Shown here: positions 1-64,000 of the stretch, piece after piece
How positions within the stretch are numbered: position 1 is the first letter of the stretch
How the letters are laid out: each line of letters starts with the position of its first letter
Source: Gordonia sp. KTR9
Lineage (GTDB): Bacteria > Actinomycetota > Actinomycetes > Mycobacteriales > Mycobacteriaceae
Reading direction: 5' to 3'
Assembly: GCF_000143885.2 (NCBI RefSeq)
Contig: NC_018581.1
Location: 2,356,001 to 2,420,000 of the forward strand
Length of the DNA stretch: 64,000 nt
Position numbers and translations under genes: made by a program
The notes under the pieces: generated by a model
The model's input: only the letters and a program-made list of their open reading frames with translations
Databases searched by the model: none
What the model was told of the DNA's origin: nothing

Positions 1-565
1 CGCCGCGGCGATCGCGTCGAAGCTGGCGCTGATGATCCAGCCGCGATGGCTCGTCCTGGTCGGCGGCGCGGTGATCCTCGTCGGCTGTCTGTACGCATCG
101 TCGATCGCGACCGACTCGCCGGACTATTTCCCGAGCATCTTCATCCCGGTCGTCGTCATCGGCTTCGGTGTGGGTCTGGCGGTCATCCCGCTGACCCTGT
201 CCGTGGTGGCCGGGGTGGGCACCACCGAGATCGGCCCCCTGACGGCACTGGCACAGGTCGCGCAGAACCTCGGCGGGGCCGTCGGCCTGGTCGTCGTCGG
301 CGCGATGGTCACCTCGCGCGCGCTGTCGAAGGGTGGCACGACCGCGCCGGTGGAGACGATGAATTCCACACAGCTCGCGGCGCAGGCCGAGGGCTACGGT
401 CTGGCCTTCGCCGCCTGCGCCGGGATCGCCGTCCTGGCCGCGATCGTCGTGCTGTTCATGCGGTTCACGCCCGAGCAGGTCGCCGAGGGGCAGGCCGCGC
501 AGGAAGCCGCCGACGCAGGGGTCGACGCCGAGACGCGCACCCCGGGGCCCGACACCCAGCGATGA
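1..565 (+). CDS. MFS drug exporter (DHA2 type), C-terminal part
   Basis: The frame is open from the window edge, so only about the last 187 residues are present. They hold several hydrophobic membrane segments and the stretch GPLTALAQVAQNLGGAVG, which resembles the late helices of 14-TM proton-driven drug exporters (EmrB/QacA group). The protein ends in an acidic, Ala-rich cytoplasmic tail after the last helix (about TTPEQ-like residues at VLFMRFTPEQ). Substrate cannot be judged from this part. The family call is fairly secure; the exact subfamily is an inference. Confidence 0.75.
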   Translation, partial: AAAIASKLALMIQPRWLVLVGGAVILVGCLYASSIATDSPDYFPSIFIPVVVIGFGVGLAVIPLTLSVVAGVGTTEIGPLTALAQVAQNLGGAVGLVVVGAMVTSRALSKGGTTAPVETMNSTQLAAQAEGYGLAFAACAGIAVLAAIVVLFMRFTPEQVAEGQAAQEAADAGVDAETRTPGPDTQR

Positions 566-595
566 GTTGTCGGCGGGAGCACGGTCGGTCCCTTC

Positions 596-1135
596 ATGGA
601 CGCCAAGAATCTCGCTGAGCTCTACGACATCGACACCCTCGACTGGCAGCCCGTCGCGGCGCGCCTTGCGGCCGGGGTGTCCCAGGCACCCGGCACCGGC
701 GGCCCCGGCCGGCACACGTGGTGGATCGCCACGATCAACTCCGACGGCAGCCCGCACGTCACCGGCATCGGGGCGCTGTGGCACCAAGGGGCGCTGTGGC
801 TCGAGACCGGTCCGACGACCCGGAAGGCGAACAACCTCGCCCGCGACCCGCGCTGCACCCTGTCGGTGGCGCTCGACGTGGCCGATCTCGTCGTCGAGGG
901 TGACGCGCGACGGGTCACCGAACCCGGCGTCGTCGCCGAACTCGCCGAGCTGTGGGCGAACGACGGGTGGCCGTGCCGCGTCGACGAGTCCGGTATCGCC
1001 CTGACCGCGGACTTCAGCGCGCCGTCGGCCGGCCCGCCGCCGTGGTGGGTCTACCGTGTGACGCCGCGTCGGGCGACCGTCCTGCAGACCGTGGAGCCCG
1101 GTGGCGCGACCCTGTTCGAGTTCGACGCGCAGTAG
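596..1135 (+). CDS. Pyridoxamine 5'-phosphate oxidase-like flavoprotein
   Basis: A 179-aa protein with the split-barrel PNPOx fold. The first strands read TWWIATINSDGSPHVTGIG, followed by WLETGPTTRKANNLARDPR, the usual segment contacting the FMN phosphate. Such proteins bind FMN or F420 and reduce or oxidise small molecules; the substrate here is unknown. The ATG at 596 gives a normal family length. It starts 30 nt after the MFS gene, so they may share a transcript. It converges with yaaA, leaving only 22 nt between stops. Confidence 0.8.
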   Translation: MDAKNLAELYDIDTLDWQPVAARLAAGVSQAPGTGGPGRHTWWIATINSDGSPHVTGIGALWHQGALWLETGPTTRKANNLARDPRCTLSVALDVADLVVEGDARRVTEPGVVAELAELWANDGWPCRVDESGIALTADFSAPSAGPPPWWVYRVTPRRATVLQTVEPGGATLFEFDAQ

Positions 1136-1157
1136 CGACGCACGTCCCGGGGCCGGG

Positions 1158-1898
1158 TCAGTCGGTCAGCACGACGATCCGGTCGGGCGCCTCGATCTCG
1201 ACCCGCTGCCCGGCATCGGCGAGGACCGCGGCCACACCGTCGATGTCGCGCACGGTGCGTCGCGTACGGACCAGCTCACGAGCCATCAGGCCCTTGTAGT
1301 GCTTGTTGAAGTGGCTGACCACCTTGCGCGAGCCGTCCGGTTGTTCGGTCATGACGGTCGCCGTCACCGCACCCCGTACCGGCCCGAGCTGGTGGTAGAC
1401 ACCCGACCGCAGATCCACGACGAAGTCGTCGACGGCGTCGAGTGCGGGGGACAGATCCGGCTTCCACAGCGACGCCAGGGTCGGCAGGCCGGGCAGCTTG
1501 GAGCCGCCGGAGAGCCGGTAAGCGGGGATCGGATCGGGTGCTCGTACCACGCCGAACAGCGCCGAACCGATCGCCAGCCGGTCGGCCGCCTTCGTCTTGC
1601 CCGCCCGGGTGAGCGACCGATGGTCGAGGGCGTCGTAGAGGACGCCGGTGTAGCGCTCGAGCGCCGGCCGGGTCGGGGACAGCCAGAGTTCGGCGTTGCG
1701 GTCGACCTCGTCGAGCTGGGTCGCGCCGAGCCCGAGGGCGGTACGACTGGCGTCGAGATCGGCGGCCAGTGCGACGAGGGCCTCGGCGAGCTGTTTGCGG
1801 ATCGGGTTCAGCTCCGGAAAGGACAGCGTGTCGAGATCCAGGGGAGCCCCGCGGCCGCCGTCGGATTTCGTCTCTGAGGGAGGCAGGATGACGAGCAC
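1158..1898 (-). CDS. yaaA: YaaA-family peroxide stress protein
   Basis: A 246-aa protein of the YaaA/DUF328 family, which in E. coli limits free iron and oxidative DNA damage during peroxide stress. It opens with the family signature LVILPPSETK and ends with a basic/acidic region typical of the family. The frame extends further upstream to 2003, but that would overlap proS; the GTG at 1898 places the signature at residues 2-11 as in homologs, so I chose it. It is transcribed divergently from proS, with about 28 nt between the starts. Confidence 0.85.
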   Translation of the reverse strand: MLVILPPSETKSDGGRGAPLDLDTLSFPELNPIRKQLAEALVALAADLDASRTALGLGATQLDEVDRNAELWLSPTRPALERYTGVLYDALDHRSLTRAGKTKAADRLAIGSALFGVVRAPDPIPAYRLSGGSKLPGLPTLASLWKPDLSPALDAVDDFVVDLRSGVYHQLGPVRGAVTATVMTEQPDGSRKVVSHFNKHYKGLMARELVRTRRTVRDIDGVAAVLADAGQRVEIEAPDRIVVLTD

Positions 1899-1912
1899 CG
1901 CAACACCATAAC

Positions 1913-1918
1913 TAAGCT
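1913..1918 (+). promoter_or_regulatory. Candidate -10 box of proS (leaderless)
   Basis: TAAGCT lies 8 nt before the GTG start of proS. The spacing fits transcription starting at or next to the start codon. Inferred from pattern only; no -35 is clear. Confidence 0.4.
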
Positions 1919-1926
1919 GGTTGGTC

Positions 1927-3669
1927 GTGATCACACGCATGTCGACCCTGTTCCTGCGGACCCTGCGCGACGACCCCGCCGACGCCGAGGTCCCCAGCCA
2001 CAAGCTCCTGGTCAGAGCCGGCTACATCCGCCGGGTCGCGCCCGGTGTGTACTCGTGGCTGCCACTGGGTCTGCGGGTGCTCAAGGCGATCGAGAACGTC
2101 GTCCGCGAAGAGATGAACGCCATCGGCGGTCAGGAGATCCTCTTGCCGGCCCTGCTGCCGCGGGAGCCCTACGACACCACCAACCGCTGGACCGAGTACG
2201 GGGACGCGCTCTTCCGCCTCAAGGACCGCAAGGGCGCCGACATGCTCCTCGGACCGACCCACGAGGAGCTGTTCGCGACCCTGGTCAAGGGGGAGTACTC
2301 GTCCTACAAGGACATGCCGGTCATCCTGTACCAGATCCAGACCAAGTACCGCGACGAGGAGCGCCCCCGCGCGGGCATCCTCCGTGGCCGTGAGTTCGTG
2401 ATGAAGGACGCCTACTCCTTCGACCTCGACGACGACGGGCTCAAGACCGCCTACAACGCGCACCGCGAGGCGTATCAGAAGATCTTCGAGCGGTTGCGGA
2501 TCGAGTACGTGATCGTCGCCGCCACGTCCGGCGCCATGGGCGGCAGTGCCTCCGAGGAGTTCCTGGCCGAATCCGCGGTCGGCGAGGACACGTTCGTGCG
2601 CTGCGTGGAGTCGGGATACGCCGCCAACGTCGAGGCGGTCGTGACCCGTGCCCCCGATCCGCTGCCCTTCGACGACCTGCCCGAGGCGGTCGTCCACGAC
2701 ACGCCCGGCACCCCGACGATCGACACCCTGGTCGAGTGGGCGAACGCGACGCTCGACGGCCAGTACAGCGGAGCCGACACACTCAAGAACGTCCTGGTCA
2801 AACTCCGTGCACCGGGCGGGGAGTGGGAGGTCACCGGCATCGGCGTCCCGGGCGACCGCGAAGTCGACTTCAAGCGACTCGAGGCCTCCGTCGAGCCCGC
2901 CGAGGTCGAGTTGCTCACCGACGCCGACTTCGCCGCGAACCCGTTCCTGGTCAAGGGGTACATCGGTCCGAAGGCGCTGGCCGAGAACGGAATCCGTTAC
3001 CTCGTGGATCCGCGCGTGGTCGATGGGACCTCCTGGATCACCGGCGCGGATCAGCCGGGCCGGCACTATGTCGGGCTCGTCGCGGGGCGCGACTTCACCC
3101 CTGACGGAACGGTCGAGGCGGCCGAGGTCCGGGACGGCGATCCGTCGCCGGACGGGGCCGGACCGCTGGTGAGCGCCAAGGGCATCGAGATCGGGCACAT
3201 CTTCCAGCTCGGCCGGAAGTACACCGACGCCTTCGAGGTGGACGTCCTCGGCGAGAGCGGCAAGCCGGTGCGCCTCACGCAGGGTTCCTACGGTGTCGGG
3301 GTGTCGCGCCTGGTCGCGGTCATCGCCGAGCAGTCCCACGACGACAAAGGGCTGCGCTGGCCGAAGTCGGTGGCGCCGTTCGCCGTTCACCTCGTCATCG
3401 CCAACAAGGACGCCGCCGCCGTCGCGGGTGCCGAGCAGCTCGCCGCCGACCTCGACGCGGCCGGTCTCGAAGTACTCCTCGACGACCGGAAGGCGTCGCC
3501 CGGGGTGAAGTTCAAGGACGCCGAACTCCTCGGCATGCCGACCGTCGTGGTCGTCGGCCGCGGATATGCCAACGGCACCATCGAGATCCGGGACCGGTTC
3601 ACCGGTGAGGCCACCGAGGTCGCCGTCGACGCCGCGGTCGACGCGGTGGTGGGGGCCGCCCGCGCCTGA
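1927..3669 (+). CDS. proS: Prolyl-tRNA synthetase
   Basis: A 580-aa class II aminoacyl-tRNA synthetase that charges tRNA-Pro. Motif 2 is visible around residues 148-165 ([14 protein letters not shown]) and motif 3 around residue 450 ([12 protein letters not shown]). The ~180-residue insertion between them is the bacterial-type editing domain that clears Ala-tRNA-Pro. The C-terminal anticodon-binding domain follows. The GTG at 1927 gives [19 protein letters not shown], matching the mycobacterial protein; an upstream TTG at 1921 is less likely. Next to rimP-nusA as in M. tuberculosis (Rv2845c). Confidence 0.98.
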
Positions 3670-3705
3670 TCGATCAGGCGCACCTGTTCGTTCGGGTCTG
3701 CCCGG

Positions 3706-4191
3706 CTACCCGTTCGCGGGAGACCCCGGGAACGCCACCGTGACCGGGCTCTCCTGGAGGACCACCCGCCACCGGGCGGCGCGCACGGCGCTCTCCGAGA
3801 GCCCGTCGACGCCGATCCGGCGTCCGGTCTCGTCGTCGGCCTGCTCGAGCAGGGCGCGATAGGCCACCGTGCAGTCGATCTCGGCGCCGAGTGCCGCGCG
3901 GGCCGCGGTGGTCGGGTCGGTGACCTCGACGCCGAGTGTGTAGCCGGCGGCGGCCAGCGGTGGCATGTTCCCCGCCGCCTCGATCGCCCGCTCGATCTCG
4001 TCGCGGCGGGCCCGGTGCGCGTCCGCGTAGTCGGCGACGGTGCGTCGGCGCGATGCGGCGACGAAGGCGGTGATGACGCCGTAGGTGAAGACGGCGGCGT
4101 TCTCCGCCTCGGCGGCGACGGCGAGCGGATCGTCGGGATCCGCTTGCTGCACCGCGGAGTTCGGCGCCGGTGTGTTCAGTGGTGAGGTCAT
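3706..4191 (-). CDS. DUF4439 ferritin-like protein
   Basis: A 161-aa protein, Rv2844-like. Two long helices carry EAENAAVFTYGVI (near residue 28) and EIDCTVAYRALLEQ, the paired acidic/aromatic pattern of the ferritin-like DUF4439 domain. A full di-iron site is not evident. Its ATG overlaps the stop of the upstream lipoprotein gene as ATGA, so the two are probably translationally coupled and may act together at the membrane. Function unknown. A longer reading upstream exists but would run through the lipoprotein gene. Confidence 0.75.
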   Translation of the reverse strand: MTSPLNTPAPNSAVQQADPDDPLAVAAEAENAAVFTYGVITAFVAASRRRTVADYADAHRARRDEIERAIEAAGNMPPLAAAGYTLGVEVTDPTTAARAALGAEIDCTVAYRALLEQADDETGRRIGVDGLSESAVRAARWRVVLQESPVTVAFPGSPANG

Positions 4192-4751
4192 GCCAGTTGC
4201 ACCTGTCGCATCGATGCGACCGCGGCGGCGACGGAACCCGTCAGCCCGGAGGCGTACCCGCCGGCGGAGAGCGCGACCGCGCGGGCCTGCCCGGCCGCGG
4301 CGTCGAGATCGGCGCGCAATCGCGCCAGTGACGGCGGGGCCGACGGGACGCCCGCCGCCGAGGTCGAGGCGGTGGCCGAGGTGACCGGACGATCGAGGGT
4401 CGCGGCGACGTCCTGGTCGAGCCGGATGATCTCTTCGCGGAGTGCGCGTGCGTGCTGGGCGCGTTGGTCGGCCACGACCGAGAGAGCGGTCGCGTAGGCG
4501 GGCTCGACGGCGACCAGGGCGCGCGCGGTGCTCTCGTCGGCGTTCGCCGACCGCACCAGGGGCACGAGGGTTTCGGCGAGGAGTGTCTCCGCGGAGGGTG
4601 ACGACTCGCAACCGGTCAGTCCGACGCCGGCCGCCCCGGCACCGACGACGGCGGCGCCCGCGAGGAGTCCGGCCCGCAACGCGGTGCGCCTGTCGATCGG
4701 GTGCCGCACGGTCCGTCGCTCGATCGGGGGCATGCTCACCCGGGACATCAT
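4188..4751 (-). CDS. Tat-type lipoprotein of unknown function
   Basis: About 187 aa (Rv2843-like position). The N-terminus has twin arginines (IDRRTALRAG), a hydrophobic stretch and a lipobox ending LTGC, so it should be exported, probably by Tat, and lipidated. The mature part is Ala-rich and helical. Two adjacent ATGs at 4751 and 4748 and a third at 4733 are all possible starts. It is oriented opposite to proS and rimP, and its stop overlaps the DUF4439 start, making a two-gene unit conserved beside proS in M. tuberculosis. Confidence 0.7.
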   Translation of the reverse strand: MMSRVSMPPIERRTVRHPIDRRTALRAGLLAGAAVVGAGAAGVGLTGCESSPSAETLLAETLVPLVRSANADESTARALVAVEPAYATALSVVADQRAQHARALREEIIRLDQDVAATLDRPVTSATASTSAAGVPSAPPSLARLRADLDAAAGQARAVALSAGGYASGLTGSVAAAVASMRQVQLA

Positions 4752-4780
4752 GCCAGCAGTTCTCCGCCCGATCGATCCAC

Positions 4781-4786
4781 TACGAT
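4781..4786 (+). promoter_or_regulatory. Candidate -10 box of the rimP-nusA operon
   Basis: TACGAT lies about 60 nt before the rimP ATG, which would give a leadered transcript of some 55 nt, unlike the leaderless genes elsewhere in the window. Pattern-based only. Confidence 0.4.
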
Positions 4787-4847
4787 GTTCGGAGCAACGT
4801 CGTGCGACACCCGGCACGGCCCGACAACTGAAGACGAGGGGAGTGGC

Positions 4848-5444
4848 ATGCCGATCAGCCCGACGCACGTGAGCGAACTCGTCCAAAAGCTTGTCGCCGA
4901 ACGGGGATTCGACCTCGAGGACGTCACGGTGCGCACTCGCGACGGCCAGGAGGAACTGTCGATCGTGGTTGACCGCGACGGCGGTGGCGACCTCGACGTC
5001 CTCGCCGGGCTCAGCGCCGAGATCTCCGACCTCCTCGACGCCACTCCCGCATTCGCCGATCTCGCGTACGTGCTCGAGGTGACCTCGCGCGGCGTCGAGA
5101 GCCCCCTGACCCTGCCCCGGCACTGGCGCCGCAACACCGGTCGCCGGGTGGTCATCGAGATCGACGGGGACCCGTCATCGGAGGCGCGCACCGTCACCGG
5201 CCGCATCGGCAGGCTGCGCGACGATCCGGCGCCGGCTGTCGAGGTGGTGGTGAACCACAAGGGGCGGATCGCGGTCGAGTCCGTCGACCTCGAGTCCGTG
5301 ACCAAGGCCGTGGTGCAGGTGGACTTCTCCCAGCCGAGCGTCCGCGAACTGGAACTCTGCGGACTGGAACCGGACGAGATCGAGCTCCGCCGCGCGCCCG
5401 CCGCGGCGCGGCCGCTGAACACCACAAATGAACACGACAAATGA
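4848..5444 (+). CDS. rimP: Ribosome maturation factor RimP
   Basis: A 198-aa RimP, needed for maturation of the 30S subunit. The N-terminal domain shows FDLEDVTVR and LSIVVDRDGGGDLD, and the middle has the family signature VTSRGVESPLTLPRHW. The ATG at 4848 is preceded by GAGGGGAGTGGC, a good ribosome site; the frame stays open upstream but without homology. First gene of the rimP-nusA-ylxR-infB cluster. The extreme C-terminus is encoded by a 13-nt tandem repeat and may be recent. Confidence 0.95.
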   Translation: MPISPTHVSELVQKLVAERGFDLEDVTVRTRDGQEELSIVVDRDGGGDLDVLAGLSAEISDLLDATPAFADLAYVLEVTSRGVESPLTLPRHWRRNTGRRVVIEIDGDPSSEARTVTGRIGRLRDDPAPAVEVVVNHKGRIAVESVDLESVTKAVVQVDFSQPSVRELELCGLEPDEIELRRAPAAARPLNTTNEHDK

Positions 5445-5458
5445 ACACGACAAGTGAA
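5424..5458 (+). repeat. 13-nt tandem repeat across the rimP stop
   Basis: The unit ACAAATGAACACG occurs at 5424-5436 and 5437-5449, with a third partial copy ACAAGTGAA at 5450-5458. The unit is not a multiple of three, so each copy is read differently; the rimP TGA (5442-5444) lies in the second copy. It fills the start of the rimP-nusA spacer. Confidence 0.85.
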
Positions 5459-5473
5459 TAGGAGACCGACGAC

Positions 5474-6484
5474 ATGAACATCGACATCGCCGCCCTGCGC
5501 ATGATCGAAGCCGACAAGGGCATCTCGATCGAGACCGTCATCACCGCCATCGAGACCGCGTTGCTGACCGCCTACCGGCACACCGACGGATTCGCCCCGC
5601 ACGCCCGCGTCGACGTCAACCGCAAGACCGGTGCCGTGCGTGTGATGGCGCAGGAGGTCGATCAGGACGGGAACGTCGTCCACGAGTGGGACGACACACC
5701 CGAGGGGTTCGGCCGCATCGCGGCGACCACCGCGCGGCAGGTCATCCTCCAGCGTCTTCGCGACGCGGAGAACGAGAAGAACTTCGGCGACCTGGTCGCC
5801 CACGAGGGTGAGATCGTCGGCGGCGTCGTGCAGCAGGACTCGCGTGCCAACGCCCGCGGGATGGTCGTCGTCCAGATCGGCAGCGACGCCAACTCCACCG
5901 AGGGGATCATCCCGCCCGCCGAACAGGTGCCCGGCGAGGTCTACACCCACGGCGACCGGATCAAGTGCTACGTCGTCGGTGTCAGCCGCGGAGCACGCGG
6001 GCCGCAGATCACCCTGTCGCGGACCCACCCGAACCTGGTGCGCAAGCTGTTCTCGCTCGAGGTGCCCGAGATCGAGGACGGGAGTGTCGAGATCGTCGCC
6101 GTGGCGCGCGAGGCAGGCCACCGGTCGAAGATCGCCGTGCACACCGGGGTCTCCGGTCTCAACGCGAAGGGCGCCTGCATCGGGCCGATGGGCCAGCGCG
6201 TGCGCAACGTGATGAGCGAGCTCGCCGGCGAGAAGATCGACATCATCGACTTCGACTCCGACCCGGCGGCCTTCGTCGGGAATGCGCTGTCGCCCGCGAA
6301 GGTTGTGTCGGTGACGGTCGTCGACGCCGAGCTCAAGGCCGCACGGGTCGTCGTGCCGGATTACCAGCTCTCGCTGGCGATCGGCAAGGAGGGCCAGAAC
6401 GCCCGGCTCGCCGCCCGGCTGACCGGGTGGCGGATCGACATCCGGTCCGACGCCGCGCCGGCCCCCGAGGCCGGGTCGGAATGA
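5474..6484 (+). CDS. nusA: Transcription termination/antitermination factor NusA
   Basis: A 336-aa NusA, the short actinobacterial form without the C-terminal acidic repeats of E. coli NusA. Order of domains: N-terminal RNA-polymerase-binding domain (residues 1-105), S1 domain (about 110-180), KH1 (about 205-270, with [18 protein letters not shown]) and KH2 (with [19 protein letters not shown] near the end). It binds the elongating polymerase and nascent RNA, modulating pausing, termination and rRNA antitermination. Preceded by AATAGGAGACC, a clear ribosome site. Confidence 0.97.
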
Positions 6485-6525
6485 CGCGCGCAGCGGCCGA
6501 TTGTCCTCGGCCCGCCCGCTCGCGC

Positions 6526-6531
6526 TAGACT
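6526..6531 (+). promoter_or_regulatory. Candidate -10 box of ylxR (leaderless)
   Basis: TAGACT ends 5 nt before the ylxR ATG. This would give an internal, essentially leaderless promoter inside the nusA-infB cluster. Confidence 0.45.
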
Positions 6532-6536
6532 GATCG

Positions 6537-6872
6537 ATGGTTCAGCGATCCGCCCCCAGGTCGCCGACCGGTGGCACACCCGTCCGGATGTGCATCGGTT
6601 GTCGGCAGCGGGCAGAGGCCGACGAGTTGGTCCGTGTGGTCGCGCAGTTGCGCGGTGACACCCCGACAGTCGTGGTCGATCCCGCGAAGACCATGCCGGG
6701 GCGAGGCGCGTGGCTGCACGTGCGGGCGGAGTGCATCTCCACCGCGACGCGACGCCGGGCCTTCGCCACGGCACTCCGGACCCCCGGTCTGACCGTGGAC
6801 CCGGACGATCTCACCGAACAGCTCGGCGCGATCACCCACCAGAGGAAGGCTCCCCGGAGCCGGAACAGGTAG
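6537..6872 (+). CDS. ylxR: YlxR (DUF448) RNA-binding protein
   Basis: A 111-aa small basic protein. It shows the family features RMCIGCRQR near residue 17-25 and the GRGAWLH loop, which form a putative RNA-binding cleft. YlxR is nearly always between nusA and infB; it has been linked to RNase P and to nucleoid or transcription functions, without a settled role. No ribosome site precedes the ATG, in line with the -10 box just upstream. Confidence 0.9.
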   Translation: MVQRSAPRSPTGGTPVRMCIGCRQRAEADELVRVVAQLRGDTPTVVVDPAKTMPGRGAWLHVRAECISTATRRRAFATALRTPGLTVDPDDLTEQLGAITHQRKAPRSRNR

Positions 6873-6926
6873 CAGAAGACATGAGCACACCGTGAAGTCA
6901 CGATGAGCATGTACCGGACATAAATC

Positions 6927-6956
6927 GAGGCCGTAGCGGGTGAGCCGCTTGGCCTC
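6927..6956 (+). other. RNA hairpin just before infB
   Basis: GAGGCC (6927-6932) pairs with GGCCTC (6951-6956) and inner AGCGG (6935-6939) with CCGCT (6945-6949), leaving a GTGAG loop. It ends 5 nt before the ribosome site of infB and could affect initiation or act as a processing site. No T-run follows, so it is a weak terminator candidate. Confidence 0.55.
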
Positions 6957-6971
6957 CAAGTGAGGAGAGCA

Positions 6972-9830
6972 GTGGCAGGCAAAGCCCGCGTGCACGAACT
7001 GGCCAAAGAGCTCGGCGTCACGAGCAAGCAGGTGCTCGAGCGTCTGAAGGAGCAAGGCGAGTTCGTCAAATCGGCGTCGTCGACGGTAGAGGCCCCCGTG
7101 GCCCGTCGACTGCGTGAATCGTTCCCCGGCAAGGACGGGGCGGCCAAGGACTCCAAGTCCGCGGCGCCCGGCCCGCGCCAGGGTGCCAAGCCCGGACCCA
7201 AGCCGTCCGGCGGCACCAACGCACCGAAGCCCGGTGCATCCGCAACCCCGGCGGCGCCCGCCGCCGATCGCCCGAGCCCCGGTCCCCGTACCAGCGGCCC
7301 GAAGCCGGGCGCCCCCAAGCCGGCTCCCGCACCGGTGGAGACCCCGGCACCGGCACCCGCCGCCCCTGCGGCGGAACGTCCCAGCCCGCAGCCCGCCCCG
7401 GCGGCACCCGCCCCGCAGGCCCCGGCCGCGTCGGCAGCACCGTCTGCCCCGGCGTCGACCCCGGGTCCGCGTCCCGGCCCGAAGCCGGGTCCGCGCACGC
7501 CGCGGGTGGGCAACAACCCGTATTCGTCGGCACCGGCTCCCGCGCCGCGTCCGGCTGCCCGTCCCGGTCCGGGACAGGGTGGTCCGCGTCCCGGTGGTGG
7601 TCGTCCCGGCCCGTCCGGTCAAGGTGGTCCCCGTCCCGGTGGCGGTCGTCCCGCTCCCGGCCAGGGCGGTCCCCGTCCCAATCCCGGCAACATGCCCCCG
7701 CGTCCGAGTCCCGGCGCCATGCCGTCTCGCGCGGCCCGTCCTGACGCCCGCCCGGGTGGTCGTGGCGGTGCCGGCGGAGGCCGTGGTGGCCCCGGCGGCG
7801 GTGGCGGCTACCGCGGTGGTGGCGGCGGAACCGGCGCACCGGGAGGTCCTCCCGGTGGCGGCTTCCGCGGTCGTCCCGGCGGCGGTGGCGGTGGCGGCCG
7901 TGGACGCGGCGGCGCAGCAGGCGCCTTCGGTCGTCCCGGTGGCGCACCTCGTCGCGGTCGCAAGTCGAAGCGGGCGAAACGCGCCGAGTACGAGAACATG
8001 CAGGCGCCGGCCGTCGGTGGCGTCCGGCTGCCGCGCGGCAACGGTGAGGTCATCCGCCTCGCCCGCGGCGCGTCGCTCTCGGACTTCGCCGACAAGATCG
8101 ACGCCAACCCGGCATCGCTGGTCCAGGCGCTGTTCAACCTCGGTGAGATGGTCACGGCGACCGAGTCGGTCAACGACGAGACGCTGGAGCTGCTCGGCTC
8201 GGAGATGAACTACCGCGTCCAGGTGGTCAGCCCCGAGGACGAGGATCGTGAGCTCCTCGACAGCTTCGACCTCACCTACGGCGAGGACGAGGGCGGCGAG
8301 GAAGACCTCGAACAGCGTCCCCCGGTGGTCACCGTCATGGGCCACGTCGATCACGGTAAGACCCGACTGCTCGACACGATCCGTAAGGCCAACGTCCGTG
8401 AGGGCGAGGCCGGCGGCATCACGCAGCACATCGGTGCCTACCAGGTGAACACCCACCTCAACGGTGAGGATCGCCTGATCACCTTCATCGACACCCCGGG
8501 TCACGAGGCGTTCACCGCCATGCGTGCCCGCGGTGCCAAGGCGACCGACATCGCGATCCTCGTGGTCGCAGCCGACGACGGCGTCATGCCGCAGACGGTG
8601 GAGGCGGTCAACCACGCCCAGGCGGCCGACGTGCCGATCGTGGTCGCGGTGAACAAGATCGACAAGGAAGGCGCCGATCCGCAGAAGATCCGCGGGCAGC
8701 TGACCGAATACGGTCTGATCCCCGAGGAGTACGGCGGCGACGCCATGTTCGTCGACATCTCGGCCAAGCAGGGCGAGAACATCGACGCGCTGCTCGAGGC
8801 CGTCCTGCTCACCGCGGACGCGTCACTCGATCTGCGTGCCAACCCGGACATGGACGCCCAGGGTGTCGCCATCGAGGCGCATCTCGACCGCGGCCGTGGC
8901 CCGGTGGCGACCGTGCTGGTCCAGCGCGGCACGCTGAAGGTCGGCGACTCGATCGTCGCCGGTGACGCCTACGGACGTGTTCGTCGCATGGTCGACGAAC
9001 ACGGCGAGGACGTCCCCGAGGCGCTGCCGTCGCGTCCGGTCCAGGTCATCGGTTTCACCTCGGTCCCCGGCGCAGGCGACAACCTGCTCGTGGTCGAGGA
9101 GGACCGCATCGCCCGGCAGATCGCCGACCGGCGCAACGCACGCAAGCGCAACGCGCTGGCCGCACGCAGCCGCAAGCGGATCAGCCTGGAAGACCTGGAT
9201 TCGGCGCTCAAGGAGACGAGCCAGCTCAACCTCATCCTCAAGGGTGACAACTCGGGTACGGTCGAGGCCCTCGAAGAGGCCTTGCTGAACATCGAGATGG
9301 GCGACGAGGTCTCGCTGCGCATCATCGACCGCGGTGTCGGTGGCGTCACCGAGACCAACGTCAACCTGGCGGCGGCCTCGGATGCGATCATCATCGGCTT
9401 CAACGTCCGTGCGGAGGGCAAGGCCACCGAGCTGGCCAACCGCGAGGGCGTCGACATCCGGTACTACTCGGTGATCTACCAGGCCATCGACGAGATCGAG
9501 AGCGCGCTCAAGGGCATGCTCAAGCCGATCTACGAAGAGGTGGAGCTCGGCCGCGCCGAGATCCGCGCGATCTTCAAGTCGTCGAAGGTCGGCAACATCG
9601 CCGGTTGTCTCGTGCAGTCGGGCGTCATGCGGCGTAACGCCAAGGCCCGCCTGCTGCGCGACAACGTGGTGGTCGCCGAGAACCTCACCGTGTCCTCGCT
9701 CAAGCGCGAGAAGGACGATGCCACCGAGGTTCGCGAAGGCTACGAATGTGGTCTCACGCTGACCTACTCGGACATCAAGGTGGACGACGTGATCGAGACC
9801 TACGAGCTGCGGGAGAAGCCGCGCGACTGA
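6972..9830 (+). CDS. infB: Translation initiation factor IF-2
   Basis: A 952-aa IF-2, the GTPase that brings fMet-tRNA to the 30S subunit and helps subunit joining. An N-terminal IF2_N domain ([10 protein letters not shown], residues 1-55) is followed by a ~270-residue Pro/Gly/Arg-rich linker with near-repeats of [13 protein letters not shown] second IF2_N domain lies near residue 360. The GTPase core has GHVDHGKT (about 456-463), DTPGHE (about 506) and NKID (about 560), followed by the barrel and tRNA-binding domains. The GTG at 6972 follows GAGGAGAGC and matches homologs; GTG 6960 is less likely. Confidence 0.97.
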
Positions 9831-9872
9831 TCGCGGCAGCGACCGAACTCGTACGACATCTCGACAGCTGTG

Positions 9873-9905
9873 GTGCGCGCCGACCGGATTCCGGTCGGCG
9901 CGCAC
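9873..9905 (+). terminator. Perfect 15-bp stem-loop between infB and rbfA
   Basis: The arms at 9873-9887 and 9891-9905 are perfect inverted copies with a 3-nt ATT loop. No T-run follows. It may be a U-less actinobacterial terminator/attenuator or an mRNA end-stabiliser, reducing readthrough into rbfA, whose ATG is 26 nt downstream. Confidence 0.6.
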
Positions 9906-9930
9906 GCAGCGCTATGGAAGGAGTCCTGGA

Positions 9931-10386
9931 ATGGCTGATCCAGCACGGGCGCAGCGCATGGCGAAGCGGATCTCGACGATCGTCGCGTCGGCGATCGCGC
10001 ACGAGATCAAGGATCCGCGCCTGACACATGTGACGGTCACCGACGCCCGGGTGACCAACGATCTCCACGACGCGACGATCTACTACACCGTGATGGGCGA
10101 ATCCATCGACGCCGAACCGGATTACGAGGCTGCGGCCGCCGGTCTGGCGAAGGCGACCGGTGTGCTGCGGTCGAAGGTGGGCGCGGGCACCGGGGTGCGT
10201 TTCACGCCGACCCTGCGTTTCGTCCTCGACACGGTGCCCGATGCCGCGCGTCAGATGGAGGAGCTCGTCGCCCGAGCCCGCGCGAACGACGAACTCGTCG
10301 CCCGGCGTGCCGCCGAGGCGAAGCCGGCGGGGGACTCGGACCCGTACCGCTCGGCCGACGACGACGCCACCGGTATCGAAGAGTGA
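9931..10386 (+). CDS. rbfA: Ribosome-binding factor A
   Basis: A 151-aa RbfA, a 30S assembly factor that binds near helix 1 of 16S rRNA. It has the KH-like core with [18 protein letters not shown] and the helix [15 protein letters not shown]. The ~30-residue C-terminal acidic tail is longer than in E. coli. GGAAGGAGTCCTGG precedes the ATG. Its stop overlaps the next gene's GTG start as GTGA, so the DHH phosphoesterase is translationally coupled. Confidence 0.95.
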
Positions 10387-11339
10387 GCGGTTCGTCGAGC
10401 GCGGCGATCGCCGCGACGCTGGCCTCCGCGACCGCGGTGACCATCTGCTGTCACGTCCGCCCCGATGCGGACACGATCGGCAGCGGTCTGGCGCTGGCGC
10501 TGGCACTCGACCGCCGGGGCGTCGACGTCGAGGTCTCCTATCCGGGGGCAGAGCAGCTCCCGGCCTCGCTCGCCGGACTACCCGGCGGCAAGCTGTTGTG
10601 CTCGCCCGCGCAGGTCGTCGGGCACCCGCTGGTGGTGGCGGTCGACGCCGCCAATCTCGAGCGGCTCGACTCCCTCGGCTCGACGTTCACCGCGGCGCAG
10701 ACCTCGATCGTGATCGACCACCATGCGTCGAATCCCGGTTTCGGGGACCTCGACCTGGTCGATCCGGCCGCCGACTGCACCGCCGTACTGGTGCTCGATG
10801 TCCTCGACGACATGGGCGTCGAGCTTGACGCCGACATCGCCACCTGCATATACGCCGGACTCAGCACCGACACCGGCTCGTTCCGGTGGGCCCGACCGGC
10901 GTCGTTCCGCGTCGCGGCCCGGTTGTTGGAGACCGGTGTCGACGCGCGCCGGTGGAGCCGCATCCTCTTCGATTCGCATCCGTTCGCGTGGTTCTCGATG
11001 ATGTCGGGCGTCCTGGCGTCCGCACAGCTCGTGCCGGCCGCATGCAACGGCGAGGGGCTCGTCTACGCCGTCGTCGACCAGCAGGCGCTGGCCGGGATGA
11101 GCTGGGAGGAGTCCGAGAGCGTCGTGGACACGATCCGGACCGCGCGCGAGGCCGAGGTGGCCGCGGTGTTCAAGGAAGGCGAGCCGGGCGTCTGGACGGT
11201 CTCGCTGCGATCCAAGGACAGCGTCGACCTCGTCCCGATCGCGCGGGCGCACGGTGGTGGCGGGCATCGTCAGGCCTCGGGCTACAGCGACACCGGTACC
11301 GCCGACGAAGTGGTCGCCAGGTTGCTGGAGTCGCTCTGA
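10383..11339 (+). CDS. DHH-family phosphoesterase (nanoRNase/pAp phosphatase, NrnA-like)
   Basis: A 318-aa protein like Rv2837c, which degrades short RNAs, pAp and cyclic-di-AMP products. The metal-binding motifs are [11 protein letters not shown] near residue 24, VDAANLE, and DHH in VIDHHASN. The C-terminal DHHA1 domain ends with the substrate-binding [10 protein letters not shown]. The GTG start overlaps the rbfA stop (GTGA). Together with PNPase and RNase J in this window it covers the final steps of RNA decay. Which of the known activities dominates cannot be read from sequence. Confidence 0.92.
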
Positions 11340-12712
11340 ACCTCGCTCGGCAGCCCGACACCGGAGAGTCCGATTCCGCGGACGCTCCCGGGGTCGCGCG
11401 TATCGCCACCCTCACCGTCTCGGCGCTCGCGGTCCTCATCGCACCTCCGCTGTATCTTCTGCTCGACCTGGCCGTCGTGGGACGCCTGGGCGGCGAACAG
11501 CTGGCTGCTCTCGGTGTGGGCACCCTGGTGCTCTCGATCGTCAGTACCCAGCTGACCTTCCTGTCCTATGGCACCACCGCCCGCTCCGCGCGACGATTCG
11601 GTTCCGGTGATCGGTCCGGTGCGGTCGTCGAAGGCGTGCAGGCGAGCTGGATCGCGGTCGCGGTCGGCGTCCTGATCGTCGCCGTGGCGTATCCCTGCGC
11701 CCCGGTGGTGATGCGCCTGCTGGTCGGGACGTCGTCGCCGGAATCGGCCGCGGTCGCCGAGGATGCGGCGGGCTGGCTGCGGATCGCGATGTTCGGTGTC
11801 CCGCTGATCCTGCTGTCGATGGCGGGCAACGGGTGGATGCGGGGAGTGCAGGACACCCGCCGCCCGGTCGTCTACGTGGTGGTCGGCCTGTCGCTTGCCG
11901 CGGTGCTCGTCGTCGGACTGGTCCACGGCATCGGCCCGTTCCCGCGACTGGGACTGGACGGCAGCGCGGTGGCCAATGTGATCGGACAGGGCGTGACCGG
12001 GGTGTTGTTCGCCGTGCGGGTTGTCCGCGAGGCGCATACACGCGCCTTTGCGCCGGACTGGTCGATCATCCGCGCCCAGCTGGTCATGGCGCGCGATCTG
12101 GTGGTGCGCAGTCTGTCGTTCCAGGTCTGTTTCGTCTCGGCGGCCGCGGTCGCCGCGCGCTTCGGTGTCGCCCAGGTGGCCGCTCATCAGCTGGTGCTGC
12201 AGCTGTGGGAGTTCATGGCGTTGTTCCTCGACTCGCTGGCCATCGCCGCCCAGGCGCTGGTGGGGGCCGCGCTCGGTGCGGGCCGGCTCGGCGCCGCCGA
12301 CTCCGTCGCCCGGCGTGTCACCGCGGTCTCGGTGGTCGCCGCCACCGCGATGGGTGCCGTCTTCGCGGCCGGCGCGACGCTGATACCGCGCATCTTCACA
12401 TCCGACGCCGCTGTCCTCGACGCCGTCGGTGTGCCGTGGTGGTTCTTCGTCGGCATGCTGCCGATCGCCGGGGTGGTCTTCGCGCTCGACGGCGTACTCC
12501 TCGGCAGTGGCGACGCCGCCTTCCTGCGCACGGCGACACTCACCGGCGCCCTGGCCGGCTTCCTGCCGTTGATCTGGCTGTCGCTGGTGTTCGACTGGGG
12601 TCTGGCGGGGATCTGGTCGGGTCTGGTGGTGTTCATGCTGGTCCGGCTGGCGACCGTGGTGTGGCGGATCCGCTCCGGCCGGTGGCGTCGGGCAGGTGCG
12701 GTCCGCGCCTGA
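11336..12712 (+). CDS. dinF: MATE-family efflux transporter (DinF-like), probable CTG start
   Basis: About 458 aa with twelve hydrophobic segments and the MATE signature PLYLLLDLAVVGRLG in the first helix; Rv2836c holds this position in M. tuberculosis. MATE proteins export cationic drugs or metabolites using Na+ or H+. There is no in-frame ATG, GTG or TTG between the upstream gene and the first helix; the first GTG falls inside helix 1. The CTG at 11336 overlaps the DHH-gene stop as CTGA, mirroring the other overlaps here, so I take it as the start. The transporter call is firm; the start is an inference. Confidence 0.85.
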   Translation: MNLARQPDTGESDSADAPGVARIATLTVSALAVLIAPPLYLLLDLAVVGRLGGEQLAALGVGTLVLSIVSTQLTFLSYGTTARSARRFGSGDRSGAVVEGVQASWIAVAVGVLIVAVAYPCAPVVMRLLVGTSSPESAAVAEDAAGWLRIAMFGVPLILLSMAGNGWMRGVQDTRRPVVYVVVGLSLAAVLVVGLVHGIGPFPRLGLDGSAVANVIGQGVTGVLFAVRVVREAHTRAFAPDWSIIRAQLVMARDLVVRSLSFQVCFVSAAAVAARFGVAQVAAHQLVLQLWEFMALFLDSLAIAAQALVGAALGAGRLGAADSVARRVTAVSVVAATAMGAVFAAGATLIPRIFTSDAAVLDAVGVPWWFFVGMLPIAGVVFALDGVLLGSGDAAFLRTATLTGALAGFLPLIWLSLVFDWGLAGIWSGLVVFMLVRLATVVWRIRSGRWRRAGAVRA

Positions 12713-12740
12713 CCGCGGCCCTCTGGCACGATGGATCCTC

Positions 12741-13742
12741 GTGGCTACTCTGTGGGCGATCAGCGATCTGCACATCGCACATCGGGGCAACGAGCACATC
12801 ATCGACAGCATCCGGCCGACCTCGCCGGACGACTGGCTCATCGTCGCCGGTGATGTCGCCGAACGCACCGACGACATCGTCGACACCCTGCGGCGTCTGC
12901 GGGCGCGGTTCGCCACCGTGGTGTGGGTGCCGGGCAATCACGAGCTGTACACGACGGCCAAGGACCCGCTGCAGGTGTTCGGGGTCGCGCGGTACGACTA
13001 CCTCGTGCAGGCCTGCCGCGACGTCGGTGTGGTCACCCCGGAGGACATCTATCCGCTGTTCGATCCGGGCGACGGCTCCGATCCGGTCCGCGTCGTCCCG
13101 ATGTTCCTGCTCTACGACTACACCTTTCGCCCGGAGGGCACGGCCAACAAGCTGACCGCGCTCGCGCTCGCCCGGGAACGCAATGTGGTGGCGACCGACG
13201 AGTTCCTGCTGTCGCCGGAGCCGTTCCCCACCCGCGACGCCTGGGGACGGGCGAGGATCGAGATCACCCGGCGCCGGCTGCAGGCCATCGATCCGGCCGA
13301 GAAGACGATCCTCGTCAACCACTGGCCGCTGCGTCGTGAGCCGTGCGACGCGCTGTTCTACCCGGAGTTCGCGCTGTGGTGCGGCAGCGAACTCACGGCC
13401 GACTGGCACACCGAGTTCAACGCGGCCTGCTGTGTGTACGGGCACCTGCACATCCCGAGGACCACCTGGTACGACGGCATCCGGTTCGAGGAGGTGTCGG
13501 TCGGCTACCCACGTGAATGGAAGCGTCGCGGACTCCCGAACCCGCTGATGCGCAACATCGTCCCGGGGGACGGACTCGGTGCGGCGGATCTGCCCGAGCA
13601 CGGGGTCCGGTTCGATCTGCCGCCGGACTATGCCGAACGGGCCGCCGAGTTCCGGCAGCGCGTCGAGCAGCGGCAGGCGGAGCGCCGGTCGCGACAGGCC
13701 GATCGAGAGGCGCAACGGCAAGCACGAGAGGACAACCGATGA
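12741..13742 (+). CDS. Calcineurin-like metallophosphoesterase
   Basis: A 333-aa protein like Rv2795c. The two-metal phosphoesterase motifs are in order: SDLHIAHRGNEH (residues 8-19), AGDVAE, GNHELY, NHWPLR and GHLHIPR. Substrate unknown. The C-terminus is a charged Arg/Gln-rich helix. The GTG at 12741 puts the first metal motif close to the N-terminus as usual. Its TGA overlaps the ATG of the PPTase gene (ATGA). The fixed pairing with the PPTase suggests a related task; in mycobacteria the neighbouring phosphoesterase has been proposed to oppose PPTase action by removing 4'-phosphopantetheine. Confidence 0.9.
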   Translation: MATLWAISDLHIAHRGNEHIIDSIRPTSPDDWLIVAGDVAERTDDIVDTLRRLRARFATVVWVPGNHELYTTAKDPLQVFGVARYDYLVQACRDVGVVTPEDIYPLFDPGDGSDPVRVVPMFLLYDYTFRPEGTANKLTALALARERNVVATDEFLLSPEPFPTRDAWGRARIEITRRRLQAIDPAEKTILVNHWPLRREPCDALFYPEFALWCGSELTADWHTEFNAACCVYGHLHIPRTTWYDGIRFEEVSVGYPREWKRRGLPNPLMRNIVPGDGLGAADLPEHGVRFDLPPDYAERAAEFRQRVEQRQAERRSRQADREAQRQAREDNR

Positions 13743-14395
13743 TCGAGCAACTCCTGCCGGCGGGCGTCGCCTCGGCGGAGGCGTTCGCCGACCCGCCGGG
13801 TCTGGTCCTGCTGCCCGCCGAACAGAGCCTGATCTCCCGAGCGGTGGAGAAACGCCGCCGCGAGTTCACCACCGTCCGGCACTGCGCCCGGCAGGCGCTG
13901 GGCGAGCTCGGCCACGAGCCGGTCCCGATCCTCAAGGGCGACAAGGGGGCACCCGTCTGGCCGGCCGGGATCGTGGGGAGCCTCACCCATTGCGACGGCT
14001 ATCGTGCCGCGACCGTGGCGTACGCGCTGTCGGTGCGTTCTCTCGGTATCGACGCCGAGCCCCACGACAGCCTCCCCGACGGCGTGCTCGAGCACACCAG
14101 CCTGCCGGCCGAGCGGGAGGTCCTCGCGACGCGGTCGGGCGACCTGCACTGGGACCGGTTGCTGTTCTGTGCCAAGGAGGCCACCTACAAGGCATGGTTC
14201 CCGGTCGCCAAGCGCTGGCTGGGTTTCGAGGACGCCCACATCACCTTCGAGCAGTCCACTCCGACGTCGGGCACGTTCACCTCGCGGATCCTCATCGATC
14301 CGGCCGCTGCGGACGGCGGGCCGCCGCTGCTCGAGTTCTCCGGGCGCTGGCTGGTCGATCGCGGCATCATCACCACCACGATCGCGCTGACCTGA
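13739..14395 (+). CDS. pptT: 4'-phosphopantetheinyl transferase (PptT-like)
   Basis: A 218-aa Sfp-type PPTase like Rv2794c, which transfers phosphopantetheine from CoA to acyl- and peptidyl-carrier proteins; in mycobacteria it activates mycolate and siderophore synthases and is essential. Visible motifs: GSLTHCDGYRAA, the Mg2+-binding GIDAEP, and the catalytic FCAKEATYKAWFP. The ATG overlaps the upstream stop (ATGA). Its own TGA is 1 nt before the truB GTG, so the run from rbfA to truB is probably one transcript. Confidence 0.94.
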   Translation: MIEQLLPAGVASAEAFADPPGLVLLPAEQSLISRAVEKRRREFTTVRHCARQALGELGHEPVPILKGDKGAPVWPAGIVGSLTHCDGYRAATVAYALSVRSLGIDAEPHDSLPDGVLEHTSLPAEREVLATRSGDLHWDRLLFCAKEATYKAWFPVAKRWLGFEDAHITFEQSTPTSGTFTSRILIDPAAADGGPPLLEFSGRWLVDRGIITTTIALT

Positions 14396-14396
14396 C

Positions 14397-15296
14397 GTGG
14401 CCGACGCAACCATCGAGAACGCCGGCCTGCTCGTCGTCGACAAGCCCGCCGGGATGACCAGTCACGACGTCGTCTCGCGCTGCCGGAAGATCTTCAACAC
14501 CCGCCGCGTCGGGCACGCGGGCACCCTGGACCCGATGGCGACCGGCGTACTGGTCGTCGGGATCGAGAGGGCGACAAAGCTTCTCGGCCTGTTGTCGCTG
14601 ACGACGAAGTCCTACACCGCGACGATCCGGCTCGGTGCGTCCACGACGACCGACGACCGCGAGGGCGACGTCATCTCCACCGCCGACGCGTCCGGACTCT
14701 CCGACGCCGAGATCGCCACGGGGGTGGCCGATCTCACCGGCGACATCGAGCAGGTCCCGGCGAAGGTCAGCGCGATCAAGGTCGACGGCCGTCGCGCGCA
14801 CGCGCTGGTGCGCACGGGCACCGACTTCGACCTCGCGGCGCGTCCGGTCACCGTGTCCCGCTTCGAGGTGCTCGACACCCGGCGCGACGGGACCTTCGTC
14901 GATCTCGATGTGGTGGTGGACTGTTCGTCGGGCACCTACATCCGGTCACTGGCACGCGATCTGGGTGCCGCACTCGGTATCGGCGGGCACCTGACCGAAC
15001 TCCGGCGGACCGCCGTCGGCCCGTTCACGCTCGACCACGCGCGCACGCTCGACGACGTGCGCGACGAGCCGCATGTCAGCCTCGACATCGACGAGGCGGT
15101 CAAGATCTCGTTCCCGCGCCGGGACATCGACGACGACGAAGCCGAGTCGATCAGCCAGGGACGATGGCTGGAGCCGATCGGCCGGAAAGAGATCTATGTG
15201 GTCGTCGACCCGCGGGAACAGGCGATCGCGCTGATCCAGGAGAAGGGTCGCCGCGCGAGCTCGGTCATGGTGGTCCGGCCGGCGACCCTGCGCTGA
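14397..15296 (+). CDS. truB: tRNA pseudouridine-55 synthase
   Basis: A 299-aa TruB, which makes pseudouridine 55 in the T-loop of tRNAs. Motifs: DKPAGMTSHDVV near residue 16, GHAGTLDPMATGVL with the catalytic Asp near residue 43, and SGTYIRSLARDLG. The C-terminal region after residue ~210 is the actinobacterial TruB extension. GTG start directly after the PPTase stop. It converges with mntR, 22 nt apart. Confidence 0.96.
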   Translation: MADATIENAGLLVVDKPAGMTSHDVVSRCRKIFNTRRVGHAGTLDPMATGVLVVGIERATKLLGLLSLTTKSYTATIRLGASTTTDDREGDVISTADASGLSDAEIATGVADLTGDIEQVPAKVSAIKVDGRRAHALVRTGTDFDLAARPVTVSRFEVLDTRRDGTFVDLDVVVDCSSGTYIRSLARDLGAALGIGGHLTELRRTAVGPFTLDHARTLDDVRDEPHVSLDIDEAVKISFPRRDIDDDEAESISQGRWLEPIGRKEIYVVVDPREQAIALIQEKGRRASSVMVVRPATLR

Positions 15297-15318
15297 CGCC
15301 CGGTCGTCGGTCGGACGG

Positions 15319-16011
15319 TCAGGACCGCGGGACGACGAAGATGGCGCGCGCGGCGATGTCGCCGAGATCGATCGGATCGGCGTCGTCGAGCGACACCGAG
15401 ATCGTCCCCGCGAAGGGACGTTTCTCGGCGACGGTCACCACGCAGTCGAGCGCGACGCCCACCTGGTCGAAGTAGCGCAGCATCTCGGGATCGGTGTCGG
15501 AGATCCGGGCGATGGCGCCGGACGCCCCGACCTCCAGGTCGGCGAGCAGCGCCGCATCCGGCGCGGGGATCGAGCCGTCCAGTGCGGGGATGGGGTCGCC
15601 GTGCGGATCCCGGTCGGGGAAGCCGAGTTTCGCGTCGAGCCGAGCCATGAGCCGGTCGGACACCGCGTGCTCGAGGATCTCCGCCTCGTCGTGCACCTCG
15701 TCCCACCGGTATCCGAGTTCGCGGACGAGAAAGGTCTCGAGCAGACGATGACGACGCACCATCAGGATGGCCGCGGACCGGCCCTCGTCGGTGAGTGTGA
15801 CCGCGCCGTACGGTTCGTGCGAGACGAAGCCCTGGTCGGCGAGTTTGCGGATCGCCTCCGAGGCGGTGGATGCGGACACGCCGAGCGACTGGGCCAGCAG
15901 CTTGGTGGTGACCTTGACGTCTTCCCACTCCTGGCTGGTCCAGATCACTTTCAGATAGTCCTGGGTCACCTGTGACAGTTCTGTCACCGGACGATCCGAT
16001 CCCCGAGGCAT
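15319..16011 (-). CDS. mntR: DtxR-family manganese-responsive repressor
   Basis: A 230-aa DtxR-family regulator in the position of Rv2788 (SirR/MntR). The winged helix covers residues ~10-70, with LAQSLGVSASTASEAIRKL as helix-turn-helix. The dimer/metal domain has RRHRLLETFL and DEVHDEAEILEHAVSD, carrying the His/Glu ligands. A C-terminal FeoA/SH3-like domain follows. With Mn2+ it should bind DNA and shut off manganese uptake. ATG at 16011 chosen; upstream extension to 16500 would overlap ribF. Iron rather than manganese sensing cannot be excluded from sequence alone. Confidence 0.88.
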   Translation of the reverse strand: MPRGSDRPVTELSQVTQDYLKVIWTSQEWEDVKVTTKLLAQSLGVSASTASEAIRKLADQGFVSHEPYGAVTLTDEGRSAAILMVRRHRLLETFLVRELGYRWDEVHDEAEILEHAVSDRLMARLDAKLGFPDRDPHGDPIPALDGSIPAPDAALLADLEVGASGAIARISDTDPEMLRYFDQVGVALDCVVTVAEKRPFAGTISVSLDDADPIDLGDIAARAIFVVPRS

Positions 16012-16027
16012 GACCAAGAGCTTAACC

Positions 16028-16052
16028 CCACCGCAAACGCGAGTGGCGGTGG
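16028..16052. promoter_or_regulatory. Inverted repeat in the mntR-ribF spacer
   Basis: CCACCGC (16028-16034) and GCGGTGG (16046-16052) are separated by 11 nt, in the 76-nt divergent spacer. It could be an operator for MntR autoregulation, but it does not look like known AT-rich MntR boxes, so this is weak. Confidence 0.3.
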
Positions 16053-16075
16053 TGGTTTGGAACACCGGGTGCCCG

Positions 16076-16081
16076 TACTCT
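16076..16081 (+). promoter_or_regulatory. Candidate -10 box of ribF (leaderless)
   Basis: TACTCT lies 6 nt before the ribF GTG, and no ribosome site is visible. Confidence 0.5.
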
Positions 16082-16087
16082 GGTCGC

Positions 16088-17056
16088 GTGTTGCGATGGC
16101 GAGGTCTGGATGACATCCCCGCGGACTGGGGACGGTGCGTGGTCACCATCGGTGTCTTCGACGGCGTCCACCGGGGACACGCCGAGCTCATCAACGCCGC
16201 CACGACGGCGGCGAAGGAGCACGGGGTGCCGTCGGTGCTGATGACGTTCGACCCGCATCCGTCCGAGGTGGTCCGCCCGGGATCCCATCCGCCGCAACTG
16301 ACGACGCTGACGCGACGGGCGGAGCTGGCCGAAGAGCTCGGCATCGACGTCTTCTGCGTCATGCCGTTCACGCCTGAACTCGCCGCCCGGTCGCCCAAGG
16401 ACTTCGCCCACGACATCCTCGTGGAGACGCTGCACGCCGCCGTCGTGGTGGTCGGCGACAACTTCACGTTCGGTCGCAAGGCGGCCGGCGACGTGGCCAA
16501 GCTCGCCGAACTCGGTGGGAAATTCGGCTTCTCGGTGGAATCGGTGTCGCTGTTCGGTGAACATGCGGTGACCTTCTCCTCGACCTACATCCGTTCCTGT
16601 GTCGCGGCCGGTGACGTCGACCGCGCGACCGAGGCGCTCGGACGTCCGCATCGTGTCGAGGGAGTGGTGGTGCGCGGCGACGGCCGCGGCCGCGACCTGG
16701 GATACCCGACGGCCAACGTGGCGCCGCCGATGTACGCCGCGATTCCCGCCGACGGGGTCTACGCCGCCTGGTTCACGATCCTCGGCGCAGGCCCGGTGGT
16801 CGGCGAGGTCGAGCCGGGGGAGCGCTATCAGGCCGCGGTGTCGGTCGGTACCAACCCCACCTTCTCGGGCCGTACCCGCACCGTCGAGGCGTTCGTGCTG
16901 GACAAGAGCGCCGACCTCTACGGTCAGCACGTCGCCGTCGACTTCGTCCACCGCATCCGCGGGATGGAACAGTTCGACGGGGTGGACGACCTGATCACCG
17001 CGATGGGTGACGACGTCCTCAAGACCAGGGAGATCCTGGCCGCGGCGGAGAGCTGA
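16088..17056 (+). CDS. ribF: Bifunctional riboflavin kinase / FMN adenylyltransferase
   Basis: A 322-aa RibF that turns riboflavin into FMN and then FAD. The N-terminal nucleotidyltransferase domain has [15 protein letters not shown] (HxGH, near residue 22-36) and the later STYIRS; the C-terminal kinase domain has [13 protein letters not shown] and the catalytic VEAFVLD strand. The GTG at 16088 gives a start (LRWRG...DW) like the mycobacterial protein; the longer open frame from 16010 would overlap mntR's start region. Upstream of rpsO as in M. tuberculosis. Confidence 0.95.
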
Positions 17057-17064
17057 GAGTACGC

Positions 17065-17090
17065 GGCCCGATCGCTGCGCTCCCGGCGCC
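17065..17090 (-). repeat. Dispersed 26-nt intergenic repeat, copy 1
   Basis: On the minus strand this 26-nt segment matches 59194-59219 at 24 of 26 positions. It lies 9 nt after the ribF stop. See the second copy for comparison. Confidence 0.6.
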
Positions 17091-17202
17091 GATTTGGGTC
17101 CGGCCCGTCACGCCGGGTAGCCTGGCCAGTCGGTGTTGCTGCAGTCCGCGGTGGCGCACCGTGGTTGTTTCGGACGCGGTACTGAGAAACAGGAGTATCT
17201 CC

Positions 17203-17472
17203 ATGGCTTTGACTGTCGAGCAGAAGAAGGAAATCCTCGCCGAGTACGGTCTGCACGAGACCGACACCGGGTCGCCCGAGGCACAGGTCGCGATGCTGAC
17301 CAAGCGCATCACCGACCTCACCGAGCACCTGAAGCAGCACAAGCACGATCACCACAGCCGTCGCGGCCTGCTGCTGCTGGTCGGCCGTCGTCGTCGTCTG
17401 CTCAAGTACGTCGCCAAGGTCGACATCAACCGCTACCGTTCGCTCATCGAGCGTCTCGGCCTGCGTCGCTGA
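17203..17472 (+). CDS. rpsO: 30S ribosomal protein S15
   Basis: An 89-aa S15, a primary 16S rRNA-binding protein at the platform of the 30S subunit. The signature [16 protein letters not shown] and [24 protein letters not shown] are intact. The ATG at 17203 follows CAGGAG; an in-frame GTG at 17161 would add 14 residues without homology. A -10-like TAGCCT lies upstream near 17117. Followed by a strong terminator and then pnp. Confidence 0.98.
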
Positions 17473-17486
17473 TTCCACGACTTCTA

Positions 17487-17522
17487 CCGGCCGGCCCCCG
17501 AACGCGGGGGCCGGCCGGTTTG
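17487..17522 (+). terminator. Intrinsic terminator after rpsO
   Basis: A perfect 14-bp GC stem, 17487-17500 with 17505-17518, loop AACG, followed by TTTG. It starts 14 nt after the rpsO stop. Confidence 0.85.
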
Positions 17523-17929
17523 TCGTATTGAGGTATCCACAGTCGGCGGTGATACGCTGACAGACGGATCGTGCCGAAACTCGAGGCAGTGCGGAACGAC
17601 CAGCCAGATCGGTCCTCGGTAGTGGCCGCCGGAACCCCTGCCCGGGCAACCCCCGGGCGTGCAGGATTCCGGCCGCTTCGATCGAAGGCCGTCTGAGCAC
17701 TCATCCGGCGCAGACACGCTGCGCCATTCACCGTGCTGCCGCACATTCTCGGTGCGTTCTGGGTCGGTCCGATCCGCGCGTGCGCTCTCACGGACGTGTC
17801 CGCTCGATGCGGCATGTGAGTAGGTGCTGCGCACCTCCGCGATGACCACCCCCAACCGCACAAGCGGCCGATTTCGTGCCGCGTCAGACGGCCGCCACCG
17901 GCAGCCGCAACGAAGGGATTCCACCCCAC
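17523..17929 (+). other. rpsO-pnp spacer / pnp leader
   Basis: A 407-nt stretch with no convincing gene. It holds a -10-like TACGCT near 17554, and a nested stem-loop at 17629-17672: CCGGAA/TTCCGG outside, CCTG/CAGG in the middle, CCCGGG/CCCGGG inside. A long structured leader before pnp is the place where RNase III and PNPase autocontrol act in E. coli and Streptomyces; the same role here is an inference. The last ~250 nt before the pnp ATG show nothing clear. Confidence 0.5.
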
Positions 17930-20218
17930 ATGACAGATGTGAACACCACCGAAGATTTCGCCGACGACTACGACGACGCGATCACCGAGGCGACCGCCGT
18001 CATCGACAACGGCAGCTTCGGCACCCGCACGATCCGGTTCGAGACCGGACGTCTCGCGCTGCAGGCCGCGGGTTCGGTCACCGCCTACCTCGACGACGAG
18101 AACATGCTGCTCTCGACCACCGCGGCGTCGAAGCACCCGAAGGAGCACTTCGACTTCTTCCCGCTCACCGTGGACGTCGAGGAGCGGATGTACGCCGCCG
18201 GACGCATCCCCGGATCGTTCTTCCGTCGCGAGGGACGTCCGTCGACCGACGCGATCCTGACCTGTCGTCTCATCGACCGTCCGCTGCGCCCGTCGTTCGT
18301 CGACGGCCTCCGCAACGAGATCCAGGTCGTCGTGACCGTCCTCTCGCTCAACCCGAACGACCTCTACGACGTCGTCGCGATCAACGCCGCGTCGGCCTCG
18401 ACGCAGCTCGCCGGCCTCCCGTTCTCCGGCCCCGTCGGTGGCGTGCGTGTCGCGCTCATCCCGACCGAGGAGAACAAGGCCGGCCAGTGGGTCGCGTTCC
18501 CGACCGTCGAGCAGCTCGAGGGCGCCGTGTTCGACATGGTCGTCGCCGGCCGCATCGTCTCCGGTTCGGGTGATTCGGCCGACGTCGCGATCATGATGGT
18601 CGAGGCCGAAGCCACCGACAACGTCATCGACCTCATCGCCGGTGGCGCCCAGGCGCCGACCGAGGCGATCGTGGCCGAGGGCCTCGAGGCCGCGAAGCCG
18701 TTCATCGCCCGCCTGTGCGAGGCGCAGAAGTCCCTGGCCGCCGCCGCGGCCAAGGAGACCGCCGAGTTCCCGCTGTACCCGCCGTACCAGTCGGATGTCT
18801 ACGACGCCGTGGCCGCCGCTGCCACCGATCGCCTGTCGGAGATCCTGACCATCGCAGGCAAGCAGGAGCGCGACGACAAGACCGACGGGCTCAAGGCCGA
18901 CATCCTCGGCCAGCTCGGCGATCAGTTCGAGGGTCGTGAGAAGGAGATCGGCGGGGCCTACCGGTCGCTGACCAAGAAGCTCGTCCGCCAGCGCATCCTG
19001 ACCGACCACTTCCGCATCGACGGTCGCGGCATCACCGACATCCGTGCGCTGTCGGCCGAGGTCGCGGTCATCCCGCGCGCGCACGGCAGTGCGCTGTTCG
19101 AGCGCGGCGAGACCCAGATCATGGGTGTCACCACCCTCGACATGGTCAAGATGGCGCAGCAGATCGACTCGCTCGGACCCGAGAAGTCCAAGCGGTACAT
19201 GCACCACTACAACTTCCCGCCGTACTCGACCGGTGAGACCGGTCGCGTCGGCTCACCCAAGCGTCGCGAGATCGGCCACGGCGCGCTCGCCGAGCGTGCG
19301 CTGGTGCCGGTGCTGCCGAGCGTCGAGGACTTCCCGTACGCGATCCGTCAGGTCTCCGAGGCGCTGAGCTCCAACGGCTCGACCTCGATGGGTTCGGTGT
19401 GCGCGTCGACCATGTCGCTGCTGAATGCCGGTGTGCCGCTGCGCGCTCCGGTCGCCGGCATCGCGATGGGCCTCGTGTCCGACACCGTCGACGGCGAAAC
19501 CCGATATGTCGCACTGACCGACATCCTCGGAGCCGAGGATGCCTTCGGCGACATGGACTTCAAGGTCGCGGGCACCAAGGACTTCGTCACCGCGCTGCAG
19601 CTCGACACCAAGCTCGACGGCATCCCCTCGCAGGTGCTCGCGGGTGCGCTCAGCCAGGCCAAGGACGCCCGGCTGACCATCCTCGACGTCATGGCCGAGG
19701 CCATCGACGAGCCGGACGAGATGAGCCAGTTCGCGCCGCGGATCACCACCATCAAGATCCCGATGGACAAGATCGGTGAGCTGATCGGCCCCAAGGGCAA
19801 GACGATCAACGGCATCACCGAGGAGACCGGCGCCAACGTCTCCATCGAGGACGACGGCACCGTGTTCGTCGGCGCCGCCGACGGTCTGTCCGCACAGGCT
19901 GCCATCGACCGCATCAACGCGATCGCCAACCCGCAGCTGCCGAAGGTCGGGGAGCGTTTCCTCGGCACCGTCGTCAAGACCACCGCGTTCGGAGCGTTCG
20001 TGTCGCTGCTGCCGGGCCGCGACGGCCTGGTGCACATCTCGAAGCTCGGCAAGGGCAAGCGCATCAACAAGGTCGAGGACGTCGTCAACGTGGGCTCCAA
20101 GCTCCGCGTCGAGATCGCCGACATCGACGAGCGCGGCAAGATCAGCCTCGTCCCGGTCGACGACGCCGCCGACAAGGCGGAGGCACCGGCTGCCGAGGCA
20201 GCCACCGCAGACGCCTGA
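17930..20218 (+). CDS. pnp: Polyribonucleotide nucleotidyltransferase (PNPase)
   Basis: A 762-aa PNPase, the phosphorolytic 3'-5' exoribonuclease of the degradosome (GpsI in mycobacteria). Two RNase PH-like domains are joined by a helical linker: the first has [12 protein letters not shown] and [20 protein letters not shown], the second [18 protein letters not shown] and the active-site [21 protein letters not shown] domain ([17 protein letters not shown]) and an S1 domain ([17 protein letters not shown]) close the protein. ATG at 17930; upstream in-frame ATG 17876 would add unconserved residues. Confidence 0.98.
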
Positions 20219-20241
20219 TCTGACACCGAGTAGGTCCTGAA

Positions 20242-20277
20242 GGGGCCCGTCGTCCACGCGGACGGCGGGCCCCTTCG
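20242..20277 (+). terminator. Terminator between pnp and the convergent protease
   Basis: A 14-bp stem with one G-U pair (20242-20255 with 20260-20273), ACGC loop, followed by TTCG. It begins 24 nt after pnp and sits just beyond the 3' end of the opposite gene, so it could work for both strands. Confidence 0.8.
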
Positions 20278-20290
20278 CCGTGTCGTGGCT

Positions 20291-21028
20291 CTACCGACGA
20301 TCGGGTTCGTCGAACCAGATCTCGAACCCGTCGGTCCAGGCCGACCCGGAACCCGCGATCTGCGCGTACAGCCCTTCGATGGTCTGGGCCGTCGAAATCG
20401 CCTGGTCGGGGTTCTGGGTGCCGAAGTTGCCGCTCGAGGAGATCCCGACGAGGACATACCGCCCGGCACGGGTCTCCTGGTACCAGGGCGAGCCGGAATC
20501 GCCGCCCAGTACCACCAGTTCGGCGTTGACGAGGCGGTGTTCGGGCGCCGCCTCCTGATGCAGCAGTGCGGTCACGGTGCCCACGGTCGTGCCGGTGCGC
20601 TCACCGGTCTTGGCCACCGGTTCGCCGACCTCGGGGTCGGCCGCGGTGGCGAACACCGGGTCGACCTCCCAGTCGTCCTCGATCGCGATGACGGTGTACC
20701 CGCGGGGATCGGCGAGCGTGATCGACCCGTCCGGGGTGCCGCCGTCGTCCTTCCACTCCACGACTTCGCCGATGTGCTCGCCGGTGGTCGTGGTGACCTC
20801 GTCGCCGATCCCCTCCGCGCAGTGCCCGGCCGTGACGGCGAGACGGTCGCCGTCGGCGTTGGTTCCGAAGAATCCGATGGAGCACAGGCCGTCACCGATC
20901 AGGATGCCCTGACCGGCGGTGAGCGTGTCGGCGTATTGCGGGGTGACCGCGGCTGCGGGGGTGGCGGTGCCCAGCGCCGCGGCCAGGGCCAGCAGGGCGG
21001 TCGCGGCGGCCACGTGAGGCTTGATCAT
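20291..21028 (-). CDS. Secreted trypsin-like serine protease
   Basis: A 245-aa S1-family protein. The N-terminus is a clear Sec signal peptide (positive start MIKPH, hydrophobic Ala/Leu core, ATPAAA cleavage region near residue 27). Catalytic His is in TAGHC (about residue 69) and Ser in GGDSGSPW (about 177); the Asp probably lies in the DDWEVDP region but is not certain. Two or three Cys could form a disulfide. The ATG at 21028 follows AAAGGAC-type bases. It sits where M. tuberculosis has the M16 peptidase gene pepR after gpsI. Substrate unknown. Confidence 0.85.
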   Translation of the reverse strand: MIKPHVAAATALLALAAALGTATPAAAVTPQYADTLTAGQGILIGDGLCSIGFFGTNADGDRLAVTAGHCAEGIGDEVTTTTGEHIGEVVEWKDDGGTPDGSITLADPRGYTVIAIEDDWEVDPVFATAADPEVGEPVAKTGERTGTTVGTVTALLHQEAAPEHRLVNAELVVLGGDSGSPWYQETRAGRYVLVGISSSGNFGTQNPDQAISTAQTIEGLYAQIAGSGSAWTDGFEIWFDEPDRR

Positions 21029-21150
21029 CGGGTGTCCTTTGCTCCGGAAGTGTGTCTGCTCCCTTGGAGGGACGCCCGGGTCGTGCGGTGTGCCTGCGGG
21101 ACCCGGAATCATTCGACCGGGCGACGGGCCTCGTGATCGCGTGGCGCGCC

Positions 21151-21156
21151 TAGACT
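21151..21156 (+). promoter_or_regulatory. Candidate -10 box for the CBS/nucleotidyltransferase gene
   Basis: TAGACT lies 8 nt before the ATG at 21165. Confidence 0.45.
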
Positions 21157-21164
21157 CTGCAGAG

Positions 21165-22646
21165 ATGCCCGGTGAGGAGAAGCTGCAGCTGACGGTCGCG
21201 CGCCGTCGGGACGCCGGCGACGTCTCCGCCACGCGCGCCGTCGCCGAACTCCTGCGCACCGCGCCGGTGATCGGCCGGGCCGACATGACCGTCCGTCAGG
21301 CGGCCGCGCTGATGACCGAACGCGGACAGGACTATGTGGTGATCCCGCTGCCGGGCCGACGCCACGGCGTGCTCACCGACGGCGTCATCCGGGCCGAGGT
21401 GGTCGCGGCCGGGCGTGGTGTGGACACCCCGGTGGGGGAGATCGTGACGGAACCGGCGTTCGTCGTCGACGCCGGGGCGGCATCGATGGACGTCCTGACC
21501 GAACTCGTCGATCGTGACCTCTCGATCGTCCCGGTCTGCGACGCCGCCGGCGACGTGGTGGGTGTCGTCGGGCCGGGGGACTTCGTCGCCGACCCGGCGG
21601 GTGCCGGTATCCCACTGCGCGAACAGATCCGCCGCTCGATCGACGTCGAGGAGCTGCAGGGACATGCGCGGCGGCTGCCGCAGTTCGTCGCCGATCTCGT
21701 GCGCCGCGACCGGCCGCCGTACGAGATCACGCGTGCGGCTTCCCTGATCGTCGACGCGGTCGTGAGCCGCGCGCTCGATCTCGTCCTGGCCGCACATCCC
21801 GAGCTCGATCCATCGGCCTTCACCTGGTTGTCGCTGGGCAGCAATGCCCGCCGCGAACCGGTGCTGAGTTCCGACGTGGATTCGGCTGTGTCCTTCGACG
21901 ATTCGGCCGTAGACGAGATCGAGCGCTACCGAACGGCCTTCGGCGAGGTCGACGAGGTGGTGCGGAACGCGGGACTGCGGGTCGACGCCAACGGTGCCGT
22001 CGCGTCGAAGCCGCTGTTCGCGCGGACACACTCACAGTGGCAGGCGGCCGCGCGGGCCTGGATCGACGACCCGCTCGCCGGCAAGGGCATGATCTTCACG
22101 TCGCTGATGCTCGACGGCCGGCCGATCAGCGGGCGCGGTGCGGGTTCGGTCACGCCGGCGGTGGCGATGATCGCCGGCCTGCGACGCGATCCGCGGACGA
22201 TGAATCTGCTGCTGGCCGAGACCTTGTCGACGCGCGCCCGGCTGCGCTCGCGGCGGGATGTGCTGACCGGGCGCGGCAACATCGTCGACGTCAAGCAGCA
22301 CGCGGTGACACCGTTGGTCAACATCGCGCGGTGGGCCGCGGCCAGTGTCGGTTCGACCGACGTCGGCACCCGAGGCCGTCTGCGCGCGGCCGCCGGCAGT
22401 GAGTTGCTGCCCGACGAGCAGGCGTCGACGCTCATCGAGGTCTTCGATGTGTTGCAGCGCGTCCGGCTGAGATATCAGGTCGCCCAGTTCGACAACGGTG
22501 ACCCGCCGGGGGACCGGTTCGATGTCCGGCAGTTGTCCCCGCTCGACCGCAGCCTCCTCGGGCAGGCCGTCCGTGAGATCGCCGGTGTGCAGCGTCGGAT
22601 GGCGAACATGAGCCGCCTGCTTCCCGGATCCGAGAAGGTGACCTGA
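21165..22646 (+). CDS. CBS-pair protein with DUF294 nucleotidyltransferase-like domain
   Basis: A 493-aa protein. Residues ~35-150 hold two CBS repeats (ADMTVRQAAALMTERGQDYVV; VVDAGAASMDVLTELVDRD), which usually bind adenine nucleotides. The middle has LSLGSNARREPVLSSDVDSA, the GS...D.D pattern of the nucleotidyltransferase fold (GlnD-like, DUF294), and a C-terminal DUF294_C helical domain follows. It lacks the N-terminal cyclic-nucleotide-binding domain found in many relatives. Probably a nucleotide-sensing signalling protein; partner unknown. Close to the NRDE gene (6 nt), so likely co-transcribed. Confidence 0.8.
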   Translation: MPGEEKLQLTVARRRDAGDVSATRAVAELLRTAPVIGRADMTVRQAAALMTERGQDYVVIPLPGRRHGVLTDGVIRAEVVAAGRGVDTPVGEIVTEPAFVVDAGAASMDVLTELVDRDLSIVPVCDAAGDVVGVVGPGDFVADPAGAGIPLREQIRRSIDVEELQGHARRLPQFVADLVRRDRPPYEITRAASLIVDAVVSRALDLVLAAHPELDPSAFTWLSLGSNARREPVLSSDVDSAVSFDDSAVDEIERYRTAFGEVDEVVRNAGLRVDANGAVASKPLFARTHSQWQAAARAWIDDPLAGKGMIFTSLMLDGRPISGRGAGSVTPAVAMIAGLRRDPRTMNLLLAETLSTRARLRSRRDVLTGRGNIVDVKQHAVTPLVNIARWAAASVGSTDVGTRGRLRAAAGSELLPDEQASTLIEVFDVLQRVRLRYQVAQFDNGDPPGDRFDVRQLSPLDRSLLGQAVREIAGVQRRMANMSRLLPGSEKVT

Positions 22647-22652
22647 AACCCG

Positions 22653-23411
22653 ATGTGCCTGATCCTCTTCGCGTGGAACACCCACCCCACCCAGCGCCTG
22701 ATCGTGGCCGCCAACCGGGACGAGCAGCACCGCCGCCGCACGTTCGCGTTGTCGCACTGGGACGATCTGCCGATCATCGGTGGTCGCGACGCGGTGGCCG
22801 GCGGCACGTGGATGGCCGTCTCCGCCGAGGCTCCCGACCGGGTGGCGATGGTGACGAACGTCCGCGTCGGGCCGGCCAGGCGGACCGGCATCCGTTCGCG
22901 CGGGCAGCTTCCCGTGGACTACCTGATCGGCGACGACGACCCGAAGGTGTACGCCCACCGCGTGCTCGACGACGCCGCCGCGTACGACCCGGTCAATCTG
23001 CTCGTCGCCGACCGGGACGAACTGTGGTGGATGACCAACTGGCCGGAGCCGCGCGCGGAGCGGGTCGCCGACGGCGTGCACGGACTCTCCAACGGTGCCC
23101 TGGACAACGACTGGCCGAAGGTCGTCGACGGGGCGACGGCGATGACGGACCTCGTCGCGGCCGACGGGCCGGACGAGCAGTATCTCGCCCTGCTGGCCGA
23201 CCAGGATCGGCCGGACCCGTCGCGCCTGCCCGACACCGGCGTCGGCCCGCAGGCCGAAGCGGCGCTGTCGTCGTTGTTCATCAACATCCCCGGCTACGGC
23301 ACCCGGGCGTCGACCCTGCTCCGTGTGGGATACGACGGGCACGGGTCGATGACCGAACGCCGCTACGGCTGGCGGGGCCGACGCCGTGGAACCACGACGC
23401 TGACCTTCTGA
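22653..23411 (+). CDS. NRDE (TANGO2) family protein
   Basis: A 252-aa protein starting MCLILFAW and carrying ANRDE near residue 20, the family signature. Cys2 fits the N-terminal-nucleophile hypothesis for this family. TANGO2 relatives in eukaryotes have been linked to haem handling and lipid metabolism; the bacterial function is not settled. Later conserved stretches include GGRDAVAGGTWMAVS and LSNGALDNDWPKV. Its TGA directly abuts the stop of ald on the other strand (TGATCA). Confidence 0.88.
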   Translation: MCLILFAWNTHPTQRLIVAANRDEQHRRRTFALSHWDDLPIIGGRDAVAGGTWMAVSAEAPDRVAMVTNVRVGPARRTGIRSRGQLPVDYLIGDDDPKVYAHRVLDDAAAYDPVNLLVADRDELWWMTNWPEPRAERVADGVHGLSNGALDNDWPKVVDGATAMTDLVAADGPDEQYLALLADQDRPDPSRLPDTGVGPQAEAALSSLFINIPGYGTRASTLLRVGYDGHGSMTERRYGWRGRRRGTTTLTF

Positions 23412-24527
23412 TCAGTTGTGCACGAACGGGTTCGGTGACACGGGGAGGTCGAGCGCGGCACCGACTTCGGCGGTGAACAGCTCGCCGTGCCGTGTGCTCA
23501 GGCCCGAGGCGAGCGCCGGGTCGGTCGCGCATGCCTGCTCCGGTCCCGAATCGGCCAGTCGGAGCACGTAGGGGAGCGTCGCGCCGGTGAGCGCCTGCGT
23601 CGACGTGCGCGCGACGTTGCCGGGCATGTTCGCGACGCAGTAGAACACCGTGTCATGGACGGCGAAGGTCGGGTCGGCGTGGGTGGTGGGTCGGGAATCC
23701 TCGAAGCAGCCGCCCTGGTCGATCGCGACATCGACGAGCACCGCGCCCGGCTTCATCCGGGCGACAGTGCCGTTCGAGACGAGGACCGGTGCCTTGGCGC
23801 CGGGGACGAGAACGGCTCCGATCACCAGGTCGGCGTGCACGACGGCTTCGTCGATCGCGAGCCCCGTGCTGTACCGGGTGTGGACCCGGCCGCCGAAGCG
23901 GGCGTCGATGGCGCGCAGTTTGGCGATGTCGATGTCGAAGACGGTGACCTGAGCGCCCATGCCGAGCGCGATCTGCGCCGCGTTGACGCCGCTGACGCCA
24001 CCGCCGAGGACGACGACGTCGGCGGGTTCGGTCCCGGGGACACCGCCCATGAGCACGCCCCGCCCGCCCGCCGAACGCATCAGGTGATAGGCGCCCACCT
24101 GAGGTGCGAGGCGTCCGGCGACTTCGCTCATCGGCGCCAGGAGCGGAAGGGCGCCGTCGGCGGTCCGGACCATCTCGTAGGCGATGGAGGTGACGCCCGA
24201 ATCGAGCAGCGCCTCCGTGCAGGCCCGTCCCGCCGCGAGGTGCAGGTACGTGAAAAGCGTGTGCTCGCGGCGCATCAGCGCGAACTCCGCGGCGATCGGT
24301 TCCTTAACCTTCAAGACCAGTTCGGCCTGGTCCCACACCTCGGCGGCGGTTCCCAGGATCTGTGCACCGGCCGCCTTGAAGTCGTTGTCGGAGATCGCCG
24401 AGCCCTCGCCGGCGCCGGCCTGGATCACGACGTCGTGACCTCGATGGTGGAGTTCGGTGACACCGGCCGGGGTGATGGCCACCCGGTACTCGTGGTTCTT
24501 GATCTCGGTGGGGATGCCGATGCGCAT
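23412..24527 (-). CDS. ald: Alanine dehydrogenase
   Basis: A 371-aa NAD-dependent alanine dehydrogenase, interconverting L-alanine and pyruvate plus ammonia. It starts MRIGIPTEIKNHEYRVAITP, has catalytic Lys in VLKVKEP and His in YLHLAAG, and the Rossmann VVVLGGGVSGVNAAQIALGMGA. It lets the cell use alanine as nitrogen source and balance NAD in hypoxia, as Rv2780 does. The divergent Lrp-type gene is its likely regulator. Start ATG at 24527; an extension to 24611 is unlikely. Confidence 0.96.
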   Translation of the reverse strand: MRIGIPTEIKNHEYRVAITPAGVTELHHRGHDVVIQAGAGEGSAISDNDFKAAGAQILGTAAEVWDQAELVLKVKEPIAAEFALMRREHTLFTYLHLAAGRACTEALLDSGVTSIAYEMVRTADGALPLLAPMSEVAGRLAPQVGAYHLMRSAGGRGVLMGGVPGTEPADVVVLGGGVSGVNAAQIALGMGAQVTVFDIDIAKLRAIDARFGGRVHTRYSTGLAIDEAVVHADLVIGAVLVPGAKAPVLVSNGTVARMKPGAVLVDVAIDQGGCFEDSRPTTHADPTFAVHDTVFYCVANMPGNVARTSTQALTGATLPYVLRLADSGPEQACATDPALASGLSTRHGELFTAEVGAALDLPVSPNPFVHN

Positions 24528-24676
24528 GGTGACTCCGTATGGGTTCGCGGTCTCCTGAATGTTCCTCGATGAACTGATTTCCAGAGTGAAGTAAAGTCGA
24601 CAATGCCACAATGCGACTGAAGAATATTCTCGCCAGCTGCGGTCTGGCGACGATCGTGTGAAACGAGGGAGATTCG
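24528..24676. promoter_or_regulatory. ald-aldR divergent control region
   Basis: A 149-nt spacer, noticeably less GC-rich than its flanks. It contains the perfect 10-bp palindrome AGAATATTCT (24621-24630) and the inverted repeat CGCCAG/CTGGCG (24631-24636, 24644-24649). AldR/Lrp proteins bind several such sites in the matching region of M. tuberculosis. Exact sites here are an inference. Confidence 0.5.
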
Positions 24677-25977
<1,301 letters not shown>

Positions 25978-25980
25978 CCG

Positions 25981-26520
25981 ATGACCCCCGCAGGCCCACC
26001 GGACGAGCCGGCCCACGACGACGACACCGAAGGCGGCGCACCGCGCCTGGGTCCCCGTGCGAAGGACTCCCGCCCGATCGTCTGGATGATCGCGTTCCTC
26101 GTCGTGGCGCTCATCGTGTACTTCGCTCTGCTCGGCTGGCGCGGCGTCCAGCTGATCGCCTCCGGCACCGTCGCGGGCGTCGGTCTGGGAGTCGGCGTCA
26201 TCGCGCTACCGCTGATCGGGGCGTGGCTGGTCTACGCGACGCTGCGGGCGGGGCTCGAGCACCAGAAGCTCGCCGCCGTGATGGCCGACGAGGGCCGAGA
26301 ACTCGACATCTCCCACCTGCCGCACCGTGCCTCCGGACGGATGGAACGCGATGCGGCAGACGAGCTCTTCGCGCAGGTGAAGGCCGAGTGGGAGGCCGAC
26401 CCGCACGACTGGCACAACACCTACCGCATCGCCCGTGCCTACGACTACGCCGGCGACCGCACCCGCGCCCGGTCGATGATGAAACGGGCCGTCGCCCAGT
26501 ACCACGGCCGAGAGCAGTAG
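25981..26520 (+). CDS. Small membrane protein of unknown function (Rv2772c-like)
   Basis: A 179-aa protein. After an acidic N-terminal tail, two membrane helices run from residues ~33-55 and ~60-85. The C-terminal cytoplasmic part (about 95 residues) has WHNTYRIARAYDYAGDRTRARSMMKRAV, which resembles one TPR-like helical pair. It starts 3 nt after dapB, as Rv2772c does in M. tuberculosis. No function can be assigned; the fixed position suggests co-transcription with dapB rather than a shared pathway. Confidence 0.8.
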   Translation: MTPAGPPDEPAHDDDTEGGAPRLGPRAKDSRPIVWMIAFLVVALIVYFALLGWRGVQLIASGTVAGVGLGVGVIALPLIGAWLVYATLRAGLEHQKLAAVMADEGRELDISHLPHRASGRMERDAADELFAQVKAEWEADPHDWHNTYRIARAYDYAGDRTRARSMMKRAVAQYHGREQ

Positions 26521-26524
26521 CCAC

Positions 26525-26980
26525 ATGAGCCGGCTGCTCATCGTCCACCACACGCCGTCACCGGCGTGCCAGGAGATGTTCGAGGCCGTCGTATCCGGTG
26601 CGACCGACCCGGAGATCGAGGGCGTCGAGGTGGTCCGCCGTGCCGCGCTCGCCGTCACCGCCACCGACTTCCTCGACGCCGACGGGTACATCCTCGGCAC
26701 CCCCGCGAACCTCGGATATATCAGCGGCGCACTGAAACACGCCTTCGATGTCAGCTACTACCAGATCCTCGACTCGACGCAGGGACGACCGTTCGGGTTG
26801 TACCTCCACGGCAACCAGGGCGCCGAAGGGGCTGTGCGAGCGGTCGATTCGATCACCGCCGGTCTCGGCTGGACCAAGGCCGCCGAACACGTCATCGTCT
26901 CCGGCGCCCCGGACAAGGAAGCCCGAGAAGCGTGTTGGGAGCTGGGCGCAACGGTCGCGGCGGGGTTGATGGAGGGGTGA
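26525..26980 (+). CDS. Flavodoxin-like / NADPH-dependent FMN reductase family protein
   Basis: A 151-aa flavodoxin-fold protein (Rv2771c-like). It begins LLIVHHTPSPACQEMFEAV, where flavodoxins bind the FMN phosphate, and has GTPANLGYISGALKHAFD, the usual quinone-reductase segment contacting the flavin ring. Likely a cytoplasmic FMN-dependent reductase with unknown substrate. 4 nt after the previous stop. Its own TGA overlaps the GTG of the next, compositionally different gene. Confidence 0.8.
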   Translation: MSRLLIVHHTPSPACQEMFEAVVSGATDPEIEGVEVVRRAALAVTATDFLDADGYILGTPANLGYISGALKHAFDVSYYQILDSTQGRPFGLYLHGNQGAEGAVRAVDSITAGLGWTKAAEHVIVSGAPDKEAREACWELGATVAAGLMEG

Positions 26981-28005
26981 GCAACGGGGGACCGAGACCC
27001 GCGAACACTTTACGTTTTGTAGTGTGCGCTCCCGATGGTCGAAGGTCTGCGGTATGGAGGGTATGGACCGGAGACAAAAAACGGGTCACTGACGAGGTAT
27101 ACGTCGCTCCGCGAATGCGTGCATCCGAGATCAAGTTCAGTCTGCACAGTTCTGGCTATCGCCAGTTCGGCTACACGGGCAAGGCCCGCGAGCGGCTCAG
27201 GGCAGGCGACCGGCATTCGGTTGCACAGTGGAATCGCGGCGCAGGTATCGACGTGGTGGGCTGGGACCTCTGCCTAGTTCTGATGTTTGCCGACAGCGAA
27301 TTAAGAAGTGTCCCGGGTGCACTCGGCGACGATGTGCTTCGGATTCCCGCAGGCCCGGAGGGCATTGGCACGGCTGTCGCGATACTGACTGCGCCGCTGA
27401 ACACTTCAACGGGTGGTCTCGAAAGTGAACCGCTCGCACTGCTGGACCGAAGCATCGGTGAAGCCACCGTTGCTGTTGTGGTGTCCTACGGCCCACTGGA
27501 TCCGGCGCTTCCCCTCAACCTTCGCTCAGAAACGAACGAGTCGATCCCGTTGAAGATCCCCGGCGTTGTGAATCCTGAGCCGTTTGATTTGAGATTAGGT
27601 GAGTTACCGGGTGGAGGTGCGCCACGAGCGATCGAGATTGCCCGCGACGACATCGAGCTGCTGCCTGCTCTGCCGCCGTTCGCCGGGGAAGTGCTGCCTT
27701 GGGACGAATGTCCGGATGACGCTGTTCGTGATAGGGAACTGGCATGTGGGCTGCTGGTATTCGGGAGCGATGGTCGGCACCGACTATACGTAGATCAGAG
27801 GGCGCGCTGCGATCACTCACGCCTCGGGGCCAACGCTCAGGATTTCATCAATCGTGTCTACGAGAACGGCAGCTTCGACAATGGCTGGGGCTCGATCAAG
27901 ACCGGTGAACGGTGCACGATCCTGTCGAGCCGTCGCGTCCTGGCCGACAACGGAATTGAGGTAGCGGACGGCGGTACGTTCGACATGCCTTCATTGGACG
28001 GTTAG
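26977..28005 (+). CDS. Unrecognised 342-aa protein, accessory
   Basis: I do not recognise this protein. The N-terminal ~100 residues have WRVWTG, DEVYVAPRMRASEIKFSLHSSGYRQFGYT and a basic tail; the K-SLH-SG pattern may belong to an unnamed family seen on mobile regions, but that is from memory only. The C-terminal ~80 residues have DHSRLGANAQDFINRVYENGSFD. No membrane segment, signal peptide or enzyme motif is visible. Codon use is less GC-biased than in neighbours. The GTG at 26977 overlaps the flavodoxin stop; GTG 27022 is an alternative start. Likely acquired by transfer. Confidence 0.65.
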   Translation: MSNGGPRPANTLRFVVCAPDGRRSAVWRVWTGDKKRVTDEVYVAPRMRASEIKFSLHSSGYRQFGYTGKARERLRAGDRHSVAQWNRGAGIDVVGWDLCLVLMFADSELRSVPGALGDDVLRIPAGPEGIGTAVAILTAPLNTSTGGLESEPLALLDRSIGEATVAVVVSYGPLDPALPLNLRSETNESIPLKIPGVVNPEPFDLRLGELPGGGAPRAIEIARDDIELLPALPPFAGEVLPWDECPDDAVRDRELACGLLVFGSDGRHRLYVDQRARCDHSRLGANAQDFINRVYENGSFDNGWGSIKTGERCTILSSRRVLADNGIEVADGGTFDMPSLDG

Positions 28006-28490
28006 CGCACGCCCGCAGTCCGCGCGTCATCGCATCATCGGCCGTTGCTGGTCCAAGGCCAGGACGAAATGTCCCTCGTTGTGGAGTGGGCGTTGTATTT
28101 CGGACCGGTGGACGCGCCGGGTGCCTGAACAGCCGCCGGACAGGTCATCATTCGGATGCGGGCTACACGATCACCATTCTCTCGGTGACCTACGCGAAGT
28201 GCTGGCGGTCTCCGGCGACGGACTCAGAATTGACATCATCTTTGGGCGTGGGTGAGCTGGCCAACGTCGCCAGTCGCCGAGTCGTTCCAGAAGGGCCGAG
28301 CGGCACTGAAGTAGCTTTGCGAGAGGGACGAGCATCTTGGTGCGCGCTGGCCGCGACAGTCCGGCTGAGTATGTGGAGTAGCTCCGACTGTTCCGCGGAA
28401 CACTCTGGATTTTTGGGTTGAGGCCCGAAGAATTGTCGGTGCCGCCCGATATCTTGTTCTCGTACCTTTCGTTCGGTTCAGGGGGTTGCG
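28006..28490. other. Gene-poor stretch in the accessory island
   Basis: 485 nt without a convincing gene. An open frame at 28086-28421 has Cys/Ser/Arg-rich composition, no ribosome site and no recognisable domain, so I do not call it. The only clear structure is the perfect palindrome at 28389-28402. GC content is lower than the window average. Confidence 0.5.
28389..28402. repeat. 14-bp palindrome, copy 1
   Basis: TGTTCCGCGGAACA, perfectly palindromic, about 90 nt before the DUF222-HNH start. The same 14-mer recurs inside that gene. Confidence 0.75.
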
Positions 28491-29909
28491 GTGGGGGCCA
28501 GTGCTTTTCGTTCGGTCGGGGACGTTGCGTCGATGTTCGACGGTGCGGATCCCGGGTCGTTGTCTGATGAGGTTCTCGAGGCGAGGGTGTTGGGGTATGC
28601 CGCGCAGATCACGGCGCTGACAGCGGATTTCCTTGAACTGGTGGGGGAGTTGGACGAGCGGGAGTCGTGGCGGGGGCCGGGGATTCATTCATTGGCGCAC
28701 TGGTTGTCGTGGAAGGCCGGCATTGCACCGCGAACGGCGCATGAGCATGTGAGGGTCGCAAAGGCGATACGAGAATTGCCGGTGATCCGCACGGCATTTG
28801 GCGAAGGCCGGTTGTCGTATTCGAAGGTGCGGGCGTTGACGCGGGTGGCCACGCCGGAGCGTGAGCGGGAGTTGGTGAATGTGGCGCTGTCGTGCACGGC
28901 GAGTCAGTTGGATCGGGCGGTGCGGGCGATGGGTCAGATCGATCGTGATCGTGGCGTCGAGGAGGACAACCGGCCGCCGAAGGAGTCGACGGGCCGGTGG
29001 AAGTGGAATGTTGATGGGTCGTTGTCGGTGTCGTTGAGGTTGAGTCCGTTGGATGGGGCGCGGTTTCTGGCCGGTGCGGTGCGTGCGGAGTATGAACGCA
29101 CCCGGACCTGCGACGATCCGGATCTACCCACCGCCGGCAGTGTTCCGCGGAACACCGAACCGGACTCCGAGGTGGTTCCGTCGCGGCGTCGGGATCTGTG
29201 GCGGCAGGTGCCGTCGGATGTGGCGCCGGCGGTGGTGGCGATGGCCGGCATGGTGCATGACGGGATCGCGATGCCTGATGTTGCGCCGGGTGCGGAGATC
29301 CTCATTCATGCCGGTGAGGGGGTGGAGCAGGCTCATCTCGATGACGGTCCGGCGTTGTCTGAGGTCGAGGTGGCCGAGGCTCGGTGCGGTGCGTCGACTC
29401 GAGATGTGGTGAGTCGCAGGGTTCCCGGGCAGCCGGGGAAGCTGGCGTTGTTGGGTGTGGGGCGTCGTAGTCGTGTGCCGACCAAGGCGTTGGTGCGGGC
29501 GTTGTTTGTGCGGGATCGGTGTTGTCAGATGCCGGGGTGTGGTCGGACGCGTCATCTGCATGCTCACCATGTGCAGTGGTGGTCGGTGGGTGGGCGGACG
29601 GATCCGGACAATCTGATCTTGTTGTGCGGGTCGTGTCATCGGTCGTTGCATCGGGGTGAGTTCTCGATCACTGCGCACGGTGAGCAGCGGTTTACGTTTC
29701 ACGGCCCCGGCGGGGCCGAGATCGCGGTTGCTCCGCCGACGGTGAGACCCTATGGGTGGCGGCCCGATTGGCGGGTCGGTGTGGAGGCGACGGTCCCGGT
29801 CGGTGGGGGTCGGATGGATCTGGGGTACACCACCGAGGTGCTCTACGCGGTGTGGGAATGGAAGGAACGCAATTCTTCTGGTGCCGACATCGAAAGGTCA
29901 GCGGCGTAG
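28491..29909 (+). CDS. DUF222 (13E12-type) HNH endonuclease domain protein
   Basis: A 472-aa protein of the REP13E12/DUF222 family common in mycobacteria and Gordonia, usually in several copies per genome. The N-terminal DUF222 region has WRGPGIHSLAHWLSWKAGIAPRTAHEHV; the C-terminal HNH nuclease has CQMPGCGRTRHLHAHHVQWW, DPDNLILLCGSCHRSLH (near residues 345-390). In mycobacteria such genes are associated with mobile repeats and prophage attachment. Codon use has many T/G third positions (TTG, GTT), unlike neighbours. Role (homing, defence or other) unknown. GTG start at 28491. Confidence 0.85.
   Translation: MGASAFRSVGDVASMFDGADPGSLSDEVLEARVLGYAAQITALTADFLELVGELDERESWRGPGIHSLAHWLSWKAGIAPRTAHEHVRVAKAIRELPVIRTAFGEGRLSYSKVRALTRVATPERERELVNVALSCTASQLDRAVRAMGQIDRDRGVEEDNRPPKESTGRWKWNVDGSLSVSLRLSPLDGARFLAGAVRAEYERTRTCDDPDLPTAGSVPRNTEPDSEVVPSRRRDLWRQVPSDVAPAVVAMAGMVHDGIAMPDVAPGAEILIHAGEGVEQAHLDDGPALSEVEVAEARCGASTRDVVSRRVPGQPGKLALLGVGRRSRVPTKALVRALFVRDRCCQMPGCGRTRHLHAHHVQWWSVGGRTDPDNLILLCGSCHRSLHRGEFSITAHGEQRFTFHGPGGAEIAVAPPTVRPYGWRPDWRVGVEATVPVGGGRMDLGYTTEVLYAVWEWKERNSSGADIERSAA
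29140..29155. repeat. 16-bp palindrome, copy 2
   Basis: GTGTTCCGCGGAACAC, perfectly palindromic, within the DUF222-HNH coding region between its two domains. Its central 14 nt equal the copy upstream of the gene. Confidence 0.75.
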
Positions 29910-29958
29910 TCGGCGATGGTCGCCCGGCCGGGTTCGCCGGCAGGCGCGAGCCGGCTGA

Positions 29959-30321
29959 TCAGTCGACCGGATCCACGAAGCCGGCGAGTTCCCTGCTCAC
30001 CTCGAATTGCCGGACCAGGAACGCCTTCTCGTCGAGCTTCTTGCGCCGCATCCACGTCGTGACCTCGGAATTGCACTTGCTGGCATTGCACGGACCGCAG
30101 CACGGCACGACGTTGGCGACGGTGTACCGGCCGCCCCGGGAGATGGCCAGCATGCAGTCGCGCTGCAGGGCGACTCCGACGGCGCCGCAGTACGCGCACC
30201 CACCCCAGGCCTGCTGCAGAGCGAGCCACTGGGTGTCGGTGAGGTCGTTGTCACGGGACGCGACCCGCTTGCGACGTCGCTTCGCGTAGCGGTTGGCGCG
30301 GGTCGTGCTGCGGGTGGCCAC
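29959..30321 (-). CDS. Small HNH endonuclease-fold protein
   Basis: A 120-aa basic protein with an HNH-type metal site: CAYCGA near residue 42, a central ISRGGRYTVANVVPCCGPCNASK, giving two CxxC pairs. An Arg/Lys-rich N-terminus could bind DNA. Found alone, transcribed toward the DUF222-HNH gene. Whether it is an active nuclease, and of what system, cannot be told. ATG at 30321. Confidence 0.8.
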   Translation of the reverse strand: MATRSTTRANRYAKRRRKRVASRDNDLTDTQWLALQQAWGGCAYCGAVGVALQRDCMLAISRGGRYTVANVVPCCGPCNASKCNSEVTTWMRRKKLDEKAFLVRQFEVSRELAGFVDPVD

Positions 30322-30360
30322 GAGAGCAGACTACCGCGACGGCCACAGGAGTCACAGCAG

Positions 30361-31068
30361 TCACACGGGATGGGTGGGATCGCTGAGAAGTAGTCGGCAC
30401 CACGCGTCGTGCAGCCAGGTCGAGAAACGGTCCGGTGTCCATCCGCGGTCCGTCACGAGCATCGAGTAGTACTCGGAGGAGTTCATCGTCCAGACGATGT
30501 CGGCGATCTCGTCGACGGTCAGATCCGTACGCGTGGCCCCGGTCGAGGCGAGGTCTGCCGCGAGCCGACGCATGTTCTCCGCGCGCCGCTCGGTGATCTC
30601 CTCCCACAGATCCCGCAGGTCGGTGTCGAGGGCCGCGGCGTCCCGCAGGACGAGAAACAACGGTGCGAGCCGTCCTTGGATCGCGGTGACAGCGTGGGCG
30701 TAGATCGCCAGTTTCCGGCGCGCGTCGTCCTCGGCGAGCATGCGTGCGACATAGTCGCGCCGCGCGCCGGGAACTGGTTGGTCGGTACCCGACAGCGCGA
30801 GTTCGATCAGTTCCCGGAACATCGCCGGTTTCCGGCCGACGACTGTGTAGACCGTGTCGGGCGAGACTGCGGCACCGCGCGCTATCGCGGCGACGGTCGT
30901 CGCCGCGTAACCCTGGGACAGGAACAGTCGACGAGCCGTGTCGAGGATGCGCAAACGGGTCTGCGCGGCCGCCGCGCGGCGACGGCTGGTGTCGTACCGG
31001 CGGGTGCGCTGACCTGGGGATCGGGATGTGGCCGCCCCGTCGGACCGGCCATTGACTGCGTCGGGCAT
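30361..31068 (-). CDS. TetR-family transcriptional regulator
   Basis: A 235-aa TetR regulator. The helix-turn-helix covers residues ~38-85 (RLRILDTARRLFLSQGYAATTVAAIARGAAVSPDTVYTVVGRKPAMF). The C-terminal ligand domain is helical without an obvious ligand. ATG at 31068; a TTG at 31092 is possible but would overlap the -10 box. Divergent from the small gene at 31137, with an inverted repeat between them, so it probably controls that gene and itself. Confidence 0.88.
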   Translation of the reverse strand: MPDAVNGRSDGAATSRSPGQRTRRYDTSRRRAAAAQTRLRILDTARRLFLSQGYAATTVAAIARGAAVSPDTVYTVVGRKPAMFRELIELALSGTDQPVPGARRDYVARMLAEDDARRKLAIYAHAVTAIQGRLAPLFLVLRDAAALDTDLRDLWEEITERRAENMRRLAADLASTGATRTDLTVDEIADIVWTMNSSEYYSMLVTDRGWTPDRFSTWLHDAWCRLLLSDPTHPV

Positions 31069-31072
31069 CGGA

Positions 31073-31083
31073 CCTAGTCTAGG
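31073..31083 (-). promoter_or_regulatory. tetR -10 box in a small palindrome
   Basis: On the minus strand TAGACT (31081-31076) ends 7 nt before the ATG, suggesting a leaderless tetR mRNA. The box lies in the palindrome CCTAG-T-CTAGG. Confidence 0.45.
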
Positions 31084-31092
31084 GGCACACAA

Positions 31093-31123
31093 ATTAATCC
31101 GATATGTGGAGGCTCGGATGAAT
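31093..31123. promoter_or_regulatory. Candidate TetR operator
   Basis: ATTAATCCGA (31093-31102) and TCGGATGAAT (31114-31123) form an inverted repeat with 9 of 10 matching positions and an 11-nt spacer, in the divergent region. Typical size for a TetR-family site. Confidence 0.55.
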
Positions 31124-31136
31124 TAAGGGGCGCACG

Positions 31137-31454
31137 ATGGCACTCTTCGCATGGACCCAGGACGTCCCGATCGACGCCGAGATGTACGGGGAGATCGCCG
31201 ACCGCATCGGGGACACCCCGATGCCGGGGCTGCTCGTCCACCTGGCGCTCGAGAATGCGGACAAGAGCGTGAGCTACCTCGACGTGTGGGAGTCCGAGGA
31301 GAGCTGCTACGCGTCGCTCGAGAAGGTGGTCCACCCCGCGGTGCACCCGGTTCTCGAGGCTCGGGGCATCCATCCGCCCGGCGAACCGCCGCGCAGGCCG
31401 GCCACTGTCCTCGAGGTGCGGTTCGGCGACGGGACGGCGCTGCGCCCGTCGTAG
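31137..31454 (+). CDS. Small protein of unknown function divergent from TetR
   Basis: A 105-aa protein with alternating strand/helix pattern (PGLLVHLALENADKSVSYLDVWES), which recalls the dimeric alpha-beta barrel fold of antibiotic-biosynthesis monooxygenase-like proteins. No catalytic residues can be named. It faces the TetR gene and is the likely regulated target. The ATG follows AAGGGGCGCACG, a modest ribosome site. Confidence 0.6.
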   Translation: MALFAWTQDVPIDAEMYGEIADRIGDTPMPGLLVHLALENADKSVSYLDVWESEESCYASLEKVVHPAVHPVLEARGIHPPGEPPRRPATVLEVRFGDGTALRPS

Positions 31455-31507
31455 ACCCGCGCGTCGGGTGGGGGTGCGGCCTCCGAGCTGTGGCGCGGGT
31501 CGGGCCG

Positions 31508-31513
31508 TAGACT
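31508..31513 (+). promoter_or_regulatory. Candidate -10 box of thyA (leaderless)
   Basis: TAGACT lies 7 nt before the thyA GTG, with no ribosome site. Confidence 0.5.
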
Positions 31514-31520
31514 GTCCCCC

Positions 31521-32354
31521 GTGAGCACGGCGATCCGCGACATGTCATCGACCGGGACCATTCCGACACCGTACGAGGACCTGTTGAGCCTCGTGATGGA
31601 GACCGGGACACCGAAGGCCGACCGCACCGGTACCGGGACGCGCAGCCTCTTCGGCCGACAACTGCGTTACGACCTCGCCGAGGGTTTCCCGCTGATCACC
31701 ACCAAGAAGGTGCACCTCAAGTCGATCGTCTACGAGTTGCTGTGGTTCCTGCGCGGTGACTCCAACGTGCGATGGCTGCAGGACCGCGGTGTGACGATCT
31801 GGGACGAGTGGGCCGACGAGAACGGTGAACTCGGTCCTGTCTACGGCGTGCAGTGGCGGAGCTGGCCGACCCCGTCGGGCGAACACATCGACCAGATCGC
31901 GGCCGCCCTCGACCTGCTCAAGACCAATCCCGATTCGCGCCGGAACATCGTGTCCGCGTGGAACGTGGGGGAGATCCCGCAGATGGCGTTACCGCCCTGC
32001 CACGCGTTCTTCCAGTTCTACGTCGCCGACGGCAAGCTGTCGTGCCAGCTGTACCAGCGCAGCGCCGACCTCTTCCTCGGTGTGCCGTTCAACATCGCGT
32101 CGTACGCACTGCTGACGCACATGATGGCCCAGCAGGCGGGTCTCGAGGTCGGCGAGTTCGTCTGGACCGGCGGCGACTGCCACATCTACGACAACCACGT
32201 CGACCAGGTGACGCTGCAATTGTCGCGCGAGCCGTACCCGTATCCGAAACTAGAACTGCGCAAGCGGGATTCGATCTTCGACTACGAGTACGACGACATC
32301 ACCATCGTCGACTACGAGTCCCATCCCGGGATCAAAGCGCCGGTGGCGGTGTGA
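31521..32354 (+). CDS. thyA: Thymidylate synthase (folate-type)
   Basis: A 277-aa ThyA that methylates dUMP to dTMP using methylene-tetrahydrofolate, producing dihydrofolate. It has [28 protein letters not shown], the catalytic [11 protein letters not shown] (Cys about residue 160) and [21 protein letters not shown] at 31521 gives ~12 residues more than the minimal family start; an internal start is possible. Its stop overlaps the dfrA GTG (GTGA); DHFR recycles the dihydrofolate ThyA makes. Confidence 0.97.
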
Positions 32355-32878
32355 CGTCGGACCTCACGGGGGAGGGGTCGCGCTCGGTGCGACTGGTCTG
32401 GGCGCAGGGACGAGGCGGGGCGATCGGCCGGGACAACACGATCCCATGGCGTGTCCCCGAGGACATGGCGCGGTTCAAGGAACTGACGGTCGGACATCCC
32501 GTCGTCATGGGCCGCCGGACATGGGATTCGCTGCCGCCGCGCTTTCGGCCGCTGCCCGGCCGAACCAATGTCGTCGTGACCCGCAATGCGGGATGGTCCG
32601 CCGACGGAGCGGCCGTCGCGGGATCGGTCGCCGAGGCGCTCGACCTGGCCGGCGATGACCGGATCGGAGTCATCGGCGGCGGCGAGATCTACCGGTTGGC
32701 AATGGAGTTCGCCACCGAGCTCTGCGTCACGGAGATCGACGTCGAGGTCGACGGCGCCGACGCGTTCGCGCCGCCGATCACCGACGACTGGGCGGTGGCC
32801 GAACACGGCGAGTGGCAGACCTCGACGAGCGGGATCGACTACCGGTTCGTCGACTACCGGCGTGCCCGGCAGGCCTGA
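32351..32878 (+). CDS. dfrA: Dihydrofolate reductase
   Basis: A 175-aa DHFR (folA/dfrA) reducing dihydrofolate with NADPH. Motifs: [20 protein letters not shown] near residue 13, [11 protein letters not shown], and [12 protein letters not shown]. The GTG overlaps the thyA stop; its own TGA overlaps the next ATG (TGATG). The thyA-dfrA pair is universal in relatives and makes one-carbon flow local. The natural target of trimethoprim-type drugs. Confidence 0.97.
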
Positions 32879-34107
32879 TGCCGCCGGATCGTCTCTCGCT
32901 CGCGCAGGCACGTCGAACCGCCCTGGCCGCACAGGGTTTCGCCGACCGCAGGCCCGCTGGAGCGCCCACCATGACGCACCTGAAGCGGGTCGTCGGCCGG
33001 ACGCGCCTGTTGCAGATGGACTCGGTCAACATCGCCGCGCGCGCCCACTTCATGCCCCTGTACTCACGACTCGGTCCATACGACCCGGACCTGCTGCACC
33101 GCGCCGCCTGGCAGCCCGGACGCGGTCGACGGCTGCTCGTCGAGTACTGGGCTCACGAAGCCGCGCTGATCCCGGTGACCGACTGGCCGCTGTTCCGCTG
33201 GCGGATGGACGACTTCGCCGACGGCCGGTACCGGCACACACGAGACGTGATGCGTCGCAATCGATCCCTGGTCGCTGACGTCCGAGCAGTGATCGAGGCC
33301 CTCGGCGCGACCACGCCCCGTGCCATCGAAGCGGAACTGGGCATCGAACGCGAACCCGGCGCCGCGGGCAGCTGGTGGCAGCGCGGGGAGGTCAAGCACC
33401 TGTGCGAGGCCATGTTCGCCGCCGGTGACCTGTCGGCGGTGCGCAACGGGAACTTCGTGCGCCACTACGACCTCACCGAACGGATCGTCGGCGCCGACAT
33501 CGTCGCGCAGCGACCCAGCCGTGCCGACGCCCACCGAGAGCTCGTCGGCCGGGCCGCGCAGTCCCTCGGTGTCGCCACCGTCGCCGATCTCGCCGACTAC
33601 TACCGGATTCGTCCGGCCGATGCGCGACCGGCGGTCGCCGAACTCGTCGAAGCCGGTGCGCTGCATGAGGTCTCCGTGGACGGCTGGCGGGACCCGGCCT
33701 ACCTGGCCGCGGGTGCGCCGATGCCCCGGCGCATCGACACCTCGGCCATCCTGTCGCCCTTCGACCCGCTGGTCTTCTTCCGTCCGCGGGCCGAGCGTCT
33801 CTTCGACTTCCACTACCGCATCGAGATCTATGTGCCCGAACACAAACGGGTACACGGCTATTACGTGCTGCCCTATCTGCTGGGCACCGACGTCGCCGCG
33901 CGCGTGGACCTGAAGGCCGACCGCAGGAATCGCACGCTGCTGGTCCTCGGGGCGTACTGCGAGCCGGGGCAACCGCGCGACTTCGTCGCCGAACGGCTGT
34001 CCGCCGATCTGCGGACGTTCGCCGGCTGGCTCGACCTCGACGACGTCGTGGTCGCCGGGCGTGGTGACCTCGCGCCCGACCTGCAACGGATGGTGCACGC
34101 CGGGTGA
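32878..34107 (+). CDS. YcaQ/AlkX-type DNA glycosylase, winged-helix (HTH_42)
   Basis: A 409-aa protein of the HTH_42 (DUF1006) family. E. coli YcaQ/AlkX unhooks DNA interstrand cross-links; the Streptomyces AlkZ relatives remove natural-product adducts. Near residue 43 it reads LLQMDSVNIAARAHFMPLYSR: the Q-x-D form is typical of the YcaQ/AlkX branch rather than the Q-x-Q of AlkZ. Winged helices follow, ending in an RADLKADR-containing C-terminal barrel (about VAARVDLKADRRN). Its ATG overlaps the dfrA stop, so it belongs to the thyA operon. Substrate preference is an inference. Confidence 0.85.
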   Translation: MPPDRLSLAQARRTALAAQGFADRRPAGAPTMTHLKRVVGRTRLLQMDSVNIAARAHFMPLYSRLGPYDPDLLHRAAWQPGRGRRLLVEYWAHEAALIPVTDWPLFRWRMDDFADGRYRHTRDVMRRNRSLVADVRAVIEALGATTPRAIEAELGIEREPGAAGSWWQRGEVKHLCEAMFAAGDLSAVRNGNFVRHYDLTERIVGADIVAQRPSRADAHRELVGRAAQSLGVATVADLADYYRIRPADARPAVAELVEAGALHEVSVDGWRDPAYLAAGAPMPRRIDTSAILSPFDPLVFFRPRAERLFDFHYRIEIYVPEHKRVHGYYVLPYLLGTDVAARVDLKADRRNRTLLVLGAYCEPGQPRDFVAERLSADLRTFAGWLDLDDVVVAGRGDLAPDLQRMVHAG

Positions 34108-34169
34108 GGCAGGCCGGGTGATGCAATGCTGATGACCGAGAATTCACGACCGCGATGGGAGACGAAGCG

Positions 34170-34949
34170 ATGACCGTGTCGTATGAGGGCAACGACTACC
34201 GACTGGTGATGTTCGATCTCGACGACACCTTGGCGCCGTCGAAGAGCCCGCTCGACGACAAGATGGTCGAACTCCTGCGTCGCATGCTCGACGTGAGTCT
34301 GGGCTGCATCATCTCCGGCGGCAACTTCACCCAGTTCGAGAAGCAGGTTCTCGCGCGGCTCGGCAGTTTCGACAGCGTCGGCAACCTCCATCTCATGCCG
34401 ACCTGCGGAACCCAGTACGTGCGGTGGTCCGGTGCCGAGTGGGAGACGGTCTACGCCGAATACCTCACCGACGACGAGAAACAGCGCACGCTTGACGTGC
34501 TGGAGACCGGCGCGAGAGAACTCGGACTGTGGGCGAGCGAGACGTGGGGTGACATCCTCGAGGACCGCGGCAGCCAGATCACCTTCAGTGCGCTGGGGCA
34601 GAAGGCCCCCGTCGAGGCGAAGGCCGCCTGGGACCCCGATGGGGCGAAGAAGGAGTCGTTGCGTGCCTACGCCGCGGAGCGACTTCCGGACCTCGAAGTC
34701 CGCAGCGGCGGCTCGACTTCGGTGGACGTCACCAAGAAGGGCATCGACAAGGCGTACGGTGCACTGAAGCTGATGGACATCCTCGGGCTCAGCACCGCCG
34801 ACATCCTGTTCTTCGGCGACCGGCTCGACGAAGGCGGCAACGACTACCCGGTCAAGGCCCTGGGGATCACCTCGATCGCGGTCCACGGCTGGCCCGACAC
34901 CCACGCCAAGTTGTCGGCGCTGCTGGACCAGGTCGACCCCGTCGGCTGA
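34170..34949 (+). CDS. HAD-superfamily phosphatase (type IIB)
   Basis: A 259-aa HAD hydrolase of the Cof/phosphomannomutase-like group. Motif I is FDLDDTLAPS (near residue 15-24), motif II ISGGN, motif III/IV DVTKKGIDKAYG and FFGDRLDEGGND. Likely a sugar-phosphate phosphatase or phosphomutase-like enzyme; substrate unknown. The ATG at 34170 follows GGGAG with good spacing; ATG at 34155 is an alternative. It converges with phoD. Confidence 0.85.
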   Translation: MTVSYEGNDYRLVMFDLDDTLAPSKSPLDDKMVELLRRMLDVSLGCIISGGNFTQFEKQVLARLGSFDSVGNLHLMPTCGTQYVRWSGAEWETVYAEYLTDDEKQRTLDVLETGARELGLWASETWGDILEDRGSQITFSALGQKAPVEAKAAWDPDGAKKESLRAYAAERLPDLEVRSGGSTSVDVTKKGIDKAYGALKLMDILGLSTADILFFGDRLDEGGNDYPVKALGITSIAVHGWPDTHAKLSALLDQVDPVG

Positions 34950-34961
34950 CAGGCCGGCCGG

Positions 34962-36635
34962 CTAGGCGACCGGCCCGCCCGCCGGAACGACCCGCTGGGT
35001 GCCGTTGGCGACCCGGTAGGACTTCGCGTAGTACTGGCCGGACCGTGGGTTCGTCTTGTCGTGCACGAAATACCAGTCCATCTGCGTGGCCGCCGGGGTC
35101 ACGGTCAGGACCGAGTAGCCGTGCGCGTCGAACTCGCTCCAACGCACGTGGTGGTTGGTGGCGCCGAAGGCCGAGGACACCGCGACCCCCGCGGTGTTGG
35201 CGGGCACGTTCAGCATGTCGTCGATGTTGGTCGACGTGATCGACGTGCCGACCAGTTCCGTCGCGACGCTCCCGCCGCCGGGATAGTTCGCCGGGTCGGC
35301 CGGGATGTCGCAGGCCCACGACGAGTGGATGTCACCGGTGATGAACACGACGTTGTCGACACGGTCGCGCCGGAGCGATTCCAGCAGCCGTCGGCGATCG
35401 GCCGCGTAACCGTCCCACTGATCGGCGTTGTAGGGGATTCCCTCGCGCGGGACGCCCAGCAGCGCGGTGACCGCGCCGGTCGTCTGCGGGTCCAGCGGCG
35501 GGATCAGCACCGGGGCGATCATCACCGGGTTGCCGACGATCTTCCAGCGGGTCTCCGACGACGTGAGTCCGTTGGTCAGCCAGGACATCTGGGCGCGGCC
35601 GAGGATCGACCGGGCGGGATCGTCGATCGCCGCCGATCGGGAGCTGACCTGGAGGTCGCGGTAGGAACGCAGATCGAGCATGGACAACTCGAGGAGACGG
35701 CCGAAGCGGAGCCTGCGGAACAGGTGCCGGCCGGCGGCGTCGACGGCGGGGCGGATCGGCATCCACTCGGCGTACGCGCGCAGCGCCGCGGCGCGGCGCG
35801 CGGTCCAGGAGCCCTCGCCCGGCTGATGGTTCTCCGCACCGCCCTGCCACGTGTCGTTCGACGACTCGTGGTCGTCCCAGATGCAGATGAACGGCACCTC
35901 CCGGTGCAACCCGGCCAGATCGGGGTCGGTCTTGTACTGCGCGTGACGCGTTCGGTAGTCGCGCAGCGTGGTGATCTCGTGCCGGGGGTCGTGCGGCCGG
36001 ACCGTTCCGGTCTTGCCGGTGTAGCGGCCGGTCTCGTATTCGTAGAAGTAGTCGCCGAGATGGACCACCGCGTCGAGCCCGGGCTGCGCGGCCAGATGAC
36101 GATAGGCGGCGAAGTACCCGGCCTCCCAGTTCGCGCACGAGACGACGCCGAACCGGATCTTCGCGACGTCGGCGCCGGTCGCGGGCGCGGTGGATGTGCG
36201 TCCGACCGGCGACACCGCACCGGCGGCCGGACCGGACACCACGGTGAAGCGGTAGTGGTACCGGGTCCGCGGGCTCAGACCGGCGACATCGACCTTCACC
36301 GTGTGGTCGGCGTCCGCCGAGGTGCGGGTCTCGCCCGACGCCACGACGGCGCCGAAGCCGGGATCACGGGCGACCTCCCAGCGGACCAGACTCTCCGGCC
36401 CGATCCCGGAACCGGGCGCCGACGCCGGGGTCGGCGTGAGCCGTGTCCAGAGGATGACGCCGTTCGGAAGCGGGTCGCCCGACGCGATGCCGTGGCGGAA
36501 GACCTCCGCGGACCCGGGTTGCGGAGACCCGTTCCGCGGCGTCCCCGGCGCGGCCTGTGCGGCCACTGCGGGTGAGGCGAACGCGGTGCCGGTCACCACC
36601 GCACCGGTGCGCAGAAAACCGCGTCGTGTCGTCAT
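34962..36635 (-). CDS. phoD: PhoD-family alkaline phosphatase/phosphodiesterase
   Basis: A 557-aa secreted phosphatase. It begins with a Tat signal [10 protein letters not shown] plus hydrophobic core and AAQA cleavage region near residue 28. A fibronectin-like N-terminal domain precedes the metallophosphatase core with [17 protein letters not shown] and GDIHSSWA. PhoD enzymes scavenge phosphate from phosphodiesters and monoesters outside the cell, with Ca2+ and Fe3+. No Pho box is evident in the short 5' region. ATG at 36635. Confidence 0.93.
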
Positions 36636-36794
36636 CGCATCCCACCCCCGGTCATCACGCACGCCTGCAGGGACTCTACCCGCGGACTGAGCCGGACGGA
36701 GCCCGAAAGTGCGGTACGGAGGCGGTGGGGGAGAATCGGGTACCGCAGGGCACGCGCAGGTGTGGCCGGACGTGAGGGACGACAGGAGACATGC

Positions 36795-38490
<1,696 letters not shown>

Positions 38491-38491
<1 letters not shown>

Positions 38492-40479
38492 TGACGGACA
38501 ACGACAACACCGGCCCCGACGCCGGTACCGACCGCCCCCGGACCCGACGCCGGGCGGCCGCCCGCAAGGCCGGCCCGCCCAGTCCGCCGCCGGCCGTGAC
38601 CACCCCGCCGGCTGTGACCACCCCGCCGGCTGTGACCACCCCGCCCGCCGGTGCCTCGCAGCAGAAGTCCGACGCCAACGCGCCGAAGCACGCGGCCAAG
38701 CGTCCGGCGAACCCCGGGTCGAATGCGCGCCGCCCCCGCCACGAACGTGGCGACGCGCGTGGCGGCCGCCGACCCGAACCGGCGACCCCCGCGCCCGTGG
38801 ACCGGCTGGGCACGCCGCGGCGACTGCCCAAGGGCGGTCTGCGTGTGGTGGCGCTCGGCGGCATCGGCGAGATCGGCCGCAACATGACCGTCTTCGAGTA
38901 CAACGGCCGGCTGCTGATCGTCGACTGCGGCGTGCTGTTCCCAGAGGACCAGCAGCCCGGCGTCGACCTGATCCTGCCGGACTTCAGGTACATCGAAGAC
39001 CGCATGGACGACGTCGACGCGGTGATCCTGACGCACGGTCACGAGGATCACATCGGCGCCATCCCGTTCCTCCTACGGCTGCGCAGCGACATCCCGGTGA
39101 TCGGGGCGAAGTTCACGCTCGCGCTCGTCGACGCGAAATGCCGTGAGCACCGGCTGCGGCCGAAGCTCGTCGAGGTGATCGAGGGGCAGACGACCTCCCA
39201 CGGCCCGTTCGAATGCGAGTACTTCGCGGTCAACCACTCGATCCCGGACGCACTCGCGGTCGCGATCCGCACTCCCGCCGGGGTCGTGCTGCACACCGGC
39301 GACATCAAGCTCGATCAGCTCCCGCTCGACGGCCGACTCACCGACCTCGCCGGATTCAGCCGCCTCGGTGACGAGGGTGTCGACCTGTTCCTCGTCGACT
39401 CGACCAACGCCGAGGTGCCCGGCTTCGTGACCCCCGAACGCCAGATCGGCGGGGTCCTGGACCAGGTCATCGGCAAGGCCAAGCAGCGTGTCATCGTGGC
39501 CTCGTTCGCCAGCCATGTCCATCGCATCCAGCAGATCATCGACGTGGCGCACACCCACAACCGCCGGGTCACCTTCGTCGGCCGTTCGATGGTGCGCAAC
39601 ATGCAGATCGCGCAGGATCTCGGCTACCTGTCGGTGCCCGACGGCGTCGTCGTCGATCTCGACACCGCGGCGAGCCTGCCGGACCATCGCGTCGTGCTGA
39701 TCTCGACCGGCTCACAGGGCGAGCCGCTGTCGGCGCTGTCGCGGATGGCCCGCGGAGAGCACCGGCAGATCAACATCCGGGCCGATGATCTCGTCGTGCT
39801 GGCGTCCTCGCTCATCCCCGGCAACGAGAACTCGGTCTTCGCCGTCGTGAACGGCCTGGCCAAACGCGGCGCGACCGTCATCACCCAGCAGAGCGCGAAG
39901 GTCCACGTCTCGGGCCACGCCTCGGCAGGCGAGCTGCTCTACCTCTACAACGCGGTGCGACCCTCGAATGCGATGCCGGTGCACGGCGAGTGGCGGCACC
40001 TGCGCGCCAACGCCGCACTGGCCGTCGCGACCGGGGTACCCGAGGACCGGGTGGTCCTCGCCGAGGACGGCGTCGTCGTCGACCTGGTCGACGGCCGCGC
40101 CGACATCGTCGGGCGGGTTCCGGTCGGCCACGTCTACGTCGACGGCCTCTCGGTCGGTGACGTGGGGGAGTCGACGCTCTCCGAACGTCTCGTGCTGGGG
40201 GAGGGCGGTTTCATCGCCATCACGGTTGCCGTGGACGTGGCGACCGGCCGTGCGGTGAGCACCCCCGAGGTCTCCGGTCGCGGGTTCTCCGACGATCCCG
40301 ACGCGCTCAAGGAGGCGGCGAACATCGTCAACCAGACGCTCGATTCGCTGGCGGCCGAGGGCGTCACCGACACGCACCGGATCGCTCAGGGGATCCGCCG
40401 GGCTGTCGGACGCTGGGTGTCGACCGCCTACCGCCGTCGTCCGATGATCGTGCCCACCGTGATGGCCGTGGGGGACTGA
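38491..40479 (+). CDS. rnj: Ribonuclease J
   Basis: A 662-aa RNase J, a 5'-3' exonuclease and endonuclease acting in rRNA maturation and mRNA decay. The first ~110 residues are Pro/Arg/Ala-rich and probably disordered, including three PPAVTT repeats. The metallo-beta-lactamase core has TVFEYNGRLLIVDCG and LTHGHEDHIGAI (HxHxDH); the beta-CASP domain follows, with VHVSGHASAGELL and MPVHGEWRHL. The C-terminal domain ends near AYRRRPMIVPTVM. The long basic N-tail matches the actinobacterial type. Confidence 0.96.
38589..38642 (+). repeat. 18-bp tandem repeat in rnj
   Basis: Three nearly identical 18-bp units (38589-38606, 38607-38624, 38625-38642) encode (PPAVTT)3 in the disordered N-terminal tail of RNase J. 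Units differ at one base. Confidence 0.9.
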
Positions 40480-40514
40480 ACCGGCGTCAAGGAACGGATT
40501 GCCGGCGATGTCGC

Positions 40515-40520
40515 TACCGT
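40515..40520 (+). promoter_or_regulatory. Candidate -10 box (leaderless) at 40.5 kb
   Basis: TACCGT lies 6 nt before the GTG at 40527. Confidence 0.4.
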
Positions 40521-40526
40521 GGTCGT

Positions 40527-41159
40527 GTGACCGGTGCGCAGAACGAAAGAGCAGCCCTCGTCGAGACCTTGACGAAGGTGGGCCCCGACGCGCCCACCCT
40601 GTGTGAGGGCTGGACAACCCGCGATCTCCTGGCCCACCTCGTCGTCCGCGAGCGGCGGCCGGACACCGGCCCGGGCATTCTCATCCCCGCCTTCGCCGGC
40701 CACACCGAGAGGGTTCGGGCACAGGCGGCGTCGAAGGACTGGGATGCCCAACTCGCCCTGCTGGCGTCGGGTCCGCCGATCTTCTCACCGCTCAAGCTGG
40801 TCGATCGATTCGCCAACCTGGCCGAGATGTTCGTCCACCACGAAGACGTGCTGCGCGGCGGCGCCGATCCCGACGGACCCTGGACCCCGCGAGTCCTCGC
40901 TCCCGAACTCGAGGCGGAGCTCCGGACCCCGGCGAAGACCATGGGCAGGATGACGCTGAAGAAGGTCCCGGGACGTGTGACGCTGCGTACCCCCGACGGC
41001 GAGGATCTGGTCACCGCGGGATCGGGCGACGAGGTCGTCGTCACCGGTCGCGTCGGTGAGCTGGTCCTGTTCGCGTTCGGTCGCTCACCCGTCGACGTCA
41101 CGTTCGACGGCGCCGAGTCGGCGATCAAGGGCGTCCGGGAGAGCTCGCGGGGCCTGTAG
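40527..41159 (+). CDS. TIGR03085/MDMPI-like DinB-superfamily protein
   Basis: A 210-aa protein of the mycothiol-dependent maleylpyruvate isomerase N-terminal (DinB-like) superfamily. It has TLCEGWTTRDLLAHLVVRERRPD, where the His and neighbouring acidic residues bind a divalent metal, and MFVHHEDVLRGG, a second metal-ligand region. Members often use mycothiol as thiol cofactor, but this subgroup's reaction is unknown. GTG at 40527. Located between rnj and ftsK, as in related genomes. Confidence 0.8.
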   Translation: MTGAQNERAALVETLTKVGPDAPTLCEGWTTRDLLAHLVVRERRPDTGPGILIPAFAGHTERVRAQAASKDWDAQLALLASGPPIFSPLKLVDRFANLAEMFVHHEDVLRGGADPDGPWTPRVLAPELEAELRTPAKTMGRMTLKKVPGRVTLRTPDGEDLVTAGSGDEVVVTGRVGELVLFAFGRSPVDVTFDGAESAIKGVRESSRGL

Positions 41160-41228
41160 GGCGGTCACAACTTCGACACGTACCCCGTTGTCCGTGTTGC
41201 CCGTGTGACTGATGTGATCGCTGCCCAC

Positions 41229-41234
41229 TAGTCT
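41229..41234 (+). promoter_or_regulatory. Candidate -10 box of ftsK (leaderless)
   Basis: TAGTCT lies 6 nt before the ftsK ATG, with no ribosome site. Confidence 0.5.
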
Positions 41235-41240
41235 GTCGGT

Positions 41241-44237
41241 ATGGCTTCGAAGGCAAGCACGGGTACGCGCGCGTCCTCTTCGCGCGGCGCCGCCGGTTCT
41301 CCACGCGGGAGTTCGACGCGTGCCGGATCGGCGCGTGGTGGTTCGACGCGCGGGAGTTCGACAGCGAGTCGGCGCTCGACGAGCGGTGGGGCGAAGGGCG
41401 GGGGTTCGAAGAGCAACGGTTCGAAGAGCAGCGGTTCGACGGGCCGATCGAAGAGCGGGGCCTCGACGAGGTCGAAGGCCGGTGCGTCGCGGGGCAGCGC
41501 GCGGTCCAACCCACGTTCGGAGTCGGTGGATCTGCATCGTCGATCCGTCGCCGCGGCCGGGGCGTCCGCGGTCGGCAAGGGCATCGGCGCCGGATGGTCG
41601 CTGTTCGCGCGTGGAGTCGGCAGTGCCGCCCGGGCGGGGTCGGGCGTCGGACGCGGACCGCGCACCGAAGTCGTCGGGGAGTTCGACGACATGGACGATG
41701 CCGACCTGGATCAGGACCTGTTCGACGACGACTCCGGGCCGGACGGGCGTGGCCGGCCCGGGGCCGGCGGTCACAGCCATCGACGGGACGGCATCGCGCT
41801 CGGTCTGCTCGCCTTCGGTCTGCTCGTCGGCGCCAGCGTCTGGTTCGGCGCGGCCGGTCCGGTGGGCGCATTCATCGAGGCCCTCATCCGCGCGGTCATC
41901 GGCGCCGCGGCCGTGCTGGTCCCGATCGGTCTCCTCGCGCTCGCGATCATCTTGATGCGCCGCCCGGCCGCCCCGGAGCGTCGTGGACGCTACCTGGCCG
42001 GCGGGTTCCTGGTCGCTCTGCCGCTGCTCGGTCTGATGCACCTCATCGCCGGGGCACCGGTGGATCTCCCGGGCCGTTCCGAGGCGGCCGGGTTCGTCGG
42101 CTTCGCGGTCGGCACGCCGTTGACGGCGGGTGTCACCGCCTGGGTCTCCGTACCGATTTTGTTGCTGTGCATGGCTTTCGGTGTCCTCATCCTCAGCGGG
42201 CGGACCGTCCGCGAGGTCGTCGACGCGGCCGCCGGCTACCTCGGCCTCGGTATGGGGCACGACGACGCGCCCTGGGACGACGACGAATGGGATGCCGACG
42301 CGGAGAACTACGACAATCCCGACTTCGGCGATCCGGCCGACACCGACGCCGACGTCGACGCCGACCCGTGGGATTCCGGAGCGCTCGATTCGCGGTCCCG
42401 GCGCCGCCCGTATTCGTCGAACCCGTACGACAACTACCCGCCGGATTCGGCACCCGCGCGGACCGCGGGACGGACCTCCCGGCGCAAGCCCGCCGAGGTC
42501 GCCGACGTCACCCCGCTCGAGGAGGCCGTGACCGAGAATCTCGCGGACGCCCACGAGGGTGTCACCGAGCAGGTCACCGAGGTGATCGCGCCGAGTCCCC
42601 GCTCGCGTGCCACGCCCGCCCGACGGGCGGCCGCGCGGCCCGCGCCGCGTCCCGCGCCCGAACCGGAGCCCCAGCGCGAATCCGAGCCCGACGACGAGAT
42701 CGCCGACGACGAGGCCTTCGTCCCGTCGGACCCGACGGCGGATGGGGACTACCGGCTGCCGCCGCCTGATCTGCTCCTCGAGGGCGATCCGCCCAAGATG
42801 GGCAGCAGCGCCAACGACGACATGATCGACCGGATGACCGGCGTGCTCGAGCAGTTCAAGATCGACGCCGCGGTCACCGGATACACCCGCGGACCGACCG
42901 TCACGCGGTACGAGATCGAGCTCGGTCCGGGCGTCAAGGTCGAGAAGATCACCGCCCTGCAGCGCAACATCGCCTATGCCGCCGCGACCGACAACGTCCG
43001 CCTGCTCGCACCGATCCCCGGCAAGTCCGCGGTCGGTATCGAGGTCCCCAACTCCGACCGGGAGATGGTCCGGCTGGCCGACGTCCTGAACTCGCCGTCG
43101 ACGCGGAAAGACAAGCACCCGTTGGTGATCGGGCTCGGCAAGGACATCGAGGGCGATTTCGTCAGCGCGAACCTGGCGAAGATGCCGCATCTGCTCGTCG
43201 CCGGTTCGACCGGCTCGGGCAAGTCGAGCTTCGTCAACTCGATGCTCGTGTCGCTCCTCAGCCGCGCGACCCCCGAGCAGGTGCGGATGATCCTCATCGA
43301 CCCGAAGATGGTCGAACTCACCCCGTACGAGGGCATCCCGCACCTCATCACACCGATCATCACGCAACCCAAGAAGGCGGCCGCGGCCCTCGCATGGCTC
43401 GTCGAGGAAATGGAGCAGCGGTACCAGGACATGAAGGCGTCGCGGGTGCGACACATCGACGACTTCAACTCGAAGGTCCGATCCGGTGACATCACCACAC
43501 CGCTGGGCAGCGAACGCGTCTACAAGCCGTATCCGTACATCCTCGCGATCGTCGACGAGCTCGCCGACCTGATGATGACCGCACCCCGGGACGTCGAGGA
43601 CGCGATCGTGCGCATCACGCAGAAGGCCCGCGCCGCCGGCATCCATCTGGTGCTCGCGACGCAGCGACCGTCGGTCGACGTCGTCACCGGTCTGATCAAG
43701 ACCAATGTGCCGTCGCGGCTGGCGTTCGCGACGTCGTCGTTGACCGACTCACGCGTCATCCTGGACCAGCCGGGCGCCGAGAAGCTGATCGGCATGGGCG
43801 ACGGCCTCTTCCTGCCGATGGGTGCCAACAAGCCGATTCGCATGCAGGGTGCCTACATCACCGACGAGGAGATCGCGGCGGTCGTCGACTTCTCCAAGGA
43901 GCAGGCCGAGCCGGAGTACACCGAGGGTGTCACCGCGGCGAAGGCGGGCGACAAGAAGGACATCGACAGCGACATCGGCAACGACCTCGACGATCTCCTG
44001 CAGGCGATCGAACTGGTCGTGTCGAGCCAGTTCGGGTCGACGTCGATGCTGCAGCGCAAGCTGCGTGTCGGCTTCGCCAAAGCAGGCCGGTTGATGGACC
44101 TGATGGAGACCCGGGGAGTGGTCGGTCCGAGCGAGGGGTCGAAGGCGCGGGAGGTGCTCGTCAAGCCCGACGATCTCGCGGGTGTGATCGCCTCGATCAC
44201 CGGCGGAGGCGACGAAACGGACACTTCCGACACCTGA
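41241..44237 (+). CDS. ftsK: DNA translocase FtsK/SpoIIIE
   Basis: A 998-aa FtsK that pumps chromosomal DNA through the septum and helps XerCD resolve dimers. Residues 1-95 are a very basic Ser/Gly/Arg/Lys-rich stretch with repeated SKSxGS units. Several membrane helices span ~180-330. An acidic/Pro-rich linker leads to the motor: Walker A GSTGSGKS (about 655-662), [12 protein letters not shown] and Walker [10 protein letters not shown]. The C-terminal gamma winged helix ([29 protein letters not shown]) reads KOPS-like sequences. Start ATG is preceded directly by a -10 box. Confidence 0.96.
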
Positions 44238-44281
44238 GGCGGGCGTCTGACCAGGGGTTTCTGCACGTCACCGGGAGTTTG

Positions 44282-44287
44282 TATAAG
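44282..44287 (+). promoter_or_regulatory. Candidate -10 box of the riboswitch-terC unit
   Basis: TATAAG, in the extended form TGTATAAG, lies just before the first base-paired arm of the riboswitch, so transcription would start at about 44292-44294. Confidence 0.45.
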
Positions 44288-44291
44288 GTGA

Positions 44292-44422
44292 CCAGAGATC
44301 CATGAGGGGAGTATCCCCAAAGCGGCGTTTCCGTCAATACGGTCACGAACCGCGACGATGCCGATCATCGTCGCGGCCGTGGCCCGGAGCGTCGGCCCCC
44401 GTTCGGTGGGAGAGACCTCTGG
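44292..44422 (+). ncRNA. yybP-ykoY manganese riboswitch
   Basis: The leader has the hallmarks of the yybP-ykoY family. P1 closes CCAGAG (44292-44297) with CTCTGG (44417-44422). The first arm carries the conserved GGGGAGTA followed by CCCC (44306-44318). Next is the small hairpin CCGTCAATACGG (44331-44342), then a variable 10-bp stem (44351-44360 with 44366-44375, loop CCGAT), and last the conserved GGGAGAGACC (44408-44417). This class binds Mn2+ at the interface of its two loops and turns on Mn2+ exporters. The downstream gene is a TerC-family exporter, as expected. Identified by eye. Confidence 0.88.
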
Positions 44423-44458
44423 CTCGTCAGCTCATGCTGCCTGCTGGAGGTTCTTGTA

Positions 44459-45499
44459 ATGGATGTGTCGCTGTCCGTCTGGCTGATCACCTGTGCGGTG
44501 ATCGTCGGACTGTTCGTGTTCGACTTCTTCACCCACGTGCGTGTGCCGCACGCCCCCTCGCTCAAAGAGTCGGGCATCTGGTCGGCGGTGTACATCTCCA
44601 TCGCCATCCTGTTCGGTCTGTTCGTCTGGTGGCAGTGGGGATCCACGTACGGCGGTGAGTACTTCGCCGGCTACGTCACCGAGAAGGCGCTCTCGGTGGA
44701 CAACCTGTTCGTCTTCGTCATCATCATGGCGAAGTTCGCGGTGCCCAAGGAGTACCAGCAGAAGGTCTTGCTGCTCGGCATCCTGATGGCCCTGGTCATG
44801 CGCGGCATCTTCATCGCCGTCGGCGCGGCCGCGATCAACGCCTACAGCTGGGTGTTCTACCTGTTCGGCGCGTTCCTGATCTTCACCGCCGTCAAGCTGC
44901 TCCGCGAGAGCGACGACCCGGTCGAGCACGAGGAAGACCGCGAAACCCGCCTGGAGCGCTTCGTCAAGCGCTACCTGCGTACGCACGACAGCTACGACGG
45001 CGACAAGCTGTTCACCCGCGTGAACGGCAAGCGCCTCGCCACCCCGATGCTCATGGTCTTGATCGTCATCGGCTTCACGGACATCCTGTTCGCGCTCGAC
45101 TCGATCCCGGCCATCTACGGCCTCACCTCCGAGCCCTACCTGGTCTTCACCGCCAACGCCTTTGCCCTGATGGGTCTGCGTCAGCTGTTCTTCCTCATCG
45201 GTGGGCTGCTCGATCGTCTGGTGTACCTGTCGATCGGCCTGTCGATCATCCTCGCGTTCATCGGCGTCAAGCTGGTGCTGCACGCCCTGCACGAGAACAC
45301 CCTGTCGTTCATCAACGGCGGCGAGCATGTGGCCGTCCCCGAGATCTCGACCGGGTTGTCGTTGTCGGTGATCCTCGGCGTCCTGGTGATCACGACCGTG
45401 GCGAGCCTCATCAAGAGCCGCGGGGCGGCCGAGGCACCTCAGGTCGACTCCGCGGATGACTCGACCGATGCCCCGGCGCCGAAGTCGAAGGACGTCTGA
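44459..45499 (+). CDS. TerC/Alx-family membrane protein, probable Mn2+ exporter
   Basis: A 346-aa protein with about eight membrane helices. The acidic TerC motifs EKALSVDNLFVFVII and GFTDILFALDSIPAIYG lie in membrane segments and probably bind the metal. TerC/Alx proteins export Mn2+ and are linked to metal homeostasis and loading of exported enzymes. The ATG at 44459 follows GGAGG at 44446-44450. The Mn2+ riboswitch directly upstream is the main support for a manganese role. The last ~25 residues are an acidic tail. Confidence 0.9.
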   Translation: MDVSLSVWLITCAVIVGLFVFDFFTHVRVPHAPSLKESGIWSAVYISIAILFGLFVWWQWGSTYGGEYFAGYVTEKALSVDNLFVFVIIMAKFAVPKEYQQKVLLLGILMALVMRGIFIAVGAAAINAYSWVFYLFGAFLIFTAVKLLRESDDPVEHEEDRETRLERFVKRYLRTHDSYDGDKLFTRVNGKRLATPMLMVLIVIGFTDILFALDSIPAIYGLTSEPYLVFTANAFALMGLRQLFFLIGGLLDRLVYLSIGLSIILAFIGVKLVLHALHENTLSFINGGEHVAVPEISTGLSLSVILGVLVITTVASLIKSRGAAEAPQVDSADDSTDAPAPKSKDV

Positions 45500-45529
45500 C
45501 CGCTCTGACCCCGGCGGGTGGACGTGGGA

Positions 45530-45814
45530 TCAGGCCGGGAACGGCCCGAACACCTGCGTCCACTCGTCGATGCGGACGGCATCGACGGCCTGATGTGCCT
45601 GGAACGGGTCGTTCGCCAGGAACGCCTCGGCCGCCTCGAGGTCGGCTGCCCGGATGACGATGAGTGCGCCCGAGCCGTCGGGGTAGGGGCCGGCGATCAG
45701 CACGTTGCCGGCCGAGTGCTCCTCGGCGAGCCACTCGCGGTGCAGCGGCCGGTGCTGATCGCGCAGCGCGGCCTTGGCGGGGCGGTAGGTGTACTGCACG
45801 GCGAAGAACGGCAT
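45530..45814 (-). CDS. YciI-like (YCII-domain) protein
   Basis: A 94-aa YCII-domain protein with a ferredoxin-like fold. It starts FFAVQYTYRP; the conserved His/Asp pair lies in RPLHREWLAEEH and GPYPDGSGALIV. YciI relatives may be small enzymes or ligand-binding proteins; function unknown. The ATG at 45814 follows AGGAG; a GTG at 45820 would overlap the argA stop as GTGA. It follows argA on the same strand. Confidence 0.8.
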   Translation of the reverse strand: MPFFAVQYTYRPAKAALRDQHRPLHREWLAEEHSAGNVLIAGPYPDGSGALIVIRAADLEAAEAFLANDPFQAHQAVDAVRIDEWTQVFGPFPA

Positions 45815-45816
45815 TG

Positions 45817-46332
45817 TCACTCCTGCTCGATGGTTGCCAGCATCCTGGTGTTGCCCAGGGTGTTGGGTTTGACATAGCTGAGGTCGAGGAACTCCGCGAC
45901 GCCGGTGTCGTAGGACCGGCACATCTCCTCGAAGACCTCCCGCGTGACGGGAGTGCCCTGGATCTCGACGAAGCCGTGCCGCCCGAAGAAGGCCGTCTCG
46001 AAGGTCAGCACGAAGACACGGGAGAGCTGGAGCTCGCGCGCGACCGCCATGAGGCGGTCGACGAGGAGGTGGCCGATGCCCCGCCCGGCGTGCGCGCTGT
46101 CGACGGCGACGGTGCGGACCTCGCCGAGATCGGCCCAGAGCACGTGCAGCGCACCGCAACCGACGACCACCCCGTCGACGTCGGCGACCCAGAACTCCTG
46201 GACGGACTCGTAGAGCGTGACGAGATTCTTCTCCAGGAGGATCTTGCCGGCGTACTGATCGATCAGTTCCTTGATCCGCGGGACGTCGGAGGTGCGCGCA
46301 CGACGGATGACGACGTGTTCGGCGGGGGACAT
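45817..46332 (-). CDS. argA: Amino-acid N-acetyltransferase (ArgA-type GNAT)
   Basis: A 171-aa GNAT acetyltransferase like Rv2747, which makes N-acetylglutamate for arginine synthesis. The acetyl-CoA loop is VAVDSAHAGRGIGHLLVDRLM near residues 75-95, preceded by GEVRTVAVD; the C-terminal FFGRHGFVEI is typical of the short stand-alone ArgA type. Divergent from pgsA. ATG at 46332. Confidence 0.9.
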   Translation of the reverse strand: MSPAEHVVIRRARTSDVPRIKELIDQYAGKILLEKNLVTLYESVQEFWVADVDGVVVGCGALHVLWADLGEVRTVAVDSAHAGRGIGHLLVDRLMAVARELQLSRVFVLTFETAFFGRHGFVEIQGTPVTREVFEEMCRSYDTGVAEFLDLSYVKPNTLGNTRMLATIEQE

Positions 46333-46451
46333 GGGAAATCACCTTAGTCCTGTCCGCCGCGGGCGCTCGTCGGCGCGACGCGGACCGCGCCGTCGGCACC
46401 GACGCGTCCGCGCTGGGCCGACCTGTGCACCGCGTCCCCGGGGCCTGCCGA

Positions 46452-46457
46452 TACCCT
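46452..46457 (+). promoter_or_regulatory. Candidate -10 box of the pgsA transcript
   Basis: TACCCT lies 7 nt before the GTG of the 19-codon ORF, so transcription would start at or next to it. Confidence 0.45.
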
Positions 46458-46464
46458 GATGGGC

Positions 46465-46524
46465 GTGTACATGAGAACCGCCCTGAACTGCGGCACGACG
46501 CCGCGATCGGGGGCGGGTTCATGA
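46465..46524 (+). CDS. Leaderless 19-codon ORF overlapping the pgsA start
   Basis: A GTG-initiated ORF (first residues VYMRTALNCG as read) of 19 codons. Its TGA (46522-46524) overlaps the pgsA ATG (46521-46523) as ATGA, and its GTG sits 7 nt after a -10 box. The position suggests a leader peptide translated from a leaderless mRNA whose stop couples to pgsA. It has one Cys and no other notable feature. May be chance. Confidence 0.4.
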   Translation: MYMRTALNCGTTPRSGAGS

Positions 46525-47222
46525 CCGACCGGATCAGGCGGGCCGTCGACGAGAAGGGCATCGCCAATGTCGGCCGCGGGCCCGATCACATCACCGACCC
46601 GGTCGACCCGGTTCCGGTGGTCAACATCGCCAACGCGCTCACGGTGTTCCGGATTATCCTGGTCCCGGTGTTCCTCGTGGCGCTGTTCATGGAGTCCGGC
46701 GAGTCGACGCTGTGGCGCGCGATCGCGACCATCGTCTTCGGCGTCGCCGCGCTGACCGACCGCTACGACGGGATGATCGCCCGACAGCGTGGCCTGATCA
46801 CCGACTTCGGGAAGCTGGCCGACCCGATCGCGGACAAGGCACTCATCGGCGGCGCGCTCGTCGGACTCTCGACGCTCGGCATCCTGCCGTGGTGGGTGAC
46901 CGTGGTGATCGTGGCGCGCGAGTTGTGGGTGACCGCGCTGCGCTTCTGGGTGTTGCGGCACAAGGTGATCCCGGCCAGCCGGGGGGGCAAACTCAAGACC
47001 CTGCTGCAGGCGCTGGCCATCGGCCTCTATCTGCTCCCGCTGGGCGGCCCGTGGCAACTCGCCGCCGACATCCTCATGGGACTCGCGGTCGTGGTGACCA
47101 TCTACACCGGGCTCGACTACACCTGGCAGGCGATCAAGGTCCGGTCCGACAGCGCTGATCGGCAACGCCGACCGTCTGAGCCGCCTCGACGTCCTGTGGG
47201 AGGAACCGGCGGCGGTCGCTGA
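46521..47222 (+). CDS. pgsA: CDP-alcohol phosphatidyltransferase PgsA (phosphatidylglycerophosphate synthase)
   Basis: A 233-aa membrane enzyme making phosphatidylglycerol phosphate from CDP-diacylglycerol and glycerol-3-phosphate, the Rv2746c-type. The full CDP-alcohol motif is visible as DRYDGMIAR then GKLADPIAD (D-x2-DG-x2-AR-x8-G-x3-D-x3-D) near residues 80-105. About five or six membrane helices. The ATG at 46521 has GGGGGCGGG upstream and overlaps the 19-codon ORF's stop. The C-terminal tail is charged. Linked with clgR-pspA as in M. tuberculosis. Confidence 0.94.
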   Translation: MTDRIRRAVDEKGIANVGRGPDHITDPVDPVPVVNIANALTVFRIILVPVFLVALFMESGESTLWRAIATIVFGVAALTDRYDGMIARQRGLITDFGKLADPIADKALIGGALVGLSTLGILPWWVTVVIVARELWVTALRFWVLRHKVIPASRGGKLKTLLQALAIGLYLLPLGGPWQLAADILMGLAVVVTIYTGLDYTWQAIKVRSDSADRQRRPSEPPRRPVGGTGGGR

Positions 47223-47272
47223 GTTCGACTATCGTCGACCAGACGGTACTGCGAAGGCCCAGCGGTGTCGCG

Positions 47273-47298
47273 GGAACTCGTCGACGCCGCGGAGCGTT
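47273..47298 (+). promoter_or_regulatory. ECF (SigE-like) promoter before clgR
   Basis: GGAAC (47273-47277), 17 nt, CGTT (47295-47298): the -35/-10 form of mycobacterial SigE promoters. The clgR start is about 65 nt downstream. In M. tuberculosis clgR is in the SigE stress regulon. Strong pattern match but seen by eye. Confidence 0.65.
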
Positions 47299-47364
47299 GG
47301 GTAGGGAAGCAGACGCGCCGCCGTGAGGTGGGCGCGGCGAGATGTTCAGTAGGGAGGAGACTCG

Positions 47365-47742
47365 ATGGCGAAGCTCTTACGCGAGGCGCTCGGCGACAGC
47401 CTGCGTCGGGTCCGCACGCAGCAGGGCCGAACCTTGCGCGAGGTGTCCACCGGAGCGCGAGTGAGCCTGGGGTACCTCTCGGAAGTCGAGCGCGGCCAGA
47501 AGGAGGCGTCGAGCGAACTGCTCGCCGCGATCTGCGACGCTCTCGACGTGGAGATCGCCGACCTGCTCCTCGACGTCGGCAGTGCGATGCGTCCGGCGGG
47601 TGCCGAACCGGTCGTGGTCGGTGCCGAGCCGATGGGCGAGGCCACCGGGGTGGACGGGGTCGAGGCCGGACTCACCGCCACGAAGGTCGTCATCCCCGCT
47701 CCGGCCGGCCGGCGCGACGCCACGGCTCTCGCTGCTGCCTGA
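47365..47742 (+). CDS. clgR: ClgR, XRE-type stress regulator
   Basis: A 125-aa regulator with an XRE/Cro helix-turn-helix at residues ~8-65 ([39 protein letters not shown]), the conserved ClgR form. In relatives ClgR activates clp protease genes and, in M. tuberculosis (Rv2745c), the pspA unit. The C-terminus ends TALAAA, similar to degrons cut by Clp proteases. Start ATG follows GTAGGGAGGAGACTCG, a strong ribosome site. Confidence 0.92.
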
Positions 47743-47794
47743 CCCCCGACCCGTCCGAAGGACGCCGGTTGCACCATCCGAACGACGACACCGA

Positions 47795-47822
47795 TTCAAC
47801 GGGGACTCACAGACGCTAGATT
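47795..47822 (+). promoter_or_regulatory. Candidate promoter of pspA
   Basis: TTCAAC (47795-47800), 16 nt, TAGATT (47817-47822), 43 nt before the pspA ATG. It would allow pspA expression independent of the clgR promoter. Confidence 0.4.
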
Positions 47823-47864
47823 GGTCACCAGAGTTCTCAGACCCCGGAATGGAGTACGACGAGC

Positions 47865-48680
47865 ATGGCGAACCCGTTCGTGAAGTTGTGGCGCTACCTC
47901 TCAGCACTCGGCAACGCGAAGATCGACGAGCACGCTGACCCGAAGGTGCAGATCCAGCAGGCGATCGAGGACGCCCAGCGTCAGCATCAGGCGTTGTCGC
48001 AGCAGGCGGCATCGGTGATCGGCAACCAGCGCCAGCTCGAGATGAAGCTGAACCGGCAGCTCGAGGACATCGAACGGTTGCAGGCCAACACGCGCCAGGC
48101 ACTGACCCTTGCCGACCAGGCCGCCGCCGCGGGCGACACCCAGAAGGCGACCGAGTACACCAACGCCGCCGAGGCGTTCGCGGCCCAGCTGGTGACCGCC
48201 GAGCAGAGCGTGGAAGACCTCAAGTCGCTGCACGATCAGTCGCTGCAGGCCGCCGATCAGGCCAAGAAGGCCGTCGAACGCAACGCGATGATCCTGCAGC
48301 AGAAGCTGTCCGAGCGTTCGAAGCTACTCAGCCAGCTCGAGCAGGCGAAGATGCAGGAGCAGGTCTCGGCCTCGCTCAACCAGATGAGCGAACTGTCGGT
48401 GCCCGGCAACACGCCGAGCCTCGATCAGGTTCGCGACAAGATCGAGCGGCGCTACGCGAACGCGCTCGGCTCGGCCGAACTCGCCAAGAACTCCGTCCAG
48501 GGTCGCATGCAGGAGGTCGAGCAGGCCGGGGTCCAGATGGCCGGGCACTCCCGCCTCGAACAGATCCGCGCCAGCATGCGCGGTGACGCGCTGCCCTCCG
48601 CCAGTGCCACCGCACCCGGCCTGCAGAAGCCCGCGACCCAGGCCGCGCCGCCGACCACCGAACCTCCCCAGCAGAACTGA
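47865..48680 (+). CDS. pspA: PspA/IM30 envelope stress protein
   Basis: A 271-aa PspA (Rv2744c-like), a coiled-coil ESCRT-III-related protein that shields the membrane when it is damaged. It starts [38 protein letters not shown] and is almost entirely heptad-repeat helix to residue ~225, followed by a Pro/Thr/Ala-rich tail. ATG follows GGAGTACGACGAGC. The M. tuberculosis partners Rv2743c and Rv2742c are not next to it; a glycosyltransferase follows. Confidence 0.93.
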
Positions 48681-48689
48681 CGCATCCCG

Positions 48690-48718
48690 GACGCGCGCAC
48701 GGTGAACCCGTGCGCGTC
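48690..48718 (+). terminator. Hairpin over the glycosyltransferase start
   Basis: GACGCG (48690-48695) pairs with CGCGTC (48713-48718) and CACGG (48698-48702) with CCGTG (48708-48712), with a CG bulge. It lies 10 nt after pspA and its right arm includes the GTG start at 48710. It may end pspA mRNA, limit translation of the next gene, or both. Confidence 0.45.
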
Positions 48719-49918
48719 GCGATAGTCGCCGGTTCCGATGCCGGGCACGCATTCCCGGCCTTCGCACTGGCCGAACGGTTCCGCGCGGCCGGCGATGCGC
48801 CGACCGTGTTCACCTCCCTCGGATGGTCGGATGCCGCGCGACGCCGGGGCATCGACATCGCCGATCTCCCCGGATTACGTGCGGAGGACTCCGACGACGA
48901 CACCGACGCGGGCGCCAAGCTGAGCGTCCGCGCCGCGCGCATGGCCCGGCAACTGGTCGAGCCACTGCGTGCGACAGGAACCGAGGTCGTCATCTCCGAC
49001 GTCATCACGGTCGGCGGCGGCTGGGCGGCCCAGCTGTGTGGCCTGCCGTGGATCGAGCTGTCGCCGCACCCGCTGTACCGGCCGTCCCGGGGGCTCCCGC
49101 CGGTCGGTTCCGGACTCGAACCGGGCCGCGGCGTCGGCGGTCGGCTGCGGGACACGCTGATGCGGGCCGCCACCGCATCCTCGATCCGGCAGGGCGAACG
49201 GCAGCGCCGGATCGCCCGGCGTTCCATCGGACTGGGCGACCTCGACGCGGAACCGTCGGCGCGTCTGATCGCCACCCTGCCCGGGCTCGAGGTGTCGCGT
49301 CCGGACTGGCCGGCGGACGCCCATCTCATCGGCCCGCTGGTGTGGGAGCCGACCGACGATCTCTTCTCCGTACCACCCGGCGACGGCGACAGTCCTCTCG
49401 TCGTCGTCGCACCGTCGACCGCGCACACCGGTGCCGCCGACATGCTCGGCGTGGCGCTCGACGCGCTGTCGCCGGGGTCGCTGGGCCGGACGGTTCGGGT
49501 GGTGGTCTCCGGGCTGCGGAGCCCCGCCGACGCCGATCTCGCGCGGTTCGACGGCGAGCTGATCACCGCCGGGCCGGGCAGGCAGGACGAGGTGCTCACG
49601 CACGCGGATCTGCTGATCTGCGGCTCCGGGCACGGGATCCTCGCCAAGGCGATGCTGGCCTCGGTGCCGGTCGTGGCAGTGCCCGGCGGGGGAGATCAGT
49701 GGGAGCTCGCCACCCGCATCCGACGTGCCGGCGCGGGCCGGGTGGTGCGCCCGGTCACCACGGCCGCCGTCGCCGAGGCCGTGCGCGCGGTGCTCGACGA
49801 TCCGGCGCATGCACGTGCGGCGGGTGTGATCGGGGACTCGGTGACCGACGTCGTCGACCCGGTGGCGGTCGCGCGCCGCGTCGTGGGGTCGTCACCTAGG
49901 CTGGACCCGTGCGTCTGA
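48710..49918 (+). CDS. GT-B glycosyltransferase (UGT-like)
   Basis: A 402-aa protein like Rv2739c. The N-terminal domain starts RVAIVAGSDAGHAFPAFALAERF, typical of UDP-glycosyltransferases (family 1/28-like), and the C-terminal donor domain has HADLLICGSGHGILAKAMLASVPVVAVPGGGDQWE. Donor and acceptor are unknown. GTG at 48710. The 3' end overlaps DUF3046 by 10 nt. Confidence 0.82.
   Translation: MRVAIVAGSDAGHAFPAFALAERFRAAGDAPTVFTSLGWSDAARRRGIDIADLPGLRAEDSDDDTDAGAKLSVRAARMARQLVEPLRATGTEVVISDVITVGGGWAAQLCGLPWIELSPHPLYRPSRGLPPVGSGLEPGRGVGGRLRDTLMRAATASSIRQGERQRRIARRSIGLGDLDAEPSARLIATLPGLEVSRPDWPADAHLIGPLVWEPTDDLFSVPPGDGDSPLVVVAPSTAHTGAADMLGVALDALSPGSLGRTVRVVVSGLRSPADADLARFDGELITAGPGRQDEVLTHADLLICGSGHGILAKAMLASVPVVAVPGGGDQWELATRIRRAGAGRVVRPVTTAAVAEAVRAVLDDPAHARAAGVIGDSVTDVVDPVAVARRVVGSSPRLDPCV
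49897..49902 (+). promoter_or_regulatory. Candidate -10 box of the DUF3046 gene (leaderless)
   Basis: TAGGCT lies 6 nt before the GTG at 49909, inside the end of the glycosyltransferase gene. Confidence 0.5.
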
Positions 49919-50103
49919 CCGAGTTCACCGAGCTGATGACCGCCGAATTCGGTGTGCCCTCAGCGGATTCGATACTGTCCGATCACATCCTGATCGATGT
50001 CGGCGGACGCACCGGCGCCCAGGCGATCGACGACGGGGTCGACCCGCGCGACGTCTGGATCGCGATCTGCCGCGACTTCGACGTGCCGCGCCATCGCTGG
50101 TGA
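49909..50103 (+). CDS. DUF3046 protein
   Basis: A 64-aa protein of the small DUF3046 family found in front of recA in many actinobacteria (Rv2738c). It begins LTEFTELMTAEFG and ends DVPRHRW. Function unknown; the constant location suggests a link to recA expression. Only 10 nt overlap with the upstream gene and a -10 box just before its GTG. Confidence 0.85.
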   Translation: MRLTEFTELMTAEFGVPSADSILSDHILIDVGGRTGAQAIDDGVDPRDVWIAICRDFDVPRHRW

Positions 50104-50128
50104 CACGCCCCGCGTGTCACACTTGCCA

Positions 50129-50144
50129 TCGAACAGGTGTTCGT
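50129..50144. promoter_or_regulatory. LexA-binding SOS box of recA
   Basis: TCGAAC-AGGT-GTTCGT, one mismatch from the actinobacterial LexA consensus TCGAAC-N4-GTTCGA. It lies 172 nt before the main recA start. Confidence 0.75.
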
Positions 50145-50208
50145 TCATTCTGGTGGCCAGAGGCGAACATCAGACGGAACCGCACGGGCCGCGTCTGCGT
50201 CTGAAGAG

Positions 50209-50231
50209 TTGTCGGACCCACCGGCTACCTT
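50209..50231 (+). promoter_or_regulatory. RecA-NDp (PafBC-type) promoter of recA
   Basis: TTGTCGGAC, 8 nt, TACCTT matches the RecA-NDp consensus (TTGTCRGTG-N8-TAnnnT) of LexA-independent DNA-damage promoters in mycobacteria. An ATG in frame with recA is 6 nt after the -10 box (50238). Confidence 0.7.
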
Positions 50232-50300
50232 CATCCCATGAACGCCCGGACCGCACAGACCGCCCGCCGGAAATCCGGCTCACAACCGAGGAGAACTCCC

Positions 50301-51344
50301 ATGGCACCTGCGTCCCAAGACCGCGAGAAGGCTCTCGACCTCGCCCTCGCGCAGATCGACAAGAACTTCGGCAAGGGATCGGTCATGCGGCTCGGCGAGG
50401 AGACGCGCCAGCCGATCGAGGTCATCCCGACCGGTTCGATCGCACTGGACGTCGCTCTCGGTATCGGTGGTCTGCCCCGCGGCCGCGTCGTGGAGATCTA
50501 CGGTCCGGAGTCGTCGGGTAAGACCACGGTGGCACTGCACGCCGTCGCCAATGCCCAGGCCAACGGCGGTCTCGCCGCCTTCATCGACGCCGAGCACGCT
50601 CTCGACCCCGACTACGCCGCCAAGCTCGGTGTCGACACCGACGCGCTGCTGGTGTCCCAGCCCGACACCGGTGAGCAGGCGCTCGAGATCGCCGACATGC
50701 TGATCCGTTCCGGCGCGCTGGACATCCTGGTCATCGACTCGGTCGCCGCGCTGGTGCCCAAGGCCGAGATCGAGGGTGAGATGGGCGACAGCCATGTCGG
50801 CCTCCAGGCCCGCCTGATGAGCCAGGCGCTCCGCAAGATGACCGGTGCGCTCAGCCAGTCCAAGACCACCGCGATCTTTATCAACCAGCTGCGCGAGAAG
50901 ATCGGCGTCATGTTCGGTACGCCCGAGACGACCACGGGTGGCAAGGCATTGAAGTTCTACTCGTCGGTGCGTCTCGACGTCCGGCGCATCGAGACCCTCA
51001 AGGACGGTACCGACGCCGTCGGTAACCGCACCCGCGTCAAGGTCGTGAAGAACAAGGTCGCACCGCCGTTCAAGCAGGCCGAGTTCGACATTCTCTACGG
51101 CCACGGCATCAGCAAGGAAGGATCGCTGATCGACATGGGCGTCGCGGAGGGCTTCATCCGCAAGTCCGGCTCGTGGTTCACCTACGAGGGCGATCAGCTC
51201 GGCCAGGGCAAGGAGAACGCCCGAAAGTTCCTGCTCGAGAACCTCGACATCCGCGACGAGATCGAGAAGAAGATCAAGGAGAAGCTCGGCATCGGCGCCA
51301 CCGTCGACGCCGACGACATCGCACCCGCGCCGGTCGAATTCTGA
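50301..51344 (+). CDS. recA: Recombinase RecA
   Basis: A 347-aa RecA, the DNA strand-exchange protein and SOS co-protease. Walker A GPESSGKT lies at about residues 68-75, followed by [15 protein letters not shown] and the L1/L2 DNA-binding loops ([35 protein letters not shown]). There is no intein, unlike M. tuberculosis RecA. The ATG at 50301 follows GAGGAGAACTCCC. An in-frame ATG at 50238 could give a 21-residue longer form from the upstream promoter. Two damage-responsive elements precede it. Confidence 0.97.
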
Positions 51345-51370
51345 GGTAAGAAGGCGAGTTCGGGTAGACA

Positions 51371-51919
51371 GTGAACGAAGCATCGGACCCCGAGCAGACG
51401 CGCAGGCGTCGGGACAGCGATCCCGACCGCAAGGGACCCAGCGCATGGGACTCGGCACTGCGGTTGCTCGGGGTCCGCGCGCGTTCTCGGACAGAGATGC
51501 GGGAACGGTTGATGCGCAAGGGTTTCGAGGCCGACGTCGTCGATGAGGTGATGGCCCGCCTGGAGCGGCACAACCTGCTCGACGACGAGGAGTTCGCCTC
51601 CGAGTGGGTGCGGTCCCGTCACCTCAACTCCGGCAAGGGACGTCTGGCGTTACGGCACGAGCTGCGCACCAAGGGCGTCGACGAATCGATCATCTCCGAG
51701 GCGCTCGCCGACATCGACCCCGACGATGAACGGACCATCGCGTCCGGGCTGGTGGCCCGCAAACTCACGCCCTCGGTCGTCGACCGCATCGGTGATGATC
51801 GCGCCGAACGCGACAAGGCCATGCGCCGGCTCGTCGGGATGCTGGTGCGGCGCGGCTACTCCCAGTCCCTCGCCTTCGAGGTCGTCGGGGAGGCGCTCAG
51901 CGCGCTACGCAGCGGCTGA
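51371..51919 (+). CDS. recX: Regulatory protein RecX
   Basis: A 182-aa RecX, which caps RecA filaments. It is mostly helical, with the RecX helices LRLLGVRARSRTEMRERLMRKGFEADVV and NSGKGRLALRHELRTKGVDESII. It starts 26 nt after recA with GTG, so it is co-transcribed with recA. Convergent with gluD, 10 nt apart. Confidence 0.93.
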   Translation: MNEASDPEQTRRRRDSDPDRKGPSAWDSALRLLGVRARSRTEMRERLMRKGFEADVVDEVMARLERHNLLDDEEFASEWVRSRHLNSGKGRLALRHELRTKGVDESIISEALADIDPDDERTIASGLVARKLTPSVVDRIGDDRAERDKAMRRLVGMLVRRGYSQSLAFEVVGEALSALRSG

Positions 51920-51929
51920 GCGCCTCGGG

Positions 51930-52820
51930 TCACCTACCGGTCGGCAGGTTCTCCGACGCGGCGAGTTCCGTCGCCTCCGGGTCCGCGGTCGGTCCGGACG
52001 ATCGGCGGCCCTGCCGAAGCCGCCGTTCGAGAGCGGTGGCGAAGGTCGAGAGCCCGAAGTTGATCAGGATCATGATGATGGCGACGACGATCAGCGCGGG
52101 GATGTAGTTGCCGTAGCGCGATGCCGAGAGCAGGCCGCTGCGCACCACCTCGGAGTACCCGATGATGTAGCCCAGTGCGCTGTCCTTCAACGCCACGACC
52201 ATCTGCGAGATCAGGGCAGGCATCATCGCGGTGATCGCCTGTGGCAGAAGCACGATACGCATCATCTGGCTCTTGCGCAGACCCAGCGCCATCGACGCCT
52301 CGGTCTGTCCCTTGGGCAGCGAGTTGATACCCGACCGCAGGATCTCGGCCATGACCGACCCGTTGTACAGGGTGAGGCCGGTGACCACGGCCGCGAACGC
52401 CAGTGCCGACGACGGGAAGATGCCGTAGATGGCGAACAGGAACCAGGTGAACACCATCAGGATCAGCACCGGGATGGCGCGGAAGACCTCCACGAACAAC
52501 CCCGCGAGGGTCCGCACCCACAGATGGTCGGAGAGCCGGCCGATGCCGAGGACGGCACCGAGCAGCAGCGACAGCACGATGGACACCGCAGCGGCCGCCA
52601 GGGTTCGCCACAGGCCGGGCAGGATGTAGCCGGTCCAGGTGCTCCAGGTGACGAACGGCGACCACTTCTCCGCGGTGAACTGTTCGTTGGCGGCGAGGAC
52701 GGCGATCACATAGATCGCGATCGCGGCCAGGATCGCGAGAAAGCCGATGGCCAGCAGGCGATTTCGAGCCCGGGCGCGTGGCCCCGGCACGTCGTAGAGG
52801 ACGCTCGAGTCGGCGCTCAT
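51930..52820 (-). CDS. gluD: Glutamate ABC transporter permease GluD
   Basis: A 296-aa polar-amino-acid ABC permease of the HisM/GlnP type with five or six helices. The EAA-type loop [33 protein letters not shown] contacts the ATPase. Last gene of gluABCD; its ATG overlaps the gluC stop (ATGA). gluABCD imports glutamate in Corynebacterium, where it also lies by recA-recX. A charged C-terminal tail follows the last helix. Confidence 0.9.
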
Positions 52821-53494
52821 CGTTTCACCGCCAGTCGCTTGGCGAGGTAGCCGAAGACGGCACCCTCGCTGAGTGTGATGATCATGAATCCGACCGCGAT
52901 GACGCCGAAGATGACGAACAGCTGATCGGAGTAGGTCTCGATCTCGGTCTTCATCAGCGCCGCCGCCTCGGCGACGCCGATCACCGACGCGACCGTGGTG
53001 TTCTTGGTGAGCGCGATCAGGACACTGCCCAGCGGGCCGATCACCGACCGGATCGCCTGCGGCAGCACGATGATCCCGAAGACCTGGGTGAACGACAGAC
53101 CGAGGGACCGAGCGGCTTCGGCCTGGCCGAGCGGGACCGTGTTGAAGCCCGACCGCAATGTCTCACAGACGAACGTCGACGTGTACAGGACGAAGGCCAA
53201 CACGGCGAGCCAGAAGTTGTTCGACTCGATCGTCGGCGCGAACGTGAGTCCCAGGTTCTGGTACAGGCCGATCGCACAGAACAACACCACCAGTGTCAGC
53301 GGTGTGTTGCGGACGATGTTCACATAGACCTCGGCGAACCCGCGCATCACCGGCACGGGGGAGACCCGCATGGCCGCGAGGATCGTGCCCCAGACCAGCG
53401 AGCCGATCGCCGAGTAGAAGGTCAGCTGGATGGTCACCCAGAAGGCGGGCCACAGCTCTGGACCCATGCTCTCCCACAGAGAGACGTCATTCAT
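52817..53494 (-). CDS. gluC: Glutamate ABC transporter permease GluC
   Basis: A 225-aa permease, similar in build to GluD, with the EAA loop [33 protein letters not shown]. Together with GluD forms the membrane channel. ATG at 53494, 15 nt after the gluB stop. Assignment as glutamate-specific comes from operon and synteny, not from residues. Confidence 0.9.
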
Positions 53495-53509
53495 CGGTTG
53501 CTCCGTCGT

Positions 53510-54502
53510 TCACTGGAGCCCGGGCGGGCACGGTGTGGAGGGCGAGTCGAGGAAGTCGAGGTCGCCGGGGTCGGGCAGGTACGGGAACTTCGAGTCCGGC
53601 CGGTCCGCGCGGGCGATGATCTCGTCCACGTACGGGTTGCCGAGTGCCTTGCGCAGCGCGGCGTTCCACGCGGACTCGCCGTCGACCGCAGGCGCGAGCA
53701 TGGCGTCGAGAGCCTTGTTCACGGCCTCCTGGGACGCGGTGTCGTCCAGGGCGAGCCCCACGCCGTAGCGCTCGGTCGAGAACGGGCTGCCCGCGGTCTT
53801 CAGGGCATCCTTGACGCAGGCGTCCTTGAGGTAGGTCATCTCGACGAGCTTGAACTCGCCCTCCCAGAAGTTGGAGTAACCGGCCAGGATCGCCTCATCG
53901 GTGGTCACCGCGTCGACCTTGTCGCGTCGCAGCGCCTCGACGCACGCCGAATAGGAGTCGTATTCCTGCAACTGGACCGCGGGCAGCTGTGCCTTCACGT
54001 TCTGCGCCGGCGTCGAGCCGGTCACCGAACAGAGCTTCTTGCCCTTGTCGAGGTCGGCGAGCTGGTCGATCGAGGTGTCGTCGGCGCGCACCATCAGACC
54101 CTGGTAGGTGACGAGATACGGGCCGCCGAAGGTCACCTTCTTCGAGCGGGCGGCGTTGATCGAGTACGTCGCCGCGATCAGGTCGACCTCGCCGTTGTCG
54201 ATCATCGCCTCGCGTCGTGCCGACGGCGTCTCGCGCCAGGTGACCTCCGGATGGGGGACACCGAGGTCGTCGGCGATGTGGTTGACGACATACCGCGACA
54301 CCGAGGCGTCGAATCCCTCGACGTTGCCGTCCGGTTCGTACAGACCGAGACCCGGCTGATCGAACTTCACGCCCAGCACGACCGAGCCCTCGCGGATGGA
54401 GTCGAGCAGGTTGCGGGGTTCGGTGCTGCCACACGCCGACAGCACGGTGGCGAGCAGCGCGCCGACTGCCAGGATCAACCCGGCCGTGCGTACCTGTCTC
54501 AT
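53510..54502 (-). CDS. gluB: Glutamate-binding lipoprotein GluB
   Basis: A 330-aa extracellular solute-binding protein (family 3). Its signal peptide ends with the lipobox VLSAC near residue 24, so it is lipid-anchored. The binding fold includes VLGVKFDQPGLG, EGFDASVSRYV and DLIAATYSIN. It delivers the amino acid to GluCD. ATG at 54502, 1 nt after the gluA stop. C-terminal tail PSTPCPPG contains an extra Cys. Confidence 0.92.
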   Translation of the reverse strand: MRQVRTAGLILAVGALLATVLSACGSTEPRNLLDSIREGSVVLGVKFDQPGLGLYEPDGNVEGFDASVSRYVVNHIADDLGVPHPEVTWRETPSARREAMIDNGEVDLIAATYSINAARSKKVTFGGPYLVTYQGLMVRADDTSIDQLADLDKGKKLCSVTGSTPAQNVKAQLPAVQLQEYDSYSACVEALRRDKVDAVTTDEAILAGYSNFWEGEFKLVEMTYLKDACVKDALKTAGSPFSTERYGVGLALDDTASQEAVNKALDAMLAPAVDGESAWNAALRKALGNPYVDEIIARADRPDSKFPYLPDPGDLDFLDSPSTPCPPGLQ

Positions 54503-54503
54503 G

Positions 54504-55277
54504 TCAGTGCCCCAGGATCTTGCCGAGGAAGTCCCGGGCGCGATCGGTCGAGGGATTGCTGAAGAAGGTCTCCGGGTCGGAGTCCTCGATGATCGCCCCG
54601 TCGGCCATGAAGATGATGCGGTCGGCGGCCTTGCGCGCGAAGCCCATCTCGTGGGTCACCACCACCATCGTCATGCCCTCTTTGGCGAGGGACACCATCA
54701 CGTCGAGCACCTCGTTGACCATCTCCGGGTCGAGCGCGGAGGTCGGCTCGTCGAACAGCATGATCTTGGGGTCCATCGCCAGCGAGCGGGCGATCGCCAC
54801 CCGCTGCTGCTGGCCGCCGGAGAGCTGGGCGGGATACTTGTCCTTCTGACTGGCGATGCCGACCCGCTCGAGCAGTTCGAGCGCGCGCTTGCCGGCCTCG
54901 TCCTTGCTCTTCTTGCGCACCTTGATCGGTGCGAGGGTGACGTTGTCGAGAATCGTCTTGTGCGAGAAGAGATTGAAGGACTGGAAGACCATGCCGACAT
55001 CGGCACGGAGCCGGGCGAGATCCTTGCCCTCGGCGGGCAGGACCTCTCCCTCGACGAGGATCTCACCGCCGTCGATCGGCTCGAGGCGGTTGATCGTGCG
55101 GCAGAGGGTGGACTTGCCCGACCCGGAGGGTCCGAGGACCACCACGACCTGACCGGCGGGGACCTCGAGATCGATGTCCTTGAGGACGTGCAACGACCCG
55201 AAGTGCTTCTGCACCCCGCGCATCGCGATCATCGGCTCGGACCCAGGGTCCGCGGACTTCCTCGGCGAAATGGTCAT
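54504..55277 (-). CDS. gluA: Glutamate ABC transporter ATPase GluA
   Basis: A 257-aa ABC ATPase. Walker [10 protein letters not shown], signature [15 protein letters not shown] and Walker [15 protein letters not shown] are intact, with the D-loop and His switch ([15 protein letters not shown]). It powers GluBCD. The ATG at 55277 or the second one ([12 protein letters not shown], about residue 16) could be the start. First gene of its operon, divergent from miaB with only ~78 nt between. Confidence 0.92.
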
Positions 55278-55341
55278 TGCCGAACCCTATCCGCCGACCT
55301 GCGTACGGGTGTCCTGTGGGAGTCGATTTGCCTGCGCCCCG

Positions 55342-55347
55342 TACCCT
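55342..55347 (+). promoter_or_regulatory. Candidate -10 box of miaB (leaderless)
   Basis: TACCCT lies 7 nt before the miaB GTG. Confidence 0.5.
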
Positions 55348-55354
55348 CGTAAGG

Positions 55355-56899
55355 GTGAGTATCGAGTTGTCGGATCGGCCTGAGCAGGCAGCACCCGCCG
55401 CGCGTAGCTATCAGGTTCGCACCTACGGCTGCCAGATGAACGTCCACGATTCCGAGCGGATCGCCGGTCTCCTCGAGGACGCGGGGTACGTGCGCGCCGC
55501 CGAGGACGACGCCGCCGATCTCGTCGTCTTCAACACCTGCGCGATCCGCGAGAACGCCGACAACAAGCTGTACGGCAACCTGTCTCATCTCGCGCCGGTC
55601 AAGTCGGACCGGCCGGGCATGCAGATCGCCGTCGGTGGATGCCTCGCCCAGAAGGACAAGGACACCGTGCTGTCGCGGGCGCCGTGGGTCGACGTCGTGT
55701 TCGGCACGCACAACATCGGATCGCTGCCCGCGCTGCTCGATCGTGCCCGCCACAACGACGCCGCCCAGGTCGAGATCCTCGATGCGCTCGAGCGGTTCCC
55801 GTCGACCCTCCCGGCCAAGCGGGACTCCGCCTACTCGGGCTGGGTGTCGGTGTCGGTCGGGTGCAACAACACCTGCACGTTCTGCATCGTGCCGTCGCTG
55901 CGTGGCAAGGAGGTCGACCGCCGGCCGGGTGAGGTGCTCGCCGAGGTGCAGGCCCTCGTCGACCAGGGCGTCGTCGAGGTGACCCTGCTCGGCCAGAATG
56001 TGAATGCCTACGGCATGTCCTTCGCCGACCCCGACCAGCCCCGCAATCGCGGTGCCTTCGCCGAGCTGCTGCGCGCGTGCGGTGACATCGGGGGGCTCGA
56101 ACGCGTCCGGTTCACCTCCCCACATCCCGCCGAGTTCACCGACGATGTGATCGAGGCGATGGCGCAGACGCCGAACGTGTGTCCGCAACTGCACATGCCG
56201 CTGCAGTCCGGGTCGGATCGGATCCTGCGCGCGATGCGCCGCAGCTACCGGCAGACGAAGTTCCTGGGCATCCTCGACAAGGTCCGCGAGGCCATGCCGC
56301 ATGCGGCGATCACGACCGACATCATCGTCGGATTCCCCGGCGAGACCGAGGAGGACTTCCAGGCCACCCTCGACGTCGTCGAGCGGGCCCGCTTCTCGAG
56401 TGCTTTCACCTTCCAGTACTCGCCCCGCCCCGGCACCCCCGCCGCGACGATGGCCGACCAGGTCCCGCCCGACGTGGTCGCCGACCGCTACCGCAGACTC
56501 ATCGCGTTGCAGGAGCGGATCTGCCTGGCGGAGAACGAGGCACTGGTCGGGACCGAGGTTGAGTTGCTCGTCGTCGCCGACGAGGGGCGCAAGTCGGCGA
56601 AGACACAGCGCATGACCGGTAGGGCGCGCGACGGCCGGCTGGTGCACTTCGCACCCGGCACGGCGTCGGGCATCCGCCCCGGCGACATCGTGCACACGCA
56701 ACTCACCGCGGCCGCGCCGCACCATCTGATCGCCGATTCAGGCGTCCTCGCGCATCGCCGGACCCGCGCCGGCGACGCGCACGAACAGAGCCGCACCCCC
56801 ACCACCGCGCCCGTCGGCGTCGGGCTCGGACTGCCGGGGGTCGGTGCCCCCGCTCCGGTGCCGGCCGACGCCGGTTGCGGCAGTGCCTGTGGCAGCTGA
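55355..56899 (+). CDS. miaB: tRNA methylthiotransferase MiaB
   Basis: A 514-aa radical-SAM enzyme that adds the methylthio group to i6A37 of tRNA. The N-terminal UPF0004 domain binds one cluster via Cys26, Cys62 and Cys96; the radical-SAM cluster is CNNTCTFC (Cys170, 174, 177). A C-terminal TRAM domain binds tRNA ([14 protein letters not shown] region). The last ~60 residues are a Pro/Ala/Gly-rich extension ending GCGSACGS, longer than E. coli MiaB. GTG at 55355. It acts after MiaA, which is in this window. Confidence 0.95.
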
Positions 56900-56920
56900 C
56901 CATCATTTCGAAGTGAGGCG

Positions 56921-57571
56921 ATGACCATGTCCGACCCCGACAAGAAGCCCGGCCCCGATAAGAAGTCCGACACCGAGAAGAAGTCCGACACCGAGAAGTC
57001 GACGTTCGCGGAGTACGAGAGTGACCTGCGCAAGGCCGAACGCCGCGTGGCCGGCGAGATCGATCCGGGAGCACGGGCGGTCGTCGTCGCCGTGGCCGTC
57101 GTCCTCGCCATGGTGTCGATGGTGTTGCCGCACACCGGATCGGTCACCGGCCTCGACGTCCTCACCTTCACGCCCGAGGCGGCCGCCGAGCGCGTCACGA
57201 TCGTGTCGAGGATCTTCGTCTACCTGGTGACGATCTTCGGAATCGTCGTCTCGATGCTCGCGCTGCTGACCCGGCGCTGGTTCCTGGCCTGGATCGCCCT
57301 GTGCGGGTGCGCCATCGCGTGCGTCGCCGGGATGCTGGCGTGGTGGTCGCGCAACACCCCGGGCGTCGGCGGCATCGAGCCGCCGTCGGGCGTCGGCATC
57401 GGTCTCGTGCTGGGCTGGATCGCGGTCTTCGTGCTCACGTTCCACTGGTCGCGCGTGGTGTGGGCCCGGAGCTCCTACCAGCTCGCGCTCGAGGACGAAC
57501 GGCGTCGCCAGGCCGCCGAGCAGGAGGCCTACGCCGCCGCGCTCTACCACAAGAAGCCACACCAGCCCTGA
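56921..57571 (+). CDS. Membrane protein of unknown function
   Basis: A 216-aa protein in the position of Rv2732c. A Lys/Asp-rich N-tail contains a small KKSDTE duplication, then four hydrophobic helices span residues ~48-165, followed by a charged Gln/Glu-rich helix. No motif allows a function. ATG at 56921 follows AGTGAGGCG; an internal ATG at 56927 is equally possible. Co-directional with miaB, 21 nt after it; convergent with the DUF349 gene. Confidence 0.75.
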   Translation: MTMSDPDKKPGPDKKSDTEKKSDTEKSTFAEYESDLRKAERRVAGEIDPGARAVVVAVAVVLAMVSMVLPHTGSVTGLDVLTFTPEAAAERVTIVSRIFVYLVTIFGIVVSMLALLTRRWFLAWIALCGCAIACVAGMLAWWSRNTPGVGGIEPPSGVGIGLVLGWIAVFVLTFHWSRVVWARSSYQLALEDERRRQAAEQEAYAAALYHKKPHQP

Positions 57572-57592
57572 CCCGGCGAACGCCGGTCCGCC

Positions 57593-59008
57593 TCAGCGGT
57601 CGGTGACGGCGTTCTCCGCGGCGTCGGCCCACTCGCGCCACTGCGCCGCCTGGTCGCGTAGCTTCGCGGCGTCTCGGTCCTTGCCGCGTTCGGCAGCCTT
57701 GCGTGCCTGGTCCTCGAGCTGAGCGGCGCGGTCGGCGAACTGCGCCGCACGCGCCAGCGCCTCGGGATCGGTGCGCTGCCACTGCGCGTCCTCGGCGTCG
57801 CGGATGCGCTTCTCCAGCGCCCGCGCACGGGCCTCGAGGCTGTGCATCTGGTCACGCGGGACCTTGCCGAGTTCGTCCCACTGGTCGCGGAACGACCGGA
57901 ACTCGCGCCGGGCGGCGTCGAGGTCGGCAGCCGGGTCGATGGCCTTCTCGGCGGCGTCGAGCAGCGCGATCTTGGCGGTCGCATTCGCGCTGAACTCCGC
58001 GTCGCGTTCCGACGACGCCGCGTTGCGAGCTCCGAAGAACACGTCCTGGGCGGCCTTGAACCGCTGCCACAGCGCCTCGTCGGTGTCGCGCGGTGCGCGG
58101 CCGGAGGCCTTCCACTCGGCGAGCAGTTCCCGGAACTTCGCCGAGGTCGGACCCCAGTCGGTCGAGCCGGACAGCTCCTCGGCTCGCGCGATCAGCGCCT
58201 CCTTGCGTTCCTTCGCACCGGCGCGCTCCCGATCGAGTTCGGCGAAATGCGCACCGCGCCGGCGGTTGAAGGCGTCGCGCGCCTTCGCATAGCGCTTCCA
58301 CAGCGCGTCGTCGGTCTTGCGGTCGACGCCCTTGATCGACTTCCACTCGTCGAGGATCTCGCGCAGTCGGTCGCCGGCACTCTTCCAGTTGGTCGCGTCG
58401 GCGCCGATCTGTTCGGCCTCGGTGGCGAGGACTTCCTTGCGGGCGACGGCATCGGCCCGGGTCTTCTCGCGTTCGGCGCGGATCGTCTCGGCCACCTCGT
58501 CGGCGCTGCCGACGATGGCCTCGAGCCGGCGCTGCAGCGCGGCGACGTCACCGATGACGTGCGCATTGGGCAGCTCGTCGAGCAGGTGCTTGGCGGCGCC
58601 CTGCGCCTTGCGCGGGTCGCCCGACCGTGCGGTGAGCCGTTCCTCGAGGATTTCGACCTCGGTGGCGAGATCGTCGAACCGGCGTCCGAAGTGCGCGAGT
58701 CCCTCTTCGACCGTGCCGGCCTGCCACGAACCGATCTCACGTTCCCCGTCGTCGGTCTTCAGCCACACGACACCCGATTCGTCGATCCGGCCGAAGCGGT
58801 GCGGATCGGCGGTGACGAGGTGCGTGACGACCGGCTCCGACGCGACGCCCGGTCGCGGACCGGGTTTGGGGCGCGGACCGGGTTTCGGTGAGGGCGGCGG
58901 TGCGCTCTGGCTTGTCGGCTGGCTTGCCGACGTTGCCTCCGCATCGGGTGACGTTCCGGTCGGGGCTGACGATTCGGTCGCGGGTGCCGATTCGGTCGGG
59001 TTGGTCAT
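57593..59008 (-). CDS. DUF349 coiled-coil protein (Rv2731-like)
   Basis: A 471-aa protein with an N-terminal Pro/Ala/Ser-rich tail (residues 1-75), a short beta region (RFGRIDESGVVWLKTDDGERE) and then four or five DUF349 repeats (LREILDEWKSIKGVDRKTDDALWKRYAKARDAF; FRELLAEWKASGRAPRDTDEALWQRFKAAQDVF). DUF349 proteins are long helical proteins with unknown role. ATG at 59008; upstream extension to 59122 has no support. Confidence 0.85.
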   Translation of the reverse strand: MTNPTESAPATESSAPTGTSPDAEATSASQPTSQSAPPPSPKPGPRPKPGPRPGVASEPVVTHLVTADPHRFGRIDESGVVWLKTDDGEREIGSWQAGTVEEGLAHFGRRFDDLATEVEILEERLTARSGDPRKAQGAAKHLLDELPNAHVIGDVAALQRRLEAIVGSADEVAETIRAEREKTRADAVARKEVLATEAEQIGADATNWKSAGDRLREILDEWKSIKGVDRKTDDALWKRYAKARDAFNRRRGAHFAELDRERAGAKERKEALIARAEELSGSTDWGPTSAKFRELLAEWKASGRAPRDTDEALWQRFKAAQDVFFGARNAASSERDAEFSANATAKIALLDAAEKAIDPAADLDAARREFRSFRDQWDELGKVPRDQMHSLEARARALEKRIRDAEDAQWQRTDPEALARAAQFADRAAQLEDQARKAAERGKDRDAAKLRDQAAQWREWADAAENAVTDR

Positions 59009-59170
59009 CTGCACGTGTCCTGCCGCTCTGTGGTGCCGCGCGTCACGGCTGCCGGTCGCTGGAGTCGATCCTCGCTGGGCATCCGATGCCCCGCGATCGC
59101 CGACGAGTACCGTTCCATTCAAGCAGTTCAGGCCCGTCGATGTGGCGTCCGTGCCGAGTTTGTGGGTCGC

Positions 59171-59190
59171 GGAGCGAGCGGGCCGAATGT
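59171..59190 (+). repeat. Direct repeat unit, first copy
   Basis: This 20-nt segment recurs with one change at 59206-59225. Both contain GAGCGAGCGGGCCGA. They sit in the spacer between the DUF349 and dioxygenase-like genes. Confidence 0.65.
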
Positions 59191-59193
59191 CAC

Positions 59194-59219
59194 GGCGCCG
59201 GGAGCGGAGCGAGCGGGCC
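59194..59219 (+). repeat. Dispersed 26-nt intergenic repeat, copy 2
   Basis: Matches the complement of 17065-17090 at 24 of 26 positions and partly overlaps the second direct-repeat unit. Its core is GGCGCCGGGAGCG. Confidence 0.6.
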
Positions 59220-59232
59220 GAGTGTTCTCGAC

Positions 59233-59238
59233 TAGCGT
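59233..59238 (+). promoter_or_regulatory. Candidate -10 box at 59.2 kb (leaderless)
   Basis: TAGCGT lies 6 nt before the GTG at 59245. Confidence 0.45.
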
Positions 59239-59244
59239 CGTGGT

Positions 59245-60021
59245 GTGCTTGTGGCCGTCGTCTTCGTTCCGAGTGCTCCGCTGCTCGTTCCCGAATTGGC
59301 CGGTCCGGCCGCGTCCGACACCGAACCGGTGCGTCGGGCCGCGCTCGACGCGGTCGCAGGCGTGGGCGAGCTCGGTGTCGACCGATGGGTGGCTCTGGGG
59401 ACCGCCGACGAGGCGACCCCCGGCAGCGTCGGCGAGCCGGTGCGGGGGACCTTTGCGCGTTTCGGTGTCGACGTCCCCGTCATCACGGACACCGAAGCCC
59501 CGACGGATACGGCGGCCCCGACGGCTACGGCGCTCGACGGCGCAAGGCGCCGGATGAGCCTGTCGGTCCTCATCGCCGGCTGGGTCGCCCAGCGGATGTC
59601 ACTCGGCCCGCTGCGCGTGTGCAGCGTCGGGTCGACGACGCCGCCCGCGGACTGCGTGGCGCTGGGTACGGAACTGTCCGCGCGCCTCGACGACGACACC
59701 GAGCGGGTCGGGGTCCTCGTGGTGGGCGACGGATCGACCGCGCTGACGGACAAGGCCCCCGGCGGGGGTCGTCGGGAATCCGCCGTGGAGCTGAACGACG
59801 CGGTCGTCGTCGCGCTCGCTTCGGCGGACACGACTGCGCTGGCGGCGCTCGATCCGCACGAGTGCGATGCCGAGGGCGTCGGTGGCCGGGTCGCGTGGCA
59901 GGTGGCGGCCGGGCTCGTCGGTGACCGGCCGGTCCGGGCGGAACTCGACTTCGCCGACGCGCCCTTCGGGGTCGGGTACGTGGTCGCGAGGTGGACCGTC
60001 GAGAACGGCAAGCGCCGGTGA
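59245..60021 (+). CDS. Class III extradiol dioxygenase-like protein (Rv2728c-like)
   Basis: A 258-aa protein like Rv2728c. It starts [16 protein letters not shown], and has [16 protein letters not shown], resembling the LigB-type class III extradiol dioxygenase fold found between the DUF349 gene and miaA. The His and Asp ligands expected of an active iron enzyme are not clearly present, so it may be inactive or have another role. GTG at 59245. Stop overlaps the miaA start (GTGA). Confidence 0.7.
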
Positions 60022-60938
60022 CTACGCCGCCCGTGCCCATCGCAGTCGTCGGCCCCACGGCCGGTGGCAAGTCCGACCTCGCCCTCGACCTGGCCGAACG
60101 GCTCGGCGGGGAGATCGTCAACATCGACGCCATGCAGCAGTACCGCGGAATGGACGTCGGGACCGCCAAGCTCCCGCCCGGCGAGCGCCGCGGCATCCCG
60201 CACCATCAGCTCGACGTACTCGACGTGACCGAGGTGGCGACCGTCGCGCGCTATCAGGAGGCCGCACGCGCCGACGTCGACCGGTTGCGCGCCGCGGGGC
60301 GGGTTCCGGTGATCGTCGGCGGATCGATGATGTACGTCCAGGGACTCCTCGACGACTGGCAGTTCCCGGCGACCGACCCCGAGGTCCGCCGACGCTACGA
60401 GGACATGCTCGACGAGCGGGGAGTGGGCGCGATGCACCGGTTGCTCGCCTCGGTCGACCCGGCCGCGGCGGCGACCATCCTCGACACCGACGCTCGCCGT
60501 ATCGTGCGGGCGCTCGAGGTGGTCGAGTTGACCGGTGCGCCCTTCGCCGCGTCACAGCCCGTGATCGGCGAGCCGCGCTGGGGCACGATCATCCTCGCCC
60601 TCGACCGGGACACCGAGGAACTCGACGACCGGATCCGGCGGCGCACTCGGGCGATGTTCGAGCAGGGCCTCGTCGACGAGGTGGAGGAGCTCTGTTCCCG
60701 CGGTCTGCGGCAGGGACGCACCGCGTCCCAGGCCATCGGCTACAAGCAGGTGCTCGCGGCCCTCGACGGCGAGTACGACCTCGCGCAGGCCGAGGAACTG
60801 ACGTTCATCGGCACCCGGCGGTATGTCCGTCGGCAGCGGTCGTGGTTCCGGCGCGATCATCGGGCCGTGTGGCTCGACGCCGCCGCACCCGACCTCCTCG
60901 ACCGAGCGCTGCGTGTCGTCGACCCCGACGCCCCGTAG
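60018..60938 (+). CDS. miaA: tRNA dimethylallyltransferase MiaA
   Basis: A 306-aa MiaA that prenylates A37 of tRNAs reading UNN codons. The P-loop GPTAGGKSD is at residues 13-20; [15 protein letters not shown] and [16 protein letters not shown] follow. GTG overlaps the upstream stop; ATG-free start confirmed by the family's VVGPTA position. The stop codon TAG (60936-60938) is the first three bases of the dapF -10 box. Confidence 0.96.
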
Positions 60939-60941
60939 GCT
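60936..60941 (+). promoter_or_regulatory. Candidate -10 box of dapF, embedded in the miaA stop
   Basis: TAGGCT starts with the miaA stop codon and lies 7 nt before the dapF GTG. Confidence 0.5.
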
Positions 60942-60948
60942 GTTCAGC

Positions 60949-61860
60949 GTGACTTCCGCCCCGCAGAGCAGTGCGCGCGACGGCCTGCCTTTCGTCAAGG
61001 GCCATGGCACCCAGAACGATTTCGTGATCCTCGCCGACCCCGACGCCGCTCTCGCGCTCGACGCCGAGATGGTGGCCGCGCTGTGTGACCGGCAACGAGG
61101 GATCGGGGCCGACGGATTGCTGCGCGTCGCACGTTCGGATGCCCTGCTCGCCGCCGGCGTCCTCGACGCCCTGCCCGACGGGGTGTCGGCCGACGACTGG
61201 TTCATGGACTACCGCAACGGCGACGGCTCGGTGGCCGAGATGTGCGGCAACGGGGTACGCGTGTTCGCGCACTTCCTGCGAGCATCGGGACTCGTCGACA
61301 CCGACACGTTCCCCGTCGGTTCCCGCGCGGGCGCCCGGGGAGTCACCATCCATTCGTTCGACGCGGTGCACGCCGAGGTCACGGTCGAGATGGGCGTGGT
61401 ACGCCTGGACGGATCGTCGGTGGTCCGCATCGGCGACGACATCTATCCCGGCGCGATGGTCGACGTGGGCAACCCCCACCTGGCATGTGTCGTCGCGGAC
61501 ATGACCCCGGCCGACCTCGAGGCGGTCGACTTCGGCGCCGGCGTCACCATCGAGGCCGACGACTTCCCCCACGGCGCGAACGTCGAATTGCTGACCCCGC
61601 CCGTCGAGGGCCCCGATGGTGGTCTGAGCGCGCGGATGCGGGTCTTCGAGCGGGGCGTCGGCGAGACGCGCAGCTGTGGGACCGGGCTGGTCGCGGCGGC
61701 GCGGGCGGCGCTCGACGTCCGTGGCGCCGATGCGGGGGAACTGCGCATCGGCATCCCCGGCGGTGAGGTCACCGTGTCGATCCGTCCCGACGGATCGACC
61801 CTGCGCGGACCGTCGATGCTCGTCGCCGACGGGGTGCTGCGGCCCGGCTGGGCGCGCTGA
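60949..61860 (+). CDS. dapF: Diaminopimelate epimerase
   Basis: A 303-aa DapF converting LL- to meso-diaminopimelate for the cell wall and lysine. The two catalytic cysteines are in MCGNGVR (Cys99) and SCGTG (Cys243), with FVKGHGTQNDFV at the N-terminus. GTG at 60949 matches homologs; a frame open from 60823 overlaps miaA. Third dap gene in the window. Confidence 0.96.
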   Translation: MTSAPQSSARDGLPFVKGHGTQNDFVILADPDAALALDAEMVAALCDRQRGIGADGLLRVARSDALLAAGVLDALPDGVSADDWFMDYRNGDGSVAEMCGNGVRVFAHFLRASGLVDTDTFPVGSRAGARGVTIHSFDAVHAEVTVEMGVVRLDGSSVVRIGDDIYPGAMVDVGNPHLACVVADMTPADLEAVDFGAGVTIEADDFPHGANVELLTPPVEGPDGGLSARMRVFERGVGETRSCGTGLVAAARAALDVRGADAGELRIGIPGGEVTVSIRPDGSTLRGPSMLVADGVLRPGWAR

Positions 61861-61912
61861 GCACGATATTCGCGTGCTCGTATCCGGGCGGACATGAGAC
61901 CATGGACCGCGT

Positions 61913-63385
61913 ATGACCGAATCACGAGAAGACATCATGACCGCAGCCGATCTCGGTGTCCGGGACACCGCGGATCCGACCGGTGCGGGTCCGGCCGGTG
62001 CGGACCCGACCACCGGTGAACTCCAACTGTCCGAGCGCGCGTCTCTGCAACGCGTCGCGGGACTCTCCACCGAACTCACCGACGTCACCGAGGTCGAGTA
62101 CCGGCAGCTCCGGCTGGAGCGGGTGGTCCTGGTCGGCGTGTGGACCGAGGGCAGCGCGGCTGCGGCGAAGGCCAACATGGCCGAGCTGGCCGCGCTCGCC
62201 GAAACAGCCGGCTCGCAGATCCTCGACGCGGTGATCCAGCGTCGGTCCAAACCCGATCCCGCCACCTACATCGGCAGTGGCAAGGCCGAGGAACTCCGCG
62301 AGATCGTCCTCGCGACCGGTGCCGACACCGTCGTCTGCGACGGTGAACTCACCCCCGCCCAGCTGAACGCGCTGGAGAAGGTGGTGAAGGTGAAGGTCAT
62401 CGACCGCACCGCACTGATCCTCGACATCTTCGCCCAGCACGCGACCTCGCGGGAGGGCAAGGCGCAGGTCTCTCTCGCCCAGATGGAGTACATGCTCCCG
62501 AGGCTGCGCGGCTGGGGTGAATCGATGTCCCGGCAGGCCGGTGGCCGAGCGGGAAGCAACGGCGGTGTGGGCCTTCGCGGTCCCGGTGAGACCAAGATCG
62601 AGACCGATCGTCGCCGGATCCGGGAGCGGATGGCCAAACTGCGCCGCGAGATCCGCGGCATGAAGAAGGCCCGGACGACGAAACGTGCTGCGCGCAAGAG
62701 TGGTTCGATCCCGACGATCACCGTCGCCGGGTACACCAACGCCGGCAAGTCCAGTCTGGTCAACGCGATGACCGGTGCCGGGGTCCTCGTGCAGGACGCG
62801 TTGTTCGCGACCCTGGATCCCACCACGAGGCGCGCCACCCTCGATGACGGCCGCGCCGTCGTCTTCACCGACACCGTCGGGTTCGTCCGACATCTGCCCA
62901 CCCAGCTCGTCGAGGCCTTCCGTTCCACCCTCGAGGAGGTCGTCGACGCGGACCTGCTGCTCCACGTGGTCGACGGCGCGGATGCCTTCCCGATGGCACA
63001 GATCTCGGCCGTCCGTCAGGTCATCAACGACATCGTCGCCGAGGAGGGCGTCACCGCGCCGCCGGAGTTGCTCGTCATCAACAAGATCGACGCCATCGAC
63101 GGCAACCGCCTCACCGAGTTGCGCGGGGCGCTCGGCTCGGATGCGGTGTTCATCTCCGCCCGCACCGGTGAGGGACTGCCCGAACTCTTCGGGCGCGTTC
63201 GCGAATTCGTCGGGCGCGAGGACGTGGAGATGACCATCGAGGTGCCGTTCGATCGCGGCGACGTCGTCTCTCGCGTCCACAGCGAGGGCGAGGTCATCTC
63301 CTCCGAGCACACCGAGGCCGGCACGACGATGAAGGTCCGCGTCCCGGCCGCATTCGCGGGCGAGATCGCGGACCTCCGGGTCTGA
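61913..63385 (+). CDS. hflX: Ribosome-associated GTPase HflX
   Basis: A 490-aa HflX, which splits stalled or stressed ribosomes. The N-terminal HflX domain has YIGSGKAEELREIV and DRTALILDIFAQHATSREGKAQVSLAQMEYMLPRL; the GTPase domain shows GYTNAGKSSLV (about 273-283), DTVGFVRHLP and NKID. The N-terminal ~40 residues are variable and Pro/Gly-rich. ATG at 61913; an ATG nine codons later is also possible. Confidence 0.95.
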   Translation: MTESREDIMTAADLGVRDTADPTGAGPAGADPTTGELQLSERASLQRVAGLSTELTDVTEVEYRQLRLERVVLVGVWTEGSAAAAKANMAELAALAETAGSQILDAVIQRRSKPDPATYIGSGKAEELREIVLATGADTVVCDGELTPAQLNALEKVVKVKVIDRTALILDIFAQHATSREGKAQVSLAQMEYMLPRLRGWGESMSRQAGGRAGSNGGVGLRGPGETKIETDRRRIRERMAKLRREIRGMKKARTTKRAARKSGSIPTITVAGYTNAGKSSLVNAMTGAGVLVQDALFATLDPTTRRATLDDGRAVVFTDTVGFVRHLPTQLVEAFRSTLEEVVDADLLLHVVDGADAFPMAQISAVRQVINDIVAEEGVTAPPELLVINKIDAIDGNRLTELRGALGSDAVFISARTGEGLPELFGRVREFVGREDVEMTIEVPFDRGDVVSRVHSEGEVISSEHTEAGTTMKVRVPAAFAGEIADLRV

Positions 63386-63403
63386 GGGCCCCGCCGTCCG
63401 GGT

Positions 63404-63664
63404 CTAGTCCGCGTCGAGGTCCTTCTCGACGAGGGTGACGATGGCGTCGAGCGTGGCCTGATCGTCGGCCGTCACGACGACCCGGGTGCCCTTCTCGGCT
63501 CCCAGCGTCATGATCATCAGCGCCGACCCCGCGTCGACCGGGTCGCCGCCCTCGAGGCCCAGCGTCACCGGGTTCCCGGCTTCGGCGACCGCCTCGGCGA
63601 TGATCGTGGCGGGGCGGGCGTGGAGGCCGACGGCGGAGCCGACGGTGGCGGTGGTGCTGGGCAT
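63404..63664 (-). CDS. ptsH: Phosphocarrier protein HPr
   Basis: An 86-aa HPr of the sugar phosphotransferase system. The phosphorylated His15 is in GLHARPA, and Ser47 in AGSALMIMTLG matches the regulatory serine of Gram-positive HPr. ATG preceded by GAAGGAGTTCCC. Lies downstream of the fructose permease gene on the same strand; likely takes phosphate from EI to FruA. Confidence 0.96.
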   Translation of the reverse strand: MPSTTATVGSAVGLHARPATIIAEAVAEAGNPVTLGLEGGDPVDAGSALMIMTLGAEKGTRVVVTADDQATLDAIVTLVEKDLDAD

Positions 63665-63774
63665 GGGAACTCCTTCGGGTGGGTTGGGGTGTCGCGTGCG
63701 GTGGGTTGTGGTGCGATCCGGTGCCGGGGTCCGACCCGGATGTCGCGGGGTCGTGTGAACGTGTCGTCGTGGCG

Positions 63775-64000
63775 TCAGGCGGCGACCGCCTCTAGTTCGT
63801 CGAAGGCGACGGCGTCGCGACTGCGGTGGACCTGCTTGGCCGCGATCACCAGGACGGCGGACAGGACGGTACCGGCGACGAGCGCGACGAGGAACAGCAC
63901 CCAGTTGTTCATCGCGAAGAAGACGAAGATGCCGCCGTGCGGGGCGCGGAGTTCGACACCGAACGCCATGATCAGTGCGCCGCTGAGTGCGCCGCCGGCC
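63775..64000 (-). CDS. fruA: Fructose PTS enzyme II (FruA), C-terminal end
   Basis: The last ~75 residues of a fructose-type PTS permease, cut by the window edge. It reads GGALSGALIMAFGVELRAPHGGIFVFFA, the late loop/helix of the EIIC domain, then one more helix and a cytoplasmic tail. Located upstream of ptsH, forming the usual fru-ptsH arrangement. Confidence 0.88.
   Translation of the reverse strand, partial: AGGALSGALIMAFGVELRAPHGGIFVFFAMNNWVLFLVALVAGTVLSAVLVIAAKQVHRSRDAVAFDELEAVAA

Follow-up and report, generated by a model that had tools for sequence, protein, structure and literature searches.

Here we ask whether the 221-base intergenic region between ftsK (41241-44237) and terC (44459-45499) of Gordonia sp. 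KTR9 contains an Mn2+ riboswitch, and by which mechanism the leader within it may control the downstream gene. In the initial annotation of the 64 kb window, as we term the whole stretch of DNA analyzed, this leader was assigned to the yybP-ykoY class with a TerC-type exporter as its target. The class, the target family, and actinobacterial members preceding terC are already known, and members from Corynebacterium were reported in 2013-2014 (PMC3890552, PMC3890534; here and below, published work is cited from excerpts of the papers). The leader of C. glutamicum cg2157 (terC) scored 49.13 bits with an older Rfam model and has an observed transcript start (PMC3890552), and the yybP-ykoY copy of C. 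pseudotuberculosis scored 49.16 bits with an older Rfam model (PMC3890534). These two are actinobacterial members like the window leader, and the C. glutamicum one likewise precedes terC, but they belong to another genus, and the likeness is drawn from their descriptions rather than from a letter-by-letter comparison. Our literature search, in a collection without most subscription journals, found no Mn2+ experiment in the host organism. Among the papers listed, none dealt with manganese riboswitches of Gordonia or Rhodococcus, which is weak evidence of absence. We propose (probability about 0.88) that the leader belongs to the alx type within this class and works as a translational ON switch, in which Mn2+ would be the ligand and its binding would switch translation on.

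The terC locus and the Rfam model RF00080

The product of the target gene scores 384.2 bits (cut-off 246.4) with the NCBIfam model TIGR03718 (R_switched_Alx), which upholds its assignment to the TerC/Alx family. Among the 80 TerC loci gathered for this study, the closest relatives of the protein come from Gordonia, with at most 89% identity. The host genome has four TerC-family matches over the cut-off, located in three open frames, and the window gene is the strongest by far. Exporter alone may be too narrow a label, since metalation of secreted enzymes is another possible role of TerC proteins (PMC10550928).

The initial annotation had named a covariance search with RF00080 as one check of its reading. 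This model (Rfam 15, 177 positions) gave no match at its gathering score across the whole window and none in 44200-44500 even at E up to 10, and in a search of the whole genome the leader was unmatched, the best place, at 11.7 bits, lying elsewhere. Taken literally, this outcome would refute the assignment by the standard of that annotation, but RF00080 is insensitive here, and its negative carries little weight because both E. coli K-12 leaders, mntP and alx, also fall below the gathering score. The tested E. coli sequences are L108, preceding mntP (coding sequence at 1689), and L109 (2371-2505), preceding alx. With E allowed up to 10, matches were listed in nine of 14 control genomes, including E. 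coli and C. glutamicum, and the cut-off was exceeded in two of the 14; among the relatives (20 of the 80 loci run), RF00080 listed a single Rhodococcus leader (L036) at 14.6 bits and E 8.5. The failure on mntP and alx suggests that the model is narrow or poorly built, and it was dropped as arbiter of the class. The only Rfam gathering match within the 64 kb window is an Actino-pnp RNA at 17608-17693 on the + strand (54.2 bits versus a gathering score of 47.7).

An independent covariance model and the anatomy of the aptamer

A covariance model, R1, was built from a subset of the 80 TerC loci. The motif GGGGAGTA in the leader together with a matching 3' end was present in 50 of them, of which 23 were used for training and 27 held out; the 30 loci lacking the motif (15 Nocardia, nine Mycobacterium/Mycolicibacterium/Mycobacteriaceae, two Rhodococcus, and four others) were kept out of the alignments. 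The training set thus comprised 23 actinobacterial leaders and excluded the window, the E. coli sequences, and all members of what we take to be the order Mycobacteriales. The structure of 30 pairs was drawn after the alx and window sequences had been viewed, so the hold-out concerns the sequences and not the drawer's eye.

In the window, R1 matched 44298-44426 at 61.8 bits (E 9.8e-15), with the runner-up in the 64 kb at 11.6 bits. Obtained with a model made free of the window sequence, this match lies far beyond chance and supports membership in the yybP-ykoY class. It also recognized the leader of E. coli alx (53.9 bits, E 2.2e-13), an experimentally Mn-responsive member, but not that of mntP, which was unmatched at E up to 10. 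Among 57 further TerC loci, 27 were matched at 44.8 bits or more, whereas all other listed matches stayed at or below 16. The window leader is the only credible site in the host genome; a second candidate (L116, G000:C2:3881602-3881654; 27.5 bits, E 0.002) was rejected by eye as short GAGGGGAGT-type repeats. A riboswitch at 44.8 bits was also found in a record of Halotalea alkalilenta (L082), presumably a gammaproteobacterium, whose TerC is 65% identical to the window protein; it may reflect either horizontal transfer or contamination.

The alignments support the drawn helices. Of the cells in the training alignment of 23 leaders, 90.3% are paired (79.3% after shuffling); two-sided changes occur in 21 pairs, and covariation scores 0.433 versus 0.220 for shuffles. 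RNAalifold run without a given structure returned largely the same helices. Held out were 29 matches, from 27 loci, the window copy, and alx. In these, 23 of the 30 pairs change on both sides, and the covariation score of 0.489 falls to 0.180 on shuffling and to 0.134 or less on sliding, although this alignment was fitted to R1 and leans towards the model. The motifs GGGGAGTA and CGTCANNACG occur in all 29, and in the helix P1.2 100% of cells are paired, with two-sided change in all four pairs.

The features of the leader and the gene are as follows, with the naming of helices and loops after PMC6754395; all helix pairs except those of P4 were checked on the window sequence.

44284..44289, + strand: probable -10 element TAAGGT (TANNNT type), position conserved among leaders
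44298..44426, + strand: Mn2+ (yybP-ykoY, alx-type) riboswitch aptamer (R1 match)
44300..44307, + strand: switch helix P1.1, 5' strand CCAUGAGG, CCA-U-GAGG with U44303 bulged, pairing with 44416-44422; covariation
44308..44313, + strand: loop L1, 5' side GGAGUA, within the conserved GGGGAGTA
44314..44317, + strand: helix P1.2, 5' strand UCCC, pairing with GGGA 44408-44411
44323..44333, + strand: helix P3, 5' strand, pairing with 44385-44394; covariation
44334..44340, + strand: loop L3 UCAAUAC, at the conserved CGTCANNACG
44341..44384, + strand: P3 extension arm, 44341-44347 with 44378-44384 and 44350-44359 with 44367-44376
44396..44406, + strand: P4 hairpin, short here, from the R1 alignment; covarying helix
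44412..44415, + strand: loop L1, 3' side GAGA (in 51 leaders, GAGA in 44 and AAGA in seven)
44416..44423, + strand: P1.1 3' strand CCUCUGGC, doubling as anti-SD arm in the predicted OFF hairpin; CCUCUGG 44416-44422 closes P1.1
44443..44450, + strand: SD-containing arm GCUGGAGG of the predicted OFF hairpin (GGAGG 44446-44450), 8 bp with 44416-44423 including two G-U
44459..45499, + strand: terC/alx-family gene, 346 aa, start codon ATG at 44459 (PF03741, 176.9 bits; TIGR03718 as above)

The window thus has the core loops L1 (GGAGUA/GAGA) and L3 (CGUCANNACG) with the invariant adenosine, as well as the helices P1.1, P1.2, P3, and P4 with covariation, while the length of the P3 extension arm varies among relatives. 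By its position in L3, A44339 is likely the equivalent of A48 of the X. oryzae RNA, the Mn-coordinating 'invariable adenosine' (PMC6754395). The four-way junction with a P2 helix was not found; since only about 5 nt separate P1.2 from P3, a three-way junction without P2 is predicted. We regard the missing P2 as variation within the class rather than as a defining trait, because alx reads likewise by eye; the mntP leader has P2.

The sequence elements quoted in the initial annotation are all present, namely GGGGAGTA at 44306-44313, CCGTCAATACGG at 44331-44342, GGGAGAGACC at 44408-44417, and GGAGG at 44446-44450, but two of its structural readings had to be replaced. The P1 pairing implied by the annotated bounds, in which CCAGAG (44292-44297) meets CTCTGG, has a 6-base counterpart in only one of the 51 leaders tested, that of the window itself, and gives way to P1.1, in which CCA-U-GAGG (44300-44307) pairs with CCUCUGG (44416-44422). 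The element CCGTCAATACGG, taken as a hairpin, is better explained, given the covarying pairs beside it, as the top of P3 followed by the internal loop L3 and the foot of the helix beyond; a short local hairpin may still form there transiently, since its inner CG ends are invariant.

Comparison with the E. coli alx leader reveals the same L1 (GGAGUA/GAGA), L3 (UCANNACG), P1.1, P1.2, P3, and P4, the same lack of a P2 hairpin by eye, and control of a TerC-family protein. The two leaders differ in the P1.2 pairing (ACUU/AAGU in alx and UCCC/GGGA in the window) and in the distance from the end of the R1 match to the gene start, which is 75 bases in alx versus 32 in the window; alx is, in addition, pH-responsive (PMC9603457). 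With the solved yybP-ykoY aptamers of X. oryzae and L. lactis, the window RNA shares the class, the L1-L3 docking, and the switch helix P1.1, and the 3' segment of the X. oryzae RNA is likewise GAGACC; these aptamers, however, have four-way junctions and are proposed to act by antitermination (PMC6754395), in contrast to the three-way junction predicted here.

A predicted translational switch and its alternatives

A -10 element of the TANNNT type lies 16-30 nt upstream of GGGGAGTA in 32 of 51 leaders, as compared with zero or one of 51 in each of eight background windows, and its window copy would place the transcript start probably near 44295-44297. The search for intrinsic terminators in 44230-44480 returned none, in agreement with the initial annotation, which had seen no clear terminator and had tentatively suggested occlusion of the GGAGG at 44446. 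This suggestion gained support from an SD-arm helix that is conserved in relatives.

The P1.1 strand is of the CCUC type in 34 of the 51 leaders and of another kind in 17. A matching GAG-type arm was found in 33 of the 34 CCUC-type leaders and was absent from one; the helix is extended by at least two pairs in 31 of these 33 and by none in two. On average, 4.58 bp are formed beyond CCUC/GAG in the 33 leaders versus 0.70 bp in shuffles (maximum 1.61 of 1000). This comparison somewhat favors the observed value, as the SD arm was picked for its longest extension, a choice that was not repeated in the shuffles. At position 8 of the helix, the pair is U-A in 14 leaders and C-G in 13, and swapping the arms between loci lowers the pairing from 0.91 to 0.63 at this position and from 0.58 to 0.37 at position 10; positions 5-7 and 9 pair about equally well after the swap and give no separation. 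An initial control, with SD pairing observed in 25 of 51 leaders versus a shuffle mean of 20.8 (maximum 30 of 100), gave no separation either; its shuffles retain the P1.1 strand and the SD and hence their built-in CCUCC/GGAGG complementarity. The unconstrained fold of the window leader is the OFF fold at -80.5 kcal/mol, as compared with -68.0 kcal/mol for the ON fold, in a calculation that leaves out tertiary contacts and co-transcriptional folding. These modeled energies fit a default-OFF, Mn-ON switch, though the gap is large for a metal ion, and thus the timing of co-transcriptional folding may matter.

Because the P1.1 3' strand can pair with the SD arm instead of closing P1.1, and because this design is conserved, a translational ON switch is the most likely mechanism. 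In this scheme, transcription would start directly upstream of the aptamer, and at low Mn2+ the P1.1 3' strand (44416-44423) would pair with the SD arm (44443-44450), so that TerC would not be made. Mn2+ would dock L1 (GGAGUA/GAGA) onto L3 (UCAAUAC) and thereby keep P1.1 closed, which would leave the Shine-Dalgarno sequence free and permit the synthesis of TerC, a protein that would export Mn2+ or pass it to secreted enzymes. In the X. oryzae RNA, Mn2+ lowers the accessibility of the P1.1 3' half (PMC6754395); the same effect would free the SD here. A translational fusion of the alx leader is activated by Mn (PMC9603457), which favors this scheme, although pH modulates that response too.

An Mn2+ riboswitch acting on transcription, through Rho or pausing rather than SD hiding, would be compatible with the lack of a visible intrinsic terminator, and riboswitch leaders are often tied to Rho-dependent termination, according to an excerpt of an E. 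coli mntP study (PMC11647493); we nevertheless consider it unlikely, given that the SD arm is complementary to the P1.1 3' strand with at least two extra pairs in 31 of 33 leaders. The class fold might also respond primarily to alkaline pH or to another divalent metal, with Mn2+ as a secondary signal. Its nearest studied relative, alx, does respond to alkaline pH besides Mn2+: a translational fusion was activated by Mn 3-fold and 6.5-fold at 1 and 2 mM, respectively, in unbuffered medium; this response peaked at pH 8.5, and pH 5 suppressed it (PMC9603457). Against such a primary signal, which we find quite improbable, stand the intact L1 and L3 core loops and the partner genes, which belong chiefly to Mn exporter families; moreover, according to one review, a UPF0016 gene was under the Mn2+ riboswitch in 328 of the 333 screened strains having one (PMC7380456).

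That the leader is no riboswitch at all, being instead a look-alike protein-binding or attenuator element, would agree with the missing RF00080 match. However, neither E. coli leader reaches the cut-off of RF00080 either, while R1 matches the Mn-responsive alx leader across phyla, the helices covary, and the loops are conserved, which leaves this reading with a very small probability.

Distribution, partner genes, and manganese homeostasis

Matches to R1 are common in the host family, where at least 99 of 121 sampled genomes from 27 of 31 genera had a match (E up to 1e-4), including all eight genomes listed as belonging to the own or same genus. Across the phylum, at least 47 matches, the one in the window included, were found in at least 36 of 149 sampled genomes (E up to 0.001). 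Both sets of counts are lower bounds because Infernal's stricter filters were in use. In Nocardia (15 loci) and in the Mycobacterium/Mycolicibacterium/Mycobacteriaceae group (nine loci), no riboswitch was found within 1.2 kb upstream of terC in any of the 24 cases; the TerC homologues of these loci (L043-L077) are 67-75% identical to that of the window.

The genes following the 47 phylum matches were identified with BLAST against a small reference set, supplemented by Pfam for two of the references and for odd cases. They encode TerC/Alx (24), P-type ATPases (10), GDT1 (seven), a Na/Ca exchanger (one), and other proteins (five), so that a gene of one of the four transporter families follows 42 of the 47; in the window, this gene is terC, which places the leader before a manganese homeostasis gene. 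The five others are an M50 peptidase, an M48 peptidase, SAICAR synthetase, a PGPGW protein, and a sigma factor; by eye, the SAICAR synthetase gene lies past a terminator-like hairpin from the R1 match. The matches at L141 and L134 thus precede not transporters but the M48 peptidase, which we take to be HtpX-like, and the M50 peptidase, respectively.

The actinobacterial terC leaders and alx might together form a three-way-junction subclass of Mn2+ riboswitches that is missed by the current Rfam model and that uses two mirror-image translational platforms, a tentative proposal to which we give somewhat less than even odds. In Mycobacteriales and some others, the P1.1 3' strand would hide the SD, while in many Micrococcales a CCCUU element at the SD would be the partner of the P1.1 5' strand. 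In the 17 leaders among L081-L107, mostly from Micrococcales (L107 is from Micropruina, which we assume to belong to another order), the P1.1 3' strand often closes a small hairpin of its own, and in seven of the 17 the 5' strand (CAAGGGG) can by eye be paired with CCCUU at the SD. The longest 5'-strand pairing averages 6.35 in these leaders versus 4.98 after shuffling (maximum 5.76 of 300), and the evidence for the Micrococcales platform is suggestive only.

The initial annotation had further placed mntR in the same window, at 15.3 kb, and combined it with the riboswitch into a two-armed control of manganese.

15319..15993, - strand: DtxR-family repressor, probably MntR, start codon assumed (PF02742, PF01325, PF04023)

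The domains, which include FeoA, and the closest PDB structures, 5zr4 and 5zr6, which we take to be M. tuberculosis MntR, bear out a DtxR-family repressor. Its identity as MntR is only probable, and no NCBIfam model, that of MntR included, reaches its cut-off. The host genome encodes two DtxR-family genes and one NRAMP gene over the cut-off. Upstream of the NRAMP frame, a crude search for palindromes in one stretch turned up no convincing MntR operator. A division of labor in which MntR represses uptake while the RNA turns on export is a plausible guess.

These results imply that the absence of a manganese riboswitch should not be inferred from a negative search with the current RF00080 model. 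For the actinobacterial terC genes, some of them in tractable species, the conserved SD-arm design offers a clear and testable switching mechanism.
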